A stretch of 64,000 nt of DNA from Taklimakanibacter albus (GTDB lineage Bacteria; Pseudomonadota; Alphaproteobacteria; Rhizobiales; Aestuariivirgaceae), in contig NZ_JAENHL010000004.1 of the NCBI RefSeq assembly GCF_016595235.1, positions 400,343-464,342 on the forward strand, written 5' to 3'. The translations under genes and the position numbers were made by a program. Below the pieces are notes generated by a model. The model ran no database searches. It had not been told where the DNA came from and worked only from the letters and a program-made list of their open reading frames with translations. This document shows positions 1 through 64,000 of the stretch, piece after piece. How positions within the stretch are numbered: the first letter of the stretch is position 1; the number at the start of each line of letters is the position of its first letter.

Positions 1-23
1 TGATCATCGAAGGCAAGCTGTAA
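1..23 (+). CDS. C-terminal end of an upstream gene (perhaps formamidase)
   Basis: Only the last codons are present, reading IIEGKL and then TAA at 21-23. The stop lies 12 nt before the start of the FmdB-type gene, so the two are probably cotranscribed. FmdB proteins were first named beside the formamidase FmdA, which makes FmdA/acetamidase the likeliest upstream gene. Six residues cannot confirm that. Confidence 0.4.
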
Positions 24-35
24 CGGGAGTACGCC

Positions 36-332
36 ATGCCGCTCTATAATTATGTCTGTTCCACCTGTGGCCCCTTCGATGCCTGGTCGCCCATGGCGCA
101 TGCGGACAGCCCCTGCGCCTGTCCCGATTGCAACCGGCCAAGCACCCGCGATGTCGCCGCCCCGCATCTGAGCCTGATGAACGGCACGTTGCGCAAGGCA
201 CTCACCCGCTCGGAGAGCAGCACCAGCGAGCCCAAACGCGTCAAACGCGCCCATCTCGCCAATTGCGGCTGCAAGATGTGCGGCGGGTCCAAGAAATCCT
301 CCCCGATGCGGCGTTGGATGATCGGCCACTAG
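36..332 (+). CDS. FmdB-family zinc ribbon protein
   Basis: This 98-residue protein opens with MPLYNYVCSTCG, the typical start of FmdB-family putative regulatory proteins. Two cysteine pairs (C8/C11 and a CPDC further on) can form a small zinc ribbon, and a second cysteine cluster, CGCKMCGG, lies near residue 80. The rest is basic and low in hydrophobicity, with no signal peptide or membrane segment. The family was linked to control of formamidase/amide genes in methylotrophs, but its molecular role is unknown. The start follows a good GGGAG ribosome binding site and lies 12 nt after the preceding stop. A strong hairpin terminator at 360-384 closes the unit. Confidence 0.8.
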   Translation: MPLYNYVCSTCGPFDAWSPMAHADSPCACPDCNRPSTRDVAAPHLSLMNGTLRKALTRSESSTSEPKRVKRAHLANCGCKMCGGSKKSSPMRRWMIGH

Positions 333-359
333 CAGGCTAAAGGTCATCGCCGCACCCTT

Positions 360-384
360 GGCCCGGGCATTGCCCGGGCCTTTT
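360..384 (+). terminator. Rho-independent terminator after the FmdB-type gene
   Basis: A perfect 9-bp stem (GGCCCGGGC/GCCCGGGCC) with a 3-nt loop is followed by TTTT. It sits 28 nt after the stop codon of the FmdB-family gene. Confidence 0.8.
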
Positions 385-467
385 GATTTGGCTATGGAAC
401 CGGCAAAGTTCCGTCACACTTCTCAGCCAGTTTCGCCAGATAACAACCGGTCAGGGGATCGTCCGCC

Positions 468-710
468 ATGAAGCTCTTCCTTCTCGCCCTCGCTTTGCTG
501 GCGGCCACTGCGGTGCCGGCTTTCGCCAAACCCTGCGACGATGAAGTCAAGCAGGTCCAGGCGGCGCTGGGCTCGGCCCAGATCTCCGATGACGAGCGCG
601 CCCAGGTTCAGGACATGGCCAAGCAGGCCGCCCAGCTCTGCGCCGCCGGCAATGACCAGGAGAGCATCGACGTTTCCGCCGAAGCCAAGGCGGTGCTGAA
701 TATAGACTGA
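468..710 (+). CDS. Small secreted protein of unknown function
   Basis: This is an 80-residue protein with a clear Sec signal peptide (MKLFLLALALLAATAVPAFA, cleavage after AFA). The mature part is about 60 residues, acidic and rich in Ala, Gln and Asp. It has two cysteines, one near the mature N terminus (KPCDD) and one near residue 63 (QLCAA), which could form a disulfide in the periplasm. The region between them is predicted helical. I do not recognise a named family. It is monocistronic, lying between the terminator at 360-384 and a palindromic intergenic patch. Function cannot be inferred. Confidence 0.65.
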   Translation: MKLFLLALALLAATAVPAFAKPCDDEVKQVQAALGSAQISDDERAQVQDMAKQAAQLCAAGNDQESIDVSAEAKAVLNID

Positions 711-794
711 CGGTCTGCGGCGCTCTTGCAATGATGGGCGGAGCCGGGAAATACCAGGCTCGTGAGCGTGTGCCGGAGAGGTCGAATGAGAAAA

Positions 795-895
795 ATCAGA
801 AAATTCCCTGTTGTTCCCTGCAGATCCGCTGTTGTTCCGCTGTAAATTCCCCTGCAAATTACAGCGGAATTTTCGGAAATCCGCTGTTCTTTTCT
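795..895. repeat. Intergenic palindromic repeat patch
   Basis: This AT-richer stretch contains an inverted repeat, TTCCGCTGTAA at 835-845 and TTACAGCGGAA at 859-869. It also holds a 10-bp direct repeat ATCCGCTGTT (824-833 and 879-888) and two copies of TTCCCTG (804-810 and 814-820). It lies between two convergent genes, encodes nothing, and looks like a degenerate multi-copy intergenic element. Confidence 0.55.
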
Positions 896-1814
896 AGACC
901 GTGATGACACCGGCGGAGACGCGCACCGCCTGGCCGCCAACGCGCACTTCGGTTAGATCGCCCTTCGCCACATCCGCTTCGAGCACGAGATCGCTCGGCC
1001 GCTTCATCTCATAGCCTTGCTCGATCACGAAGCGATGCTTGCCGTCCTTAAGCTTGTCCGCGATGAGAAGCTGCCGGGCGAGCAGCGCCGTCGCCGAGCC
1101 GGTCGCCGGATCTTCCGGAATGCCGCCGCCCGGCGCATACATGCGCGAACGGAAAGAGGCATCCTTGCCGTCGCCGCCGCGCGTATAGACATAGGCCGCA
1201 TCGACATAGGCCTCGTGTTTTCCGAGGATGCCCATGAGCGCGCTCCAGGCCGGCTCGCAGACGCGGGATTTTTCCAGGACACTGCGCGATACGACCGGCA
1301 CGAAGAAGAAGGTCGGTCCTCCCTGCAGGAGGATCGGCGCATGACCCGCAAAGCCGATCTCATCCGCCGACAGTCCGAGTGCCGCCGCAATGGCGGCTTT
1401 GTCCGGACCGTCGTCAACTTTCACCGGCACCACCGGCGCCTTGAACATGCCATGCGGCACGTCGCCTATACGCGTCACCTTGACCGGCACGAGGCCCGCA
1501 ACCTCCTCGAGCCGGATCTCGGTCTCGAAGGAGCAGCCGGGCTTGTTCTTCATCTCGGCGAGCAGGATGGCGCAGCCGAGCGTCGGATGGCCGGCGAAGG
1601 GCATCTCGCCACCCGGGAAGAAGATGCGCACCTTGGCGGTGTTGTTGGGATCGGCGGGCTTCATCACGAAGATCGTCTCCGAGAGATTGAACTCGCGGGT
1701 GATCGTCTGCATTTGCTCCGTCGTCAGATGATCGGCATCGTGGACGACCGCCAGCGGATTGCCGCCGAAGCGCTTGTTGGTGAAGACATCGAGGGTGTTG
1801 AATTTGAGTTCCAT
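894..1814 (-). CDS. PhzF-family isomerase/epimerase
   Basis: This 306-residue protein belongs to the PhzF family, which has the diaminopimelate-epimerase fold built of two similar halves. The N-terminal NTLDVFT and GGNPLAVV segments, NLSET (holding the conserved catalytic-type glutamate), GHPTLG and the C-terminal DPATGSAT motif are all visible. Known PhzF members catalyse isomerisations of small metabolites, but most family members have no known substrate. I chose the start at 1814 because upstream residues do not resemble the family. It is the last gene of a minus-strand cluster, 76 nt after a DapF-like gene and downstream of a TAXI-TRAP transporter. Two proteins of the same fold therefore sit side by side, and a shared catabolic pathway is inferred. 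Confidence 0.85.
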   Translation of the reverse strand: MELKFNTLDVFTNKRFGGNPLAVVHDADHLTTEQMQTITREFNLSETIFVMKPADPNNTAKVRIFFPGGEMPFAGHPTLGCAILLAEMKNKPGCSFETEIRLEEVAGLVPVKVTRIGDVPHGMFKAPVVPVKVDDGPDKAAIAAALGLSADEIGFAGHAPILLQGGPTFFFVPVVSRSVLEKSRVCEPAWSALMGILGKHEAYVDAAYVYTRGGDGKDASFRSRMYAPGGGIPEDPATGSATALLARQLLIADKLKDGKHRFVIEQGYEMKRPSDLVLEADVAKGDLTEVRVGGQAVRVSAGVITV

Positions 1815-1890
1815 GGCGGTGATTGGTAATCCGCCGGGCATTTGACCGCAAGTGGAGTATTGCACCCTGACGAATTGTATGGAGGCAATC

Positions 1891-2703
1891 TTAATCGAGC
1901 ATATGCGCCGCGACGGTGCCGGAATAGACCGGCTCGACGGCGCCGGTCAGGACGACCCCGCCGATCCCGTCCCAGTGCACTTCTACGGTTCCGCCGTCGC
2001 ATTCGACCTCGACAGCATGGTCCAGCAGTCCACGCCTGATACCGCCGACAACGGCGCCGCAGGAACAGGAGCCCGATCCGAGGGGTATCCCGCCGCCGCG
2101 CTCCCAGATGCGCAAGCGGATATGGCCACGGTCAATCACCTGGACGAAATGCACATTCGTCCGGCGCGGGAAAAGCGGATCGGCTTCGATCGCCGGTCCG
2201 ACGGCCGCGACATCGATCGCCGCCAGATCATCGACGAAGAAGGTGCAATGCGGATTGCCCATGCTGCAGGCCGTCGGGCCTCCCGCGAGAGGCAACATAT
2301 TTGTGTCGAGTTCGCGTGCGAGTGGAATATCCCGCCAATCGAGAAGCGGCTTTCCCATATCGACGGAAACCGCCCGGCCTGCCCCGCGCCGGCAGGTCAG
2401 CAAGCCGCGATTGGTTCTCAGCACGATCGACGATATACCGGCTTCGTTCATCAGCATGTCCGCGACGCCCCTTGTAGCGCTGCCGCAGGCATCGAGCGCG
2501 GTGCCATCCGGATTCCAGAACACCAATCGCGCGGCCGCGTCGTCGCAATCGAGCATGACGGCAAGCTGATTGAAGCCGATGCCGCGGTTTCGGTCACCCA
2601 GGCGACGAACCAATTCGCTCGCCAGCGGACCGGTCTCACCGCGCCTGTCGACGATGACGAAATCGTCGCCATGCGCATGCATCTTCTGGAAGTGCAGAAC
2701 CAT
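1891..2703 (-). CDS. Divergent DapF-like epimerase with a substituted catalytic cysteine
   Basis: This 270-residue protein is recognisable as a diaminopimelate epimerase relative from the KMHAHGDDFVIVD start, the PDGTALDACGS segment, the GNPHCTFFVDD stretch and the late WERGGG motif. Canonical DapF uses two cysteines, in CGNG and in ACGTGAC. The first is kept here (DACGS), but the second site reads GSGSC, so the catalytic cysteine position is serine. The GET triplet that helps bind substrate has become GIP, and the N-terminal GNDF asparagine is aspartate. It is unlikely to be the housekeeping dapF. It is placed between a TAXI-TRAP permease (74-nt gap) and a PhzF-like gene, suggesting isomerisation or dehydration of an imported acid or amino acid. 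Confidence 0.8.
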   Translation of the reverse strand: MVLHFQKMHAHGDDFVIVDRRGETGPLASELVRRLGDRNRGIGFNQLAVMLDCDDAAARLVFWNPDGTALDACGSATRGVADMLMNEAGISSIVLRTNRGLLTCRRGAGRAVSVDMGKPLLDWRDIPLARELDTNMLPLAGGPTACSMGNPHCTFFVDDLAAIDVAAVGPAIEADPLFPRRTNVHFVQVIDRGHIRLRIWERGGGIPLGSGSCSCGAVVGGIRRGLLDHAVEVECDGGTVEVHWDGIGGVVLTGAVEPVYSGTVAAHMLD

Positions 2704-2777
2704 GAACCGTCTGCTAGCGGTCGAGCTCCGCCGCATCAAGACGCATATTGCATCCTGACGTTTTGTATCGATGCATC

Positions 2778-4877
2778 CTATCGGGCGGCTTCGAGGCGAC
2801 GGTACCGCCAGACATGCACGACCGCGACACTTGCGATGAGAAGCGCCCCCAGCAGCTGCCAGCGATAATCGGGCACCATCATCGCGACACCGCCGAGCAC
2901 GGCCGCGAGTCGCTCGACGCTGCTCGCCGGGCCGGTGATCCAGCCTGCGGCGCCGATGCAGAAGCCGGCCAAGGCCAAGCTCGAGGTCAGCGTGATCATG
3001 ACAATCTGCGTGATGCTGCCCGACAGCAGGAGGCCCATGCCGTCGGGCGACAGGCAGAACATCACCGGCACGACGAAGGCCGGCAGCGTGTATTTCCACG
3101 CCTGCATCATGGTTTTGAAGGGTGAGCCGCCGCAGATGGCGGAGGCGGCGAAAGGCGCCAGCGCGGTCGGCGGCGACACATCCGCCAGCACCGCGTAATA
3201 GAACATGAACATATGCGCGGCCGGCGCCGGCACATCGAGCGAGACGAGCGCCGGGACGAGGATGACGGCGGCGATGATATAGGACGCGGTGACCGGGATC
3301 GCGGTGCCGAGGATCCACATCGCGAAGGCGGCGAGCAGGATGGTCACCGCCAGACTGCCGCCGCCCAGCTCGACGATCTGTCCCGACAATCTGAGGCCGA
3401 GCCCCGTGAGATTGATGATCGATACGATGATGCCGGCGGTGGCGCAGGTGGCGGCGATGCCGACGCAGCCCTTGCCGCCTTCGACCAGCGCGGCGATCAA
3501 TCTCTCCGTCGCCGCATCCGGCGCCCTGCCCTGATGTTTGTCCCAATAATGAAGCGCGATGCTGACGAGGCCGCCGGCGATCAGGCCGAGAAAGGCCGCG
3601 ACCGACAGGCGCTCGCCGCTGAAATAGAGGATGATCGTCAGCACGAGCGCGGCCGCCGCGCCCGGCAGAGTGAGGAGCCTTTGCTCGCGCCGGATCAGGC
3701 TCAGGATCACCGCGATCACGATCGACCAGAACACCGCCATGAAGGCGCTGAGGCCATAGATCAGCAGCACCGCGATCGCCGCGAGCGACAGGAAGTGATA
3801 GCCTTGGCTGGTGGTGAGCTTCCACAGCGACTGGTCGCTGGTCTTGACCGGCTTCACATGGAGGCGGCGCGCATCGGCCTCCACCATCAGCCAGCAGCAG
3901 AGATAGTAGAGCACGGTCGGAATGGTCGCCATCACCAGCACGTCGAGATAGCTGATGTCGAGATATTCGGCGATGATGAAAGCGGCCGCCCCCAGTGTCG
4001 GCGGCGACAGCGTGGCGCCGATGCCGGCAGCGGCGGTGAGCCCGCCGGCGGTGGCCGGATTGTAGCCCGAGCGTTTCAGCATCGGCCAGGACAGCGAGGC
4101 GAGCGTCACGGTGGTCGCCACGCCCGAGCCCGAGACGGTGCCGAGCAGGAAGCCCGACGCCACCACGGCGCGGCCGGGGGCAGCCGGGGCTGGTCTCTTG
4201 CCGAACAGCGCGAAGGCCCAGTCGATGAAAAATTTGCCGGCGCCGCCGCGGTCGAGCACCGCGCCATAGAGCGAGAAGATGATGATGAAGGTCGCCGCCA
4301 CATCGGTCGGCGTCGAGAACAGGCCTTCGAGGGTGAGATAGTTCTGCCCCACGATACGCGCGATCGAGAAGCCGCGATGATTAAAGGGCTCGGGCATGTA
4401 GCGCCCGAAATAAGCATAGAGGAGGAAGGCGGCGGCAATCAGCGGCAAGGCCCACCCCGTTGCGCGCCTTGTCGCCTCGAGCACCAGGAGGATCAATATG
4501 CCGCCGAGCCAGACCTCGATATCGAGCGGCGACGTGGCGCGCATCTTCGTCGCCTCGAGATGCGTCGTGAGATAATAGATCGAGGCGAAGGCGAGCGCGA
4601 TCAGCAGCCAGTCGATGATGCGGACATGGCGGCCCTCGCCCTTCGGGAACAAGGGATAGATGAGGAAGGCCGCGGCCAGCACCAGCCCGACGAAAGTGGC
4701 GCGATAGATCGAGGTGTTGATCGCGAACTGCGTCCAATAGAGCGCATAGAGCGACAGCCCGGCGCAGAGGCCGGCGGCAAGCCAGGCCTCCCAACCGACA
4801 AGCCGGCGCGTCCGCCCGGACTCACTGTCGATCGCCAGCTGGTCGAGCTTGTCCTGGTCGAGCTCCGTCTGCGCCAC
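2778..4877 (-). CDS. TRAP transporter permease, fused 4TM/12TM
   Basis: This 699-residue multi-spanning protein fuses the small (DctQ-like) and large (DctM-like) TRAP permease subunits, the usual arrangement for TAXI-type systems. About four hydrophobic segments in the first 150 residues correspond to the Q part. The remainder has the DctM repeats, including the GTVSGSGVATTVTLASLSWP loop near residue 255 and the PTLGAAAFIIAEY segment. It sits in the inner membrane and couples ion gradients to uptake of substrate captured by the binding protein. The binding-protein gene is only 10 nt upstream, so the two form one transport operon, apparently continuing into the DapF-like and PhzF-like genes. 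Confidence 0.93.
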   Translation of the reverse strand: MAQTELDQDKLDQLAIDSESGRTRRLVGWEAWLAAGLCAGLSLYALYWTQFAINTSIYRATFVGLVLAAAFLIYPLFPKGEGRHVRIIDWLLIALAFASIYYLTTHLEATKMRATSPLDIEVWLGGILILLVLEATRRATGWALPLIAAAFLLYAYFGRYMPEPFNHRGFSIARIVGQNYLTLEGLFSTPTDVAATFIIIFSLYGAVLDRGGAGKFFIDWAFALFGKRPAPAAPGRAVVASGFLLGTVSGSGVATTVTLASLSWPMLKRSGYNPATAGGLTAAAGIGATLSPPTLGAAAFIIAEYLDISYLDVLVMATIPTVLYYLCCWLMVEADARRLHVKPVKTSDQSLWKLTTSQGYHFLSLAAIAVLLIYGLSAFMAVFWSIVIAVILSLIRREQRLLTLPGAAAALVLTIILYFSGERLSVAAFLGLIAGGLVSIALHYWDKHQGRAPDAATERLIAALVEGGKGCVGIAATCATAGIIVSIINLTGLGLRLSGQIVELGGGSLAVTILLAAFAMWILGTAIPVTASYIIAAVILVPALVSLDVPAPAAHMFMFYYAVLADVSPPTALAPFAASAICGGSPFKTMMQAWKYTLPAFVVPVMFCLSPDGMGLLLSGSITQIVMITLTSSLALAGFCIGAAGWITGPASSVERLAAVLGGVAMMVPDYRWQLLGALLIASVAVVHVWRYRRLEAAR

Positions 4878-4887
4878 CAGCCGCGCC

Positions 4888-5871
4888 TCAGCCGGCCGTC
4901 ACACCACGGCTCTTGTAGAATTCGACCGCCGCCGGATGATGCGGAACCGCCGACTTGGCGGCCGCGGCTTCGAGCGTCAGCCGCTTGGCCACCGGATGGA
5001 TCTGCGCCACTTCGGCGAGATTATCGAAGATCGCCGCCAGGATTTCCTTGACCAGCGCGCCATCGAGCGCCTCCGGCACAAGCAGCACATTGTCGACGCC
5101 GAGCACCGGCAGGTCCTCTGCAAGTCCCTCGTAGACACCCTTCTTGAGCGACGAGGGCAGATAGACGCCCGGATATTTCTCGGCAAGGCCGCCGGCGAGA
5201 TCGCCGGTATTGATGAAGGTGATGTCGGCGGCATTGGTCGAGGCGAGGTCCTTGACCGCCGGCGTCGGCACGCCGCCGATCCAGAAGAACACGTCGATCT
5301 TGCCATCCTTCAAGGCGCCGACCGACTCGGCGACGCCGAGATTGTCGCGCGTGACGTCCTTCATCGGGTCGAGCCCCGCCGCCGCCATCACCCGGTCGGC
5401 GATGGATTCGGTCGATGAGCCGGAAGAGCCGACCGAGGCGCGTTTGCCCTTGATGTCGGCGATGGTCTTGATGCCGCTCGATTTCGAGGCGACGGTGTGG
5501 AAGACGCTCGGATAGAGAACGGCGAGTGTGGCGACCTTTTGCGGCCCGACATCCTGATAGGCGTCCGTGCCCTTGAAGCCATCGAAGGCGGAATCGACCG
5601 TCGAGAAGCCGATTTCGGCATCGCCCTTGGCGAGCAGTTTCACATTGTCGACCGAACCGCCCGTCACTTCCGCCGTCGCCTGCATCTCGGGCAGTTTTTC
5701 CGAGAGCAGTTTGGCGAGACCGCCACCATACGGATAGAACACGCCGCCGGTGCCGCCCGTGCCGATCACGATGTAACGCGTCGCCGCCTGGCTCGGTGCG
5801 CTGCCCAGCATCGGCACCAAAGCGGCGCCGCCCATCAGGGCAAACAAGTCGCGGCGTGAAAACTGGCTCAT
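4888..5871 (-). CDS. TAXI-type TRAP solute-binding protein
   Basis: This 327-residue periplasmic receptor begins with a twin-arginine-like leader (MSQFSRRDLFALMGG) ending near PSQAA. The mature protein starts YIVIGTGGTGGVFYPYGGGLA, characteristic of the TAXI family. Further matches are the TGGSVDN segment and the KGKRASVGSSGSSTES segment near the binding site. It delivers substrate to the fused permease encoded 10 nt downstream. The start at 5871 is preceded by a strong GGGGAGGA ribosome binding site. A longer frame upstream lacks the leader-like start. TAXI substrates known so far include glutamate and other dicarboxylates or amino acids, and the substrate here is not evident. Confidence 0.92.
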   Translation of the reverse strand: MSQFSRRDLFALMGGAALVPMLGSAPSQAATRYIVIGTGGTGGVFYPYGGGLAKLLSEKLPEMQATAEVTGGSVDNVKLLAKGDAEIGFSTVDSAFDGFKGTDAYQDVGPQKVATLAVLYPSVFHTVASKSSGIKTIADIKGKRASVGSSGSSTESIADRVMAAAGLDPMKDVTRDNLGVAESVGALKDGKIDVFFWIGGVPTPAVKDLASTNAADITFINTGDLAGGLAEKYPGVYLPSSLKKGVYEGLAEDLPVLGVDNVLLVPEALDGALVKEILAAIFDNLAEVAQIHPVAKRLTLEAAAAKSAVPHHPAAVEFYKSRGVTAG

Positions 5872-5969
5872 GGTGGTTCCTCCCCGGATATTGATTTTCA
5901 TAAGGTCGCTGAGAGTGTTCTCCCAGGCCCGGCCCGTCAAGCGCAATCCTACTTTCGCAAGGGTATTCC

Positions 5970-6692
5970 TTAAGCTCGATCGGCGGTCAAATAACGTGCG
6001 ATTGCAACAGCATAGGCCGGCATTGTTGAATCAAATTGTGAACTCGCTCTGACGATCTCGATATCGCTGAGCTCGTCCTCATGGCCACTGCGCAGATAAT
6101 GCCTCACCGCTTCCGCCAGCATGTCGGCCGGCTGCGCGAAGCGGAACACTTGCGCCACCGACAGGCGCGGCCCGTCGAACACCGCCAGAAGCTCAGCCCT
6201 CTCCGCGTCGGCGGCTTTCAGTCCGGTCTCTTCGGCTAGTTCACGGATAAGCGAGCCCATGACATCGACGCGGCCATCAACGGAGACATCCTTCATTTCG
6301 AGCGAGCCGCCGGGCGGATAGATCTTGCCGGCATTGAGCGTGTGGGACGCCATGCGGCCATAGAGCAAGGCATTGTCGGCCGTGTGAACGATGGCCGAGC
6401 CGAAAACGTTGCTGACGCTCTTGTCGGGCCAGCCCCAGTCGCGCCAGGCGACGAAGCTCGCATAGTCGGTCTTGATGAAGCGGCCGGTGAGCACCGTATC
6501 GGCGACCTTGGCCCCAGCGCAGATCAGCACATCGCCGTTCCAGATACGCGGATTGGCGTCGGCGAGCTTGCGCCAATGTTCGGTGATGCGGAGCTTCTCG
6601 GCCTCCGCGAAGGACCATGATCCGGAATGAAGACGAAGATCGAGCGCGGTGATGGCGACAGGCGTGAGACTCATGGCGGCAAGTCTTGGCAT
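5970..6692 (-). CDS. NUDIX-domain hydrolase
   Basis: This 240-residue protein has a Nudix box around residue 140, with a GGSLE start, an insertion and then RELAEETGL. The glycine-to-RELxEE spacing is longer than the canonical box because of a DVSVDGRVD insertion. The N-terminal 100 residues (WRKLADANPRIWNGDVL) resemble the unstudied Nudix proteins that precede the hydrolase core with a strand-rich domain. The substrate is unknown, and NDP-linked compounds are typical. I chose the ATG at 6692 because a GGAGG lies 4 nt upstream, while the ATG at 6674 has no site. It is divergent from the dehydrogenase at 6759 with a 66-nt shared promoter region. Confidence 0.75.
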   Translation of the reverse strand: MPRLAAMSLTPVAITALDLRLHSGSWSFAEAEKLRITEHWRKLADANPRIWNGDVLICAGAKVADTVLTGRFIKTDYASFVAWRDWGWPDKSVSNVFGSAIVHTADNALLYGRMASHTLNAGKIYPPGGSLEMKDVSVDGRVDVMGSLIRELAEETGLKAADAERAELLAVFDGPRLSVAQVFRFAQPADMLAEAVRHYLRSGHEDELSDIEIVRASSQFDSTMPAYAVAIARYLTADRA

Positions 6693-6758
6693 AGCCCCTC
6701 CACTGGCGCAATTGGTCCGCGATTGGTACACAGTGGTTTCCCTATCCGCAGGACATCC

Positions 6759-8813
6759 ATGACCCGCGATTCTCGTTACGACATCCTCTTCGAGCCCATC
6801 CGCATCGGCCCCGTCACCGCGCGCAACCGCTTCTATCAGGTGCCGCATTGTAACGGCATGGGCTATCGCGACGTCTCTGGCCTCGCAGCCATGCGCGGCA
6901 TGAAGGCGGAAGGCGGCTGGGGCGTGGTGTGCACCGAAATGGTCGAGCTCCATGCGGCCAGCGACGTGGCGCCCTATGTCGAATTGCGCAATTGGGATGA
7001 CCAGGACATCCCTACCCTGGCCCGTATCGCCGACAAGATTCACGAGCACCAATCCCTCGCCGGCCTCGAGCTCTGTCATTCGGGCTACACGGCCGCCAAT
7101 CTCTATTCGCGCGAGACGCCGATCGCGCCGATGGCGATGAACACCTCGACCTATCATTTCGATCCCGTCCATGCCCGCGCGATGGACAAGCAGGACATCA
7201 AGGACCTGCGCCGCACCCATCGCGCCGCCGCCTTGCGCGGCAGGAAGGCGGGCTACGATCTGATCTATGTCTATGCCGGCCATGGCCTTGGCATCTTCCA
7301 GCAGTTCCTGTCACGCGCCACCAATGACCGCGCTGACGAATATGGCGGCTCGCTCGAAAACCGCGCCCGCCTGCTGCGCGAGGTGATCGAGGACACCAAG
7401 GACGCGGTCGGGGATACCTGCGCCGTCCCGGTGCGTATCGCGATGAGCGAGTTCTTAGGGAGCGACGGCCTTGAGCCCGCCGAGGTCGAGGACGCCATCG
7501 CCATGATGGCGGAGCTTCCCGATCTCTGGGATCTGTCGCTGTCCGCCTGGCCCAAGGATTCGCAGACCTCGCGCTTCTCCGAGGAAGGCTTCCAGGAGCC
7601 CTATATCAAGGGCGTCAAGAAACTCACCTCGAAGCCGGTCGTCGGCGTCGGCCGCTACACCTCGCCCGATGCGATGGTGCGCGTCATCCGCCAGGGCATC
7701 ATGGACATGATCGGCGCCGCCAGGCCGTCGATCGCCGATCCCTATCTGCCGAAGAAGATCGAGGAAGGCCGCCTCGACGACATCCGCGAATGCATCGGCT
7801 GCAATATCTGCGTCACCGGCGATTACACCAAGACGCCGCTGCGCTGCACCCAGAACCCGTCGATGGGCGAGGAATGGCGCAAAGGCTGGCATCCCGAGCA
7901 CATCCGCGCCAAGGCGCGCGAGGCGCAGATCCTGATCATCGGTGCAGGTCCGGCAGGCCTCGAAGCCGGGCGTGCGCTCGGCCAGCGCGGCTATCAGGTA
8001 ACGATTGCGGACAAGGCGCGCGAGGCCGGCGGCCGCGTGGCGCGCGAATGCCGCCTGCCCGGCCTTGCCGCCTGGGGCCGCGTGCGCGACTGGCGCCTCC
8101 TGCAGATCGGCAAGATGACGAATGTGAACCTCTATCTCGAAAGCGATGTCACCGCCGACACGGCGCTCGAATTCGGCGCCGATCACATCGTCTGTGCCAC
8201 CGGCGCTCTGTGGCGGCGCGACGGCGCCGGCCATCATCAATATCTGCCGCTTGCCGTCGATGCCGCCGCCGATGTCCTGACGCCCGATGACGTCATGTCG
8301 GGAGTTCGTCCCAAGTCCAGGGAGGCAATCGTTTTCGATGACGATCACTATTACATGGCGAGCGTGCTTTGCGAGCTTCTGGTGAAGGACGGCATCAAGG
8401 TGACCTATGTCACCCCCGCCGCGGTCGCCGCCGCCTACACGGTCAACACCATGGAGCAGAAGCTCATCCAGGCCCGCCTCCTCGAGCTCGGCGTGACGGT
8501 CGTCACCGCCGAGGCCCTGTCGGAGGTGACGGCGCAGGGCCTCGTCACTTCCTGCATCTATACCGGCAAGGAGCGCCGGCACGCGGCCGGATCGGTCGTG
8601 CTCGTCACCTCGCGCAAGGGCGATGATGCGCTCTATCGCGAGCTGAAGGAGCGTGGCGCAAAGGTGACGGCGATCGGCGATGCCTGGGCGCCGGCGGCGA
8701 TTGCCCACGCCGTCTATGCCGGCAGGCGCTTCGCCGAGGAGTTCGACACCAGCCCGCGCGACATGATGGAAACACCCTTCCGCCGCGAGCTGCTCACGCT
8801 GGCGGGCAGTTAG
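6759..8813 (+). CDS. Trimethylamine/dimethylamine dehydrogenase-family flavoenzyme
   Basis: This 684-residue enzyme matches trimethylamine dehydrogenase over its length. The Old-Yellow-Enzyme TIM barrel includes RNRFYQVPHC, whose Cys31 corresponds to the cysteine carrying covalent FMN. A 4Fe-4S ligand set CIGCNIC plus a later cysteine follows near residue 350, and the C-terminal nucleotide-binding region starts GAGPAGLEAG near residue 395. The family demethylates N-methylated amines and passes electrons to ETF. The aromatic-cage tyrosine of the trimethylamine enzyme (in NTEYCS) is methionine here (CTEMVE), so the substrate probably differs. N-methylproline and other N-methyl amino acid demethylases are in this family. 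The stop overlaps the convergent ATP-grasp gene by 4 nt. Confidence 0.85.
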   Translation: MTRDSRYDILFEPIRIGPVTARNRFYQVPHCNGMGYRDVSGLAAMRGMKAEGGWGVVCTEMVELHAASDVAPYVELRNWDDQDIPTLARIADKIHEHQSLAGLELCHSGYTAANLYSRETPIAPMAMNTSTYHFDPVHARAMDKQDIKDLRRTHRAAALRGRKAGYDLIYVYAGHGLGIFQQFLSRATNDRADEYGGSLENRARLLREVIEDTKDAVGDTCAVPVRIAMSEFLGSDGLEPAEVEDAIAMMAELPDLWDLSLSAWPKDSQTSRFSEEGFQEPYIKGVKKLTSKPVVGVGRYTSPDAMVRVIRQGIMDMIGAARPSIADPYLPKKIEEGRLDDIRECIGCNICVTGDYTKTPLRCTQNPSMGEEWRKGWHPEHIRAKAREAQILIIGAGPAGLEAGRALGQRGYQVTIADKAREAGGRVARECRLPGLAAWGRVRDWRLLQIGKMTNVNLYLESDVTADTALEFGADHIVCATGALWRRDGAGHHQYLPLAVDAAADVLTPDDVMSGVRPKSREAIVFDDDHYYMASVLCELLVKDGIKVTYVTPAAVAAAYTVNTMEQKLIQARLLELGVTVVTAEALSEVTAQGLVTSCIYTGKERRHAAGSVVLVTSRKGDDALYRELKERGAKVTAIGDAWAPAAIAHAVYAGRRFAEEFDTSPRDMMETPFRRELLTLAGS

Positions 8814-9745
8814 CTCGCGAAGAGACGTGTCTTCTCGATGAGGGCCTCCGCGGCGATGCGCCAGGCGCCGAGCTGATCCTCGCGCCGAACGCCATCGATC
8901 GTCGGAACGGCCTGCGCGCGCGGCGAGGAGAAATTCCAAGTATGCCCGCCGGGATTGATCTCGAAGCAATACAATCTTCCGCTCTTGGCATCGCGGCTGA
9001 TATCGCAGGCCTGGAAGGGCACTTGCGGAATGGCGCGATAGCAGGTGCCGGCGAAGGCCAGGATCTCTTTGTCGTAACAATAAGCGAGCTCTCGGGCGCC
9101 GCCGGTTGCCGCGTTGGAGACGACGCCTTCGGTCGTCCTTGGGACGGTGCTGTCCGGCCGTTGGATCTTGATCAAGGATTTTCGTCGGAGGGCATAAAGC
9201 ACGCTGCCGAACAGGGTGACGACGCGGTAGTCCTCTGCATAATCACCGTTGTCGACGAACTGCTGAACGATCGTGTTTGATGCCGTCTTGCCTTGCAGGC
9301 TCATGATGGCAGGCGAGACATGTTTGTAGCTTGCCGTGTGCGCCAGCTCCACGCCGCGTCCCTTCGAGGCATATCCAAACCTGACCGGCTTGACGATGAC
9401 ATAAGGTCCCCAATCATACTCGGACAGGCGGAGATTGGGGCGCGAATAGACCCAGCGCGGAACGCGTACGCCGCCCTTGGTCAAGAGGCGCATCTGCTCG
9501 TCTTTGCCGATGGATTGACCGCAGAACACTTTTCCGCGCGGCGCCTTGAAGTGCTGCAGCATGGAGGGGCAGAACGTCATGAGCGGATTGGCCGCGATGT
9601 CCTCGCGCGGCCTGATCCCTGAAACGTCCGGATAGATGAAGACTTTGACATCTTCGCATCGGTTTCTGATCTCGTCAGCGATGGCGGTGTAGTCGCTGAC
9701 GGAAAACAGATCGGGCTGGTGAACGAGCGCCAGGTGTTTGAGCAT
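8810..9745 (-). CDS. ATP-grasp domain protein of unknown substrate
   Basis: This 311-residue cytosolic protein has ATP-grasp features. These are a lysine-bearing strand YVIVKPVRFGYASKG near residue 120 with the following glycine-rich loop, the EDYRVVTLFG strand near 180, and the metal-binding FEINPGG near 280. N-terminal residues form the usual pre-ATP-grasp domain. ATP-grasp enzymes join a carboxylate to an amine or thiol through an acyl-phosphate. I cannot assign this one to a named subfamily. It is head-to-head, 93 nt apart, with a NeuD-like hexapeptide acyltransferase, which suggests a shared small-molecule or glycan modification role. This is inference only. Confidence 0.7.
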   Translation of the reverse strand: MLKHLALVHQPDLFSVSDYTAIADEIRNRCEDVKVFIYPDVSGIRPREDIAANPLMTFCPSMLQHFKAPRGKVFCGQSIGKDEQMRLLTKGGVRVPRWVYSRPNLRLSEYDWGPYVIVKPVRFGYASKGRGVELAHTASYKHVSPAIMSLQGKTASNTIVQQFVDNGDYAEDYRVVTLFGSVLYALRRKSLIKIQRPDSTVPRTTEGVVSNAATGGARELAYCYDKEILAFAGTCYRAIPQVPFQACDISRDAKSGRLYCFEINPGGHTWNFSSPRAQAVPTIDGVRREDQLGAWRIAAEALIEKTRLFAS

Positions 9746-9838
9746 GTTCTACGCTTGCCAAAACAGGTGAAGCTGCCAGAATGCATATATCATTATTTGC
9801 CGTGATGAAATGCCGAGGGGGGCTGATCGGAAGGGGCG

Positions 9839-10498
9839 ATGGCGAAACGGTTCGCTGTGTTTGGCGCTGAATCCATTTTCACCGCGGACTATGCCGAAAC
9901 TGTCGAAAGACTTGGCTATGTGCTCGACCTCGCCATTGTCGATGGCGAGCCGGAATGGGACATGGCGGGCCTCAATCCGAAAACCCTCGCGCAGTGCCGC
10001 CCCGATGATGTGAGCGTCCCTTGCGGGATTCCCTGGGTTACGCCGGGCTTGAAGTGGCAGAAGGCGCAGGCGGCCATCACACACGGGTTTCATGACTTCC
10101 CGAGCCTTGTCGACCCGCATGCCAGCCTTGCCCGAACAGCGACGGTGGCGCGCGGCGTCTTCGCCGGCGCCAGCGCCACCATCGGCGCCCTTGCCGTGGT
10201 CGGTGAGTTCGCCCTGCTCAATCGCAACGCCTCGCTTGGGCATCACAGCCGGCTCGGCTCCTACGCATCACTGGGTCCGGGATCCGTCGTCGCGGCGCGC
10301 TGCAGCATCGGCAGCGGCACCATGGTGGGCGCGGGCGCGATCGTGACACCCGGCATTTCGGTCGGCGCCAATTGCCTCATCGCCGCCGGCGCCGTGGTGA
10401 CACGCGACATGCCGGACCAGGTCATGTGCGCCGGCAACCCTGCCCGGGTCACGCAATCGGGTTATTCCGGTTATAAGGACGCGCTCGTCCCGACTTGA
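9839..10498 (+). CDS. NeuD-like hexapeptide-repeat acyltransferase
   Basis: This 219-residue protein has an N-terminal Rossmann-like segment (FAVFGAESIF) followed from about residue 95 by left-handed beta-helix hexapeptide repeats (VARGVFAGASATIGALAVV and many similar units). It ends in VTRDMPDQVMCAGNPARV, typical of sialic-acid O-acetyltransferase NeuD-like and sugar N-acyltransferase proteins. It probably acetylates a nucleotide sugar or amino sugar using acetyl-CoA as a trimer. There are no glycan genes nearby. Its partner is the divergent ATP-grasp gene. The start follows a GGAAGGG site. A hairpin lies just downstream. Confidence 0.75.
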   Translation: MAKRFAVFGAESIFTADYAETVERLGYVLDLAIVDGEPEWDMAGLNPKTLAQCRPDDVSVPCGIPWVTPGLKWQKAQAAITHGFHDFPSLVDPHASLARTATVARGVFAGASATIGALAVVGEFALLNRNASLGHHSRLGSYASLGPGSVVAARCSIGSGTMVGAGAIVTPGISVGANCLIAAGAVVTRDMPDQVMCAGNPARVTQSGYSGYKDALVPT

Positions 10499-10510
10499 TT
10501 CCGCAGCGAC

Positions 10511-10537
10511 AAAAAGGGCCCCGTAAGGGGCCCCTTC
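10511..10537 (-). terminator. Rho-independent terminator for the porin gene
   Basis: The arms GGGCCCC (10516-10522) and GGGGCCC (10527-10533) pair around GTAA. On the minus strand the stem is followed by TTTTTG, a good U-tract, 24 nt after the porin stop codon. On the plus strand the tract is weak, though it may also stop the acyltransferase transcript. Confidence 0.8.
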
Positions 10538-10560
10538 AGTCTTGAATTCAGTTTTTGCCG

Positions 10561-11349
10561 TTAGAGACCGAAGCGCCAGGACAGCACGGCGCGCACCGTG
10601 TCGCGCGAGAAGTCCACCTTGCCATCCGCATTGTTGTCTTCATCGACGCCGCCCCATTCAGGATCGAACGGCGCTCCGTCCCACTCGACGCTGTCGAGGA
10701 AGTCATGGCGATATTCGATCTTGAGCGAGATATTCTCGGTCAGGAGTTGTTCGATACCGGCACCAAGCGTCCAGCCATCGACATTGTCGTCTTCGTCGAC
10801 TTCACCGAAGTCATCACCGGCCTGGAAGAACTGGAAGCCGTTGAGCCCCTTCACCTTGCCCTTGGCCCAGGTGTAGCCGCCCAAGCCGTAGATCAGCGAA
10901 TTATCGTTGATGACGAAGCCCAACCGGCCGCCGACGAACCAGGTATCTTCGAGTTCCGATTCGACCTCAGCGGTGATGAAGCCATCTTCGGCTTCTGCGA
11001 ATGAGGAAGCACTGGCGTCAGATTTGCCGTTGAAATCATAGTTGGCGAGGACACCGACGACGAAGGGCGTATCTTCGAATTGGTAGTCGGCGCCGATTTC
11101 TATGGTGCCGAAACCATAGAATTTGCCCTCGTCCCCTTCAATCCCGATGAAGCTGGGAATGGCCGAATCCCAGGGATCGATATCGAAGTTGGACTCGGCG
11201 TCATACGAGTTGTAACCGGCGCCGCCGCCGATACCGATATGCACGGCGGTCCAATTGGTCGTGGGCGCTGGCGGCAGGATGTCCGCGGCAAAGGCGGACG
11301 GCGCGATCATCACCAAGGCCGTAGCGGACATCAGAAGAAACTTATTCAT
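10561..11349 (-). CDS. Omp25/Omp31-like outer membrane beta-barrel protein
   Basis: This 262-residue protein has a signal peptide (MNKFLLMSATALVMIAPSAFA) and a glycine/aromatic-rich barrel. It opens WTAVHIGIGGGAGYN and ends VRAVLSWRFGL, the aromatic C-terminal strand read by the Bam complex. The pattern matches the eight-stranded Omp25/Omp31 surface proteins of Rhizobiales. It is strongly acidic, with many DED clusters in loops, which may bind cations. It is monocistronic with a strong downstream terminator. The upstream region, 11350-11634, is unusually AT-rich, compatible with a strong promoter. No precise function can be given. Confidence 0.85.
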   Translation of the reverse strand: MNKFLLMSATALVMIAPSAFAADILPPAPTTNWTAVHIGIGGGAGYNSYDAESNFDIDPWDSAIPSFIGIEGDEGKFYGFGTIEIGADYQFEDTPFVVGVLANYDFNGKSDASASSFAEAEDGFITAEVESELEDTWFVGGRLGFVINDNSLIYGLGGYTWAKGKVKGLNGFQFFQAGDDFGEVDEDDNVDGWTLGAGIEQLLTENISLKIEYRHDFLDSVEWDGAPFDPEWGGVDEDNNADGKVDFSRDTVRAVLSWRFGL

Positions 11350-11634
11350 AAAACCCCTCCAATTGGTTTGGCCCCTAATTATTCCTTAGAGTAAAATGGA
11401 TTCTATCCCCTCGGCAAGACACAGAAACAACCCAGAGTAAGTTTGTTGGGGATTGTGGCTTTTGAGCAACACATGAGTTAGTATATTGTTTTTATTGACT
11501 ATTTTTGAATTCGACAGGTCGCAAAAATTCCAAAGAGTCCAGAAAGAGTAGCTCAGAGGTAGAGCCCGGCCCGGTTAAGCCTCGGTTTACCAAGATCGCC
11601 GACTCTCTGCCGGACACTCGGGGACTCGACGACC
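11350..11634. other. AT-rich divergent intergenic region
   Basis: About 285 bp between the divergent porin and L,D-transpeptidase genes. The section 11380-11510 is much more AT-rich than the surroundings and probably carries promoters for both. A tRNA D-arm-like stretch occurs at 11546-11565, but no complete tRNA can be folded. I see no coding sequence. Confidence 0.5.
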
Positions 11635-12897
11635 ATGACACGGCTGACTTCCGCTTTTGTTTTACTGCTTTCCACTGGCCTGGCGGCTTCCGCCCATGCC
11701 CAGTCTACCGATTATACCGGTTCCATCAGCTCGCTGACGCGCCAGGCGCCGACCGGCAAGCTCGCCACCCAGACAGAGGTCCTGGACGGACAGTCCCAGG
11801 CCGCCCTGATCACCCCCGCCTCGCCCCAGGCGATGGACGCGGCCATCGCCATGTACGATCACATCGCCCGCAATGGCGGCTGGCCGTCCGTCCGCGAGCG
11901 CAACCTGGAAAAGGGCGATTTCAGCCCCGGGGTCGCGGTCCTGCGCCAGCGCCTGGTGGCCGAAGGCTACCTCCCGCCCCAGAGCCTCGAGGTCGACGAG
12001 CCGGAGAAATTCTCGGTCGAGATCCGCAATGCGGTGAAGGCCTTCCAGGCCAATCATGGCCTCGCCCCCACCGGCAAGGTCGATGACCGGACCCGGGCCG
12101 AATTCAACATCCCGGCCGCCGCCCGCTTGCGCCAACTGCAGATCAACCAGCCGCGCGTCGCCGCCTATGCGGCGAAGCTCGGTCCCCGCTACATCCTGGT
12201 CAATATTCCATCGGCCCAGCTCGAGGCGGTGAATTTCGGTGCCGTCTATTCCAGGCACAATATCGTCGCCGGCAAGATCGACCGTCCCTCACCGGCCTTG
12301 ATGAGCCGGATCAGCGACATCAATTTCAATCCCTATTGGACGGCGCCCGATTCCATCGTCAAGCGCGACCTCCTGCCCAAGCTCGCCAAGGATCCCGACG
12401 TGTTGAGCAAGATGAAGATCCGCGTTATCGAGAAGGCGAGCGGCCGCGAGATCGACCCGGGCAGCGTCGACTGGGGCATGACGCCGAGCAGCCAGTTCCT
12501 ATTCCGCCAGGACCCGGGCGATCAGAACGCCATGGCGACGGTGAAGATCAACTTCCCCAATAAATATGCGGTCTATCTGCATGACACGCCGACGCGCGAA
12601 TTGTTCGGCCAGAACGCCCGCTATCTGAGCTCAGGCTGCATCCGCGTCGATCGCGTCCAGGTGCTGATCGATTGGATCCTGTCCGGTCAGGACGGCTTCA
12701 ATCCCGATATGATCGAGACCATCGCCCAGTCGGGCAAACGTCTCGACAAGCCGGTGCGCAACGGCCCCGATCTCCGGATCATGTATCTGACCGCCTGGGC
12801 CACCGAGGACGGCCGCATCCATTTCCGCCCTGATATCTATCATCTGGACGGCACCGGCTTCGTCACCGGCCAGCCGCAGCCGCGCAGCGAGTTCTGA
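11635..12897 (+). CDS. L,D-transpeptidase (YkuD family, YcbB-like)
   Basis: This 420-residue periplasmic enzyme has a signal peptide ending AHAQ and a peptidoglycan-binding helical domain around residues 95-155 (FSPGVAVLRQRL, then VKAFQANHGLAPTGKVD). A YkuD catalytic domain follows from about 185 to 340. The catalytic motif SSGCIRVD places the nucleophile at Cys335, preceded by HDTP (the conserved histidine). It would make 3-3 crosslinks in peptidoglycan or attach outer-membrane proteins to it, activities prominent in Rhizobiales. The domain order resembles E. coli YcbB/LdtD, but the protein is shorter. It is monocistronic, with an AT-rich upstream region. Confidence 0.9.
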   Translation: MTRLTSAFVLLLSTGLAASAHAQSTDYTGSISSLTRQAPTGKLATQTEVLDGQSQAALITPASPQAMDAAIAMYDHIARNGGWPSVRERNLEKGDFSPGVAVLRQRLVAEGYLPPQSLEVDEPEKFSVEIRNAVKAFQANHGLAPTGKVDDRTRAEFNIPAAARLRQLQINQPRVAAYAAKLGPRYILVNIPSAQLEAVNFGAVYSRHNIVAGKIDRPSPALMSRISDINFNPYWTAPDSIVKRDLLPKLAKDPDVLSKMKIRVIEKASGREIDPGSVDWGMTPSSQFLFRQDPGDQNAMATVKINFPNKYAVYLHDTPTRELFGQNARYLSSGCIRVDRVQVLIDWILSGQDGFNPDMIETIAQSGKRLDKPVRNGPDLRIMYLTAWATEDGRIHFRPDIYHLDGTGFVTGQPQPRSEF

Positions 12898-12900
12898 TCT

Positions 12901-13701
12901 TCAAGACTGCCGGTTCTTGATCATCATCCCGGCGATCTCCTTGAGCAACTTGGCCGCCACATTGGCGGTGAGGTTCGAGATATCGCAGCGCGGATTATAT
13001 TCGACGATGTCGGCGGCGACGATGGGCTGATCGAGCCGGTGGAGGAGATTGACCACCTGGCGGACCGTCAGGCCGCCGGGCTCGCGATAGGTCACGCCGG
13101 GCGCATGCGCCGGATCGAGCGCATCGATATCCATCGAAATGAAGATCGGCGTCCCGATATCGAGCCTGAGATCCTCGCCGCAACGCCCCGCTTCGATGAC
13201 CTCGACGCCGAAGCGCTTGAACTGGTCGCGATGATGCCCGTTGATGGTGCGCAGTCCCACCTGGATCAGCCGGTCGGTGAGTCCCTCCTCCATGATCCGT
13301 GCGAAGGATGAAGTCTGCGAGCGCCGGTTGCCCTCATAGGCGTCATAGATGTCGGGATGCGCATCGATATGGAGGATGGTGAGGCTCTTATGGCGCTGGC
13401 GCACCGCCCGCATGAGCGGATGGGTGATGGCGTGATCGCCGCCCAGGCAGATCAACGGATCGCCGATATCCAATATGCGCCCGACGGTTTCCTCGATGAC
13501 ATCCCAGGGATCTCGCCCGTCCTCGAAGCGGATATCGCCATGATCGCTGAACGCCTCATTGAGATCGATGCCGGTTTCGGTCCACAGGCTGTGGGCGTCG
13601 GAATGCAATTCCGCGCGAATGGGGGCCGGCGCCTCGGCCGCGCCCTTCATCATCGCGGAATTGTCGTCATTGGGAATGCCGAGAAGCGAGACCTTGGTCA
13701 T
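12901..13701 (-). CDS. Arginase/agmatinase-family ureohydrolase
   Basis: This 266-residue enzyme shows the three metal-binding signatures of the ureohydrolase family: GGDHAIT near residue 105, DAHPDIYD near 130, and SMDIDALDPAHAPG near 210. These residues coordinate two Mn ions that activate water to release urea from arginine, agmatine or a related guanidino compound. Length and the PGGLT segment fit agmatinase-like members more than classical arginase, but the substrate cannot be decided from sequence. The start at 13701 (MTKVSLLGIP) is preferred over an in-frame upstream ATG. It is convergent with the L,D-transpeptidase gene. A role in polyamine or guanidino catabolism would fit the pot-type operon at 23-28 kb, though they are not linked. 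Confidence 0.85.
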   Translation of the reverse strand: MTKVSLLGIPNDDNSAMMKGAAEAPAPIRAELHSDAHSLWTETGIDLNEAFSDHGDIRFEDGRDPWDVIEETVGRILDIGDPLICLGGDHAITHPLMRAVRQRHKSLTILHIDAHPDIYDAYEGNRRSQTSSFARIMEEGLTDRLIQVGLRTINGHHRDQFKRFGVEVIEAGRCGEDLRLDIGTPIFISMDIDALDPAHAPGVTYREPGGLTVRQVVNLLHRLDQPIVAADIVEYNPRCDISNLTANVAAKLLKEIAGMMIKNRQS

Positions 13702-13826
13702 GATTCCTGCCTGGTTCGAAGGGGGATACGCTTCGAGCACATCGATTTGCCAGAATCGTGACGCTCCTTGCTGCTCGAGATCACCGTCTTTAACATCCCA
13801 CTACGTTCGATCTGGAGGCCTTTGAA

Positions 13827-14420
13827 GTGATTTTTGACATGTTTACCCGCGCCGGCCTGGCCGCGCTCACTATGTTCGCTTTCACCACCTTGGCCAAGGC
13901 CGATGGCGAGATCGACAAGCTCATGACGGCCGGCGACAAGGCCCGCCTCGCCGATTTCGACAAGGTCCGCGCCGAAGCGATCGCCGAGGCCAAGAAAGGC
14001 GGCGCGCCAACGGACGTCAAGACGCTCGACGCGATCCTCGCCGGCAAGGCCCTGTCCTTCTCGGGCAAATTCGACCTGACCGGCAATTGGCAGTGCCGCA
14101 CCATCAAGCTCGGCGGGCGCCCGGCGCTCACCATCTATGGCTGGTTCAAATGCCGCGTCACTGACGACGGCTCCGGCTGGCGGCTCGAGAAGCTCACCGG
14201 CTCGCAGCGTACCTCCGGCGCATTTTATACAGACAGCGATACCAAGCTCACTTATCTGGGCGCCGGCCACTATTCAGATGAGAAGCCGCGCCGCTATCGC
14301 GCCGATCCCGATCGCGACGAGGTCGCCTATGCGGTCCGCGCCGGTGAGAAGCGCGTCCGCCTCGAATTCCCCTCGCCCAAATATGAATCGAAATTCGACA
14401 TCATCGAGCTGAAGAGGTGA
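13827..14420 (+). CDS. DUF4893 secreted protein
   Basis: This 197-residue protein matches the DUF4893 family found in Rhizobiales. It has a signal-like N terminus (cleavage near TLAKA). Its central GNWQCRTIKLGG...YGWFKCRV segment has two conserved cysteines, and it ends FDIIELKR. The arrangement suggests a small beta-rich periplasmic domain. Function is unknown. Its last bases overlap the GTG start of the next gene (14417-14420, GTGA), so the two are translationally coupled. The first ATG at 13827 is used, and an ATG four codons later (MFTRAG) is possible. Confidence 0.8.
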   Translation: MIFDMFTRAGLAALTMFAFTTLAKADGEIDKLMTAGDKARLADFDKVRAEAIAEAKKGGAPTDVKTLDAILAGKALSFSGKFDLTGNWQCRTIKLGGRPALTIYGWFKCRVTDDGSGWRLEKLTGSQRTSGAFYTDSDTKLTYLGAGHYSDEKPRRYRADPDRDEVAYAVRAGEKRVRLEFPSPKYESKFDIIELKR

Positions 14421-15514
14421 AGCCGGGCGACGTCATCGCTTTCATTCGCGCGCATGTCGCCGAACTGCGCCATGCCTTGCGGGTGGTCATCGCCGTCGTC
14501 GCCGCCTTCGCCGTCGTAAAACTCTTCGGCCTGCCGCAAGGCTGGTGGGCCGTCATCACTGCTCTCCTCGTGGTCCAGACCAGCGTCGGCGGCTCGCTCA
14601 AGGCGGCGCTCGACCGGCTGTGGGGCACGATGGCCGGCGCCTTTTATGGCGCGCTCGTCGCCCTCGCCATTCCGCATGCGAGCGATATCGGCCTCGGCAT
14701 CGCCATCGCGGTCGCCATCCTGCCGCTCGCTTTCCTCGCCGCGGTGAATGCCATCTTCCGGGTGGCGCCGGTCACTGCCTTGATCGTCATGCTGCCGATC
14801 TACGGCCCGGCCTCCGATCCCTTGATCTCGGCCGCCGACCGCGTCTTCGAGATCATCATCGGCAATATCGTGGCGCTCGCCGTCACTTTCGTGATCCTGC
14901 CCACGCGGGCCCATGGCCAGTTGCGCGAGGCGGCGGCGCGCGTCGCCAGCCTCAATGCCGATCTCATGGAAAGGCTGATCGACGGCCTCACCCGCGATCA
15001 AGGCCGCCAGAGCGTGCCGCCCCTCCATGCCAAAATTCGCGCCGCGCTCAAGCAGACTGAAACCGCCGCCGAGGAAGCGGCGCGCGAGCGCAAGATGCGG
15101 GTGAGTGACGACCCGGACCCCGAGCCCGTGGTGCGCACCCTCTATCGGGTGCGCCATGACCTTGTGATGGTTGGCCGCGCCGCGGCCAAGCCTTTGCCCG
15201 AGCCGGTCCTGGCCGAGCTCGGCTCCCTGCTCACGACCTTGCACCAGGATGCCAGCGCCGTCCTGCGCGGCATCTCGGCAGCCCTCCTCGCCCACCTGCC
15301 GGCGCCGGGCATTGAGGCCTATCAGGCCAGCGTCCGCAGTCTGGCCCAGGCGATCGAAACCATGGCGGAGAACCGCCAGCGCCTGCCTCAGCAGGAGGCG
15401 GCGCGCCTCTTCACCTTGCGTTTCGCGCTGGAGCAACTCGGCGACGACATGCGCGACCTCGCGGCCCGCACCAGCGAGCTGGCAAAGAAGAAAGCCGCGC
15501 CGGCGACAAGCTAA
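14417..15514 (+). CDS. FUSC-family inner membrane transporter (aromatic acid exporter-like)
   Basis: This 365-residue protein starts with GTG overlapping the upstream stop. Five or six hydrophobic segments occupy residues 20-160 (ALRVVIAVVAAFAVVKLFGLPQGWWAVITALLVVQT is diagnostic of FUSC/ArAE proteins; only its overall pattern is used here). A long cytosolic helical tail follows. The single copy of the membrane half suggests a dimer. Relatives such as AaeB export aromatic carboxylic acids or confer solvent/fusaric acid resistance, but the substrate here is unknown. The coupled DUF4893 gene upstream suggests a joint envelope role. The stop overlaps the convergent neighbour by 4 nt. Confidence 0.8.
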   Translation: MKPGDVIAFIRAHVAELRHALRVVIAVVAAFAVVKLFGLPQGWWAVITALLVVQTSVGGSLKAALDRLWGTMAGAFYGALVALAIPHASDIGLGIAIAVAILPLAFLAAVNAIFRVAPVTALIVMLPIYGPASDPLISAADRVFEIIIGNIVALAVTFVILPTRAHGQLREAAARVASLNADLMERLIDGLTRDQGRQSVPPLHAKIRAALKQTETAAEEAARERKMRVSDDPDPEPVVRTLYRVRHDLVMVGRAAAKPLPEPVLAELGSLLTTLHQDASAVLRGISAALLAHLPAPGIEAYQASVRSLAQAIETMAENRQRLPQQEAARLFTLRFALEQLGDDMRDLAARTSELAKKKAAPATS

Positions 15515-15954
15515 TTCGCCGCGGCCTTCTTCCAATCCCCGGTCGTGTTCCACCAGCGGTTGGGATTGGCGCTGTCATCGAGGCCCTTGGAACGGCTGGT
15601 GAGGATGGGCGCGATGCGGATCACCGGCTCCTGATAGGAATGGTATTCGAAGATCGCTTCGATCACCGCCTCGACAAGGGCTCGGTCATCATCGAGCTCG
15701 AAAGAGACCTCGACGACGCCGGGGCGCTTGCGGGTCTCGGTCTCGGACCCGGCGGCGGCACCCTCGAGCGGTCGGTAGCGCTCGACGCCCGCACTCGACT
15801 GATAGGCATTGCTGTCATATTTACCCATGGCGAGCGGCGTCACCTGGGTAACGGCCGCCATGATGCGGTCCACGTCATCGGCCGGCGCCTGCACGGTCAG
15901 CAGGCACTTGCGCTCCATCCGCACCGAGCGGGTCTCAAAGCCTTCTCCGGTCAT
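15511..15954 (-). CDS. YqfO/NIF3-associated domain protein
   Basis: This protein of about 147 residues resembles the small ferredoxin-fold domain that is inserted in, or stands apart from, NIF3/YqfO proteins. A basic first strand (KCLLTVQAPADDVDRI) is followed by GKYDSNAYQSSAGVERYRPLEGA and the late SYQEPVIRIAPI strand, equivalent to HPYEEPAYDV in homologues. The stand-alone form is not characterised and may bind metal or nucleotides. I chose the ATG at 15954, with GGGAGGA 7 nt upstream; a GTG one codon earlier is possible. The stop overlaps the convergent FUSC gene by 4 nt. Confidence 0.65.
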   Translation of the reverse strand: MTGEGFETRSVRMERKCLLTVQAPADDVDRIMAAVTQVTPLAMGKYDSNAYQSSAGVERYRPLEGAAAGSETETRKRPGVVEVSFELDDDRALVEAVIEAIFEYHSYQEPVIRIAPILTSRSKGLDDSANPNRWWNTTGDWKKAAAN

Positions 15955-16017
15955 CACGGGTCCTCCCTGTTGCTGGGAGCCAGGCTAGGACCCGCCCATG
16001 ACAGCCTGTGTCAGCAG

Positions 16018-16515
16018 CTATTCCGGGCCGAGCGCCAGCCCGTCCATCGGCTTGTGCAGGAAGGCGCCGAGGACCTCGACCACCAGCCTGTGGTCCTCGC
16101 GCTGCGGCAGGCCCGACACGGTGATGGCGCCGACGACACCCGTGCCCTCGACATGGATAGGAAAGCTGCCGCCATGTGGCGCATAGTCCATGGGCGAGAC
16201 GCCGCGATACTGGTCGAGCGTATCCTCCTTGGCGGCAAGCTCGCGCCCGACCCGGTAGGAGCTCTTGAAATAGCGCAGCACGACATTGCTCTTGCGCCGC
16301 ACCCATTCGGGGTTGTCGGGCGTGCTGCCCGCCAGCGCCGTGTAGAAGAGTTGCCGCCCACCAACACGGATATCGACGACGATCGGCAGTTTGCGCGTCT
16401 CGGCGAGATCGCGGAATCTGAGGCCCAGCTCCCAGGCGGTGTTCTCGTCGAAGGAGGTGAAGCGCAGCACATCCTCCTGCAGCGCGAGTTGCTTGAGATC
16501 GTCACTGATGGTCAT
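16018..16515 (-). CDS. UPF0303/heme-degrading-domain protein (HbpS-like)
   Basis: This 165-residue protein belongs to the HbpS/UPF0303 group. Visible signatures are [14 protein letters not shown] near residue 26, a [16 protein letters not shown] strand, [12 protein letters not shown]-like text ([14 protein letters not shown]) and the [26 protein letters not shown] region. Related proteins bind and break down heme or sense redox state. Its start codon overlaps the stop of the HxlR-type regulator gene (16512-16515), so it is coexpressed with the regulator. It probably belongs to the same redox-response unit as the divergent QorB-like reductase. The actual ligand is unproven. Confidence 0.78.
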
Positions 16516-16928
16516 GCGGGGGCCCCCGGAGGTGTGCGGTCGAAAGACTGGCGCGCCTTGCGCACCTTCTGGTGATTGCGATCCGACCATTGCACGAGAT
16601 ACTCGAGTGGGTCCATCAGCGATTGGCCGAGCTTGGTGAGGCGGTAGTCGACGCTCGGCGGCACGGTCGGATAGACGGTGCGCTGGATCAGCCCGTCGCG
16701 CTGCAGGTCGCGCAAGGTCTGCGTCAGCATTCGCTGCGAGATGTCGCCGATCATCCGCTTGAGCACGCCGAAGCGGCGCGGCCCCTCTTCGAGATTCTTC
16801 AGGATCAGGACGCTCCATTTGTCGCCGATCCGGTCGAGCACGTCGCGCACCGGGCATTTGGCGATCAGCATGGCATCGGCGCCGGGCGGCATCGGCTGCA
16901 ACCGGACGGGTCCATCGGCAAGGCGCAT
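16512..16928 (-). CDS. HxlR-family transcriptional regulator with conserved cysteine
   Basis: This 138-residue winged-helix regulator carries the HxlR signature: [19 protein letters not shown] with Cys25, then [28 protein letters not shown] and a YRLTKLG wing. In relatives such as YodB, HypR and QorR this cysteine senses quinones, diamides or aldehydes. It is divergently arranged with a QorB-like NAD(P)H-binding gene at 17056, the same arrangement as E. coli ytfH-ytfG. A perfect inverted repeat (17006-17026) and two GAAAGTGCC direct repeats lie between them. The downstream HbpS-like gene overlaps it by 4 nt. Thiol-based repression of both units is inferred. Confidence 0.88.
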
Positions 16929-17005
16929 GGGTAGTTACCTCCACATAACCAGGCGCGCGGAAAGTGCCGTCTTTCGCACCTTCCCGAAAGTGCCTATCTC
17001 ACATC

Positions 17006-17026
17006 CTGGTCTCAAAAAGAGACCAG
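17006..17026. promoter_or_regulatory. Putative HxlR-type operator, inverted repeat
   Basis: CTGGTCTC (17006-17013) and GAGACCAG (17019-17026) are perfect 8-bp arms around AAAAA, 30 nt upstream of the QorB-like start. Two direct copies of GAAAGTGCC lie at about 16959-16967 and 16986-16994 on the regulator side. Either could bind the divergent regulator; no binding is proven. Confidence 0.45.
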
Positions 17027-17055
17027 AACTCTAGACAAACGGAGTGGAGATATCC

Positions 17056-17910
17056 ATGTATTTCGTCACCGGCGCTTCCGGCAAGCTCGGCCAATTGGTC
17101 GCCGCCGAACTCGCACAACAAGGGACGGCGGCTGATGTCACCCTTGGCTCGCGCAACCCCGATAAGCTCGCCTCCTACGCGCAACAGGGTTTCAAGACCG
17201 CCCGCTTCGATTTCGACGCGCCGGACTCGATGCGCGCAGCACTTGCCGGCCATGACCGCCTGCTCCTGATTTCAGGCGATGCGCCGGTCGATGAGCGTAT
17301 CCGTCAGCACAAAGCCGCCATCGATGCCGCCAAGGCCGCAGACGTCAAACTCATCGCCTATACGAGCTTCACCAACGCGTCGGCGAAAAGCCTCTTCACT
17401 TTCGCCAGGATACATGCCGAGACCGAGGCCTATATCAAGGCATCCGGTCTCGCTTACCGCTTCCTGCGCGACAACCAATATGCCGAGAATATTGCGAGCG
17501 CTGTCGCCCATGCCAAGGAAACCGGCGCCTTCGCCGTCTATGGCAGCAAGGGCAAGGTCGCCTATGTCACCCGCGCTGATGTCGCCAAGGCGGCGGTGGC
17601 GGCGCTCTTAACCCCGCCGAATGGCGGAGAGACTTTCGAGATCACCGGGCCACGCGCCTATGACGCGGCGGAGATCGCCGAAATCCTGAACCGGAAATGG
17701 GGTAAGCCGGTCGCGGCGGCGGAACTGCCGCGTGATGTGCTTGTCGCGATATTCAAGCAGCTGCAGTGGCCGCCCTTCGTCATCGAAGCGGTCGTCAGCC
17801 TTCACGAGGCGACGGCCGCAGGGGAGCTCGCCTCAGCAAGCGGCGACTATCAAAGATTGACAGGCAAGGCGCCGGAGAGCCTCGCCGACTTCCTTGCCCG
17901 GACAGCATAA
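17056..17910 (+). CDS. QorB/YtfG-like NAD(P)H-binding reductase
   Basis: This 284-residue atypical short-chain dehydrogenase has the nucleotide motif GASGKLG at residues 6-12, the TLGSRNPDKL segment, the YTSFTNA and RFLRDNQYAEN segments typical of NmrA/QorB proteins, and a C-terminal helical substrate domain. It probably reduces quinones using NADPH, or senses NADP redox state. The ATG at 17056 has a GGAG 6-7 nt upstream and is preferred over a GTG at 17044. It is divergent from an HxlR-type regulator, as in the ytfG/ytfH pair. A strong bidirectional terminator follows immediately. Confidence 0.87.
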   Translation: MYFVTGASGKLGQLVAAELAQQGTAADVTLGSRNPDKLASYAQQGFKTARFDFDAPDSMRAALAGHDRLLLISGDAPVDERIRQHKAAIDAAKAADVKLIAYTSFTNASAKSLFTFARIHAETEAYIKASGLAYRFLRDNQYAENIASAVAHAKETGAFAVYGSKGKVAYVTRADVAKAAVAALLTPPNGGETFEITGPRAYDAAEIAEILNRKWGKPVAAAELPRDVLVAIFKQLQWPPFVIEAVVSLHEATAAGELASASGDYQRLTGKAPESLADFLARTA

Positions 17911-17942
17911 AAAGAGCCGCTGGATCACTCCAGCGGCTTTTT
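17911..17942. terminator. Bidirectional terminator between the QorB-like gene and ilvC
   Basis: A perfect 10-bp stem, AGCCGCTGGA (17915-17924) and TCCAGCGGCT (17929-17938), has a TCAC loop. It is flanked by an A-run on the left and a T-run on the right, so it can end both convergent transcripts. Confidence 0.9.
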
Positions 17943-17967
17943 CATGCATGGCGATTTGATCGCGCAA

Positions 17968-19110
<1,143 letters not shown>

Positions 19111-19125
19111 CTACCCGCCCCACCG

Positions 19126-20376
19126 TCAGCCTGAGACGGCGCTCGAACCCCGCTTCGCAAGCGATTCAAAAGACTCATGGTTCCGGCCCAGGGCCAGGTC
19201 CCCCGACACGATCCGGGCCAGCCCCCGGGCCACCAGGGGAATCCGGCTCATCGGCGCCACCAGCCCGTCCCTGAGCATCGGCAGGAGGGTGCTGTCCGAC
19301 TGGTAGAATGGGGTAAAAACGGCGCTGAGCGTCTGGTAGAGCCGGATATGCAGCCGCCGCGCTCGGGCATAGTGGCCAAGCGCCTCGTTCAGCTCGCCGG
19401 CGCCGGCCAGCGCCTCTGCAAGGCCTCTCACATCGAGCAGCGCCATATTGGCGCCCTGCCCCAGTTGCGGGCTCGTCGCATGGGCGCTGTCGCCGATAAA
19501 GACGATGCGCGGCCCATAGGGCAAGGGCAGCGTATGATGGCCGTAAGACGCGAGGACCATCTGGTCCGGATCCCGGATCTCGGCCAGAAGCGGCTCGGTC
19601 TCGGGCCACAGCCCGGCCACCTTGGTCCGCCAGGCTGCAAGTCCCTCCGCCTGCCAGCGCGGATAGTCCTTCGCCTTGAGGCTCCAGAAGAACGTCGTCT
19701 GCGGCTCGTCGCCGGCAAAGCGCTTGCCCACCGGCAGCACCCCGATCATCACGGACGCCTTCTCGTAGCACTGCTCCAGCGCGCGCCCATCGAAAGCTTT
19801 GGCCACACCCCAAGGCAGCGTCGTCCACAACGCCCCATAGGAAAGGATGCGGCGGCGCGCCGGCGCCGAAGCTTCCACCATCAGAGGCGACCGACCGCCC
19901 AAGGCGTCGATGACGAGGTCGAACGGACCGAAACGCCGCCCCTCTTCCGTGATTAGGAGCGGTCGCCCGTTCTGGGCGCGAGCGAGTCTTGTGATCCGCG
20001 CACCGGTCTCGATCGACAGCCGCAACTTCTTCGCGGCTTCAAAGAGAACATTGAACAGCGCCGAGCGGTGCACCGCCAGCCCGTTGCGTCCATTCGCCAG
20101 CGCCGCATACCGTACATCGAGCACGATACGGCCGGACGGGATGGCGCGCCCGAACAGGCGGTCGATCGGCGCGCCGAGCTGGCGCATGCCATCGCCGAGC
20201 CCCAGCCAGTCGAGCACATCGAGGCCTGCTGGCTGCAGCATCAGTCCCGAGCCCAAGGCCCGCGGCGCCTCGAACTGGTCGAAGATCTGGATCTTATGAC
20301 CCTGGCGCGCCAAGGCCAGACCGGCGGCGAGCCCGGCCACACCACAACCGGCAATCGCGATGTCGAGAGGTTTCAC
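19126..20376 (-). CDS. FAD-dependent monooxygenase (UbiH/salicylate-hydroxylase type)
   Basis: This 416-residue flavoprotein has the N-terminal dinucleotide motif IAGCGVAGLAAGLALARQG (residues 7-25), a central DALGG stretch (the DG fold motif of group A flavin hydroxylases), and the second FAD motif GDSAHATSPQLGQGANMALLD near residue 290. Such enzymes use NAD(P)H and O2 to hydroxylate an aromatic or related ring. The substrate is not evident. It lies 7 nt after the LysE-family gene on the same strand, following pdxJ and lysE in one probable operon, so it might act on a vitamin B6 or amino acid related compound. That link is speculative. Confidence 0.82.
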   Translation of the reverse strand: MKPLDIAIAGCGVAGLAAGLALARQGHKIQIFDQFEAPRALGSGLMLQPAGLDVLDWLGLGDGMRQLGAPIDRLFGRAIPSGRIVLDVRYAALANGRNGLAVHRSALFNVLFEAAKKLRLSIETGARITRLARAQNGRPLLITEEGRRFGPFDLVIDALGGRSPLMVEASAPARRRILSYGALWTTLPWGVAKAFDGRALEQCYEKASVMIGVLPVGKRFAGDEPQTTFFWSLKAKDYPRWQAEGLAAWRTKVAGLWPETEPLLAEIRDPDQMVLASYGHHTLPLPYGPRIVFIGDSAHATSPQLGQGANMALLDVRGLAEALAGAGELNEALGHYARARRLHIRLYQTLSAVFTPFYQSDSTLLPMLRDGLVAPMSRIPLVARGLARIVSGDLALGRNHESFESLAKRGSSAVSG

Positions 20377-20383
20377 CGGGAGA

Positions 20384-21016
20384 TCAGGCGGCGTCGCGCG
20401 CCTGCCACAGGATCCTGAGGCTCAAGGCGCCGAGGAACAGGCCGGTCACCCGGTCGATCCACTTCTTGGCGCCGATATAGAAACGCCGCACCGGCGCTGA
20501 GCCGAAGCACAGAGCGACCAGCACATACCAGACGACTTCGTTGGTGGTGACGATGGCGAGCAGCGCCAGCATCATCCAGGTCGGCACGTCCTGCGGCAGC
20601 ATGGCGACGAAGATCGAGCCGAAGAAGACCGCGACCTTGGGGTTGGAGATCTGGGTGAGGAAGCCGCGCACGAACGGATTGCGTCGCATCGCCTCGCCAT
20701 TGCTCTCGCCCATTTCGATCGGCGCATTGGCATGCCGGAAGATCTGGAAGGCGATCCACAAGAGGAACAAGGCACCCGCCACCTTCATGCCGACGAACAG
20801 CCAGTGATGCAGCCGGAACAGCGCATTGAGGCCGAGCAGCGCGGCACTCGCCCACACGACGGTGCCGGCGCCGAGGCCGAAGGCGATCTTGATACCGTCG
20901 AGGCGCGAACGCGCCACCGCAGTCTGCGCCGTGATGAGGAAGCTCGGCCCCGGGCTGATGACCGCCAGAAGCTGAACCAGTCCGATCGTCACCAGGGTGA
21001 TCAAGCTTGCCGTCAC
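20384..21016 (-). CDS. LysE-family amino acid exporter
   Basis: This 210-residue protein of about six membrane segments matches the LysE/RhtB translocator family: ISPGPSFLITAQTAVARSRLDG near residue 20, then FGLGAGTVVWASAALLG, and the NPKVAVFFGSIFVAMLP segment near 120. It exports small amino acids or homoserine lactone-like molecules across the inner membrane. Its start codon overlaps the stop of pdxJ (21013-21016), and the FAD monooxygenase follows 7 nt after it. The three genes probably form one operon. The substrate is unknown. Confidence 0.88.
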   Translation of the reverse strand: MTASLITLVTIGLVQLLAVISPGPSFLITAQTAVARSRLDGIKIAFGLGAGTVVWASAALLGLNALFRLHHWLFVGMKVAGALFLLWIAFQIFRHANAPIEMGESNGEAMRRNPFVRGFLTQISNPKVAVFFGSIFVAMLPQDVPTWMMLALLAIVTTNEVVWYVLVALCFGSAPVRRFYIGAKKWIDRVTGLFLGALSLRILWQARDAA

Positions 21017-21768
21017 GCTGCCTCGCTTATCTTATCGCCGCAGGCCATGCGGAACAGCCGCACGGTTTCCGCCATGCCGAAGACGAGCGCATCGGCCGTG
21101 ATGGCATGGCCGATCGAAACTTCGCGCAAATTAGGCAGCGCCGCAACCAGGCGCGGCAGATTTTCGCGGGTCAGGTCATGGCCGGCATTGAGGCCGACGC
21201 CGGCCTTCTCGGCCGCCTTGCCGGTCGCCACGACTTTGCGGAATTCGCGTTCCAGCGCTAGGGGCTCGAAGGCGCCGCCATAAGGCCCGGTATAGATCTC
21301 GACCCGGTCGGCGCCCACGTCCTTGGCCTGAAAAGCGAGCTCGGGCTCGGCGTCGATAAAGATCGAAACGCGCATGCTTTGGCTCTTGAGCTTGCCGATG
21401 ACGTCGGTGAGGAAACTCTTATGGGTGGCGATGTCCCAGCCATGGTCGGAGGTTGCCTGGCCGATGTCGTCGGGCACCAGCGTCACCTGATCGGGCTTGG
21501 CGGCCAAAACCAGCTTGACGAAATCGGGGTCGGGATTGCCTTCGATATTGAATTCGCGGCCCGGATACTCCTTGCGGATCATGTCTTTGAGGATTCCGAC
21601 ATCGCTGCGGCGGATATGCCGCTCATCGGGTCGTGGATGCACGGTCAGACCATAAGCGCCCGCCTGCAGCGCGATCCGCCCCAGGCCCTCGACGCTCGGC
21701 CATGGCAGGTTGCGCCGGTTGCGCAGAAAGGCGATGGCATTCACATTGACGGACAGTTTGGTAGACAA
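21013..21768 (-). CDS. pdxJ: Pyridoxine 5'-phosphate synthase
   Basis: This 251-residue TIM-barrel enzyme condenses 1-deoxyxylulose 5-phosphate with 3-amino-2-oxopropyl phosphate to pyridoxine 5'-phosphate, the last ring-forming step of DXP-dependent vitamin B6 synthesis. Diagnostic segments are LSVNVNAIAFLRNRR at the start, TVHPRPDERHI, FNIEGNP, QVTLVPD, IYTGPYG and GLNAGHDLT (phosphate and base residues). The length is normal. It is the first gene of a tight minus-strand group with lysE and the FAD monooxygenase. The upstream 80 nt separate it from a LuxR-type gene and contain a small palindrome (21822-21841). Confidence 0.96.
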   Translation of the reverse strand: MSTKLSVNVNAIAFLRNRRNLPWPSVEGLGRIALQAGAYGLTVHPRPDERHIRRSDVGILKDMIRKEYPGREFNIEGNPDPDFVKLVLAAKPDQVTLVPDDIGQATSDHGWDIATHKSFLTDVIGKLKSQSMRVSIFIDAEPELAFQAKDVGADRVEIYTGPYGGAFEPLALEREFRKVVATGKAAEKAGVGLNAGHDLTRENLPRLVAALPNLREVSIGHAITADALVFGMAETVRLFRMACGDKISEAA

Positions 21769-21850
21769 GGCACACCTCGGCTGATCGAAGAGAGCCTTGA
21801 AGCTATCAACCGAGTGGACAGCCTAAAACGTCCGCTTTAGGGCGATTTTC

Positions 21851-22900
21851 TCAGACCACTTTTGAGGCGTCCAACACAGGGCTGCGGCCCTGCAGATGGT
21901 CGAGGAACATGAGGAATATTTCCCGCTCCGTGGTGATGTCGAGCCTGCGATAGATCCGCTTCTTATGCGCCTTGACGGTCTGCGGCGCGCAGCCGACGCG
22001 CTCGGCGATCGCCTTGGTCGGATAGCCTTCGAGGATGGCGCAGATGATCTCGTGCTCGCGCTTGCTGACATAACCCGCCAGGAACGAGGCCTTCAATGCC
22101 GGCAGGCTGTTCCTGAGGCTCGAATAGCTGAGAACGCAGAGCCGCCCGCCGGGCGCGATCGGGAACCATTCGTCGAGCCGGCTGGCGAACAACGTGCCGC
22201 CATCGATATCGAGGCTGCGGCTGCCCTCGGCGAAGGCGGCTCTCGCCTGGGCCTCCAGCGCACCGTCATGCCGGCAGGCCTGGCGCCATTGGCGATTGGC
22301 GAACACGGTCTCGCCGGCCCGGTCGAAGATGCACACCGCATTGGGCTGGAAGCCGCGCGCCGCGCGTGTCACCGCGCCCCGGAACAGCAGCTGATTATTG
22401 GTGCGGTGAAGCCTCGCGATGCCGGAATAGAGCCGGCGCAGCACGTCAGGCGCCTCATCCGAGAAGCGCATCGACCGCTCCATGAACAGCGCCACCGTGC
22501 GCCGCCCCGGTGACGGCAACAGCATGCCGATCTCATCGACAAGGCCGATCGGATCATAGAACTCGGCGAAGTAATTGCCGAAATCATAGTCGCGCTCGCG
22601 CACCTCATTCATGGTCACGACGCCGGGCCGGCCGGTATTCTGCCAGTGCCGCGACAGCGGGCAATAGCGGCTGAACTCGCGCACATAGGACTTGCAGTGG
22701 ATCTCCGGCGTGTCGCACGGATCGATGCACACGGCCCGGCCGTCACGCTCGATCTGATAGACCTGCGCGAAGTCGCTGGGAAACACCTCGCGCACCACAT
22801 CGAGGATGCCACGATGAAATCGGGGAGTTCCCAGGGCCCCGGCAATCTGGCCGAGCGCCTGGGCCGCCGCACCCGCGTCGCTGATCCCGAGCTTGCCCAT
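21851..22900 (-). CDS. LuxR-type transcriptional regulator
   Basis: This 349-residue protein has a long N-terminal sensory region without a recognisable response-regulator or acyl-homoserine-lactone domain. A C-terminal LuxR helix-turn-helix lies at about 280-340 (SKREHEIICAILEGYPTKAIA...PQTVKAHKKRIYRRL). The YxFxxYFAEFYDPIGL-like stretch near 115 is typical of uncharacterised alphaproteobacterial LuxR regulators next to amine or amino acid genes. The ATG at 22900 has an AGGAGGGG site and is preferred over an upstream frame. It is divergent from the aminotransferase-potABCD operon (123 nt apart) and is the likely regulator of it. Confidence 0.85.
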   Translation of the reverse strand: MGKLGISDAGAAAQALGQIAGALGTPRFHRGILDVVREVFPSDFAQVYQIERDGRAVCIDPCDTPEIHCKSYVREFSRYCPLSRHWQNTGRPGVVTMNEVRERDYDFGNYFAEFYDPIGLVDEIGMLLPSPGRRTVALFMERSMRFSDEAPDVLRRLYSGIARLHRTNNQLLFRGAVTRAARGFQPNAVCIFDRAGETVFANRQWRQACRHDGALEAQARAAFAEGSRSLDIDGGTLFASRLDEWFPIAPGGRLCVLSYSSLRNSLPALKASFLAGYVSKREHEIICAILEGYPTKAIAERVGCAPQTVKAHKKRIYRRLDITTEREIFLMFLDHLQGRSPVLDASKVV

Positions 22901-23023
22901 AAGCGCCCCTCCTCCCGGCTCCGTTACCCCAAAAGGGGGATTCAAGCCGCCGGCGAGCATGCCCTAGACCTCATCGCCAGTCCATCTGCCTGGGAACGGC
23001 GTAACGAACAGGTGAAGCCCGCA

Positions 23024-24412
23024 ATGACCTTGACCACCAATTTCGAGAAATCCGCTCAGGAAGCCTGGGAACAGGATCGCGCCCATCTCATTCACCCGTT
23101 TTCGAGCCTCGCAGCCAATAAGGAAGAAGGCTGCACGGTGATGGCGGGTTCGGACGGCGTCCACGTCATGGATGCCGAGGGCAACCGCTTCTATGACGGC
23201 ATCGGCGGCCTGTGGTGCGTGAATGTCGGTTATGGCCGCGAGGAGATCATCGAGGCGATAGTCAAGCAGCTGCGCGAGCTGCCCTTCTATTCCGCCTTCA
23301 ACAACCTGACCAACAAGCCGGCTTCGGCGCTCGCCGCCAAGCTCGCCGAGCTGGCGCCCGGCAAGCTGAACCATGTCTTCTTCGGCACCGGCGGATCGGT
23401 GGCCAATGACTCGGCCGTGCGCCTCGTCCACCATTATTTCAACCGGATCGGCAAGCCCTATCGCAAGAAGATCCTGTCGCGCCAGAACGCCTATCATGGC
23501 AGCACCCATCTCACCATCGCGTTGACCGGGCCCGTCTATCAGGCGGGCTGGGACGGCGCCACCGATCTCGTCCACTACCTCTCCGCCCCGCACAGCTATC
23601 GCCGTCCCGCGGGCGTCAGCGAGGAAGGCTTCCTTGATTTCCTCATCCAGGAGATGGAGGACGCGATCCTCAAGCTCGGCCCCGATAATGTCGCGGCCTT
23701 CATCGCCGAGCCGATCATGGGCGCCGGCGGCGTGATCGTACCGCCCGAGGGCTATCACAAGCGCACCTTCGATCTCTGCCGCAAATACGGGATCTTCTAC
23801 ATCTCCGACGAGGTCGTCACCGCTTTCGGCCGCCTCGGTCACATGTTCGCGTCCTTCGACAAATTCGGCATCGAGCCGGACATCATCGCCAGCGCCAAGG
23901 GTATTTCTTCCGGCTATCAACCGCTTTCCGCCACCATCATCTCGGACGAGATTTTCGAGGTCATCAGCCGTCCGGGTGCCGCCTTCTTTCATGGCTTCAC
24001 TTATAGCTGCCATCCCGCCGCCTGCGCCGCCGGCCTCAAGAACATCGAGATCATCGAGCGTGAGAAGATCTGCGAGCGTGTGCGCAAGACCGGCCCGATT
24101 TTCGAAAAGACGTTGCACAAGCTCGAGGACCTCGATCTCGTCGGCGAGGTGCGCGGCAGCCATTTCATGATGTGCATCGAGAGTGTCGCCGACAAGAAGA
24201 CCAAGGCGCTGCTGCCGGCTGAGGCGAATGTCGGCAAGCGTATCGCGCAGAACTGCCAGAAGCGCGGCCTCATCGTCCGCCCGCTCGGCCAGCTCAACAT
24301 TCTGTCGCCGCCACTCACCCTCGAGGTCGCCCAGATCGAGGAGATCGGCGCGATCCTGCGCCAGAGCATCAAGGCCACGATGGATGACCTCAAGAAGGAT
24401 GGGTTCCTCTGA
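23024..24412 (+). CDS. Class III omega-aminotransferase
   Basis: This 462-residue PLP enzyme fits the omega-amino acid/putrescine:pyruvate aminotransferase group. Visible features are GGLWCVNVGYGREE near residue 63, SNNLT-like FNNLTNKPA, the GGSVANDSAVRL loop, QNAYHGSTHLT, the AEPIMGAGGVIVPP strand, DEVVTAFGRLG, and SAKGISSGYQPLSA with the PLP lysine at residue 292. SpuC-type relatives transfer the amino group of putrescine, cadaverine or similar amines to pyruvate. Its stop overlaps the ATG of the ABC ATPase gene (ATGA at 24412). The polyamine-type importer that follows supports an amine-catabolic role. The ATG at 23024 is chosen, and a GTG four codons earlier is possible. Confidence 0.9.
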   Translation: MTLTTNFEKSAQEAWEQDRAHLIHPFSSLAANKEEGCTVMAGSDGVHVMDAEGNRFYDGIGGLWCVNVGYGREEIIEAIVKQLRELPFYSAFNNLTNKPASALAAKLAELAPGKLNHVFFGTGGSVANDSAVRLVHHYFNRIGKPYRKKILSRQNAYHGSTHLTIALTGPVYQAGWDGATDLVHYLSAPHSYRRPAGVSEEGFLDFLIQEMEDAILKLGPDNVAAFIAEPIMGAGGVIVPPEGYHKRTFDLCRKYGIFYISDEVVTAFGRLGHMFASFDKFGIEPDIIASAKGISSGYQPLSATIISDEIFEVISRPGAAFFHGFTYSCHPAACAAGLKNIEIIEREKICERVRKTGPIFEKTLHKLEDLDLVGEVRGSHFMMCIESVADKKTKALLPAEANVGKRIAQNCQKRGLIVRPLGQLNILSPPLTLEVAQIEEIGAILRQSIKATMDDLKKDGFL

Positions 24413-25551
24413 TGCTGCACCGGCAGCGGGATTTTGCTGAGGCAATGAGCACAGGATCGGGAATGGAGCGCAAGACGGCGATCGATGTCGCGGGCGTCGT
24501 CAAGCGCTTCGGCCACGGCCCGGCTGGCGTCGTGGCCCTGAAGGACGTATCGCTCACCATTCGCGACAATGAGTTCTTCACCTTGCTGGGGCCTTCGGGC
24601 TGCGGCAAGACCACCCTGCTCCGCATCCTGGCAGGCTTCGAGGCGGTGAGCGACGGCGCCGTCTCGCTTTATGGTGAGAATATTGCCGGGCTGCCGGCCA
24701 ACCGGCGCTCGGTCAACACCGTCTTCCAGCATTACGCGCTGTTTCCGCATATGACGGTGGCCGAAAATGTGGCCTATGGACCGCAGCGCCTGCGCCGGCC
24801 GGCCAAGGAAATCGCCGAGACGGTCGCCCGCATGCTCCAGCTGGTCAAGATGGAGAAATTCGCCGAGCGTCGCCCGGCGCAATTGTCGGGCGGCCAGCAG
24901 CAGCGTGTCGCCCTCGCCCGGGCCCTGGCGCCGCATCCCAAGGTGCTGCTTCTCGACGAGCCTCTCTCCGCCCTCGACCTGAAGCTCAGACAGGCGATGC
25001 GCGCCGAGCTCAAGCAGCTTCAGCGCGCCACCGGCATCACTTTCGTCTTCGTCACCCACGACCAGGAAGAAGCCTTGTCGATGAGCGATCGCATCGCCGT
25101 CATGTCGGAGGGCGAGGTCCAGCAGATCGGCACACCGGCGGAGATCTATGAATATCCCGCCAACCGCTTCGTCGCCTCCTTCATCGGGGACGCGAATTTT
25201 ATCACTGCCGAGATCGACGGCATCATAGACGGCGTGGCCAGCTGTCGTTCCGCCCGCGGTCTCTCCTTCACCCTCGCAGCGGCGCCCGGCGGCAAGCCCG
25301 GTGACAGAGTGACCTTGTTCCTGCGTCCGGAGAAAGTACGGATGGAAGCCCCCGGCGATGCCGGCTTGGCGGGCAGGATCCAGACGATGGAATATCTCGG
25401 CCAGTCGATCTTCTATCAGGTCGATATTGGTGAGGATGCTCCGCTGATTGTGGCCGGACGCAACCGGGACGATGGTGGCACACCTTACAAGACCGGGGAT
25501 CGCGTCTCGCTTATCATCGGCGCCGACGCCTTGCGGATGCTGGCCGCATGA
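24412..25551 (+). CDS. potA: Polyamine-type ABC transporter ATPase
   Basis: This 379-residue ATPase has Walker A GPSGCGKTT, Q-loop VFQHYALFPHMT, signature LSGGQQQR, Walker B VLLLDEPLSALD and the H-loop VTHDQEEAL. A C-terminal TOBE-like domain (LFLRPEKVRM) completes the PotA/spermidine-putrescine pattern. It powers the importer formed by the next three genes. The ATG overlaps the aminotransferase stop and its own stop overlaps the next ATG (25548-25551), so expression is tightly coupled. The symbol reflects family membership; the substrate could be another amine or an opine-like compound. Confidence 0.9.
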   Translation: MLHRQRDFAEAMSTGSGMERKTAIDVAGVVKRFGHGPAGVVALKDVSLTIRDNEFFTLLGPSGCGKTTLLRILAGFEAVSDGAVSLYGENIAGLPANRRSVNTVFQHYALFPHMTVAENVAYGPQRLRRPAKEIAETVARMLQLVKMEKFAERRPAQLSGGQQQRVALARALAPHPKVLLLDEPLSALDLKLRQAMRAELKQLQRATGITFVFVTHDQEEALSMSDRIAVMSEGEVQQIGTPAEIYEYPANRFVASFIGDANFITAEIDGIIDGVASCRSARGLSFTLAAAPGGKPGDRVTLFLRPEKVRMEAPGDAGLAGRIQTMEYLGQSIFYQVDIGEDAPLIVAGRNRDDGGTPYKTGDRVSLIIGADALRMLAA

Positions 25552-26465
25552 TCGCATCAGCACAGACGCCGGCGCTGCGCAGGTTTCTCGGTCTCCTGCC
25601 GGCACTGGCCGTCATCGGCCTCTTCATGCTGGTGCCGGTCGCCATCATGGCGCTCTATTCGTTCCTCGAGGCCAACCCCTTTGGCGGGATCGTCTGGCGC
25701 TTCTCACCCGAAGCCTATGTGCAGTTCCTGTTCGAGCGCGATCTCGCCGACAATCTCGTTTTCCAGTCGGGTTATCTCATCATCATCCTGCGCTCGCTCG
25801 GCCTCGCGGTGCTGGCCACCATCCTCTGCCTGATCGTCGGTTTTCCGATCGCCTATTTCATTGCCCGCCAGCCCGCCCGGCACCGCAATATCTGGATTTA
25901 CCTGATCACCATCCCCTTCTGGACCAACCAGCTGGTACGCACTTTCGCCTGGATCATCATCCTCGGCCGCAACGGCACGATCGAGCTGCCCTTCCGGTGG
26001 CTGGGGATCCTCGGCGCCGACGACACGCTCGGCCTCATGTATACCGACTTCGCCATCGTCATCGGCCTCATCTACGCCTTCATCCCGATTATGGTGCTGC
26101 CGATCTATGCGAGCCTCGAGAAGCTCGATTTCCGTCTCGTCGAGGCCTCGGCTGATCTTTATTCCTCGACCTTCGAGACCTTCCGGCGGGTGATCATCCC
26201 GCTGGCGAAGCCCGGCATCGTCGCCGGTTCCATCCTTGTTTTCATTCCCTGCCTCGGCGCCTTCATCCAGCCCGACCTCCTGGGCGGCGGCAAGAAGCTG
26301 ATGCTCGGCAGCCTGGTGCAGTTCCAGTTCGCCACCGCGCGCAACTGGCCCTTCGGCGCCGCCGTGGCGATGATCCTCCTCGCTTTCGTCGTCCTTTGCC
26401 TCCTCTGGTATGCGCAGGCCGCCCGCCGCGCCGGCGCGCAATCGGGAGCCCTCGCCCATGCCTGA
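25548..26465 (+). CDS. potB: Polyamine-type ABC permease 1
   Basis: This 305-residue inner membrane permease has six or more hydrophobic segments and a C-terminal EAA loop (LVEASADLYSSTFETFRRVIIPLAKPGI), the contact site for the ATPase. It matches PotB/spermidine-putrescine permeases, including NQLVRTFAWIIILG. It heterodimerises with the permease encoded by the next gene, whose ATG lies 8 nt inside its end. Expression is coupled on both sides by overlapping start and stop codons. Confidence 0.92.
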   Translation: MIASAQTPALRRFLGLLPALAVIGLFMLVPVAIMALYSFLEANPFGGIVWRFSPEAYVQFLFERDLADNLVFQSGYLIIILRSLGLAVLATILCLIVGFPIAYFIARQPARHRNIWIYLITIPFWTNQLVRTFAWIIILGRNGTIELPFRWLGILGADDTLGLMYTDFAIVIGLIYAFIPIMVLPIYASLEKLDFRLVEASADLYSSTFETFRRVIIPLAKPGIVAGSILVFIPCLGAFIQPDLLGGGKKLMLGSLVQFQFATARNWPFGAAVAMILLAFVVLCLLWYAQAARRAGAQSGALAHA

Positions 26466-27261
26466 GTTCCGCAATGTCGGCGAAGTGAGAGGGCTCAGGT
26501 CCGCGGCCTTTGGCTTCATGGTCTTTCTCTATCTGCCGATCGCCATTCTCATTCTCTATTCCTTCAATTCGGGCTCGCTGGTGATGGTCTGGTCGGGCTT
26601 CGGCCTCAACTGGTATGCCAAGGCCTTCGCCAATGCCGACATCCAGCGCGCCGCGCTCAACTCGCTCATCGTGGCGACGGTCGCGACGGCCCTGGCGACG
26701 GTGATCGCCACGCTTGCAGCGCTGGTGATGACGCGCGGCGGCCCCTTCCGCGGGCGCGGCGCCAGCCTCGCGATGATCTCGCTGCCTTTGATGGTGCCCG
26801 AGATCGTCACCGCCGTTGCCATGCTGATCGTCTTCGCCGGCACCGGCCTGTCGCTCGGTCTCGGCAATGTGATCATCGCTCATGTCACTTTCTGCATCCC
26901 CTTCGCCTTCATGCCGATCCGCGCGCGCCTCGAAGGCATGGACACGACGCTCGAGCAGGCCTCCGCCGATCTCTATGGCAGTGACTGGGCGACGTTCCGG
27001 TATGTCACGCTGCCGATCCTGATGCCGGGCATCCTCGCCGGCGCCATGCTGAGCTTCGTCATCTCGCTCGACGACTTCATCATCACCATGATGGTGGCGG
27101 GCGCCGGCTCCACCACGCTGCCCGTCTATATCTACAGCATGATCCGCCAGGGTGTGACGCCCGAGGTCAATGCCGTTTCATCCCTGCTGCTTTTGGCTTC
27201 CGTCCTGCTGGTGACGCTCTATTGGCTCGTCACCCGCAATCGCGATGCCGCCACTGCCTAG
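26458..27261 (+). CDS. potC: Polyamine-type ABC permease 2
   Basis: This 267-residue permease has the EAA loop LEQASADLYGSDWATFRYVTLPILMPGI and the SLDDFIITMMVAG segment characteristic of PotC. Six membrane segments are predicted. I chose the ATG at 26458 (MPEFRNVGEV), overlapping the end of potB, rather than a longer frame inside potB. It forms the transmembrane channel together with the upstream permease. The binding-protein gene follows after 26 nt. Confidence 0.92.
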   Translation: MPEFRNVGEVRGLRSAAFGFMVFLYLPIAILILYSFNSGSLVMVWSGFGLNWYAKAFANADIQRAALNSLIVATVATALATVIATLAALVMTRGGPFRGRGASLAMISLPLMVPEIVTAVAMLIVFAGTGLSLGLGNVIIAHVTFCIPFAFMPIRARLEGMDTTLEQASADLYGSDWATFRYVTLPILMPGILAGAMLSFVISLDDFIITMMVAGAGSTTLPVYIYSMIRQGVTPEVNAVSSLLLLASVLLVTLYWLVTRNRDAATA

Positions 27262-27287
27262 AAACGAAAAAATGAAGGAGGAAACCA

Positions 27288-28328
27288 ATGAGATTGCTCG
27301 TCGCATCCGCGGTCGCGGGCCTGCTGGCGCTTTCACCCAATGCCGCATGGTCGGAGGAGAAGCTCTTTCTCTATAACTGGACGGACTATACCTCACCCGA
27401 AGCGATCAAGAAGTTCGAGGCCGAGACCGGGATCAAGGTCACCATCGACACGTATGACTCGAACGAGACCTTGCTCGCCAAATTGAAGGCCGGCGCCACC
27501 GGCTATGACGTCATCATCCCCTCGCATAATTTCGTGCCCATCCTCATCGACGAGAAGCTGGTCCAGAAATACGACGCGAAAGCCCTGCCCAATTTCGCCA
27601 ATGTCGAGGACCGCTGGAAGAACCCGGAGTGGGACAAGAACCAGGAATATACCGCCCCCTTCCACTGGGGCACCACCTCGGTCGCCTATCGTGAGGATCT
27701 CTACGGCAAGAAGCTCGAATCCCTGGGCGAGTTCTTCAAGCCCGGCGACAAGGCGGCGGGCCGTGTGAGCGTCTTCAAGACACCGGAGGAAGTCGTCAAT
27801 CTGGCGCATCTCTATCTCGGCCAGAAATTCTGTAACCCCGATCCTGCCGAGATGCAGAAGGTCCAGGACCTGCTGCTCGCGCAGAAGCCCGCCGTCAACA
27901 CCTACAGCTCGGAGGGCATGAATGACCGCCTGATCAATGGCGACAGCGTGATCAGCACGCAGTGGAACGGCTATGCCCTCAAGGGCCGTACCGAAGGCGC
28001 CAAATCCGGCAAGATCGTCACCTATGCCTATCCGAAGGAAGGTGTCATCGGCTGGATGGACAATATGATGATTCCGGCCACCGCCGGCAATGTCGAGAAC
28101 GCCAAGAAGTTCATCAACTTCATGATGGCGCCGGAGAACATGGCCCTGCAGGCGAACTTCACCGGCTATGCCGCCGGCATCAAGGGCATGGAAGCCGGTC
28201 TCAATGAAGAGATGCGCACGGCACCTGAGATCAACGCGCCGGCCGACGTCAAGATCGTCTTCTCCTGGGCCTGCGATGCCCCATCCCAGAAGCTGATCGA
28301 CAAGGTGTGGACCAACATCCTCAAATGA
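27288..28328 (+). CDS. potD: Polyamine-type periplasmic binding protein
   Basis: This 346-residue receptor has a signal peptide (cleavage near AAWS) and the mature start KLFLYNWTDYTSPEAIKKFE, the hallmark of PotD/PotF proteins. FHWGTTSVAYR and the IGWMDNMMIPATAGNVENA segment line the binding cleft in relatives, where acidic and aromatic residues hold the amine groups. It captures substrate for the potABC importer. The ribosome binding site AAGGAGG is strong, consistent with the need for excess binding protein. A terminator-like hairpin follows. The linked aminotransferase suggests import for catabolism. Confidence 0.92.
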   Translation: MRLLVASAVAGLLALSPNAAWSEEKLFLYNWTDYTSPEAIKKFEAETGIKVTIDTYDSNETLLAKLKAGATGYDVIIPSHNFVPILIDEKLVQKYDAKALPNFANVEDRWKNPEWDKNQEYTAPFHWGTTSVAYREDLYGKKLESLGEFFKPGDKAAGRVSVFKTPEEVVNLAHLYLGQKFCNPDPAEMQKVQDLLLAQKPAVNTYSSEGMNDRLINGDSVISTQWNGYALKGRTEGAKSGKIVTYAYPKEGVIGWMDNMMIPATAGNVENAKKFINFMMAPENMALQANFTGYAAGIKGMEAGLNEEMRTAPEINAPADVKIVFSWACDAPSQKLIDKVWTNILK

Positions 28329-28333
28329 GGCGA

Positions 28334-28361
28334 GGCCGCAAGAGCACCCGCTCTTGCGGCC
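28334..28361 (+). terminator. Hairpin terminator after the pot-type operon
   Basis: Perfect 11-bp arms GGCCGCAAGAG (28334-28344) and CTCTTGCGGCC (28351-28361) pair around CACCCG. The T-tract is weak (ATTTA). The convergent ilvH stop codon is 8 nt further on. Confidence 0.65.
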
Positions 28362-28368
28362 ATTTACG

Positions 28369-28926
28369 TCAGATCTTCATGGCCTCGTGGCCGCGCGAAA
28401 TGGCGGCGATGCCGGTGCGCGACACTTCGACGAGACCAAGCGGCTGCATCAGCGAGATGAACTGATCGACCTTGCTGGTCTTGCCGGTCAGTTCGAAGAC
28501 GAAGCTTTCAGTCGTCGCATCGATGACATGGGCGCGGAAGGCGTCGGCGAGCCGCAGCGCTTCCATGCGCTTTTCACCCTTTCCCGCCACCTTGATGAGC
28601 GCCAATTCGCGCTCGATGGCGTTGCCCTGGACGGTGAGGTCGGCGACCGAATGCACCGGCACCATGCGCTCGAGCTGCGCCTTGATCTGCTCGATCACAT
28701 TGCTGGTGCCCGACGTCACGATGGTGATGCGCGAGACATGCGCATCATGCTCGGTCTCGGAGACGGTGAGCGAGTCGATATTGTAGCCGCGGCCCGAGAA
28801 CAGGCCGATGACACGGGCGAGGACGCCCGGCTCGTTGTCGACCACGACGCACAGCGTATGCGTCTCGACCGCGCGCTTACGATCATCGAGGAAATAGGCG
28901 GAAGCCGGTTGTGCTTGCATGTTCAT
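28369..28926 (-). CDS. ilvH: Acetolactate synthase small (regulatory) subunit
   Basis: This 185-residue subunit has an N-terminal ACT domain (THTLCVVVDNEPGVLARVIGLFSGRGYNI, residues 23-50) that binds valine for feedback inhibition, and a C-terminal ALS-SSU domain. It stabilises and regulates the large subunit. The start MNMQAQP lies 12 nt after the large-subunit stop, in one operon. The operon is controlled by the upstream attenuator found at 30769-30873. Confidence 0.95.
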   Translation of the reverse strand: MNMQAQPASAYFLDDRKRAVETHTLCVVVDNEPGVLARVIGLFSGRGYNIDSLTVSETEHDAHVSRITIVTSGTSNVIEQIKAQLERMVPVHSVADLTVQGNAIERELALIKVAGKGEKRMEALRLADAFRAHVIDATTESFVFELTGKTSKVDQFISLMQPLGLVEVSRTGIAAISRGHEAMKI

Positions 28927-28938
28927 TGTCGTTGTTCC

Positions 28939-30717
28939 TTACACCAGGACTTTGCCTTCGGCGCCGATCGCCTTTTCGATCTCATCATCCGGCACGTCCT
29001 CGCCGAGCAACATCTCGTTATGTGCCTTGCCCGAGGGAATCATCGGGAAGCAATTGGCGAGGCTCGCGACACGGCAGTCGAAGATCACCGGGCGGTCGAC
29101 CTCGATCATCGCCTTGATCGCGCTATCGAGCTCGGAAGGCTTTTCCGCTCGCATGCCGACCGCGCCATAGGCTTCCGCCAGCTTGACGAAATCGGGCAAT
29201 GCTTCCGAATAGCTTTCCGACAGGCGGTTGCCATGCAGGAGCTGCTGCCACTGGCGCACCATGCCCATATACTGGTTATTGAGGATGAAGATCTTGACCG
29301 GCAGGCGATACTGCACCGCAGTTGAAATCTCCTGCATCGTCATCAGCACCGAGGCATCGCCGGCGATGTCGATGACGAGACTCTTCGGATGCGCCATCTG
29401 CACGCCGATCGTGGCGGGAAGGCCATACCCCATCGTGCCGAGGCCGCCCGAGGTCATCCAGCGGTTCGGTTCCTCGAACTTGAAGAACTGCGCCGCCCAC
29501 ATCTGATGCTGGCCGACTTCGGTGGTGATATAGACATCCTTGTCGCGGGTCAGCGCATAAAGCCGCTCGATCGCATATTGCGGCATGATGACGTCCTTGC
29601 GCGCCTTGTATTTGAGGCTGTCGCGCGAACGCCACTGATCGATCTGCTTCCACCACTGGGCCAGCGCCGGCTTGTCGACCTGGTGCTGCCTGGCCTTCCA
29701 CACGCGGATGAAGTCTTCGAGCACATGAGCGCAGTCGCCGATGACGGGCAGATCGACGCGGACATTCTTGTTGACCGACGAGGGATCGATATCGACATGG
29801 ATCTTGCGCGAATGCGGCGAGAAGGCATCGACGCGGCCGGTGATGCGGTCATCGAAGCGCGCCCCGATATTGATCAGCACGTCGCAGCCATGCATGGCCA
29901 TATTGGCCTCGTAGGTTCCGTGCATGCCGAGCATGCCGAGCCAATGCTTGTCGGAAGCCGGGAAGGCACCGAGCCCCATCAAGGTCGAAGTGACCGGGAA
30001 GCCGGTCATCTTGACGAATTCGCGCAGGAGCTTCGAGGCCGCCGGACCCGAATTGATGACGCCGCCGCCGGTATAGAAGATCGGCCGCTTGGCGCTGGCG
30101 ATCAGGTCGACTGCGGCCCGCACCGCGTTCTGGTCGGGCTTCACCTTCGGGCGATAGGTCTTGTGCTGGATATTGCCGGGACCAACATAGGTGCCCTTGG
30201 CGAACTGGACATCCTTCGGCACGTCGACGACGACCGGGCCTGGACGGCCATTGGTCGCCACATAGAAGGCCTCGTGCAGAATGCGCGCCAGGTCGTTGAC
30301 GTTCTTCACCAGGTAATTGTGCTTGGTGCACGGCCTGGTGATGCCGACCGTGTCGCATTCCTGGAAGGCATCGTTGCCGATCAGATGGGTCGGCACCTGA
30401 CCGGTGATGCAGACCATCGGGATCGAATCCATGAGCGCATCGGTGAGACCGGTGACCGCATTGGTGGCGCCGGGGCCGGAGGTGACGAGGACGACGCCGG
30501 GCTTGCCGGTGGAACGGGCATAACCTTCCGCCGCATGGGTGGCGCCCTGCTCGTGGCGCACCAGGATGTGCTTCACCTTCTCCTGCTGGAAGATCTCGTC
30601 ATAGATCGGGAGAACCGCGCCTCCCGGATAGCCGAATATATGTTCGACCCCTTGATCCGCCAGCGCCTTCAAAATGATCTCGGCGCCTGTCATTTGCTCA
30701 TCGCTTCGGCCAGCCAT
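28939..30717 (-). CDS. ilvI: Acetolactate synthase large subunit
   Basis: This 592-residue TPP- and FAD-dependent enzyme condenses two pyruvates, or pyruvate and 2-oxobutyrate, in the first common step of branched-chain amino acid synthesis. It shows the HEQGATHAAEGYAR motif with the catalytic glutamate near residue 54, GRPGPVVVDVPKD, and the TPP/Mg motif GDASVLMTMQEI...ILNN near residue 450. The length is standard. The ATG at 30717 follows GAGGACG. Expression appears to be controlled by a branched-chain-codon leader peptide and terminator just upstream. The name ilvB could equally be used. Confidence 0.96.
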   Translation of the reverse strand: MAGRSDEQMTGAEIILKALADQGVEHIFGYPGGAVLPIYDEIFQQEKVKHILVRHEQGATHAAEGYARSTGKPGVVLVTSGPGATNAVTGLTDALMDSIPMVCITGQVPTHLIGNDAFQECDTVGITRPCTKHNYLVKNVNDLARILHEAFYVATNGRPGPVVVDVPKDVQFAKGTYVGPGNIQHKTYRPKVKPDQNAVRAAVDLIASAKRPIFYTGGGVINSGPAASKLLREFVKMTGFPVTSTLMGLGAFPASDKHWLGMLGMHGTYEANMAMHGCDVLINIGARFDDRITGRVDAFSPHSRKIHVDIDPSSVNKNVRVDLPVIGDCAHVLEDFIRVWKARQHQVDKPALAQWWKQIDQWRSRDSLKYKARKDVIMPQYAIERLYALTRDKDVYITTEVGQHQMWAAQFFKFEEPNRWMTSGGLGTMGYGLPATIGVQMAHPKSLVIDIAGDASVLMTMQEISTAVQYRLPVKIFILNNQYMGMVRQWQQLLHGNRLSESYSEALPDFVKLAEAYGAVGMRAEKPSELDSAIKAMIEVDRPVIFDCRVASLANCFPMIPSGKAHNEMLLGEDVPDDEIEKAIGAEGKVLV

Positions 30718-30768
30718 CGTCCTCTTCCTTCCTCTTTATCCTCGTGCTTCCGTTCCATCGCGGGCAAT

Positions 30769-30792
30769 AAAAAAGGCCCCCGAGGGAGCCTT
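30769..30792 (-). terminator. Attenuator terminator in the ilvI leader
   Basis: On the minus strand the sequence AAGGCTCCC-TC-GGGGGCCTT folds into a GC-rich stem with one G-T pair and is followed by TTTTTT, an intrinsic terminator. It lies between the leader peptide stop (30820) and the ilvI start (30717), the position expected of an attenuator. An upstream hairpin (GGCAGC/GCTGCC) overlaps the leader stop codon, and a longer GCGCGTC/GACGCGC stem encloses it. Both could serve as alternative structures. Confidence 0.85.
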
Positions 30793-30819
30793 TTGCGCGT
30801 CAGCCAGTATCGTGGCAGC

Positions 30820-30873
30820 TTAGGCTGCCCCGGCGACGCGCATTCCTACGATAAGAACGAGAGATTGGTTCAT
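30820..30873 (-). CDS. ilvIH leader peptide (attenuator)
   Basis: This 17-codon reading frame, MNQSLVLIVGMRVAGAA then TAA, lies in the leader upstream of ilvI. Residues 5-9 are Leu-Val-Leu-Ile-Val, the amino acids made by the pathway, and Val13 is a further control-type codon. CTT and GTA, uncommon in this GC-rich genome, are used among them. An intrinsic terminator follows 28 nt after the stop. In the classic attenuation model, shortage of charged Leu, Val or Ile tRNA stalls the ribosome on these codons and prevents terminator formation. It is too short for ordinary gene finders. The role is inferred from the arrangement, which is very specific. Confidence 0.85.
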   Translation of the reverse strand: MNQSLVLIVGMRVAGAA

Positions 30874-30905
30874 GGCGAGCCTTGTAGTGGCCCTCGCGGC
30901 AAAGG

Positions 30906-31775
30906 TCAAGCGCGTCGCTCTTCCCAGCCGGGCATCTGGTGGCGCCACCAGGTCAACTGGCGTTTTATATACTGCCTGGTGGCGGTCTGGCCGGCCGCGA
31001 TGGCGTCCTCCAGGCCCCGCCAGCCCGACAACCAGGCCGCCAATTGCTTGACCCCGATGGCCTTCATGACCGGCACATTGGGGTCGAGCCCCAGCGCCAG
31101 CAGCGCCTTGACTTCCTCGACCGCCCCCTCTTTCACCATGCGGGCGAAACGCTCATCGGCTCTGGCGTGAAGGATCTTGCGGTCCGGATTGAGGAATATC
31201 CGCTCGACCGCCACCCCTGCCAGCACAGCCTGGCCCTGGGCCGCCCGCTGCCAGTGATCGAGCGGCTTGCCGGTGCCCTCGAAGACCTCGAGCGCCCGGA
31301 TGATCCGCTGCCGGTCGTTAGGGTTAAGCCGCGCCGCCGCTCCCTCGTCGCGCTTGGCAAGCTCGGCATGGAGATCGCCCTTGGCGTCCCGCCATTTCTG
31401 CGTGATGTCCGGCGGGATCAGCGGGATATCGGCGAGCCCCTGCTCCAGCGCCTTGAAATAGAGCCCGGTCCCACCGGTGATGACGGGAACGCGCCCCGAG
31501 CGCCACACCGCCTCGAGCTCGGCCGTCGCATCGGCGAGCCAGCGCGCCACCGAATAGGCGCTCGCTCCCGACACATGTCCGTAGAGCCGGTGCGGCACCT
31601 GTGCCTCGTCCTCTTCGCTGGGCCGGGCGGTCAGGATGCGCAAGTCGCGATAGACCTGCATCGCATCGGCATTGACGATGACGCCGCCCTTCTCATGCGC
31701 GAGCGCGATCGCCAATGCCGACTTGCCGCTGGCAGTCGGTCCTGCGATAAGCACCGCTCGCTTTTCCAAGGACAT
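30906..31775 (-). CDS. miaA: tRNA dimethylallyltransferase
   Basis: This 289-residue enzyme prenylates A37 of tRNAs that read UNN codons. It has the P-loop GPTASGKSALA near residue 12, the NADAMQVYRDL segment, the TGGTGLYFKAL motif near 100, and the C-terminal KAIGVKQLAAWLSG and TRQYIKRQLTWWR segments. The start codon is only 6 nt from that of divergent serB. Its ribosome binding site (GGAG at 31787-31790) therefore lies within the serB coding region, and the promoter must too. The gene ends 33 nt before the ilvI leader peptide start on the same strand, so readthrough into the attenuator is possible. Confidence 0.95.
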   Translation of the reverse strand: MSLEKRAVLIAGPTASGKSALAIALAHEKGGVIVNADAMQVYRDLRILTARPSEEDEAQVPHRLYGHVSGASAYSVARWLADATAELEAVWRSGRVPVITGGTGLYFKALEQGLADIPLIPPDITQKWRDAKGDLHAELAKRDEGAAARLNPNDRQRIIRALEVFEGTGKPLDHWQRAAQGQAVLAGVAVERIFLNPDRKILHARADERFARMVKEGAVEEVKALLALGLDPNVPVMKAIGVKQLAAWLSGWRGLEDAIAAGQTATRQYIKRQLTWWRHQMPGWEERRA

Positions 31776-31781
31776 GAGTGA

Positions 31782-32666
31782 ATGGACTCCGTTGTCATTC
31801 TCATAGCAGCCCCGGGCTCGCGCGCAATCGGCGAGACGGTGGCCAAGACGCTCGGCGAGCTGACGATGACGCAACCCCACTGGCTGTGCGAAAGCGAAGC
31901 TCTGCAGGCGCCGGTGAGCACCGCAACCTTTCCGGGTCTCGCCACCGAGATCCAACGGCTGGTGCGGAATTTGCCCGTCGACCTCGCCCTCGTGCCCGCC
32001 GCGAACCGGCGCAAGCGACTGCTGATCGCCGATATGGATTCGACCATGATCGGCCAGGAATGCATCGACGAATTGGGCGCGCTGGCGGGTGTCGGCGAGC
32101 GCATCAAGGAGATCACCGCCAGCGCCATGCGGGGCGAGCTCGATTTCGAAGCGGCCCTCAAGGCGCGCCTCCAGCTGATGAAGGGCCTGCCGGAAGACGC
32201 CATCGCCAAAGTTCTGAAGGAGCGGATCACCTTCACGCCGGGCGGCCGGACGCTGATCGCCACCATGAAGGCCCATGGCGCCTATGCCGCCCTCGTCTCC
32301 GGCGGCTTTGTCCAGTTCACTTCTTACGTTGCGCAAAAATTGGGCTTCGACGAGGATCGCGCCAATGAGCTCCTCATCTCCGAGGGCCGCCTCACCGGCG
32401 GCGTCGGCGAGCCGATCCTCGGCCAGGATGCCAAGGTCCAGGCACTCGACGAGATCACCGCGAGGCTCGGCATCACCGTTGCGGATGCGCTCGCGGTGGG
32501 CGACGGCGCCAACGACATCCCGATGCTGCGCAAGGCTGGCCTCGGGGTGGCGCTGCATGCCAAGCCCAAGGTCCAGGAGCAGGCTGCGGTGCGTATCAAC
32601 CACGGCGACCTGACCGCCCTTTTGTATCTCCAGGGCTACTCCGTTAAGGATTTTGCGGCCGCCTGA
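31782..32666 (+). CDS. serB: Phosphoserine phosphatase
   Basis: This 294-residue HAD-superfamily enzyme makes the last step of serine synthesis. The N-terminal 80 residues form an ACT-like domain, as in other alphaproteobacterial SerB. Then come ADMDSTMIGQECIDELG with the nucleophilic aspartate near residue 85, the VSGGFVQFTSYVA motif near 170, and GDGANDIPML near 245. It hydrolyses the phosphate of phosphoserine through an aspartyl-phosphate. The ATG at 31782 has AAGGA 9 nt upstream, inside the first codons of divergent miaA. Confidence 0.95.
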   Translation: MDSVVILIAAPGSRAIGETVAKTLGELTMTQPHWLCESEALQAPVSTATFPGLATEIQRLVRNLPVDLALVPAANRRKRLLIADMDSTMIGQECIDELGALAGVGERIKEITASAMRGELDFEAALKARLQLMKGLPEDAIAKVLKERITFTPGGRTLIATMKAHGAYAALVSGGFVQFTSYVAQKLGFDEDRANELLISEGRLTGGVGEPILGQDAKVQALDEITARLGITVADALAVGDGANDIPMLRKAGLGVALHAKPKVQEQAAVRINHGDLTALLYLQGYSVKDFAAA

Positions 32667-32761
32667 CCGGCCATAAATACGCCCCAAACAGGCGCGCTTC
32701 TTTCGTCATCACGTTTTTGTTAGAGTGCGGTACCGGTGCGAAGGCACCCATGGAGGCCTCA

Positions 32762-34126
32762 ATGAATATGATTCGTCTGACAGCCCTGGCAGGGTTCGCC
32801 CTGGCGGCGGTTGGTTTCGCGGTCACACCCGCAAGCGCCCTCTCCAGCAAGGAATGCAGCGTGAAATACCAGGCGGCCAAGGAGGCCGGCACGCTCAAGG
32901 GCCTGAACTGGAACGAGTTCCGCAAGGCGCAGTGCGCCGACGATGCGGCGGCAACCGATGACGATGCCGCGGCAACCACCAAGACGAAGACCAAGAAGGC
33001 CGCGGCCTCCGACGATGACGCGGCCAAGGGCCAGACCTCCAAGCAATGCAGCGCCAAATATCAGGCGGCCAAGGAAGCCGGCACGCTCGGCGACACGAAG
33101 TGGAACGACTTCCGCAAGGCCGAATGCGGCCCCGGCGCTTCCGCCGAGATCGAGAAGGCCAAGACGAAGACCAAGAAGGCGGCGGCGTCCGAGGATGACG
33201 CCGCCAAGGGCCTGACCTCCAAGCAGTGCAGCACCAAATACCAGGCGGCCAAGGAAGCAGGCACGCTTGGCGACACGAAGTGGAACGACTTCCGCAAGAC
33301 CGAATGCGGCCCCGGTGCTTCCGCCGAGGTCGACACGGCCAAGACGAAGACCAAGAAAGCCGCGGCTTCCGAGAACGACGAAGCCAAGGGCCTCACCTCC
33401 AAGCAGTGCAGCACCAAATATCAGGCGGCCAAGGAAGCCGGCACGCTCGGCGACATGAAGTGGAACGACTTCCGCAAAGCCGAATGCGGCCCCGGCGCCT
33501 CCGCCGAGGTCGAGAAGACCACGAGCAAGACGAAGACCAAGAAGGCCTCTGCCGCGACCGATGACGAAGACGCGGCCGGCGGCCTCTCGATGAAGCAATG
33601 CAGCGCGAAATATCAGGCGGCCAAGGCGGCCGACGCGCTCAAGGGCATGAAGTGGAACGACTACCGCAAGGCCGAATGCGGCCCCGGCGCTTCCGCCGAA
33701 TTCGAAGCGCCCAAGGCCACCAAGGCCTCGACCAGCTCGGGCGGCGGCCTGTCGATCACCGAATGCAGCGCCAAATATCAGTCCGCCAAACAGTCGGGCT
33801 CACTCGGCGGCCTGAAGTGGAATGACTTCCGCAAAGCCAAGTGCAGCGCCGAAGCGGCCGATGACGAGACGGTGCCGGCCGAGAGCGAAGCGCAGTACAC
33901 CGACGAGCCCGAGACTCCCTCGGTCGCGGCTCCCAAGAGCGTCAAGTTCCCGCGCGCCATTTCCTCCAAATATTCGAACGAGTCGGAGGGCAAGGCCCGC
34001 ATGCATACCTGCCTGCAGCAGTATTATGCGAACAAGGAAAACAACGCGCTGGGCGGCCTCAAATGGATCCAGAAGGGCGGCGGTTATTACAGCCTCTGCA
34101 ACGCCCGCCTGAAGGGCACGAGCTGA
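32762..34126 (+). CDS. Secreted protein with seven Cx25C-type repeats
   Basis: This 454-residue protein has a signal peptide (cleavage near ASALS). The mature part holds six copies of a module: Cys-Ser-x-Lys-Tyr-Gln, then AAK, a small-residue turn, WN(D/E)(F/Y)RK and a second cysteine, with 27 residues from Cys to Cys (Cx25C). A seventh diverged copy ends the protein. Modules 2-4 repeat with an exact 180-nt period and are almost identical. Linkers are Ala/Lys/Asp-rich (KTKTKKAAAS, DDAAKG). Each module probably forms a disulfide-closed helical hairpin. I recognise the module from unnamed Rhizobiales secreted proteins but know no function. The ATG at 32762 has GGAGG 5 nt upstream. Confidence 0.8.
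   Translation: MNMIRLTALAGFALAAVGFAVTPASALSSKECSVKYQAAKEAGTLKGLNWNEFRKAQCADDAAATDDDAAATTKTKTKKAAASDDDAAKGQTSKQCSAKYQAAKEAGTLGDTKWNDFRKAECGPGASAEIEKAKTKTKKAAASEDDAAKGLTSKQCSTKYQAAKEAGTLGDTKWNDFRKTECGPGASAEVDTAKTKTKKAAASENDEAKGLTSKQCSTKYQAAKEAGTLGDMKWNDFRKAECGPGASAEVEKTTSKTKTKKASAATDDEDAAGGLSMKQCSAKYQAAKAADALKGMKWNDYRKAECGPGASAEFEAPKATKASTSSGGGLSITECSAKYQSAKQSGSLGGLKWNDFRKAKCSAEAADDETVPAESEAQYTDEPETPSVAAPKSVKFPRAISSKYSNESEGKARMHTCLQQYYANKENNALGGLKWIQKGGGYYSLCNARLKGTS
33037..33576 (+). repeat. Tandem 180-bp coding repeats
   Basis: Three consecutive 180-bp units (beginning near 33037, 33217 and 33397) are nearly identical in nucleotide sequence, including their Ala/Lys/Asp linkers. They are coding modules 2-4 of the Cx25C repeat protein. 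The high identity suggests recent duplication or ongoing unequal recombination, so copy number may vary between strains. Confidence 0.85.
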
Positions 34127-34155
34127 GGCTCCTTTCCCTTCTTCACAGCACAAAC

Positions 34156-34187
34156 AAAAAGAGCGCCGGTTCGGCGCTCTTTCTTTT
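34156..34187. terminator. Terminator between the repeat protein and degP
   Basis: AGAGCGCCG and CGGCGCTCT pair around GTT, flanked by an A-run on the left and TTTCTTTTT on the right. It can serve the plus-strand repeat protein and the convergent degP transcript. Confidence 0.85.
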
Positions 34188-34203
34188 TAACCTGAAACGC
34201 GGA

Positions 34204-35685
34204 TCAGTCTTTCTTGATCCTGACCGCGATGAAGCGCGTCTCGCTCTGCTTGCCGCCCTTGGCGATATAGAGCAGCACCGACTTCTTCGACGCGCTCTCG
34301 GCGTCCTTGATGCGCGCCGTCACATCACCCGGCGTCTTCACCGGCTTCTGGCCGGCTTCGACGATGACATCGCCCGGCTCGATGCGTTTCTCCGCCGCCG
34401 GCCCGTTGGGATCGACGTCGGTGACGATGGCGCCTTCGAGACCCTCGTCGATCTTGAAGCGCTGACGCTGCTCGTCGGTGATGATCGAGAGCTTCATGCC
34501 GAGCGCGTCGGCGGTGTCGGCCGACACGGCCGCTTCGGGTGCTGCGGCAGCGAGCTTCTCACCATCCTCGAGGCGGCCGACCTCGGCCGAGAGCTCGACG
34601 ATCTTGCCTTCGCGCATCACCTTGACGGCGACCTTCTTGCCGATCGGCGTGTCGGCGACGACGCGCGGCAGATCCTTCATCTCGCGGATCGGCTTGCCGT
34701 CGAATTCGGTGATCACGTCGCGCGGCTTGAGGCCGGCCTTTTCGGCGGGCCCGGTGGGCGTCACTTCGGCGATGAGAGCGCCTTGCGCCTTGCCGAGATC
34801 GAGGCCTTCGGCCAGATCGTCGGTGAGCGACTGGATGCGCACGCCGAGCCAGCCGCGCCGTGTCTCGCCATATTGGACGAGTTGGTCGACGACGCCTTTG
34901 ACGGTGGCGGCCGGAACCGAGAAGCCGATGCCGACCGAACCGCCCGACGGCGAATAGATGGCGGTGTTCACGCCGACGACGTCGCCATTGAGATTGAACA
35001 GCGGACCACCGGAATTGCCTTTGTTGATGGCCGCATCCGTCTGGATGAAGTCGTCATAGGGACCGGCATTGATGTCGCGGTTGCGTGCCGAGACGATGCC
35101 CAGCGACACCGAGCCGCCGAGGCCGAAGGGATTGCCGATGGCGAGCACCCAGTCGCCGACCCGAAGCTTGTCGGAATCCCCGAAGCTCACCGCGGTCAGC
35201 GGCTTGTCCGGCTTGACCCGGAGCACCGCGATATCGGTCTTGGCGTCGCGCCCGACCAGTTCCGCCTTGAGATTGGTACCATCATTGAGGACGACGCTGA
35301 TCTCTTCCGACTGCTCGATCACATGGTTGTTGGTGACGATGAGGCCGGAGGCGTCGATGACGAAACCGGAGCCTTGCGAATTGACGGTGCGCGGTTCGGG
35401 GCGCCCGCCCGGACGCTGGCGCTTGAAGAAATCCTCGAACATGTCGCGAAAGGGAACGTCGGGCGGCAGCTCGGGAATCTGCAGCTGCACGCCCCCCGCC
35501 ACCTTCTGTGTCGTGGCGATCGAGACGACCGCCGGCGAGAGTTTCTCGGCGAGATCGGCGACGGTCGGAAGCTGTTGAATTTGCTGGGCTTGCGCCGGCA
35601 GCCGCGGCACGAAGCCGTCAAAGGCAGCGAAAGCCAGAGGTGCGGCCACCGCGGCGGCCAGAACCTTCTTCACTGTTCCATTCAT
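34204..35685 (-). CDS. degP: Periplasmic serine protease Do (DegP/DegQ-like)
   Basis: This 493-residue protease has a signal peptide ending near PAQAQ and a trypsin-like domain with the His, Asp, Ser triad in TNNHVIEQ (near residue 120), DIAVLRV and KGNSGGPLFN. Two PDZ domains follow, at about 270-365 and 390-480. It degrades or chaperones misfolded envelope proteins. It ends the run hflK-hflC-DUF2065-degP, a conserved Rhizobiales arrangement for membrane and periplasmic quality control. The gap to DUF2065 is 81 nt and may hold an extra promoter. Confidence 0.95.
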   Translation of the reverse strand: MNGTVKKVLAAAVAAPLAFAAFDGFVPRLPAQAQQIQQLPTVADLAEKLSPAVVSIATTQKVAGGVQLQIPELPPDVPFRDMFEDFFKRQRPGGRPEPRTVNSQGSGFVIDASGLIVTNNHVIEQSEEISVVLNDGTNLKAELVGRDAKTDIAVLRVKPDKPLTAVSFGDSDKLRVGDWVLAIGNPFGLGGSVSLGIVSARNRDINAGPYDDFIQTDAAINKGNSGGPLFNLNGDVVGVNTAIYSPSGGSVGIGFSVPAATVKGVVDQLVQYGETRRGWLGVRIQSLTDDLAEGLDLGKAQGALIAEVTPTGPAEKAGLKPRDVITEFDGKPIREMKDLPRVVADTPIGKKVAVKVMREGKIVELSAEVGRLEDGEKLAAAAPEAAVSADTADALGMKLSIITDEQRQRFKIDEGLEGAIVTDVDPNGPAAEKRIEPGDVIVEAGQKPVKTPGDVTARIKDAESASKKSVLLYIAKGGKQSETRFIAVRIKKD

Positions 35686-35766
35686 AACCCTAGATCTCCG
35701 TCATCACATCATCAGGTGAGTAAGCGTCCAACGCTTGATGCCCGCAAGCGCCTATGGATCACGATT

Positions 35767-35964
35767 TCATGATCCGAGAACCGACCTGGCCAGCCACACC
35801 AGCGCGACACCGAAGGCCGCGGCGATGAGCCCGCCCAGTCTCAAGGCGTCATCGGAGGTGTTCTGCATCAGCGCGATCACCGCCTTCAGATGGCCCGGAA
35901 CAAAGGCATAAAGAAGGCCCTCGATCACGAAGACGAGACCGAGGGCCGTGATGAAGTCGCTCAT
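35767..35964 (-). CDS. DUF2065 small membrane protein
   Basis: This 65-residue protein has two hydrophobic segments (about residues 4-24 and 42-61) joined by a short polar loop (MQNTSDDALRLGG). It matches DUF2065, regularly found just after hflC in Proteobacteria (YjeT in E. coli). It starts 13 nt after the hflC stop, so it belongs to the hflKC operon. The function is unknown; a structural part of the HflKC/FtsH assembly is a reasonable guess. Confidence 0.88.
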   Translation of the reverse strand: MSDFITALGLVFVIEGLLYAFVPGHLKAVIALMQNTSDDALRLGGLIAAAFGVALVWLARSVLGS

Positions 35965-35977
35965 GACTTGGCGAGCG

Positions 35978-36859
35978 TCAGGGCGTGGCCGGCTTGGCCT
36001 TGTCCATGCCGAGATATTTGAAGAAATCCGAATCGGGCTTCAGCACCATGGTGGTGCCCGAGTCCGACAGGCTGTTGGTATAGGCCAGCATCGACCGGTA
36101 GAAGTCGAAGAATTCCGGGTCCTTCTGGAAGGCTTCGGCGAAGATGCGGTTACGCTCGCCTTCGCCTTCGCCGCGGATGACCTCCGACTGGCGCTGGGCG
36201 TCGGCCAGCTTCTCCGTATAGGCGCGGTCGGCCTGGGCCATGATCTCGATCTTGCGCGCCTCACCGCGACCGCGCAGATCCTTGGCCTCGGCGATGCGTT
36301 CCGAGCTCATCCGCTCATAGGTGTTCTTCAACACCTCATCCATGAGGTCGGTGCGCACGATGCGGACATCGACGATCTCGATGCCGTTATTGAGCGCTTC
36401 GGCGCGGACCTGGTCGCGGATCTCGCGCATCATCACGGCGCGGTCCTTGGACAGCGCCGCATCGAAGGTGCGCTTACCGTAGGTCTGGCGCAACGCCGCG
36501 TCGAGGCGGGTGCGGATGCGGTCCCAGGCGCGCGTCAGGTCGGCCGACACGGTCTCGCGGAAGCGCTGCGCATTGACGATGCGCGCCATGGTGACGGCGT
36601 CGACGAGATAACGCCGTCCGTCCACCACCTGGACGCTCATATTGTCGCTGGTCCACAGGATCATGCGATCCTCGATCGGCACCACCTCGTCGGCGACCGG
36701 GATCTTGAAATAGAGACCCGGCTTCTCGACGATGCGGTTGATCTCGCCGAAGCGCAGCACCAGCGCCTTTTTGCGTTCGTCGACGATGAAGGTCGACGAC
36801 CAGACGATCAGTCCCAGAACGACGAGGATGATGACGCCAAAGGATTTGAAGAAGTTCAT
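35978..36859 (-). CDS. hflC: HflC, modulator of FtsH protease
   Basis: This 293-residue membrane-anchored SPFH/band-7 protein has one N-terminal membrane segment (FGVIILVVLGLIVWSS), the KKALVLRFGEI strand typical of HflC, and a long helical charged tail (AYTEKLADAQRQSEVIRGEGEGE) that assembles the ring. With HflK it forms the cage that surrounds FtsH and limits its access to membrane substrates. The start overlaps the hflK stop by 4 nt. Confidence 0.95.
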   Translation of the reverse strand: MNFFKSFGVIILVVLGLIVWSSTFIVDERKKALVLRFGEINRIVEKPGLYFKIPVADEVVPIEDRMILWTSDNMSVQVVDGRRYLVDAVTMARIVNAQRFRETVSADLTRAWDRIRTRLDAALRQTYGKRTFDAALSKDRAVMMREIRDQVRAEALNNGIEIVDVRIVRTDLMDEVLKNTYERMSSERIAEAKDLRGRGEARKIEIMAQADRAYTEKLADAQRQSEVIRGEGEGERNRIFAEAFQKDPEFFDFYRSMLAYTNSLSDSGTTMVLKPDSDFFKYLGMDKAKPATP

Positions 36860-37950
36860 TGATTGGCTCCTTGCGCCGGCGTCGTCGTGTTGTTCTGACG
36901 TTTCTGCAGTTCGGGCAGCGGCAGATAGGGAACGACCCCTTGCCCGTCGCCTTCGATGATCACCTTGTTCGATTTGGAGAGGATGCCTTCCATCGTTTCG
37001 AGGAACATGCGCTTGCGCGTCACATCCTTCGCCTTCGCATACTCTTCATAAACGCTGAGGAAGCGCTGGGCTTCACCCTGGGCTTCGAGCGTCACACGGG
37101 CCTTGTAGCCCTTGGCGTCCTCGACCAGCTTGGCGGCTTCACCTTCGACGAGGCGACGGCGTTGATTGGCATATTGATCGGCTTCGTTGATCGAACGGGC
37201 GAGATCCTGCTCTGCGCGCTGCACTTCTTCGAACGCATCGAGCACTTCCGCCGGCGGGTCGGCCTTTTCGAGCTTGAGGCCGGTGATCAGGATGCCGGCG
37301 GCATAGCTGTCGAGCGTGGTCTGGCTGATGCCCATCACCTGGTCCTGCGCCGCCAGACGGCCGGTGGTACGCACCTCTTCGGCGGGTGTGCGGCCGACGA
37401 TCTCGCGCATGGCGCTTTCCGCCACCACGCGGACCAGCTTTTCCTGGTCGCTCACATTGAAGAGATATTCTTCCGGATTCTTGATCTTCCACAGCACGGT
37501 GAAGCGGATATCGACCAGATTCTGATCGCCCGCCAGCATCAGCCCTTCATTGGCGACGGCGCCGATGGAAGTCTGCCGTTCCGATTCGACCTGGACGGTT
37601 TCGAGCGTCTCGACCGGCCAGATGGCGAAATGCAGACCCGGATTGACGGTGCGGGTATAGCTGCCGAGCCGGAGCACGACGCCGCGCTCGTCGGCCTGAA
37701 CCTGATAGACGCTGTTGAAGGCGATCAGTGCTATGATGGCGAGGATGAAGATCACCCAGGTGCTGCGTCCGCCGGCACCACCGGGCAGGATGTTCTTGAG
37801 GCTGTCCTGGCCCTTGCGGATCAGTTCGTCGAGATCGGGTGGGGTGGGGCCGCGATTGCCGCCGGAGGGACCTCCCGGTCCCTGTCCCCAGGGGCCTTGT
37901 CCCCAGGGGCCCTTATTGCCTCCGCCACCGCCATCCTTGTTCCACGGCAT
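36856..37950 (-). CDS. hflK: HflK, modulator of FtsH protease
   Basis: This 364-residue SPFH-domain protein has a Gly/Pro/Trp-rich cytosolic N terminus with GPWGQGPWGQGP repeats, a membrane segment near residue 65 (WVIFILAIIALIAFNSVY), and the VQADERGVVLRLGSYTRTVNPGLH band-7 core. The helical QANQRR/GEAAKLVEDAKGY tail follows. It partners with HflC around FtsH. It is the first gene of the hflK-hflC-DUF2065-degP group and lies 70 nt after the amine oxidase stop. Confidence 0.95.
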   Translation of the reverse strand: MPWNKDGGGGGNKGPWGQGPWGQGPGGPSGGNRGPTPPDLDELIRKGQDSLKNILPGGAGGRSTWVIFILAIIALIAFNSVYQVQADERGVVLRLGSYTRTVNPGLHFAIWPVETLETVQVESERQTSIGAVANEGLMLAGDQNLVDIRFTVLWKIKNPEEYLFNVSDQEKLVRVVAESAMREIVGRTPAEEVRTTGRLAAQDQVMGISQTTLDSYAAGILITGLKLEKADPPAEVLDAFEEVQRAEQDLARSINEADQYANQRRRLVEGEAAKLVEDAKGYKARVTLEAQGEAQRFLSVYEEYAKAKDVTRKRMFLETMEGILSKSNKVIIEGDGQGVVPYLPLPELQKRQNNTTTPAQGANQ

Positions 37951-38020
37951 TGAATCTTACCCTTATCGTTATGCGTCGCGCTCATATAGGAATTTGGAGG
38001 ACGGAAGTCCAACTTGCAAT

Positions 38021-39310
38021 TCAGGCCGAAACCGCCTGTTTGCGCCCCGCAGCGCCATGTCCAACGGCCGTTAACGCTTTCGCAGCGGCAGCGAGCCCGG
38101 TTTCGAAGGCGCCATGCGCCGTTGCAAAGAATGTGGGATGCGCGTGCTCGCCGGCGAGGAAGATACGCTCGGCGATCGGATTGGCGAAGACCCGCCGCGC
38201 AAGCCCATGGCCGGGCTTGGCGCAGGAATAGGCGCCATTGATGAAAATGTCGGAAGACCAATGGGTTGTGGTCGCTTTCCTGACTCTTTTTCTTAAGTCG
38301 GAGCCGAAGGCCCGCACCAGGGCCGACAGTGCGAAATCGATCATTCCCGCCTCGCCCTCCCGCTCCATGTCGCGCGCGAAACGGCCGCCGATATGGGTGA
38401 CGGCGATCGGCCGCCCGAAGGGATGCAGTTCGAAATTGAGTGGATGCGTGGAGGGCGCCACCGGATCGAAGATGTCGGCATAAGGCACATCGAAACCCTC
38501 GAACACTTTTCCGTCAAAAGCGAAGGCGATCTTCTCATAATAGCCCATCGGCACATGCTCGAAGGCCTGGGCGATGTCGTCCGGCATGTCCGCAATGCTG
38601 AGCTTGCCCGTTTCCAGCATGCGTGCCGGCACCGCGACGATGGCGGCCTTCGCGGTGATCGTGCCCTGATCGGTCTCAACGACCACGCCTTGCCCGCCCG
38701 CCGTCACTTTGCGCGCCGCGACCTGAGTTGCGATGGGCAATCCTTCGGCGAGCTTGGCGACCAGCGCGCCATAGCCATCCTCGACCGCGAGATTGATGCC
38801 CGTATCATCGTAACTTCCGGCATCACGCGTCGAGATGTCCTCGGGCTCGGCCGAATACATCAGCGAGAGCCAATGCCGCGCCATCGGGTACCAGGGATGT
38901 TTGGGATCGAGCAGGCTCGCCGCCGCAACGTCCTTGCCCTTGTGTCCGGCCTCGGCCACCTCGCCCAGAATGTCCCATACATAATCCACCCGCACCGGGT
39001 CGGCTTTCCATTCGCCGTTCATGAAGCTCTTCATGACCCCGTCACGCGGCTTCTTCAGGAATTTGTGGCCTATTTCCTCGGCGAGACCGCGCAGCACATT
39101 TTTGTCCGCCGAATGGAACCAGTGGCAGCCATGGTCCCACAAATGCCCGAGGCTCGTCGCTTCGCTGAAAGCGCGCCCGCCGATGCGGTCCTTGGCTTCG
39201 ATGATGAGGAAGGGAATGCCGGCCTTGGCCAGAGCACGTCCGGCGCCGACGCCGGCTGCCCCCGCCCCGATGACGACGATGTCTGGATTTGTCGGATATT
39301 GAACCATCAT
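38021..39310 (-). CDS. FAD-dependent amine oxidase (monoamine/polyamine oxidase family)
   Basis: This 429-residue flavoprotein has the FAD motif VIGAGAAGVGAGRALAKAG (residues 12-30), the EAKDRIGGRAFSE strand with the GG-doublet, and the C-terminal FAD motif IFLAGEHAHPTFFATAHGAFETG near 395. It therefore belongs to the flavin amine oxidase family, close to spermine oxidase and MAO-N. No signal peptide is present, so it is cytosolic. It would oxidise an amine to an imine with release of peroxide. It is inserted between folA (15-nt gap) and hflK, the only odd gene in an otherwise conserved order. The substrate is unknown. Confidence 0.85.
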   Translation of the reverse strand: MMVQYPTNPDIVVIGAGAAGVGAGRALAKAGIPFLIIEAKDRIGGRAFSEATSLGHLWDHGCHWFHSADKNVLRGLAEEIGHKFLKKPRDGVMKSFMNGEWKADPVRVDYVWDILGEVAEAGHKGKDVAAASLLDPKHPWYPMARHWLSLMYSAEPEDISTRDAGSYDDTGINLAVEDGYGALVAKLAEGLPIATQVAARKVTAGGQGVVVETDQGTITAKAAIVAVPARMLETGKLSIADMPDDIAQAFEHVPMGYYEKIAFAFDGKVFEGFDVPYADIFDPVAPSTHPLNFELHPFGRPIAVTHIGGRFARDMEREGEAGMIDFALSALVRAFGSDLRKRVRKATTTHWSSDIFINGAYSCAKPGHGLARRVFANPIAERIFLAGEHAHPTFFATAHGAFETGLAAAAKALTAVGHGAAGRKQAVSA

Positions 39311-39325
39311 TCAATGATGCGGGGC

Positions 39326-39832
39326 TTAGCGCCTGCGGTCAAGCACGCGCAGGACGAAGCCTGCATCGTCATTCTCGGCGCGCGGATGCACCTCCCGCGA
39401 CGTCTCAGTCCACTGGCTGAAATCGAGCGGTGGAAACACGGCATCGCCTTCGGGCGCGAGATCGACCTCGGTCAGATAGAGCCGGTCCGCCAGGGGCAGG
39501 AATTGCCGGAAGATCTCGCTGCCGCCGATGACGCAAATCTCCTCGGCATTGGCCTCCCGCGCCGCCGTCAACGCCTCTTCGACACCCGCGGCCACCACTG
39601 CGCCGGGAGCCTCATAGGCGCGATCGCGCGTGATGACGATATTGAGGCGGCCGGCCAGCGGCCGCTTCGGCAGGCTCTCCCAGGTCTTGCGCCCCATGAT
39701 CACCGGCTTGCCCATGGTGATCTGCTTGAAGCGTTTGAGATCGGAGGAAATGCGCCAGGGCAGATCGCCCTTGGCGCCGATGACGCCATTGCGCGCCACC
39801 GCCACCACGAAGGCGATCCTCGGATGGGTCAT
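39326..39832 (-). CDS. folA: Dihydrofolate reductase
   Basis: This 168-residue enzyme reduces dihydrofolate with NADPH. The sequence opens with AFVVAVARNGVIGAKGDLPWRISSDLKRFK, including the conserved acidic/substrate region, then MGRKTWESLPKRPLAGRLNIV and ICVIGGSEIF. It regenerates tetrahydrofolate used up by thymidylate synthase, encoded three genes upstream. Its start overlaps the GNAT gene stop by 4 nt. Confidence 0.96.
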   Translation of the reverse strand: MTHPRIAFVVAVARNGVIGAKGDLPWRISSDLKRFKQITMGKPVIMGRKTWESLPKRPLAGRLNIVITRDRAYEAPGAVVAAGVEEALTAAREANAEEICVIGGSEIFRQFLPLADRLYLTEVDLAPEGDAVFPPLDFSQWTETSREVHPRAENDDAGFVLRVLDRRR

Positions 39833-40314
39833 GACTTTGCCCCCGCCAGCCGGATCAGCGCCGCGTCCGCCAGCCGGTAAAAGCGCATGCCCTCGTCGCA
39901 GGTGGCGCCGGTCTTGTCATAAAGCGCCTGCGCCTTCTCGTTCCAGCCCATGCTGAGCCAATAGATGCTGGGAAAACCGCGATCGCGCGCCTCGACCGCG
40001 AGCCTCTGCAGCAGTGCAAGGCCGATGCCGCGGCGTTGATAGGCCGGCAGCACCGAGAGATCTTCCAGATACATGACCTCGCACCCGCGGGCGGTGGTGA
40101 AGCTCCGATGCCAGAAGGCGCAGCCCGCCGGCTCACCGTCGCAAAAGGCGAGCAGGCAGCCGACGATCGGATCGGACGCGAAGAGCGCGCGCTCGAGATC
40201 CTCCGCCGTCGCCGTATATTTGTCGAGGAAACCATGCGATTCCGCCAAGGCGCGCGTCATCGCCAGAAGCGCCGGCCCCTCACCGGATTTGATGGAACGA
40301 ACTTCTATCGTCAT
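39829..40314 (-). CDS. GNAT-family N-acetyltransferase
   Basis: This 161-residue protein has the GNAT core: the MYLEDLSVLPAYQRRGIGLALLQRLAVEARDRG stretch (residues 80-112) contains the acetyl-CoA pyrophosphate loop QRRGIG. The YWLSMGWNEKAQALYDKTGA segment follows. The substrate is unknown; diamine acetyltransferases have this size. It is placed between the CPBP protease and folA with 4-nt overlaps at both ends, so it is expressed with folate genes. There is no evidence of a functional link. Confidence 0.82.
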   Translation of the reverse strand: MTIEVRSIKSGEGPALLAMTRALAESHGFLDKYTATAEDLERALFASDPIVGCLLAFCDGEPAGCAFWHRSFTTARGCEVMYLEDLSVLPAYQRRGIGLALLQRLAVEARDRGFPSIYWLSMGWNEKAQALYDKTGATCDEGMRFYRLADAALIRLAGAKS

Positions 40315-41087
40315 TGCGGAGCCGCCGAATACAGCGCCAGCACCGCCAAGCTATTCCATGCGGCGTGGCAGGCGATCGTCACCCACAGGCTGCCGAAGCG
40401 CACCAGAAGCCAGCACAGAACCAGTCCCATGAGAAACAGGAGGCCGACGACATAAAGTGGCTGGGTGGGCCAATGTATCCCCGCCCACAGAGCCGAGGTG
40501 ACGAGCGCGGCGCCGCTTAAGCCCAAAGGGGTCTGCGCAAGCGCGCCAAAGATCTGTCCACGGAAGATGATTTCCTCCGCCAATGGCGCGCCGATGACGA
40601 GCCCGCCGGCGATGAGGAAGAACAACGGATCATGTCCGAACTGCATCGTCCCCTGCTCGACCATCCCGGACGATTGGAGATCGAGGCCGAACACCATCGC
40701 GATCAGCAGGAACACCATATTGATGACGAAGAAAAAACCGCCGACGACCAGGATCCAGCCGACGACACCGAAATCGGGCAGCCTGAGAGCCAGTACATCG
40801 CGCGCATCGGCGCCGCGCTGGCGTGCCAGGATCAAGCCGATCCAGGCGGTGACGAGGCTCGCCGGCAGGATGGCCAGCAACAGGGCACGCAGCCATCCGC
40901 TCTCATCCGCGATCATGCCGGATGTCAGCATGACAATCCCGACGCCGAAAGCCGGCACCAATATGATCTGATTGAGGATGAAGAGACCGATGAAAATACC
41001 GACCGCCGGCCAGAGACCGGAAGGATTGAACGGGCGATAGAGCGCACGGGTCAGCCCTGCCTGGATATCCACCCCGATCCAGTTCAT
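40311..41087 (-). CDS. CPBP-family intramembrane metalloprotease
   Basis: This 258-residue membrane protein has about seven hydrophobic segments and the CPBP/ABI family motifs EEIIFRGQIFGAL (near residue 170), SALWAGIHWPTQ and CHAAWN. The paired glutamates and later histidines form the metal site of Rce1-like proteases. Bacterial members process or protect against peptides and modify membrane proteins; this one has no known target. It sits between thyA (6-nt gap) and the GNAT gene (4-nt overlap). Confidence 0.88.
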   Translation of the reverse strand: MNWIGVDIQAGLTRALYRPFNPSGLWPAVGIFIGLFILNQIILVPAFGVGIVMLTSGMIADESGWLRALLLAILPASLVTAWIGLILARQRGADARDVLALRLPDFGVVGWILVVGGFFFVINMVFLLIAMVFGLDLQSSGMVEQGTMQFGHDPLFFLIAGGLVIGAPLAEEIIFRGQIFGALAQTPLGLSGAALVTSALWAGIHWPTQPLYVVGLLFLMGLVLCWLLVRFGSLWVTIACHAAWNSLAVLALYSAAPQ

Positions 41088-41093
41088 TGCGGC

Positions 41094-41888
41094 TTACACC
41101 GCGACCGGAGCGGCGATATGCGGATGCGACTGGTAGCCGACGATCTCGAAATCCTCAAAGCGGAAATCGTCGATCGTCTTCACGTCGCGCTTGATGATGA
41201 GGCGTGGCAACGGCAACGGTGTCCGCGTCAGTTGCTCATTGGCCTGGTCGAGATGGTTGAGATAGAGATGCGCATCTCCAAGCGTGTGTACGAATTCGCC
41301 GGCCTTGAGGCCGGTGACATGCGCAACCATGTGGGTGAGCAGCGCATAGGACGCGATGTTGAACGGCACGCCGATGAAGATGTCGGCAGAGCGCTGATAG
41401 AGCTGGCAGGATAGCCGGCCATTGGCGACATAGAACTGGAACAGGCAGTGACAGGGCGGCAGCGCCATCTTGTCGACATCGGCCGGATTCCACGCCGTCA
41501 CGATGAGGCGGCGCGAATCCGGGCTCTTGCGGATGCGGGTGATGACATCGGCGATCTGGTCGATGGTCGAACCGTCGCGCGCCGGCCAGGACCGCCATTG
41601 CGCGCCATAGACAGGCCCCAGATTGCCGTCCTTGTCGGCCCATTCGTCCCAGATGCTGACGCCGTTGTCCTGCAGATATTTGATGTTGGTGTCGCCGCGC
41701 AGGAACCAGAGCAGCTCATGGATGATCGAGCGCAGATGCAGCTTCTTCGTGGTGAGCACCGGAAAGCCATGCGCCAAGTCGAAGCGCATCTGGTGGCCGA
41801 GCACCGACAAGGTGCCGGTGCCCGTGCGGTCGGTCTTGCGCGCGCCGTGGTCGCGCACATGGCGCATGAGGTCGAGATATTGCTGCAT
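41094..41888 (-). CDS. thyA: Thymidylate synthase
   Basis: This 264-residue enzyme methylates dUMP to dTMP with methylene-tetrahydrofolate. The catalytic cysteine lies in [14 protein letters not shown] near residue 146, followed by [26 protein letters not shown] and the GDAHLYLNH segment. Length matches E. coli ThyA. It leads a tight minus-strand operon with CPBP, GNAT and folA, and the thyA-folA pairing balances dihydrofolate production and recycling. Confidence 0.97.
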
Positions 41889-41924
41889 GGAGCGAATCTA
41901 GCCGATTCCGCCCCTCCACCTCAA

Positions 41925-41955
41925 TGAAAACGGCGGTGTGTCCCTACCGCCGTTA
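41925..41955 (-). terminator. Rho-independent terminator after the DUF2853 gene
   Basis: Perfect 9-bp arms AACGGCGGT (41929-41937) and ACCGCCGTT (41946-41954) pair around GTGTCCCT. On the minus strand they are followed by TTTTC, 10 nt after the DUF2853 stop and ahead of thyA. Confidence 0.75.
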
Positions 41956-41964
41956 ACAGGGAAA

Positions 41965-42279
41965 TCAGGCGAGCTTGCCGAGAGTACCGGTCTGCTCGGC
42001 CACCAGATAATAGACCGTGACCCGGTGCTTGGTCCGGTCGGCCTTCATCTTCTCGCCGACCGCCTTGACCGCCGCTTCCGCGGTGGCGGCGTCGAGGCCG
42101 AGCTTCTTGGCGCAGAAGCCGTTCACCACGCGCTGGACCTCGGCATTGTCGCTCATCGAAACCCATTGGGAATCGGCGCCTTTGAGGGCGATTCCGCAGA
42201 ATTTCACGATGGAGTCGACCGCCTTGTCATTGACCTGGGCGGTATATTTGCGGATGTCCGCAGCGTAGTCAGAGCTCAT
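41965..42279 (-). CDS. DUF2853 protein
   Basis: This 104-residue small protein matches DUF2853: YAADIRKYTAQVNDKAVDSIVKFCGIAL at residues 5-32 and the late DRTKHRVTVYYLVAEQTGTL. It is mostly helical and cytosolic. No function is known. It has its own terminator and lies between thyA and the tmRNA gene on the opposite strand, a position seen in related genomes. Confidence 0.85.
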   Translation of the reverse strand: MSSDYAADIRKYTAQVNDKAVDSIVKFCGIALKGADSQWVSMSDNAEVQRVVNGFCAKKLGLDAATAEAAVKAVGEKMKADRTKHRVTVYYLVAEQTGTLGKLA

Positions 42280-42410
42280 CTTTTGTCCCCGTGTCTACAA
42301 AGGTTAACGCCGCGCCGCCGGCACGGCTTGGCAAGTTGGGTTCCAATTCATGGCGTTTTTGCGGTGGCGATCGGGGAAAAAGGTCTTACCCGGGCGTAAC
42401 ACCTTGCTCC

Positions 42411-42439
42411 TTTTCATTAGGCGTGGGGGCGCCTATATT
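42411..42439 (+). promoter_or_regulatory. Putative ssrA promoter
   Basis: A TATATT -10 box at 42434-42439 lies 17 nt after a weak TTTTCA -35-like box at 42411-42416. A start near 42446 would give an acceptor piece of about 84 nt, the size known for two-piece tmRNAs. Confidence 0.45.
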
Positions 42440-42445
42440 GGGTCT

Positions 42446-42770
42446 GCCACCCGCAAGGGCGGCTATGGCGATAAATGGCCATCGTAATAAACCCATCGGA
42501 CCCGGGGGCGGTACCCGGCGCCTCCACCATGGACCGCAGTAACCTGCGGCCCATGATGGGGGCGAAATAGGATCGACGAGGGCGTAAAGGGTGAGCTTTT
42601 GCTCGAGTTGGCTCCGACGTAACGGGCCACTATTATAGTTGCCAATGACAACTATGCTCCGGCCGCTCTCGCTGCTTAATGCAGCGCGTAAGCCGAAATC
42701 AAAGTCCTTGGCCTTAGCCGGTTAAGGCGGGGTTCGCAGGCACCTGGCAACAGAAGCCTGCACTTCTCCC
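42446..42770 (+). ncRNA. ssrA: Two-piece (permuted) tmRNA
   Basis: The gene has the alphaproteobacterial permuted order. The acceptor piece comes first and ends CGCCTCC-A-CCA (42519-42529), with a T-stem CCGGG/CCCGG just before it. A spacer (42530-42557) with the hairpin GACCGCAG/CTGCGGCC is removed in maturation. The coding piece starts GGGGGCG (42558-42564), which pairs perfectly with CGCCTCC including a G-U third pair, the alanine identity signal. The tag frame is 42641-42679. It rescues stalled ribosomes with SmpB and adds a ClpXP degradation tag. Outer ends are estimates. The T-loop reads GGCGGTA rather than TTCRANT. Confidence 0.95.
42641..42679 (+). other. tmRNA tag reading frame
   Basis: GCC AAT GAC AAC TAT GCT CCG GCC GCT CTC GCT GCT TAA encodes ANDNYAPAALAA, the proteolysis tag. 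AND at the start is the SspB contact and LAA at the end the ClpX contact in characterised tags. The resume codon is GCC. Confidence 0.95.
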
Positions 42771-42845
42771 CTTCAATTTAATGACTTCACCCGGCCCGGG
42801 CGAGTATATGATAGCGATGAATCGATTTGCCTCGGGGACTGGACT

Positions 42846-43346
42846 ATGGCTGAAGATCTGATGCGCTACGACCTCTTGGCGCAGGAAGCGCTACGAGGGG
42901 TCGTCCGCGCGTCTCTACGCAAGGTCATGAAGAGCGGCCTGCCCGGCGAGCATCATTTCTATATCGCCTTCGACACCCGTTATCCGGGCGTCCGCCTCTC
43001 CGAACGGCTCGACCAGAAATACCCGCGCGAAATGACCATCGTGCTGCAGCACCAATACTGGAACCTGCAGGTGCGCGACGATGAATTCGAGGTCGAGCTT
43101 TCTTTCGACAATATTCCGGAGAAACTTGCGGTCCCCTTCAATGCCATCAAGGGTTTCCTCGATCCCTATGTCCAGTTCGGCCTGCAATTCGAGACGGTGA
43201 AGTTGGAAGCCGCGCCAAAGGAAACCGAAACCCCGGTCAAGCCCGCGCCTGAACCAGCGCTTGCCACTGCCGAACCCACCGCGGCGCCGGCGGAGCCGAC
43301 GGAAAAAGGCCGCGTCGTTTCTCTCGATTCATTCAGAAAGAAGTGA
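42846..43346 (+). CDS. sspB: ClpXP adaptor protein SspB (alpha type)
   Basis: This 166-residue adaptor tethers tmRNA-tagged proteins to ClpXP. The N-terminal domain (residues 1-115) has YDLLAQEALRGVVRASLRKV and HFYIAFDTRYPGVRLSERL, as in Caulobacter SspB-alpha. A flexible Pro/Ala/Glu linker follows, then the C-terminal ClpX-binding tail GRVVSLDSFRKK. It lies about 75 bp downstream of ssrA, so the gene for the tag and the gene for its reader are neighbours. The mepA gene starts 4 nt after its stop. Confidence 0.95.
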   Translation: MAEDLMRYDLLAQEALRGVVRASLRKVMKSGLPGEHHFYIAFDTRYPGVRLSERLDQKYPREMTIVLQHQYWNLQVRDDEFEVELSFDNIPEKLAVPFNAIKGFLDPYVQFGLQFETVKLEAAPKETETPVKPAPEPALATAEPTAAPAEPTEKGRVVSLDSFRKK

Positions 43347-43350
43347 CCCT

Positions 43351-44271
43351 GTGCTGAGACTGGCCGCTCTTCTCTTTCTAGCGCTCGTTCCGCTCTCGCA
43401 GGCCCAGGCCCAGAGCGCCGATTCAGCGACTCTGGCGGCCATCGCCAACAACGCCATCAACGAGATCCCGGCCAAGAAGCTCTTCGGCGCCCAGAAGACG
43501 CCGGCCAATCTGGCGTCCCGCGCCATCGGCACCTATGCCAAGGGCTGTCTCGCCGGCGCCGAGGCCTTGCCGGTGAACGGCCCGGCCTGGCAGGTCATGC
43601 GCCTGTCGCGCAACCGCAATTGGGGCCATCCCAAGCTCATCTCGCTCCTCGAGCGCCTCGCCGACGATGCGCGCGAGAAGGACGGTTGGAACGGCCTCAT
43701 GGTCGGCGACATCTCGCAGCCGCGCGGCGGCCCGATGCTCACCGGCCATGCCAGCCACCAGATCGGCCTCGACGCCGATATCTGGCTGATGCAGATGCCG
43801 GACCGCACGTTGAGCCGCGCCGAGCGCGAGAAGATCAGCCCCAAGCTGGTCGTCAAGGACCGCAAGGAGATGGACTTCAGCGTCTGGACCGAGGCGCATG
43901 CCCGCCTGATCAAGCGCGCCGCCTCCTATCCGGACGTAGCCCGCATCTTCGTGCATCCGCCGATCAAGCGCGAACTCTGCCGCTGGGCCACCGGAGACCG
44001 CTCCTGGCTAGCCAAGGTCCGCCCCTATTACGGGCATAATTATCATTTCCACATCCGCATCCACTGCCCCAATGGCGGCTGCAAGGACCAGTGGGCGCCC
44101 AATCCGAAGGACGGCACCGGCTGCGGCGAGGAATTGGCTTATTGGTATAGCGACGCGCCCTGGAAGCCGCCCAAGCCCCGCGACCCCAATGCCAAGCCGC
44201 CAAAGCCACCCAAGCCCTTGACGATTACAGGTCTTCCTGCTGAATGCCGCTCCGTCGTGACGGCGGAGTAA
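43351..44271 (+). CDS. mepA: Penicillin-insensitive murein endopeptidase
   Basis: This 306-residue secreted peptidase (signal peptide ending QAQAQ) matches MepA of the LAS family. GHASHQIGLDADIW and YGHNYHFHIRIHCP hold the metal-binding His and Asp residues, and several cysteines (CKDQWAPNPKDGTGCG) form disulfides. It cleaves D-Ala-mDAP crosslinks in peptidoglycan. The GTG start at 43351 is 4 nt after sspB, and no better in-frame start without the sspB overlap exists. The Pro-rich KPPKPPKPL tail is unusual. Confidence 0.92.
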   Translation: MLRLAALLFLALVPLSQAQAQSADSATLAAIANNAINEIPAKKLFGAQKTPANLASRAIGTYAKGCLAGAEALPVNGPAWQVMRLSRNRNWGHPKLISLLERLADDAREKDGWNGLMVGDISQPRGGPMLTGHASHQIGLDADIWLMQMPDRTLSRAEREKISPKLVVKDRKEMDFSVWTEAHARLIKRAASYPDVARIFVHPPIKRELCRWATGDRSWLAKVRPYYGHNYHFHIRIHCPNGGCKDQWAPNPKDGTGCGEELAYWYSDAPWKPPKPRDPNAKPPKPPKPLTITGLPAECRSVVTAE

Positions 44272-44290
44272 GATCAGGTGAATACCGAGC

Positions 44291-46195
44291 ATGAGTGATC
44301 CGCAATCGGCGCCGGCCGGCGATGAAGATTCGCGGGCCGCATTCCGCCGCAAGCTGAAACTCGCTTTCGCCAGCATCGGCGTGGTGTTCGGCGATATCGG
44401 GACCAGCCCGCTTTATGCCATGCGGGAGTCGCTCGCCCATGTCGCCAATGCCGGCGGCAATGTGCATGGCGACGTGCTGGCGGTGGTGTCGCTGCTCATC
44501 TGGGCGCTCATCCTCATCGTCACCATCAAATATGTGCTGATCCTGATGCGCGCCGACAACAAGGGCGAAGGCGGCATCCTCACCCTCGTCGTGCTGGCCG
44601 AGCAGGCGCTGCGCCAGCGCCGCAAATTCGTGCTCATCCTCGGCGTGGTGGGCGCGGCCTTCTTCTTCGGCGACGCGATGATCACGCCCGCCATTTCGGT
44701 TCTCTCGGCCGTCGAGGGCCTTGCCGTCGTCAATCCGGCCTTCAGCAGCTTCGTGGTGCCGATCACCCTCTTCATCCTCGCCACCTTGTTCGCCTTCCAG
44801 TTCCGTGGCACCGGCAGCGTCGCCTCTCTCTTCGCACCGATCACCACTTTGTGGTTCCTGACCATCGCGGTGCTCGGTCTCCTGCATATCGGCGACGATC
44901 CGACGATCTTCCTGGCGCTCAACCCCATCTATGCGGCCAAGCTCGTCGTCACCGATCCGGGCATGGGTCTCGTCATTTTTGCCGGCGTCTTCCTGGCGGT
45001 GACCGGCGGCGAGGCGCTTTATGCCGATCTCGGTCATTTCGGCCGCTTCCCCATCCGCCTCGCCTGGACCTTCATCGTCCTCCCGTCGCTGATCCTGAAC
45101 TATCTGGGCCAAGGTGCCTTCGTGCATGCCAATCCGGGCGCGGTCGCCAATCCTTTCTTCCTGATGGCGCCGTCCTGGGCCCTCGTCCCGCTCGTCGTCC
45201 TCGCCACTTTGGTGACGGTGATCGCGAGCCAGGCCGTTATCACCGGCGCCTTCTCGATTGCCCAGCAGGCCATTTCGCTTGGCCTTTTGCCGCGCATGAA
45301 CATCACCCACACCAGCGACACCGAACAAGGTCAGATCTATATCGGCCAGATCAACTGGCTGGTCTTCGCCGGCGTCATCCTGCTGGTGCTGCTGTTCGGC
45401 TCCTCCGCCAGCCTCGCTTCCGCCTATGGCATCGCCGTCAACATCTCGATGATCATCGACACGGCGCTGGCGCTCATCGTGTTCTGGCATTCCCGCCATT
45501 TCCCGCCGGCGGTGGTGCTGCCCGTCCTCATCGGCATTCTCGGCATCGAGCTCATCTTCTTCGCCGCCAACAGCGCCAAGCTCATCGCCGGCGGTTATGT
45601 GCCGGTGCTGATCGGTCTCACCATCATCGTCACCATGCTCACCTGGCTGCGCGGCCGCTCGCTTCTGGCCGAGAAGCTGCGCAAGGACAGCGTCGAGCTC
45701 GAGGGCCTGCTCGCCTCGCTCGAACGCCGCCCGCCGACGCGTGTCGCCGGCGCCGCCGTCTTCCTGCAGACCGATCCCGTCTATGCGCCGAGCGCGCTCA
45801 TGCACAATCTCAAGCACAATCGCGTCCTGCACGACATATTGGTCTTCATTTCGGTCGAGACGATGGAAGTGCCGCGCGTGCCGCCAAGCGAGCGCATCGA
45901 AGTGAAGAAGCTGCCGCTCGGCGCCTTCCTGGTCGAGGCGCGTTTCGGCTATATGGAGCAGCCGGATGTGCCGGCCGCCTTGCGCATGTGCGAGCCCTAC
46001 GGTCTGTCGATCGATCCGCGCCAGGCCTCCTATTTCCTCGGCCGCCGCGCCATCCGTACCTCGCCCCGCGCCAAGATGCCGTTATGGCAGCAACGCCTCT
46101 TCATCATGCTCGCCAACCAGTCGGCGCGCGCCATCGAGTTCTTCCGCATCCCGCCCGAACGCGTCGTCGAGCTCGGCATGCAGATGTCGGTTTGA
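44291..46195 (+). CDS. kup: Kup-type potassium transporter
   Basis: This 634-residue symporter has twelve predicted membrane segments and the family signatures VVFGDIGTSPLYAMRES (residues 31-47), NKGEGGILTLVVLAEQA and FFFGDAMITPAISVLSAVEGL. A cytosolic C-terminal domain of about 170 residues follows (PPSERIEVKKLPLGAF). It imports K+ with protons, mainly under acid or K+-poor conditions. It is 19 nt after mepA, possibly cotranscribed. Confidence 0.96.
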   Translation: MSDPQSAPAGDEDSRAAFRRKLKLAFASIGVVFGDIGTSPLYAMRESLAHVANAGGNVHGDVLAVVSLLIWALILIVTIKYVLILMRADNKGEGGILTLVVLAEQALRQRRKFVLILGVVGAAFFFGDAMITPAISVLSAVEGLAVVNPAFSSFVVPITLFILATLFAFQFRGTGSVASLFAPITTLWFLTIAVLGLLHIGDDPTIFLALNPIYAAKLVVTDPGMGLVIFAGVFLAVTGGEALYADLGHFGRFPIRLAWTFIVLPSLILNYLGQGAFVHANPGAVANPFFLMAPSWALVPLVVLATLVTVIASQAVITGAFSIAQQAISLGLLPRMNITHTSDTEQGQIYIGQINWLVFAGVILLVLLFGSSASLASAYGIAVNISMIIDTALALIVFWHSRHFPPAVVLPVLIGILGIELIFFAANSAKLIAGGYVPVLIGLTIIVTMLTWLRGRSLLAEKLRKDSVELEGLLASLERRPPTRVAGAAVFLQTDPVYAPSALMHNLKHNRVLHDILVFISVETMEVPRVPPSERIEVKKLPLGAFLVEARFGYMEQPDVPAALRMCEPYGLSIDPRQASYFLGRRAIRTSPRAKMPLWQQRLFIMLANQSARAIEFFRIPPERVVELGMQMSV

Positions 46196-46210
46196 TCAAC
46201 CTCAGAGAAT

Positions 46211-47143
46211 ATGATGCCTCATCTTCCGCCCTTCTCGCTCCCCGGCCGGTTCTGGCGGGGCAATCTGCATACTCATTCCACACTGTCCGACGGCGTGCTC
46301 GAGCCCGCAAAGGTCGTCCAGGCCTATAAGGATGCGGGCTACGACTTCATGATGCTGTCGGACCATTTCATCGATCATTTCGACTGGCCGGTCGCCGACA
46401 CCCGCGCCTTCCGGTCCAACAGCTTCACCACCATCATCGGCTCTGAGCTGCACGCCCCTCAGACCTCGGCGGGCGAGCTCTGGCATATCGTGGCGGCGGG
46501 CCTGCCGCTCGATTTCGCACCCTGTGCGCCCGAGGAGACCGGTGTGCAGGTGGCGCGCCGCGCCGCCGACGCGGGCGCCTTCATCGGCATCGCCCATCCG
46601 GCATGGTCGCAGCTCACCATCGAGGACGGCCGCGCTCTCGACGTCGCCCATGCGGTCGAGATCTACAATCACGGCTGCGCCATCGAATGCGACCGGGGTG
46701 ACGGCTTCTATCTGCTTGACCAGTTGCTCACCGAGGGAAAGCGTCTCACCGCCTTCGCCACCGATGATGCGCATTTCCGTCACCCTGATCATTTCGGCGG
46801 CTGGGTGCAGGTGAAGGCCGAGGCCAACGATCCCGATCTGCTGCTCGCCGCTCTGAAGAACGGCGAATATTATTCGAGCCAGGGCCCGCTCATCCACGAC
46901 ATTTCGATCGAGGGGCCGGAGCTCCACGTCACCACCTCGCCGGTCGACACCATCGCGGTCGTCTGCGGCCATTCGCGCACCGTGCAGCGCCTCGGACGCT
47001 CGATCACCGACGCAACACTCGATCTGCGCAAGCTCGAGCGCGGCTGGCTCCTCACCAAACAGAGCCCCTGGTTCCGCGTCGCCGTCATCGATCAAAATGG
47101 CAAACGCGCCTGGAGCAATCCGGTCTGGAAGGATCAGTTATAA
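46211..47143 (+). CDS. PHP-domain metal-dependent phosphoesterase
   Basis: This 310-residue protein has PHP-domain motifs: the NLHTHSTLSDG start (residues 18-28), LSDHFIDHF with histidine ligands, IGIAHPAW, and the late AFATDDAHF. Such proteins bind two or three metals and hydrolyse phosphoesters, for example nucleotides or short RNA. A C-terminal strand-rich section (residues 220-310) is less conserved. It lies 15 nt downstream of kup and may be in the same operon. The substrate is unknown. Confidence 0.85.
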   Translation: MMPHLPPFSLPGRFWRGNLHTHSTLSDGVLEPAKVVQAYKDAGYDFMMLSDHFIDHFDWPVADTRAFRSNSFTTIIGSELHAPQTSAGELWHIVAAGLPLDFAPCAPEETGVQVARRAADAGAFIGIAHPAWSQLTIEDGRALDVAHAVEIYNHGCAIECDRGDGFYLLDQLLTEGKRLTAFATDDAHFRHPDHFGGWVQVKAEANDPDLLLAALKNGEYYSSQGPLIHDISIEGPELHVTTSPVDTIAVVCGHSRTVQRLGRSITDATLDLRKLERGWLLTKQSPWFRVAVIDQNGKRAWSNPVWKDQL

Positions 47144-47298
47144 GCGCCTCGGACATAGAGATAAGCCGCCCCTTTCATGCCACAGGCCGAAGGGGCGACA
47201 CCGCGATCTAGCAGCCACCCGCCGGCCATGCTAGACCGCGCCCGACTTACCTTACCGGGCGCCGGCCCGGGCGCTCACTTCCACGAAGGCAGGACCAG

Positions 47299-48690
47299 AT
47301 GACCAAGACCCGCACCGAAACCGATACTTTTGGCCCCATTCAGGTGAGGGCCGACCGTTATTGGGGGGCGCAAGCGGAGCGCTCGCTCGGCAATTTCAAG
47401 ATCGGCTGGGAGAAGCAGCCGAAGCCGGTCATCCGGGCGCTGGGCATCGTCAAGCAGGCCGCGGCGGAAGTAAACATGTCGCTCGGCAAGCTCGACCGCA
47501 AGGTCGGCAAGGCCATCGTGGCCGCCGCCCAGGAAGTCATCGACGGCCAGCTCGACGATCACTTCCCGCTCGCCGTCTGGCAGACCGGGTCCGGCACCCA
47601 GTCCAACATGAACGCCAATGAGGTGATCTCCAACCGCGCCATCGAGATGATGGGCGGCGTCATGGGCTCGAAGTCGCCGGTGCATCCGAACGACCATGTC
47701 AATATGAGCCAGTCGTCGAACGACACCTATCCGACCGCCATGCATATCGCCTGCGCCGAGCAGATCCACCACGATCTCCTGCCCGCTTTGCATCACCTGC
47801 AGCGGGCGCTCGCCAAGAAGTCGAAGCAGTGGGCGAAGATCATCAAGATCGGCCGCACCCACACCCAGGACGCGACACCGCTCACTCTCGGCCAGGAGTT
47901 CTCGGGCTACGCCACGCAGGTCCAGAACGGCATCACCCGCATCGTCGAAACCATGCCGGCGCTGATGGAGCTGGCGCAAGGCGGCACCGCCGTCGGCACC
48001 GGCCTCAACGCGCCGAAGGGTTTCGACAAGAAGGTCGCCAAACGCATCGCCGCCATCACCGGCCTGCCCTTCACCACCGCGCCCAACAAGTTCGAGGCGC
48101 TCGCCGCCCATGACGCGATGGTGATGAGCCACGGCGCCATCAACACGGTGGCCGCTTCGCTGTTCAAGATCGCCAATGACATCCGTTTCCTGGGCTCGGG
48201 CCCCCGTTCAGGCCTCGGCGAGCTCTCGCTGCCCGAGAACGAGCCCGGCTCCTCGATCATGCCGGGCAAGGTCAATCCGACCCAGTGCGAAGCGCTCACC
48301 ATGGTCTGCACCCAGATCTTCGGCAACAACGCCACCCTCACCTTCGCCGACAGCCAGGGCCACTTCGAGCTCAATGTCTTCAACCCGGTAATGGCCTATA
48401 ACTTCCTTCAGTCGGTGCGCCTCCTCGCCGATGCGGCGGTGAGTTTCACCGATCACTGCGTGACCGGCATCGTCGCGCGCGAAGACAACATCAAGGCGGC
48501 CCTCGACCGCTCCCTGATGCTCGTCACCGCGCTTGCCCCCAAGATCGGCTATGACAAGGCGGCCGAGATCGCCAAGACGGCGCATAAGCGCGGCACCACC
48601 TTGCGCGAGGAAGCGCTTCGCCTCAAATATGTGACGGCCGAGGATTTCGACCGCATCGTGCGGCCGGAAGACATGCTCGGCCCCAAGTGA
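47299..48690 (+). CDS. fumC: Class II fumarase
   Basis: This 463-residue TCA-cycle enzyme converts fumarate to malate without iron-sulfur cofactors. It shows [22 protein letters not shown], the [21 protein letters not shown] segment, [20 protein letters not shown] and the signature [15 protein letters not shown] near residue 317. Length is standard. A CTGGACG-like upstream region of 155 nt separates it from the PHP gene. Two small genes follow closely (7-nt gap), suggesting a three-gene transcript. Confidence 0.97.
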
Positions 48691-48697
48691 AGGCGGC

Positions 48698-48874
48698 ATG
48701 AGCGAGATCGTCAATCTCAAGCGCCACCGCAAGCGTGTGGCGCGCGCCGAGGAAGAGCAGAAGGCGGCGGAAAACCGTCGCCGCTTCGGCCGCCCCAAGG
48801 CCGAGCGTGAGCGCGACGAGGCCGAGGACACCCGCGCCGAGCGTCACATCGACGGACATAAGCGCGAGACCTGA
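48698..48874 (+). CDS. DUF4169 small basic protein
   Basis: This 58-residue protein is extremely charged (MSEIVNLKRHRKRVARAEEE at the start, RRRFGRPKAERERDEAED in the middle, HIDGHKRET at the end) and predicted to be one helix. It matches DUF4169, a Rhizobiales family found next to fumC and an RHH gene. It starts 7 nt after fumC and its stop TGA overlaps the ATG of the next gene. The function is unknown; nucleic acid or ribosome association is a guess from charge. Confidence 0.8.
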   Translation: MSEIVNLKRHRKRVARAEEEQKAAENRRRFGRPKAERERDEAEDTRAERHIDGHKRET

Positions 48875-49098
48875 TGCCCAAGGACTTCAAGCGCTCGCTC
48901 ACCATTTCGGGGCATCGCACTTCGCTCTCGCTCGAGCCTGAATTCTGGACCATTCTGAAAGCCGCCGCGCAGGCGGAGCACAAGTCGCTCGCCACCCTGG
49001 TCGGCGAGATCGACCGCACCCGCGGCGACCGCAATCTGTCGAGTGCACTGCGCGTCTGGGTGTTGAAGCGGGTGACGCGGACTTCGGGCGAAACCTAA
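48874..49098 (+). CDS. Ribbon-helix-helix domain protein
   Basis: This 74-residue protein has the RHH_4 pattern: a strand (KRSLTISGHRTSLSLEPEFW) followed by two helices (LKAAAQAEHKSLATLVGEIDRTRGDRNLSSALRVWVLKRV). RHH domains dimerise and insert the strand pair into the DNA major groove. The targets are unknown. It overlaps the upstream DUF4169 gene (TGATG) and forms a conserved trio with fumC. Its stop overlaps a minus-strand ABC ATPase remnant. Confidence 0.85.
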   Translation: MPKDFKRSLTISGHRTSLSLEPEFWTILKAAAQAEHKSLATLVGEIDRTRGDRNLSSALRVWVLKRVTRTSGET

Positions 49099-49262
49099 CC
49101 ACCGATCATCAGCTTGACCACCTCGTCATGGCTGGTCTCGGCGATCCGCCTCGTCCCGGCGGTAACGCCCCGGCGCAGCACGATGATGCGGTCGGACACC
49201 GCGAAGATGTCCTGCAAATTATGCGAGATGAAGATCACGCCCCGCTCTTGCGCCTTGACGCC
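49095..49262 (-). pseudogene. C-terminal fragment of a sugar-type ABC ATPase
   Basis: The minus strand reads GVKAQERGVIFISHNLQDIF and continues AVSDRIIVLRRGVTAGTRRI to a normal end VVKLMIGG then TAG. This is the H-loop (ISHN) and C-terminal part of a ribose/sugar-type ABC ATPase. The Walker A, Q-loop, signature and Walker B parts are missing; upstream lies the end of the AsmA gene. The fragment has no start codon in frame and cannot work alone, so it is a decayed remnant. It marks a past deletion or rearrangement between the RHH and AsmA genes. Confidence 0.85.
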
Positions 49263-49300
49263 GCATCCTATTGCAAAAGTGCAACGCTCGATGGTTGAAT

Positions 49301-52300
49301 TTACGGCTTACGTCCGAACAGGCGATCGAAGAACGACCGGTTGTCTTTGGGCGGCGGCTCCACCGCCCGCTTCTGCGGCGGCACCAGGACGAGCGGCGCT
49401 CCCGGATCACTGCGCGCCTGCGTCTTGGCCGGTGCTTGCTGGCGCTTCACTTGCGGCTGCGGCTTGGGCTTGGGCGGTGGCGGCGGTCCGAAGATGGCGT
49501 CATCGCCCGTATCGGGCAGCAGCGGCTGAACCTCAGTCGGGTCGTTGCTGGCAGCCCGCGCCTTGTCGTCAGCCGAAGGCGCCGGCTCGACCGAAGGTGC
49601 AGGCTCGAGCGCCGGCGGCTCCGCCGCTTTGGCCTCGCTGCCATCCGGGGGACTTTCCTCGACGACGACAGGCTGGCGCGCCTGCATCTCGCGATGGACA
49701 CGCAGCTCCTTCTGGCGGCGCTGCATCTCGCGCCTCTGCTCGTTATAGGCATCGAGGCGCGCCTCATCCTCGCGCCGCTGCTTCTCTTCCTCGTCCATCA
49801 GCTTCTGCTGCTCGGCCTGCAGCTTCTCAAGCTCCTTCAGCGTGCGCTCCACCACCCCGAAGCCGAGCTTGGATTCGAGCGCCGCGACATCGACGAAGCG
49901 GGCCAGCGCATCGGGCTTGCCGCTATAGGTGACGCCGAAATGCGGCTCGTCCTGAAGCGCCTTGAGCTTGACCTGCAGATTGGCGTCGAGCCGGCCGTCG
50001 GGCAGATCGATTTTGGGCTCGAGCCTGGTCTCCGCCACCGCCGAGCTCTGCGCCGAAGCCGGCATCGTCACCGTGCCGTCGGTAATCTTCAGGATGCCCT
50101 TAGCGTCGCCGAAGACCAGCACGCCGCCGCCCGACAATGCGGTGAAAGCGGTCTTGAGCTCATCGCCGGTCGTCGCGTTGCGTACGAGCCCGACGAAGCG
50201 CTCGGGGTCGATATTGGCGACCTCGAGCCCCGAAATGTCATAGCTGCCCGAGCCTTGAAGGCTCGCCAGCACCGCGCCCGGCGTGCGCCCGGCACCCGAC
50301 ACCTTCACCGACAGTTTGGCGAGTCCCTTGGCGACCGGCTTGCCTGTCTGGTCCTTGAGACTGCGGCCGAGATCAATCGGCATCACCAGGCGGCCGTCGA
50401 GGACCTTGCCGCCGCCTTGCGGCCGGGCGCCGATCTCGATCGCGACATCGCCGCCGAGCTCGCTCTTGCCGAAGGCGGCGAGACGCACTTCCTCAGGCGT
50501 GGCGCTGATTCCGATCTGGGTTTCCTTGACCGTCAGTCCCTGGGCGATCTCGAGCGCCGCCGGCTTGATCCACAATTCACCGGTGAAGCCGCGCGGCGGC
50601 TCGGACGCGAAGGGCAGCTCGACATCGAGCGGCCGCCCGTCCCAGGGCATGAAGGCAAGGTCGAACAGACGGCCGAAGGAGACGGCGCCCGTCGAAAACT
50701 CTCCCTTGACCCGGTTGCCGCCCTCGAAGCTGAGCGTGCCGGAGATCGGTGCGCCGGCGAGGAAACCTTGCGCGCTGGGAAACACGACCCGGGGCAGCGC
50801 CACTTCGACGTCGGACTCGACCGAAAGAGCACCGCCGGCATAGTTGCTGATCCCTGCCGCGGTGAACAGGTCGTTCGGCCGTTCGGCGAAAAGCCCGGCT
50901 CGGCCGGTTCCGGTCAGCACATTGTCCCGGCGCAGGAACTTGCCCTGGAACTGGCCCCTGGCCCCAAACGCGTCGGCCTTGAAATCGGCGACAAGGCCGT
51001 TGGCGAGCGAGCCGGTCAGGGTGCCCGCGAGCTTGGCGGCGCCTTCCGGCACCGCTACCGGCCGCCACCCCACGAGCTTCAGGAGGCCGGCGCCCGTGGC
51101 GCTGCGCAAGCTGAAATCGGCGCTGATCTCGCTGGCCAGCAGATCGCCCTCCCCGGCGGCCGCCACCGTCGCCTCGATGTCGAGATCGCCGCTTTTGCCG
51201 GCGACCCGGAAATTGGCCGACTGCCCCTCCTCGTCGGGCTTGAGATCGGTGGTGATGGTGAGCTCGGTCTGGCCAAGCGCCTCTGCCCATACCGGGTTTT
51301 CGTTCTTGGGCAGGAGTCCCAAGAGCTGCAGCAGGCTGCGCGGGTCTTGCGCCGTGACCCCGGTCGAGATCGAGCCCTGATGGCCATTGGGCATCGGCGC
51401 CAACAGGCCGGTGATCTCGAGTCGCGCCTCGCCGACATTGCCGATCTCGACCGTCTTGAGATCGATATTGCCGTTGATCGCCGCGATATCGATCGCGACG
51501 TCGCGGGCATTGACGCCATTGAGCTGCGTCTCGCCCGATTGCAGCGTGAGGCGCAGATCGTGCCCCACCGCCCATTGCGACAGGAGATCCGCGGTGCCGA
51601 GCCAACTGCCGCTGCCCAGGCCATTGGGCACGAAGCTGTCGATGTCGACGGCGCTGGCATCGAGCCTGATGTCGAGCGCCGGCCGGTCGCCGAAGCCGAT
51701 CGTCAATCCGCCGCTGCCCTGTGATTCATCGATCTGATATTTGAGATCCTGCAGCCGGAGCTGTCCGTAAGTGGCATCGAAGCGGGTCTGCAGCTTGAAG
51801 CGCCCGCGGCTGCCGGTCCAGATTCTGGCGATGTCGCTGCGCCCTTCGGGCCAAACCCAGGACACGAAATCACGCAAGCTTCCGGCTTCGCCCGCGAGGT
51901 CGCCTGCCAGTTGCGGGCCGCTGTCGGTGACCACGAAGGTGCCGGTGAACAGGCCGCGCGCCTGGCCGGGCATGCCGGCCGACAGTTCCTTGATCCTGAT
52001 CGCGTCCTGATTGACCGCGAAGGCAAGCTTGGCGTTGTCGAGCGCTTCACCGCCGACCACCAGCGAGGTCACGCCGAGCGTGGCGTCGATATCGACATCG
52101 TCCGGCATCAGGCTGAGCGTGTTTTCGAGGAGCGCCAGCCCGCCCCCTTCGCGCAGCAGGTTCTTCGCCTTGGCGCCGGCGACCTGGTCGAGATCGAAGC
52201 GTGTCGCCCGAAGATCGGTTTTCAGCGACACATTGGCGCCGAGCGCGATCTCGGCGCTGCCGGTGAGCAGATTGGCGCCTTCGGCATTCGCCTCGCGCGG

Positions 52301-53161
52301 CGAGATCTCGATCTTGTCGAGCGCCACTGTGTTGAAATCGGACGTCACTTGCGCGGTCATCACCAGCGGCCGGAGCTGGCCCTCGGCGTCGCTGCGCCCA
52401 TCGACGCTCGCCGCCGGCTGGATGCGCAGGCCGCCAGTCACGTGATTGCCGTCATTGACGCCGTCGAACTGATAGACGAGCCCCGAGCCGTCGGCCGAAC
52501 CGATGCGGAAGCCGAATTTGAACGGCGTGTCTGGCGTCCAGATGCCGGTATTGACGGCCAGCTCGACGGGCCGATCACGATAGGCGGCCATGCCGCGTAA
52601 GCGCCAGGGGCCGGCGAAACTCTGCGCCGCCAGCGTCGCATTGACGTCCGTGATCGTCGCCTTTCCGGAGCGCCGGTTGTCGATGAGATGGACCGTGCCG
52701 TCGGTCACGCTGATCTGATCGAGCCTGATCCGGTCGAGTAGCCGGAGGTCGCTCGCCGGAGCCTGCGATTTGAGATGCCAGCTGCCCTGACCAGTGGCCA
52801 GGCGCTCGAAGGCGATGACCGGCCGGATGACGTCGATCGTCTCGACCCGGATCTCGCCACCAAGCAGGCCCGCCAGCGTCATGCGGACATCGACTTCTTC
52901 CGCCGTGACGAAGTCCGGCATGGCGGCCCCCTCCGGATTGGCCACCTTCACGTCGCGGATGGTGAGCTTGGGCCACGGGAACAGCCGGCCCGATATGTCG
53001 CCCGCCACCGTCACCTGGCGGCCCGTCACCTTGCTGCCGTAATTCTCGATCGCCGTCCGGTAGCTGCCCCAGTCGATGACGAAAGGCGCAACGAAAGCCG
53101 CCGTCACCGCCAGGATAAGGGCGATCCCGAAATACAGAACGGGCGATTTCCAGAGCTTCAT
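49301..53161 (-). CDS. AsmA-family envelope protein
   Basis: This 1286-residue protein has an N-terminal membrane anchor (SPVLYFGIALILAVTAAFVAPFVI, residues 6-29) followed by an AsmA N-terminal domain (RQVTVAGDISGRLFPWPKLTIRDVKVANP). A very long beta-rich body is compatible with an elongated lipid-transfer groove. From about residue 1095 comes a charged coiled coil (KELEKLQAEQQKLMDEEEKQ) and a Pro-rich tail ending FFDRLFGRKP. AsmA-like proteins move phospholipids between membranes. The coiled-coil plus proline tail is an addition to the usual architecture. Upstream is a divergent pseudogene junction. Confidence 0.87.
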   Translation of the reverse strand: MKLWKSPVLYFGIALILAVTAAFVAPFVIDWGSYRTAIENYGSKVTGRQVTVAGDISGRLFPWPKLTIRDVKVANPEGAAMPDFVTAEEVDVRMTLAGLLGGEIRVETIDVIRPVIAFERLATGQGSWHLKSQAPASDLRLLDRIRLDQISVTDGTVHLIDNRRSGKATITDVNATLAAQSFAGPWRLRGMAAYRDRPVELAVNTGIWTPDTPFKFGFRIGSADGSGLVYQFDGVNDGNHVTGGLRIQPAASVDGRSDAEGQLRPLVMTAQVTSDFNTVALDKIEISPREANAEGANLLTGSAEIALGANVSLKTDLRATRFDLDQVAGAKAKNLLREGGGLALLENTLSLMPDDVDIDATLGVTSLVVGGEALDNAKLAFAVNQDAIRIKELSAGMPGQARGLFTGTFVVTDSGPQLAGDLAGEAGSLRDFVSWVWPEGRSDIARIWTGSRGRFKLQTRFDATYGQLRLQDLKYQIDESQGSGGLTIGFGDRPALDIRLDASAVDIDSFVPNGLGSGSWLGTADLLSQWAVGHDLRLTLQSGETQLNGVNARDVAIDIAAINGNIDLKTVEIGNVGEARLEITGLLAPMPNGHQGSISTGVTAQDPRSLLQLLGLLPKNENPVWAEALGQTELTITTDLKPDEEGQSANFRVAGKSGDLDIEATVAAAGEGDLLASEISADFSLRSATGAGLLKLVGWRPVAVPEGAAKLAGTLTGSLANGLVADFKADAFGARGQFQGKFLRRDNVLTGTGRAGLFAERPNDLFTAAGISNYAGGALSVESDVEVALPRVVFPSAQGFLAGAPISGTLSFEGGNRVKGEFSTGAVSFGRLFDLAFMPWDGRPLDVELPFASEPPRGFTGELWIKPAALEIAQGLTVKETQIGISATPEEVRLAAFGKSELGGDVAIEIGARPQGGGKVLDGRLVMPIDLGRSLKDQTGKPVAKGLAKLSVKVSGAGRTPGAVLASLQGSGSYDISGLEVANIDPERFVGLVRNATTGDELKTAFTALSGGGVLVFGDAKGILKITDGTVTMPASAQSSAVAETRLEPKIDLPDGRLDANLQVKLKALQDEPHFGVTYSGKPDALARFVDVAALESKLGFGVVERTLKELEKLQAEQQKLMDEEEKQRREDEARLDAYNEQRREMQRRQKELRVHREMQARQPVVVEESPPDGSEAKAAEPPALEPAPSVEPAPSADDKARAASNDPTEVQPLLPDTGDDAIFGPPPPPKPKPQPQVKRQQAPAKTQARSDPGAPLVLVPPQKRAVEPPPKDNRSFFDRLFGRKP

Positions 53162-53215
53162 ACCGTTATCGGTCCAACCTGTCGCTGCCCAACGGATGGC
53201 ACACGGACAGGGCGA

Positions 53216-54598
53216 TCATAAGGCGACTATCTTGCCTGGGTTAAGGATATTCTTGGGGTCGAGCGCCTGTTTGATCTGCCGCATCAGCGCCACGCCCTGC
53301 GTACCGTGCTCGAGTTCGAGAAAGGCCATCTTGCCCCGCCCCACGCCGTGCTCGCCGGTGCAGGTTCCCTCCATGGCGATGGCCCGCCGGATGAGCCGCT
53401 CATAGAGGCCCTTTATCCGCTTCACTTCATCGGCATCGGCGCGGTCGCAATAGAGCACCACATGGAAATTGCCGTCGCCGACATGGCCGACGATGGGCCC
53501 GTAGAGGCCGCTGGCCTTGAGATCGGCCTGGGTCTCGTTCACGCATTCGGCGAGCCGCGATATCGGCACGCAGACATCGGTGGCGAAGGACTCCTTGCCC
53601 GGCATCAGCGATTTCGTCGCCCAGAAGGCGTCATGGCGCGCCTGCCACAGCCGCTGGCGGTCCTCCTCCTTGGTTTCCCAGGTGAACGGGCCGCCCCCCA
53701 TTTCCTCGGCGATCGCCCCGAAGAGCTGTGACTGCTCCGCAGTGCCGGCCTCGGTGCCGTGGAACTCCAGGAACAGAGTCGGCGCCACTTTGAGGTCGAT
53801 CTTGGAATAGGCGTTGAAGGCCTTCACATGCTCTTCATCGACGAGCTCGATACGCGCCACCGGGATGCCGAGCTGGATCGTCTGGATCACCGCCTGGCAG
53901 GCCGCATCGATCGAGGGAAACGGGCAGACGCCGGCGGCAATCGATTCGGGGATACCATAGAGCTTCACCCCCACCTCGGTGATGATGCCGAGGGTACCCT
54001 CGGAACCGACCAGGAGACGGGTCAGGTCATAGCCGGCGGAAGACTTCTTGGCCCGGTTGGCGGTCTTGACGACCTCGCCATTGGCCAGGACCGCGGTGAG
54101 ATTGAGGACATTCTCGCGCATCGTGCCATAACGCACCGCATTGGTGCCCGAGGCGCGCGTCGCCGCCATGCCGCCGATACTGGCATCTGCCCCCGGATCG
54201 ATCGGAAAGAACAGCCCCTTGTCGCGCAAATGGACGTTGAGCGCCTTGCGGGTCACACCCGCCTGGACCCTGGCGTCGAGATCCTCGGCATTGACCTCCA
54301 ACACCTGGTTCATCGCCGAAAGATCGACCGAGATGCCGCCGAAGGGGGCGGTGAAGTGGCCTTCGAGCGAGGTGCCGGTGCCATAGGCGATGACCGGTGC
54401 CTCATGCCGGGCGCAGATCGATACGATGCGCTGCACCTCCTCGGTGGAGCGGACGAAGGCCACCGCGTCGGGCGGCGCTCCCGGCGCCCAGGTCTGGTCC
54501 TTGCCATGCTGCTCGCGCACCGCCGGTGCCGTGGAGAGGCGGTCGCCCAGGAGTTCCTTGATCTCGGCCACCGCCTGAGTCGTGCTGTTCCTAATCAT
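53216..54598 (-). CDS. FAD-linked D-lactate dehydrogenase/2-hydroxyacid oxidase
   Basis: This 460-residue enzyme has the FAD-binding PCMH domain (YGTGTSLEGHFTAPFGGISVDL near residue 70, and DPGADASIGGMAATRASGTNAVRYGTMRENV near 140) and a FAD-oxidase C-terminal domain with GHVGDGNFH near 370 and TGEHGVGRGKM near 415. It resembles cytochrome-linked D-lactate dehydrogenase (Dld/GlcD-like). It would pass electrons to cytochrome c or quinone. The physiological substrate (D-lactate, glycolate or another 2-hydroxyacid) is not settled by sequence. It is divergent from the thioesterase gene; a nested palindrome lies between. Confidence 0.9.
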   Translation of the reverse strand: MIRNSTTQAVAEIKELLGDRLSTAPAVREQHGKDQTWAPGAPPDAVAFVRSTEEVQRIVSICARHEAPVIAYGTGTSLEGHFTAPFGGISVDLSAMNQVLEVNAEDLDARVQAGVTRKALNVHLRDKGLFFPIDPGADASIGGMAATRASGTNAVRYGTMRENVLNLTAVLANGEVVKTANRAKKSSAGYDLTRLLVGSEGTLGIITEVGVKLYGIPESIAAGVCPFPSIDAACQAVIQTIQLGIPVARIELVDEEHVKAFNAYSKIDLKVAPTLFLEFHGTEAGTAEQSQLFGAIAEEMGGGPFTWETKEEDRQRLWQARHDAFWATKSLMPGKESFATDVCVPISRLAECVNETQADLKASGLYGPIVGHVGDGNFHVVLYCDRADADEVKRIKGLYERLIRRAIAMEGTCTGEHGVGRGKMAFLELEHGTQGVALMRQIKQALDPKNILNPGKIVAL

Positions 54599-54627
54599 CT
54601 GTCATCCGCCGTAAGTGTCTGCTAGAG

Positions 54628-54668
54628 CAAATCCCGCCAAAGTTGAATACTTTGGCGATAAGGATTTG
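54628..54668. repeat. Nested palindrome A
   Basis: Outer arms CAAATCC (54628-54634) and GGATTTG (54662-54668) enclose inner arms CGCCAAAGT (54635-54643) and ACTTTGGCG (54649-54657), with loop TGAAT and a 3'-side ATAA bulge. It is preceded by TAGAG. The core is shared with element C in inverted orientation. Confidence 0.8.
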
Positions 54669-54721
54669 ATCCACCACATTGATTTCCAATTCAGAAATTA
54701 CCAAGATTCACGGAAAAGACG

Positions 54722-55204
54722 ATGGCCTTCCCTGCCCCTTTCGTAAGCTCCCCCCATCGGGTCGAGGATCAATGGACCGACTATAACGGCCATCTCAACA
54801 TGGCCTATTACAACGTCCTGTTCGACCGGGCGGGCGACGAGGCCTTTGATGCCATAGGCCTGGGCGCGGACTATGTGAAGCGGGCGAATTGCTCTTTCTT
54901 CACCCTCGAGGCGCATATCACCTATCTGCGCGAGATCCATGCGGGTGATTCCGTCACCGTCGATGTCCACTTCCTCGACTATGACGCCAAGCGCATCCAC
55001 TATTTCGAGCAGATGCGCCATGCGGGCGAAGGTTTCATCGCCGCGACCAGCGAGCTCATCATCATCCATGTCGATATGATGACACGCAAGACCGCGCCCT
55101 TCCCGCCTGACGTGCTCGCCAACATCAAGGCGATGCGCGACGCACATGCTGCATTGCCCATCCCGCCGCAGGTCGGCCATCGCATCGGAATCCCGAAAAA
55201 ATAG
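54722..55204 (+). CDS. Thioesterase (hot-dog fold, betainyl-CoA-type)
   Basis: This 160-residue protein has the hot-dog thioesterase pattern: DYNGHLNMAYYNVLFDRAGDEAFDAIG with the catalytic Asp/Glu and His region, then TLEAHITYLREIHAGDSVTVDVHF. It resembles the acyl-CoA thioesterases found next to carnitine/betaine genes, such as betainyl-CoA thioesterase. It would hydrolyse a short acyl-CoA. It lies alone, divergent from the D-lactate dehydrogenase-like gene. The substrate is unproven. Confidence 0.82.
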   Translation: MAFPAPFVSSPHRVEDQWTDYNGHLNMAYYNVLFDRAGDEAFDAIGLGADYVKRANCSFFTLEAHITYLREIHAGDSVTVDVHFLDYDAKRIHYFEQMRHAGEGFIAATSELIIIHVDMMTRKTAPFPPDVLANIKAMRDAHAALPIPPQVGHRIGIPKK

Positions 55205-55283
55205 CGCCTCTGCCACATTCTGCGCGCATTTCACCGTGATCCTCTCTCTCGCTCCAGGGACGGCGCATCATACGGAGAAGCAC

Positions 55284-55466
55284 ATGCAAGCTCTCGAAAT
55301 CCTGGATTATGCACGCCAGCTTCAAGAAGTACGCGGCGAACGGGCCGTTCTCGAAGCCGCACAGCGCGCCACGGCCTGTGAGGCGAAAGGCGACAATGAA
55401 GCCGCCGCCAATTGGCGCCGCATCCAATCAGCCCTGACGACGATCCAATCTCCGCATATGAGCTGA
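55284..55466 (+). CDS. 60-residue small protein, paralogue 1
   Basis: This 60-residue protein, starting MQALEILDYARQLQEVRGER, aligns with another 60-residue protein 450 bp downstream. Shared positions are MQ, I, (Y/F)ARQL, G, A, EA, a late W-R-x2-Q-x-AL and the same length. It is a helical, soluble, unrecognised family. The ATG at 55284 follows CGGAGAAG. A hairpin terminator lies 31 nt downstream. Between the two paralogues is a RIME-like element. Function is unknown. Confidence 0.7.
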   Translation: MQALEILDYARQLQEVRGERAVLEAAQRATACEAKGDNEAAANWRRIQSALTTIQSPHMS

Positions 55467-55496
55467 CCGCTCATATTCTCTATCGTCGTGAGACCG

Positions 55497-55521
55497 AAGC
55501 GCGCCGCTTGACGGCGCGCTT
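55497..55521 (+). terminator. Terminator after the first 60-residue gene
   Basis: Perfect 10-bp arms AAGCGCGCCG (55497-55506) and CGGCGCGCTT (55512-55521) pair around CTTGA, followed by GTGTTTTA. Confidence 0.75.
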
Positions 55522-55529
55522 GTGTTTTA

Positions 55530-55602
55530 GGGCATCAGCCCCAAAAGTGCCTGCGGTTTTCGGGCAAGTCGATGCGTAAAAGCAAAGGAGAGCGCGACGG
55601 CG
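55530..55602. repeat. RIME-like intergenic element
   Basis: GGCATCAGCCCCAAAAGTGC, then CTGCGGTTTTCGGGCAAGTC and GATGCGTAAAAGCAAAGGAG, are a diverged copy of the palindrome widespread in Rhizobiales (pattern GCATGATxxCGAAAAGTG...CGGTTTTCGG...GATCATGC and AAAAxCAAAG). Confidence 0.6.
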
Positions 55603-55730
55603 CTGTGTGAGATTCAAAACCGTTAAAATCTGAAGCATATTAATATCGTCTCGCCGCATCGCTGCAATAATATCGACTCATTCACCGGGCATATGTCCCC
55701 CATCAACCGCAAACGAGGGAGGTCGGCACC

Positions 55731-55913
55731 ATGCAGAATGCAACCATTATCGAATTCGCCCGCCAGCTTCTCGTCATTCATGGCGTGAAGGCGAGTGAAG
55801 AGGCCCAGGTCCATGAGCGCATTTGCGTAAAATATGGCGCCCGGCACACCGCCGAAACCTGGCGCAGCGTCCAGGCTGCGCTCAAGGATATGAAGGGCAA
55901 CTGCCTCCACTGA
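55731..55913 (+). CDS. 60-residue small protein, paralogue 2
   Basis: This 60-residue protein, MQNATIIEFARQLLVIHGVK at the start, is a paralogue of the protein at 55284-55466. They share the ARQL, G, A, EA and WRSVQAAL-type positions. It also has two cysteines not shared with paralogue 1 (near residues 34 and 58). A good AGGGAGG site precedes the ATG. It is followed by nested palindromes B and C. Predicted helical and soluble; function unknown. Confidence 0.7.
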   Translation: MQNATIIEFARQLLVIHGVKASEEAQVHERICVKYGARHTAETWRSVQAALKDMKGNCLH

Positions 55914-55934
55914 AAATGGCCGGTTTTGGCCTTA

Positions 55935-55992
55935 GAGCCCTTCCCGTTTTGATCGAATCGTTCCGACTCGATCAAAACGGGTAAAAGGGCTC
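55935..55992. repeat. Nested palindrome B
   Basis: Outer arms GAGCCCTT (55935-55942) and AAGGGCTC (55985-55992) enclose perfect 14-bp inner arms CCCGTTTTGATCGA (55943-55956) and TCGATCAAAACGGG (55968-55981), with an 11-nt loop and a 3' TAA bulge. It has the same architecture as A and C but a different inner core. Confidence 0.8.
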
Positions 55993-56009
55993 GAAATACA
56001 TATAATCTG

Positions 56010-56057
56010 GAGCGCTTTCTTATCGCCAAAGTCGAGCAACTTTGGCGGGAAGCGCTC
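56010..56057. repeat. Nested palindrome C
   Basis: Outer arms GAGCGCTT (56010-56017) and AAGCGCTC (56050-56057) enclose CGCCAAAGT (56024-56032) and ACTTTGGCG (56039-56047). The TTAT bulge is on the 5' side, so this is element A's core in reverse orientation, starting 17 nt after element B and followed by TAGCC. Confidence 0.8.
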
Positions 56058-56091
56058 TAGCCAAAGGCATCGTGATCCGGCGCCGAGTTGC

Positions 56092-56129
56092 TATATAAGG
56101 GTGCGAAACTTCAGGATTCGCACCCTTTT
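56092..56129 (+). promoter_or_regulatory. Promoter-like box and terminator-like hairpin before the helicase start
   Basis: TATATAA (56092-56098) resembles a -10 box with no clear -35. Immediately after it GGGTGCGAA (56099-56107) and TTCGCACCC (56117-56125) form a perfect 9-bp hairpin followed by TTTT, ending 4 nt before the helicase ATG. This could be the terminator of paralogue 2 or a device in the helicase leader. Confidence 0.45.
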
Positions 56130-56132
56130 ACC

Positions 56133-58478
56133 ATGACGTCGCGTCCCATTGATCTAGGTGATTTCGAAGAGGCCCCGCCACCGCAGAAGCCGGGCGGGCT
56201 CTCTGCGCGCGCCTTGGCGGGCGCCGAAGCTCCGTATCTGAAGGGCCTCAATCCCGAGCAGCGGGCGGCGGTCGAGACGATCGACGGCCCGCTTCTGGTG
56301 CTGGCCGGCGCCGGCACCGGCAAGACCCGGGTGCTCACCACCCGCCTCGCCCATATCCTGGCCACCGGCAAGGCCTGGCCGGGGCAGATTCTGTGCGTCA
56401 CCTTCACCAACAAGGCGGCGCGCGAGATGAGGGAACGCATCGGCCACCTGATCGGCGGCGTGGTCGAGGGCATGACCTGGCTCGGCACCTTCCACGCCAT
56501 CGGGGTCAAGATCCTGCGCTCGCATGCCGAACTCGCCGGACTCAAATCCGGCTTCTCGATCCTCGACACCGACGATCAGATCCGGCTCCTGAAGCAGATC
56601 ATCGAGGCGGCCGGCATTGACGAGAAGCGCTGGCCGGCCCGCCAGCTCGCCGGGCTCATCGATAATTGGAAGAATCGCGGCCTGCTGCCGGCCCGGGTGC
56701 CCGCCGGCGAGGCGCATGCCTATGGCAATGGCCGTGGCGCCGAGCTCTACGCCGAATACCAGGCGCGGCTCAGGGTGGTGAACGCCGTCGATTTCGGTGA
56801 CCTCCTGCTCGAGGTCCTGCACATCTTCCAGGACCATCCCGACGTGCTGAAGGAATATCAGCGCCGCTTCAAATATATGCTGGTCGATGAATATCAGGAC
56901 ACCAATGTCGCCCAGTATCTGTGGCTGAGGCTCCTCGCCCAGGGCCATAAGAACATCTGCTGCGTCGGCGACGACGACCAGTCGATCTATGGCTGGCGCG
57001 GCGCCGAGATCGACAACATCCTGCGCTTCGAGAAGGATTTTCCCGGCGCCAAGGTCATCCGCCTCGAGCGCAATTACCGTTCGACCCCGCAGATTCTGGG
57101 CGCCGCCTCCGGCCTCATCGCCAAGAATGAGAGCCGCCTCGGCAAGACGCTCAGGAGCGAGCGCGACGACGGCGACATGATCACTTTGCGCTCGCATTGG
57201 GACGGCGATGAGGAAGCCCGCGCCATCGGCGAGGATATCGAGCAGCTGCAGCGCAAGGGCGAGAAGCTCAACGACATGGCGATCCTGGTGCGCGCGTCCT
57301 TCCAGATGCGCGCCTTCGAAGACCGCTTCATCACCTTGGGTGTTCCCTACCGCGTCGTCGGCGGTCCGCGCTTCTATGAACGCCAGGAAGTCCGCGACGC
57401 GCTGGCCTATCTCAAGATCACGGTATCGCCCGACAACGATCTCGCTTTCGAGCGCATCATCAATGTGCCGAAACGCGGCATCGGCGACACGTCCGTCAAG
57501 CGCATGCATGAGCATGCCCGCAAGAATGGCTACTCGCTCTACCGCGCCGCCGAGGCCGTGAGCCAGACCGACGAATTGCCCGCCAAGACGCGCACCGCCT
57601 TGCGCTCGCTCCTCGAATCTTTCGGACGCTGGCGCCAGGCGCTGCAGGGCCTGCCCCATACCGAGCTCGCCGAGATCATCCTCGATGAATCCGGCTACAC
57701 GACCATGTGGCAGAACGACAAGAGCCCGGAAGCGCAAGGCCGCCTCGAAAACCTCAAAGAGCTGGTGCGCTCGATGGGCGAGTTCGAGACCATGGAAGGA
57801 TTCCTCGAGCATATCTCCCTCGTCATGGACACCGAATCCAATGCCAGCGAGGACAAGGTCAACATCATGACCTTGCATTCCGCCAAAGGGCTCGAATTCG
57901 GCACCGTCTTCCTGCCCGGCTGGGAAGAAGGCCTGTTCCCGCATCAGCGCTCGCTCGACGAGAATGGCCGCGCCGGCCTGGAAGAAGAGCGCCGCCTCGC
58001 CTATGTCGGCATCACCCGCGCCAAGCGCCGCGCCACCATTTCCTTCGCCCAGAACCGCCGCGTCCATAATCTCTGGCAGTCGAGCCTCCCGTCGCGCTTC
58101 ATCGATGAATTGCCGGAAGCCCATGTCGAAGTGGCGCCGATGGCCAACTCCTATGGCGGCTACGGGATCGGCTCCTATGGCACCAGCCGCTTCGAGGAGC
58201 GCACCACGCCCTTCTCCAACACCTATGATACGCCGGGCTGGCAGCGCGCCCAGCGCGCCTATGCCAAGGGCGAGGCCATGCGCTCCTCGCCCCATATCAT
58301 CGAGGGCCAGCTGGTGGCGCGCGAGACCGAGGGCAAGAACATCGCCCGCGGCGCCCGCGTCTTTCACCAGAAATTCGGCTATGGCCGGGTCAGCCATGTC
58401 GACGGCAACAAGCTCACCATCGACTTCGACAAGGCGGGCGAGAAGCGCGTGCTCGATTCCTTCGTCGAACTGGCATGA
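56133..58478 (+). CDS. UvrD/PcrA-type superfamily I DNA helicase
   Basis: This 781-residue 3'-5' helicase has all motifs: LNPEQRAAVETIDGPLLVLAGAGTGKT (Q motif and Walker A, residues 39-66), VTFTNKAAREM, LVDEYQDTN, GDDDQSIYGWRGA, ERNYRSTPQIL, MTLHSAKGLEF and AYVGITRAKRR. A C-terminal tail with GARVFHQKFGYGRV is the PcrA-type Tudor-like domain that binds RNA polymerase. It acts in nucleotide excision repair and removal of stalled complexes. The ATG at 56133 lacks a Shine-Dalgarno and follows a hairpin. uvrD or pcrA are both reasonable names. Confidence 0.93.
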   Translation: MTSRPIDLGDFEEAPPPQKPGGLSARALAGAEAPYLKGLNPEQRAAVETIDGPLLVLAGAGTGKTRVLTTRLAHILATGKAWPGQILCVTFTNKAAREMRERIGHLIGGVVEGMTWLGTFHAIGVKILRSHAELAGLKSGFSILDTDDQIRLLKQIIEAAGIDEKRWPARQLAGLIDNWKNRGLLPARVPAGEAHAYGNGRGAELYAEYQARLRVVNAVDFGDLLLEVLHIFQDHPDVLKEYQRRFKYMLVDEYQDTNVAQYLWLRLLAQGHKNICCVGDDDQSIYGWRGAEIDNILRFEKDFPGAKVIRLERNYRSTPQILGAASGLIAKNESRLGKTLRSERDDGDMITLRSHWDGDEEARAIGEDIEQLQRKGEKLNDMAILVRASFQMRAFEDRFITLGVPYRVVGGPRFYERQEVRDALAYLKITVSPDNDLAFERIINVPKRGIGDTSVKRMHEHARKNGYSLYRAAEAVSQTDELPAKTRTALRSLLESFGRWRQALQGLPHTELAEIILDESGYTTMWQNDKSPEAQGRLENLKELVRSMGEFETMEGFLEHISLVMDTESNASEDKVNIMTLHSAKGLEFGTVFLPGWEEGLFPHQRSLDENGRAGLEEERRLAYVGITRAKRRATISFAQNRRVHNLWQSSLPSRFIDELPEAHVEVAPMANSYGGYGIGSYGTSRFEERTTPFSNTYDTPGWQRAQRAYAKGEAMRSSPHIIEGQLVARETEGKNIARGARVFHQKFGYGRVSHVDGNKLTIDFDKAGEKRVLDSFVELA

Positions 58479-58921
58479 TGGCCGACATCGTCGTCCGCGA
58501 GATGCGGCCGGAGGACAAGGCCGTCTGGCGCGATATGCGCGCCGCCCTCTATGGCGAGGATCCCTCGCTTCTCGGTGAGGTCGAAGGCTATTTCGCCGGC
58601 GATCCGATGATCGCCCGCGCCTTCATCGCAGAAGACGGCGGTCCGATCGGTTTTGTCGAGCTCTCCTTGCGCAACTACGCCGAGGGCTGCGACTCGTCAC
58701 CGGTCCCCTATGTCGAGGGCCTCTATGTCGCGGAAAGCGCCCGCCGGCGAAATGTCGGCCGCCTGCTGATGACTGCAGCGGAAAACTGGGCCAGGGCCAA
58801 TGGCTTCGCCGAGATGGCGAGTGATACGCAAATCGAAAACGAGGTTAGCCTCGGCGCGCACCACGCTTACGGCTTCACCGAAGTCGAGCGCATCGCCTGT
58901 CTGCGGAAGGCGCTCGATTAA
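58475..58921 (+). CDS. AAC(6')-like GNAT acetyltransferase
   Basis: This 148-residue protein resembles aminoglycoside 6'-N-acetyltransferases of the AAC(6')-I group. Shared features are EGCDSSPVPYVEGLYV near residue 69, the acetyl-CoA loop ARRRNVGRLL, EMASDTQIEN near 116, and HAYGFTEVERIACLRK at the end. That family transfers acetyl to the 6' amine of aminoglycosides, though chromosomal relatives often act on other amines. The start ATG overlaps the helicase stop (ATGATG), so expression is coupled. Whether it confers resistance cannot be told from sequence. Confidence 0.82.
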   Translation: MMADIVVREMRPEDKAVWRDMRAALYGEDPSLLGEVEGYFAGDPMIARAFIAEDGGPIGFVELSLRNYAEGCDSSPVPYVEGLYVAESARRRNVGRLLMTAAENWARANGFAEMASDTQIENEVSLGAHHAYGFTEVERIACLRKALD

Positions 58922-59445
58922 GCTCTGAGAATCCTGTCCACCACCTCTTCGGCGGTCATCTGCGACGTGTCGAGCCACAGGCCGAGACGCGGCGTCTCGC
59001 GCTCGAGCGCACCAGCCAGCACCTCGGGCGGAAAATCTACGCTGTAACCGGTCTTGTGGCGCGCCGCGTCGCGCTTGGCGAGGACGTCCGCCTTGGGGTT
59101 GAGCACCACGATCATCGGATCGAGATCGGCGAGCCGCTCAGCCACATCCTTCAAGGACACTCCAATCAATATGTCCTGATAGACGACAGCAAACCCGGCC
59201 TCGATATAGGCGCGCGCCGCGTCACAGGCGAGACGGTGGCGCAGAGCGAGTTGCGCCTTGGCCGCTTCCGACAGTACGGGCCCCATTTCGGCGGCGCCAT
59301 TGACGATCATCCGGCGGAACAGATCGCCGCGCAGATGCACCGATTTCGGCAGGCGCTCAGCGAGGAGCTGGGCGACGGTCGACTTGCCGGCCGCCATCGC
59401 CCCGGTGATGATGAAGAGCCGCTTCGGCGCCCCTTCCCTCACCAC
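58918..59445 (-). CDS. P-loop kinase, chloramphenicol-phosphotransferase-like
   Basis: This 175-residue protein has Walker A FIITGAMAAGKSTVAQLLAE (residues 10-29), then HLRGDLFRRMIVNG, and YQDILIGVSLKDVAERL near 90. It belongs to the AAA_33/CPT-like group of small-molecule kinases. The chloramphenicol 3-O-phosphotransferase of Streptomyces venezuelae has the same size and DxFLG-type motif. The actual substrate is unknown; many genomes carry such proteins without resistance. The stop overlaps the convergent AAC(6')-like gene by 4 nt, and the start lies near the autotransporter stop (7-nt overlap). Confidence 0.72.
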   Translation of the reverse strand: MVREGAPKRLFIITGAMAAGKSTVAQLLAERLPKSVHLRGDLFRRMIVNGAAEMGPVLSEAAKAQLALRHRLACDAARAYIEAGFAVVYQDILIGVSLKDVAERLADLDPMIVVLNPKADVLAKRDAARHKTGYSVDFPPEVLAGALERETPRLGLWLDTSQMTAEEVVDRILRA

Positions 59446-61868
59446 GCGACTTGCAGGCCGAGATTGCCTTCGATCGCTTCCTTCTCCTGCCCGCCGACAT
59501 CGAACGTATAATCGCCGGTGCCGAACAGGCTCACGCGGTCGGAAATCGCCGCGACGAGACCGCCGCCGACCTCGACCGCCGTGCTGCCGATCTTCGTCTT
59601 CACTTCGTCCGCATCGAAGTCGACCTCATCGGTCTTGGACGGCGAATACCAGAGATTGGCCTTGAGATAGGGCTGCCACTGCGTTCCGGCATCGCTCTCG
59701 AAGCTGCCGGTTAGGCGCGCGCCGAGGCGGCCGGTGAAGGTATCGGGTGTATCGTAATTGATGTCGGCGAAATCATCCTCGCTGTCGTCGAGATCGAGAT
59801 GCTGCCAGATGACCTGCGCCTGCGGCTCGAGCGCGATGCTTTCGCCGAGTGCGATGGGAATGCCGCCTTCGAGCGAGGCGGTGACGGCGGTGCCGTCGAG
59901 ATCTGCCGAAACGCCGCGATCCGAATTGGGCCGGCCGTCGAGAAGCGTGCCCATCAGCACGCCATCGAGATACCAGCCCGAGGCCCCGACATGGACGACA
60001 TTGGCGCCGATGCTGTAGCCATTGATCGGTGCGTCGCCCGCCTCGAAATCATCGATCGCCTGGGCGAAGCCCTCGACATCGCCCGTGATGCGGCCATAAC
60101 CGCCGAAGAGGCCGGCCGCGGTGATGCCGCCGCTCTCACTCTTCCCGCGGTAGAAATCGGCGCCGGCCTGGAAGCCGAAGGCAGCTCCTTCAAAGGACGG
60201 ATCGACGGTTCCGTCCCAGGACATGTCGAGATACTGGGCGAAGCTGCGCATCCAGAAGCGGCTGCCCTCCTGCCCGTCGCGGAACAGAGCCTGCTCGCCG
60301 CGCCGCTCGTGGAAGGTGCCGAGCATGACGGCGGTAAGCTCGCGGGCGAGCGGCGCCACGGCCGACTGGATCGCCACTTCCGGGCGGTAGAGCGGAATGG
60401 CGGGCTCCGGATCCGGCCCCTCATCGATCAGCTGCGAGCGCAGATACCAGTTATTCGCCTCATCGCCCGCCGCATTGCCCTGGAAAAGCAGATAGTCGAA
60501 GGCGCCGGCGGCGACCGGCTCCGCCAGGTGGAAAGCCGTGCCGGCGGAAGCCCCGCCCTGCTCCTCGACCACCAGAATTCCATCCGCGGTGGTCAGCGCG
60601 CCCGGTCCGCCGAAATTGCGGATCTCGAGCCCGGTGGTGCCGGTCGCCGGTGCATCGGCGAGAATCAGCCGGTCGGATGCCGAGCCATCACTCCCCAACA
60701 CCGTGTCGAGGATCACGCGCCCGCCATTGCCGGCATATTGGCCGCGGACCGTGAAGGTATCATTGGCGCCGCTGCCGCCATTGGTGAGATCGATGGCGCC
60801 GGCATTGCTGAGGCTGGCCGTGCCGGTCGGATCGAAAGCCCGAAACACCGCATTGACATTGTTGCCGACGAGCAGCCGGCTCGAGGCATCGATCGTCATC
60901 GCGCCTTGCAGGGTGCCGGCATCGCCCAGCACGATATCCTGCGTGGCGGTCACCACCGAATTGCTGGTGAGATCGGCGTTTTCCCAGTTCAGGAATTGCG
61001 CCGCCCAGCTGGCGCTCGTGTTCGAGAAAGTGAGCGTGTCGGTGCCGGTCTGCCCGTCGACAATCGTCCCACCGATGATGGCATCGGTGAGATTGCGCAA
61101 ATTGGCGCTGTCATTGGCATCGCCAAGCGTCACGCTGCCGCCGATCGTGCCGCCACCGTCCCAGGTGAAGGTATCGGTTCCCGTCCCGCTCTGCACATTG
61201 CCGCCGATGCTGCCCCCCGTGACGGTGAAGCTGTTATTACCGTTCCGGAGGTTGACCGTGCCGCCGATCGAGCCACCCGACAGAATGAGTGTGTCATTGT
61301 GCTGCTGTGCCAGCACGTCGGTGTCGATCGTGCCGCCGGACATTTTCAGGATGTTGTTGGCCTGCTCGAGATCGACGGTGCCGATCCGCCCGCCCGTCAT
61401 GGTGACGTCGTCACCAGCGAAGAACAGGCCGACGATCCGCCCACCACTGATCACGGCGACGTCGAGATCACTGCCCTGGTTGAGCGCGGCGATCTGGCCG
61501 CCCGACATGATGAACGTGTCGATGCCTGCCCCTTGATTGACGGCGCCCTGCACCGTGCCGGCGCTGATCTCCAGCGAATCCCGGCCGTCCTCCTGCTGAA
61601 TGCTGAGCGCGCCGATCGCGGCATTGCTGTCGATATTGCCGGGATCGGCGGTGATGGTCCCGCCTGTGATTTTCACGCTGTCATTGCCGGCGCCGGTATT
61701 GAAGAAGCCGGTTGGATCCGGCGCATTGCCGTCACAGACGATCGAGTCGGGCGCCGGTGTCCCGGGGAGATTCGTACAGGCTGCCTCTGCCTGTTGCGCC
61801 GCCGAAAGTCCAACGGCGATGAGACACGCTGTCGATGTCCCCATCAGCGACAAAAGTTTTAATTTCAT
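59439..61868 (-). CDS. Type V autotransporter with glycine-repeat passenger
   Basis: This 809-residue protein has a signal peptide (cleavage near AEA). The passenger, about residues 30-480, is built of short repeats such as SGGSIGG, GGTI and NDT/NNS turns, a right-handed beta-helix pattern. A C-terminal autotransporter beta-barrel of about 280 residues follows, ending with the aromatic strand NLGLQVAW. The first cysteines (ACTNLPG and IVCDG) lie near the mature start. It is likely surface-exposed and may act in adhesion. It is downstream of the divergent MFS gene region and overlaps the kinase start by 7 nt. Confidence 0.88.
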   Translation of the reverse strand: MKLKLLSLMGTSTACLIAVGLSAAQQAEAACTNLPGTPAPDSIVCDGNAPDPTGFFNTGAGNDSVKITGGTITADPGNIDSNAAIGALSIQQEDGRDSLEISAGTVQGAVNQGAGIDTFIMSGGQIAALNQGSDLDVAVISGGRIVGLFFAGDDVTMTGGRIGTVDLEQANNILKMSGGTIDTDVLAQQHNDTLILSGGSIGGTVNLRNGNNSFTVTGGSIGGNVQSGTGTDTFTWDGGGTIGGSVTLGDANDSANLRNLTDAIIGGTIVDGQTGTDTLTFSNTSASWAAQFLNWENADLTSNSVVTATQDIVLGDAGTLQGAMTIDASSRLLVGNNVNAVFRAFDPTGTASLSNAGAIDLTNGGSGANDTFTVRGQYAGNGGRVILDTVLGSDGSASDRLILADAPATGTTGLEIRNFGGPGALTTADGILVVEEQGGASAGTAFHLAEPVAAGAFDYLLFQGNAAGDEANNWYLRSQLIDEGPDPEPAIPLYRPEVAIQSAVAPLARELTAVMLGTFHERRGEQALFRDGQEGSRFWMRSFAQYLDMSWDGTVDPSFEGAAFGFQAGADFYRGKSESGGITAAGLFGGYGRITGDVEGFAQAIDDFEAGDAPINGYSIGANVVHVGASGWYLDGVLMGTLLDGRPNSDRGVSADLDGTAVTASLEGGIPIALGESIALEPQAQVIWQHLDLDDSEDDFADINYDTPDTFTGRLGARLTGSFESDAGTQWQPYLKANLWYSPSKTDEVDFDADEVKTKIGSTAVEVGGGLVAAISDRVSLFGTGDYTFDVGGQEKEAIEGNLGLQVAW

Positions 61869-62008
61869 TTGAGTCCCCACAGCCCGAAACAGAGTTACCC
61901 GAATCTATCCGCAGCCGACGCAAATGTACCAACGTCCGATGCCGCCGTCCTTAACGGAATCAATCGGCATGCGGATTAATCGTGCCAATATGAGACTTTA
62001 TCGCAACG

Positions 62009-63418
62009 TCAGGTGCTCTCGCCGACCTTGACCGCGACGCGGCCGGACACTTCTGCCCCGGCATCCTTGTCGAGCTTCAGATGCGAGAACACCGAAAGCG
62101 AACTGATGATCGCCACCGCGAAGAAGGCGAAGGAGAAATCTGCAACGGTCAAGGAAAGATCGCCTCTGAGATACTGTGCGATCTCGAGCACCGATGCCGC
62201 GCAGAAGACGCCGGTCGCCAAAGAGAGTTGCTGCGCCACGCTGTAGAAGCTCGTCGCCTTGCCCATCTCGCGCGGCGAGATGTCGGAATAGGACAGCGCA
62301 TTGAGCGCGGTGAACTGCAGCGAGCGGAAGAAGCCGCCGGCGAGCAGGACCGCCAGGATGACGAGATGCGGCGTCTCCGGCGTGAACAGTCCTTGCACGG
62401 CGAGGAAGACGGCGCTCACCAGCGCGTTGCAGACGAGCACGGTGCGGAAGCCGAAATGTTTGATGATCCGGGCCGCGGTGAACTTCATGGTGAGCGCGCC
62501 CAAGGCGGCGGCGAAAGTGAGGCTTCCCGACTGGAAGGGCGTCAGCCCGAAACCGAGCTGCAGCATCAAGGGCAAGAGAAACGGAATGGCGCCGACACCG
62601 ACGCGGAACAGATTGCCGCCCAGTGCACCCGATCGGAAGGTTGCGATCTTGAGAAGATTGAGATCGAGGATCGGATTGGCGGTACGCCTGGCATGGCGGA
62701 CATAGATCGCCGTCAGCACCGCGCCGACGACCATCAGGATCTCGGCGCCATGGGCCGGCAGCACATCACGGCCGAACACCGTCGCGCCGAAGACGAGCGA
62801 TGAAAGCCCGAGGCCCGACAGGAGAAAGCCCTTGGCGTCGAGCGGCGGCACGCCCTCCTCGCGGATATTCGGCATATAGATCGTCGCCAGCGCCAGGCCG
62901 AGCAAGCCGAACGGCACATTGATGAAGAAAATCCAGCGCCAATGGAAATAGGTTGTGATGAAGCCGCCGAGCGGCGGGCCGAAGACGGGTCCGAGCAGCG
63001 CCGGTATGGTGAGCAGCGCCAGGGCATTCACCATTTCACTCTTCGATACTGTTCGCAGAATGATGAGCCGGCCCACCGGCACCATCATGGCGCCGCCCAT
63101 GCCCTGCAGCGCCCGGGCCGCGATGAGGCCTTCGAGCGACGTCGCCAGCCCGCAGGCGATCGAGCCCAAAGTGAAGATGGCGATGGCGGCGCGGAATACA
63201 TTGCGGGCGCCGAAGCGGTCGGCGCACCAGCCGCTCACCGGAATGAAGACCGTCAGCGCCAGGAGATAGGTGGTGAAAGCGAGCTTGAGGATGACCGGAT
63301 CTTCGTGGAGATCGGCGGCGATGGCCGGCAGCGACGTCGCGATCACCGTCGAGTCGGTATTTTCCATGAACAGCGCGGAGGCGACGACGAGCGGAATGAT
63401 GCGCGGAAAAGAAGCCAT
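62009..63418 (-). CDS. MFS drug/solute exporter (EmrB/QacA type)
   Basis: This 469-residue transporter has 12 or more membrane segments and the DHA2-type motifs MENTDSTVIATSLPAIAADL (residues 20-39), GWCADRFGARNVF (motif A) and ARALQGMGGAMMVPVGRL. It should export hydrophobic or cationic compounds using the proton gradient. No regulator is adjacent. The ATG at 63418 (MASFPRI) is chosen over an upstream frame lacking family similarity. Confidence 0.9.
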   Translation of the reverse strand: MASFPRIIPLVVASALFMENTDSTVIATSLPAIAADLHEDPVILKLAFTTYLLALTVFIPVSGWCADRFGARNVFRAAIAIFTLGSIACGLATSLEGLIAARALQGMGGAMMVPVGRLIILRTVSKSEMVNALALLTIPALLGPVFGPPLGGFITTYFHWRWIFFINVPFGLLGLALATIYMPNIREEGVPPLDAKGFLLSGLGLSSLVFGATVFGRDVLPAHGAEILMVVGAVLTAIYVRHARRTANPILDLNLLKIATFRSGALGGNLFRVGVGAIPFLLPLMLQLGFGLTPFQSGSLTFAAALGALTMKFTAARIIKHFGFRTVLVCNALVSAVFLAVQGLFTPETPHLVILAVLLAGGFFRSLQFTALNALSYSDISPREMGKATSFYSVAQQLSLATGVFCAASVLEIAQYLRGDLSLTVADFSFAFFAVAIISSLSVFSHLKLDKDAGAEVSGRVAVKVGEST

Positions 63419-63544
63419 GGCGGATTTCTGGTTAGCATGTGCAGCAAATGACCAGCCACGCAATTATCGGCGGATGCCCATGCCGTTGCCGAGAATTACC
63501 CCCCAACTGCCTGATATTTATGAGTTTTTAATTTCATCTCGAGG

Positions 63545-63569
63545 GGAACTTTCAGCCATTTCCGGAGTT
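63545..63569 (+). promoter_or_regulatory. Putative sigma-EcfG (general stress) promoter
   Basis: GGAAC (63545-63549) is followed, 16 nt later, by AGTT (63566-63569). The EcfG consensus is GGAAC-N16/17-CGTT, so 8 of 9 positions match. It lies 32 nt before the start codon at 63602. Confidence 0.6.
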
Positions 63570-63601
63570 GACAGGCATCATCCATTTGATGGGAGACAAG
63601 A

Positions 63602-64000
63602 ATGGATACCAACCCTCAGTATCGCGCGAAGACGGATCCTAAGGCCGACTCGAATGTCAGCTACGAGACGGAGATTCATAACAAGGGATCTGGCAGCAGC
63701 ACCGGATGGATCATCGGTGGTTTGGTGGTCCTGGCGTTGATCGCGGCCTTCTTCATGTGGGGCGGCAGCAGCACTACGCCGCCGGCGCCGACCACGGGCA
63801 CCACGACCGAACAGCCGGCCACGCCGGCGCCCGAACAGCCCGCGACGCCGACACAACCGCAGGGCGGCACGAGCACGCAGCCTGAGGGCAGCACCCAGCA
63901 GCCTGCGGCCCCGGCCCCCGAACAGCCGGCCACGCCGACGGCGCCAGCCCCTGAGGGCGGCACCACGGGTGGTACGACCGGTCAGGGCACGACCAACCCG
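63602..64000 (+). CDS. Membrane-anchored Pro/Thr/Gln-rich protein, partial
   Basis: The first 133 codons are present and the frame runs off the window. A polar N terminus of about 39 residues (DTNPQYRAKTDPKADSNVSY) is followed by one membrane segment (WIIGGLVVLALIAAFFMWGG). A tail rich in Pro, Thr, Gln and Gly follows with TEQPATPAPEQPATP-type repeats, probably periplasmic. GGGAGAC lies upstream. An EcfG-like promoter suggests general stress control. I recognise no family; similar short stress-induced membrane proteins occur in Rhizobiales. Confidence 0.7.
   Translation, partial: MDTNPQYRAKTDPKADSNVSYETEIHNKGSGSSTGWIIGGLVVLALIAAFFMWGGSSTTPPAPTTGTTTEQPATPAPEQPATPTQPQGGTSTQPEGSTQQPAAPAPEQPATPTAPAPEGGTTGGTTGQGTTNP

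Follow-up and report, generated by a model that had tools for sequence, protein, structure and literature searches.

Genes and features around the ilvIH leader

The DNA analysed here (the window) comprises 64,000 nucleotides of Taklimakanibacter albus and carries on its minus strand the gene miaA, a short leader region and the genes ilvI and ilvH for the two subunits of acetolactate synthase. In the direction of transcription, the following features are present:

ends at 30906, minus strand: miaA (TIGR00174), the upstream neighbour of the leader
30904..30909, minus strand: -35-like box TTGACC, overlapping the miaA stop codon (30906-30908)
30881..30886, minus strand: -10-like box TACAAG, 17 nt past the -35 box and 7 nt ahead of the leader ATG
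30820..30873, minus strand: leader peptide frame MNQSLVLIVGMRVAGAA plus stop codon; the predicted transcript start is its A (30873)
leader codons 5-9, minus strand: control codons CUC GUU CUU AUC GUA (Leu5 Val6 Leu7 Ile8 Val9)
30847..30849, minus strand: codon GUA for Val9, which closes the run and is the key sensor predicted by masked folding
about 30795..30841, minus strand: competing (1:2) hairpin around the stop codon, -27.3 kcal/mol by folding, with covarying pairs in 25 aligned leaders
30822..30832, minus strand: predicted antiterminator 5' half CGGGGcAGCCU (from masked folding)
30781..30791, minus strand: predicted antiterminator 3' half AGGCUcCCUCG (from masked folding), overlapping the terminator 5' arm
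30769..30794, minus strand: intrinsic terminator AAAAGGCUCCC-UCGG-GGGCCUUUUUU (by folding), ending in six U at 30769
28939..30717, minus strand: ilvI, acetolactate synthase large subunit (NCBIfam equivalog NF006581, 1170 bits, cut-off 974)
28369..28926, minus strand: ilvH, acetolactate synthase small subunit, next after ilvI (NCBIfam equivalog NF008864, 229 bits, cut-off 119)

The leader frame reads ATG AAC CAA TCT CTC GTT CTT ATC GTA GGA ATG CGC GTC GCC GGG GCA GCC TAA. An earlier note on this DNA had placed a leader-peptide attenuator of ilvIH at 30769..30873, consisting of a 17-codon frame with five consecutive branched-chain codons, a hairpin at the stop codon and a terminator with six T residues. 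All of these elements are indeed in place before ilvI and the coordinates are correct; the strand, which had been left unstated, is the minus strand. A short frame with tandem cognate codons precedes its cognate operon, and an intrinsic terminator lies between the leader stop codon and the first gene. The 121-nt stretch folds with -53.2 kcal/mol, corresponding to a z value of -4.1 against 200 shuffles. We conclude that the element is very probably a ribosome-mediated transcription attenuator of ilvIH of the branched-chain leader type, and the conserved codons as well as the conserved and covarying hairpins described below support this assignment.

A consensus scanner applied to positions 30600-31100 called neither a promoter nor a terminator. 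As we read its rules, it demands the final T of the -10 box, which here is TACAAG, and five T within eight bases after the stem, whereas the terminator stem at this locus absorbs most of the T run. A plasmid search with the 211-nt stretch as the query returned no matches. An open frame of 593 amino acids runs antisense across ilvI and the leader (window positions 29389-31170, plus strand) and is probably an artefact of GC-rich sequence. Elsewhere in the window, an alphaproteobacterial tmRNA gene is present at 42407-42764 on the plus strand (RF01849, 286 bits), which is also matched by the permuted tmRNA model of Rfam.

Conservation of the leader and its relation to Rfam Atu_C8

Two sets of loci were compared: ilvI upstream regions at the genus, family and order level (30 loci including the window; all 40 genomes searched gave matches), and a set made up of the best 80 of 586 candidate ilvI loci, which on account of this selection is not an even sample. 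Three of the 110 loci (L027, L064 and L078) were dropped because of short upstream sequence, leaving 107 for a strict test that asked for a frame 8-30 codons long in which four or more out of five consecutive codons specify Ile, Leu or Val, followed by a terminator before ilvI. This arrangement was found at 84 of the 107 loci including the window (83 of 106 relatives; 22 of 29 in the genus, family and order set and 62 of 78 in the set of the best 80 of 586), and in none of 2140 dinucleotide shuffles. Four Parvibaculum loci as well as those of Rhodomicrobium and Paracoccus limosus are among the 23 that failed. The comparison of relatives' ilvI upstream regions that the earlier note had proposed as a check thus came out in favour of a conserved leader and terminator, and the hairpins covary.

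For a closer inspection, 87 leaders were chosen by eye; they are mutually related and contain 81 distinct frames. A terminator was found 3' of 86 of them using a permissive script of our own that was run with no control. Covariation was assessed in 25 aligned leaders, in which 12 of 21 consensus pairs have changed on both sides and yet still pair. Paired cells amount to 91.8%, compared with 80.8% after shuffling and 37-55% with slid partners, and doubly changed cells number 69, compared with a mean of 22.4 for shuffles and at most 17 for slid partners. None of 500 shuffles attained any of the five covariation measures; the alignment behind these figures was also the source of the structure, which tips them in its favour. 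In the inner stem, the weakest part, 80% of the cells are paired.

The position of promoter-like motifs is informative about the start of the leader. Outside the Rhodobacterales, a label that we assigned from the organism names of the records, 29 of 52 leaders have a TTGAC whose first base lies 36 or 37 nt ahead of the start codon (L008, entered with the wrong first codon AAA, is counted as lacking this box). Counting the whole zone from -41 to -34, the motif is present in 32 of the 52, five of which have a Shine-Dalgarno-like motif, for which as little as 4 nt was accepted, and absent in the other 20. Across all 87 leaders, this zone holds TTGAC at 34 of its 688 positions, and the remaining sequence at 76 of 35199. 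In the window genome and four congeners, TTGAC and TACAAGGCTCGCC before the ATG are retained with a spacer that varies, and the -10-like TACAAG, the last base of which is off consensus, is identical. A -35 box 36 nt ahead of the ATG would make transcription begin right at the ATG, and the leader frame in the window is therefore probably leaderless, a reading based on promoter position. In the Rhodobacterales leaders (n = 35), TTGAC is mostly found at -51 to -65 and a Shine-Dalgarno-like motif is present in 28, so that leaderless initiation cannot be extended to every relative.

The leader region also resembles a described RNA family. RF02502 (Atu_C8, named 'Rhizobiales sRNA' in Rfam) aligns over its full length (1-122) to positions 30874-30759 with 48.9 bits and an E-value of 1.8e-9, a score that lies below the gathering cut-off of 50 bits; consensus structure and genomic place agree with those of the family matches. 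Searched with Rfam at gathering cut-offs, the whole window yielded tmRNA models only, and the Atu_C8 match came from an E-value search of the small stretch. The earlier note had expected the element to be normally unannotated. The peptide may indeed escape annotation; for the RNA, Atu_C8 is a relative just short of the threshold.

Among 20 ilvI loci examined, seven score above the Atu_C8 cut-off, all directly before ilvI, including those of Agrobacterium, Sinorhizobium and a relative from the same family as the window genome (L015 in G005, 74.4 bits), and none of the 15 loci failing the strict test in the set of the best 80 of 586 gave a match. In 21 genomes or records selected for holding an ilvI leader or a gene for a transporter of the MFS type, 20 contained matches, 25 altogether, of which 18 lie before ilvI (one per genome) and seven before the MFS gene. 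Because every one of the 25 matches precedes one of these two genes, we take Atu_C8 to be the leader RNA released by termination. In 20 of these 25 matches, by our reading, the first position of the model falls on the third base of the leader ATG, and we assume that this position corresponds to a measured RNA end.

A class-wide search with strict filters retrieved Atu_C8 from 6 of 289 genomes at seven places: one is the window, two (G228 and G291) lie directly before ilvI and one (G146) before an MFS gene. The other three (two in G131 and one in G314) have neither ilvI nor an MFS gene beside them as judged by eye, look like chance terminators and were rejected, and a match of 30.6 bits in G352, below the cut-off, was set aside. 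The model is too narrow for the class, and our own frame test was used in its place. According to the accessible part of PMC3738593, 32 of Wilms' sRNAs from Agrobacterium look like parts of 5' UTRs; ilv is unmentioned there. A literature search, the reach of which ended short of Wilms et al. and Vitreschak 2004, found no statement linking Atu_C8 with ilvI. The matches suggest that Atu_C8, now classed among the sRNAs, belongs with the cis attenuators.

Ribosome position and the choice between RNA structures

The effect of a stalled ribosome was modelled by folding the RNA with the ribosome-covered part masked, using a standard footprint of 13 nt, an RNA end in the terminator loop and, for comparison, footprints of 10-18 nt. 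Without a ribosome, or with a stall at Leu5, Val6 or Leu7, folding yields the long hairpin of -27.3 kcal/mol, after which terminator formation is possible. If Val9 occupies the A site, this hairpin loses its 5' arm to the mask, and CGGGGcAGCCU pairs with AGGCUcCCUCG, a segment that contains the terminator's 5' arm. Upstream pairing of the terminator arm accordingly amounts to 0.15-0.21 for stalls at codons 5-8 and to 0.73 at Val9 with the 13-nt footprint. The value for Val9 is at least 0.73 at all footprints of at least 13 nt, the antiterminator is opened by a stall at Ile8 only at footprints of at least 16 nt, and at footprints of 10-12 nt only codons past Val9 open it. For a ribosome at the stop codon, upstream pairing of the arm is still 0.44 through a weak fold of -2.2 kcal/mol, which in the model is outcompeted by the terminator. 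The Val9 value also varies with the RNA end, dropping to 0.35 when the RNA is 3 nt shorter and to 0.04 when half of the terminator 3' arm has been transcribed. As the complete terminator wins in every ribosome state in masked folding, the switch would have to be kinetic. A mutually exclusive antiterminator opened by a control-codon stall is thus found in silico, given a footprint of at least 13 nt and a suitable RNA end.

The same calculation was applied to the relatives by comparing a stall two codons earlier with a stall at the last codon of the run or the next one, taking the better of the two for leaders and shuffles alike. Outside the Rhodobacterales, arm pairing rose by more than 0.2 in 46 of 51 loci (mean 0.40, shuffles 0.007). 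The model is weak in the Rhodobacterales, where only 10 of 35 loci passed this mark (mean 0.15, shuffles 0.005).

From the sequence, its conservation, the covariation of the long hairpin and the terminator, and the predicted structures, we infer a start site, translation, stalling and readthrough that would combine as follows. RNA polymerase would start at or beside the A of the leader ATG, and the first ribosome would load at the 5' end of the RNA without a Shine-Dalgarno site. When charged tRNAs are ample, the ribosome would reach the stop codon and hide the 5' half of the antiterminator, leaving the terminator free to form and transcription to end with a short RNA of about 105 nt. When charged tRNA-Val, and perhaps tRNA-Ile, is scarce, the ribosome would stall at codon 9 (or 8) and hide the long hairpin's 5' arm; the antiterminator would then form first and the polymerase would continue into ilvIH.

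The classical multivalent version of attenuation, in which a stall at any of the five codons for Leu, Val and Ile relieves termination, corresponds to the proposal of the earlier note that a shortage of each of the three amino acids acts here. The runs of relatives often include Leu and Ile codons (positions last-1 to last-4), and a footprint of at least 16 nt adds Ile8 to the effective codons; Leu5, Val6 and Leu7, on the other hand, never exceed an arm pairing of 0.33 at any footprint from 10 to 18 nt. Moreover, the last codon of the run, the one nearest to the hairpin, specifies Val in 81 of the 87 related leaders (81 distinct frames), Ile in three and Leu in three. Taken together, masked folding and this bias weaken the claim for all three amino acids compared with its earlier form: it stands for Val9, and for Ile8 with a wide footprint, and not for the first three codons of the run. 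We regard the multivalent version as rather unlikely; the signal sensed by the attenuator is likely Val, perhaps also Ile, as far as the folding model can tell. The last run codon is GTA in 46 and GTG in 28 of the 87 leaders. These codons make up 3.1% and 34.5%, respectively, of the Val codons in 40 long window frames that were chosen greedily and some of which may not be genes. Since GTG is common in these frames, the use of rare codons is no general rule.

A second alternative is that the terminated RNA or the 17-residue peptide additionally acts in trans on other mRNAs, as rnTrpL and peTrpL do in Sinorhizobium meliloti. The matching family Atu_C8 is typed as an sRNA, and a leaderless attenuator RNA with trans roles is described for a related bacterium in the accessible text of PMC7298713. 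The peptide end is conserved (RxxG, RMGR), but the codons concerned are those that build the covarying hairpin. The conserved end is thus explained without a peptide function, which we rejected as unneeded, and a trans role appears improbable. That a chance frame lies next to an ordinary miaA terminator and leaves ilvIH unregulated would fit a terminator only about 110 nt past the miaA stop codon and a promoter that is off consensus, yet this idea can practically be dismissed in view of an arrangement absent from all shuffles and of control codons, spacing and covarying stems that are all conserved.

MFS-linked copies and known systems

Leaders of this type are found not only before ilvI. In another family, 6 of 36 genomes (G146, G342-G346) have the same kind of leader before a gene for an MFS transporter of the Bcr/CflA type, and a second, MFS-linked copy is present in 5 of 17 Rhizobiales genomes (four Rhizobium and one 'Rhizobiales bacterium') and also on two Rhizobium plasmid records. 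The MFS-linked leaders carry a terminator and a TTGAC-type promoter (loci L111, L118-L122, L140, L141 and L160-L164, near position 1500). Among the six genomes of the other family, the transporter was identified by TIGR00710 for L111 only (212.8 bits, cut-off 200.9), the other five being alike by eye; all seven transporters from the five Rhizobiales genomes and the two plasmids share 46-51% identity with the L111 protein.

In the family of G146, no conserved branched-chain leader is evident at nine ilvI loci (L126-L134), five of which come from the six genomes with an MFS leader, and no ilvI match was found in G346. Frames with four of five Ile, Leu or Val codons at L126 and L129 lie before a promoter-like TTGAC and look like chance. 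The ilvI upstream regions of this family contain a promoter-like TTGAC and, at several loci, a GC-rich hairpin. Another control may have replaced the branched-chain leader before ilvI in this family.

Two further observations concern homologous or similar transporter loci. In Burkholderia arboris (L139, about 715-765), a similar frame, MKTACFIVVVHRRRVR, and what by eye is a GC-rich terminator precede an MFS match; a search of this locus with Atu_C8 gave no match, and as judged from the sequence it is a possible betaproteobacterial case. On plasmid pAt2 of Agrobacterium tumefaciens, a TPP riboswitch (RF00059, 74.6 bits, L135:724-840) lies before a homologous MFS gene, in the place held by the branched-chain leader in other lineages.

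Nutrient state may be what these MFS transporters answer to; alternatively, the leader may respond to ribosome stalling in a broader sense. Of the leads from this analysis, the MFS-linked copies are the newest, and they offer a concrete hint as to what a poorly understood group of transporters responds to. A wider proposal, to which we give an even chance, is that Atu_C8 represents the RNA released by termination at a leaderless attenuator weighted towards valine, not a family of trans-acting sRNAs, and that this attenuator is a portable part, used for ilvIH in alphaproteobacteria and copied before a Bcr/CflA-type MFS gene in Rhizobium and one other family, where it would make the transporter depend on tRNA charging or, more broadly, on the stalling of ribosomes.

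With regard to its class, the element in the window belongs to a known kind, since attenuation of ilv genes has been reported for S. meliloti and Caulobacter. In the parts of these sources available to us, an 'ilvIH cis regulatory' element of S. meliloti is listed in Table 3 of PMC2573895, citing Vitreschak 2004, the Caulobacter ilvIH operon is stated to be under attenuation in PMC4117421, citing Tarleton 1994, and an ilvB leader peptide in alphaproteobacteria is mentioned as already described earlier in PMC1273637. The main texts of papers on an S. meliloti start-site map and ribosome profile do not mention ilv, nor do those of PMC4201532, PMC5596092 and PMC2881028. The alphaproteobacterial ilvIH and ilvBN attenuators of S. 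meliloti and Caulobacter likewise rely, as far as these sources go, on a branched-chain leader before acetolactate synthase genes. The window differs in representing a new genus and in the leaderless start and the weighting towards Val that we argue for here. Both of these points, as well as the match to Atu_C8, go beyond the earlier note. Our findings indicate that a known control of branched-chain synthesis extends to this lineage, and they lead to a prediction at the level of a single codon, namely Val9 and not any branched-chain codon.

Atu_C8 resembles the element in its end-to-end alignment, its structure and its place before ilvI; it differs in that Rfam types it as an sRNA gene and not as a cis leader, and in that the score of the window falls short of the cut-off. 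A more distant counterpart is the ilvBNC attenuator of Corynebacterium glutamicum, for which leaderless initiation is discussed in the available text of PMC11857589. This is likewise an ilv operon with a leader peptide, from a distant phylum and likened here by description. In the S. meliloti rnTrpL/peTrpL system, the leaderless trp attenuator RNA begins with the ATG of its leader frame, as described in the accessible part of PMC7298713; the position of the promoter and the start of the Atu_C8 model point to a similar 5' end for the leader in the window. The S. meliloti system differs in its Trp codons, in the operon that it controls and in the trans functions demonstrated for S. meliloti.
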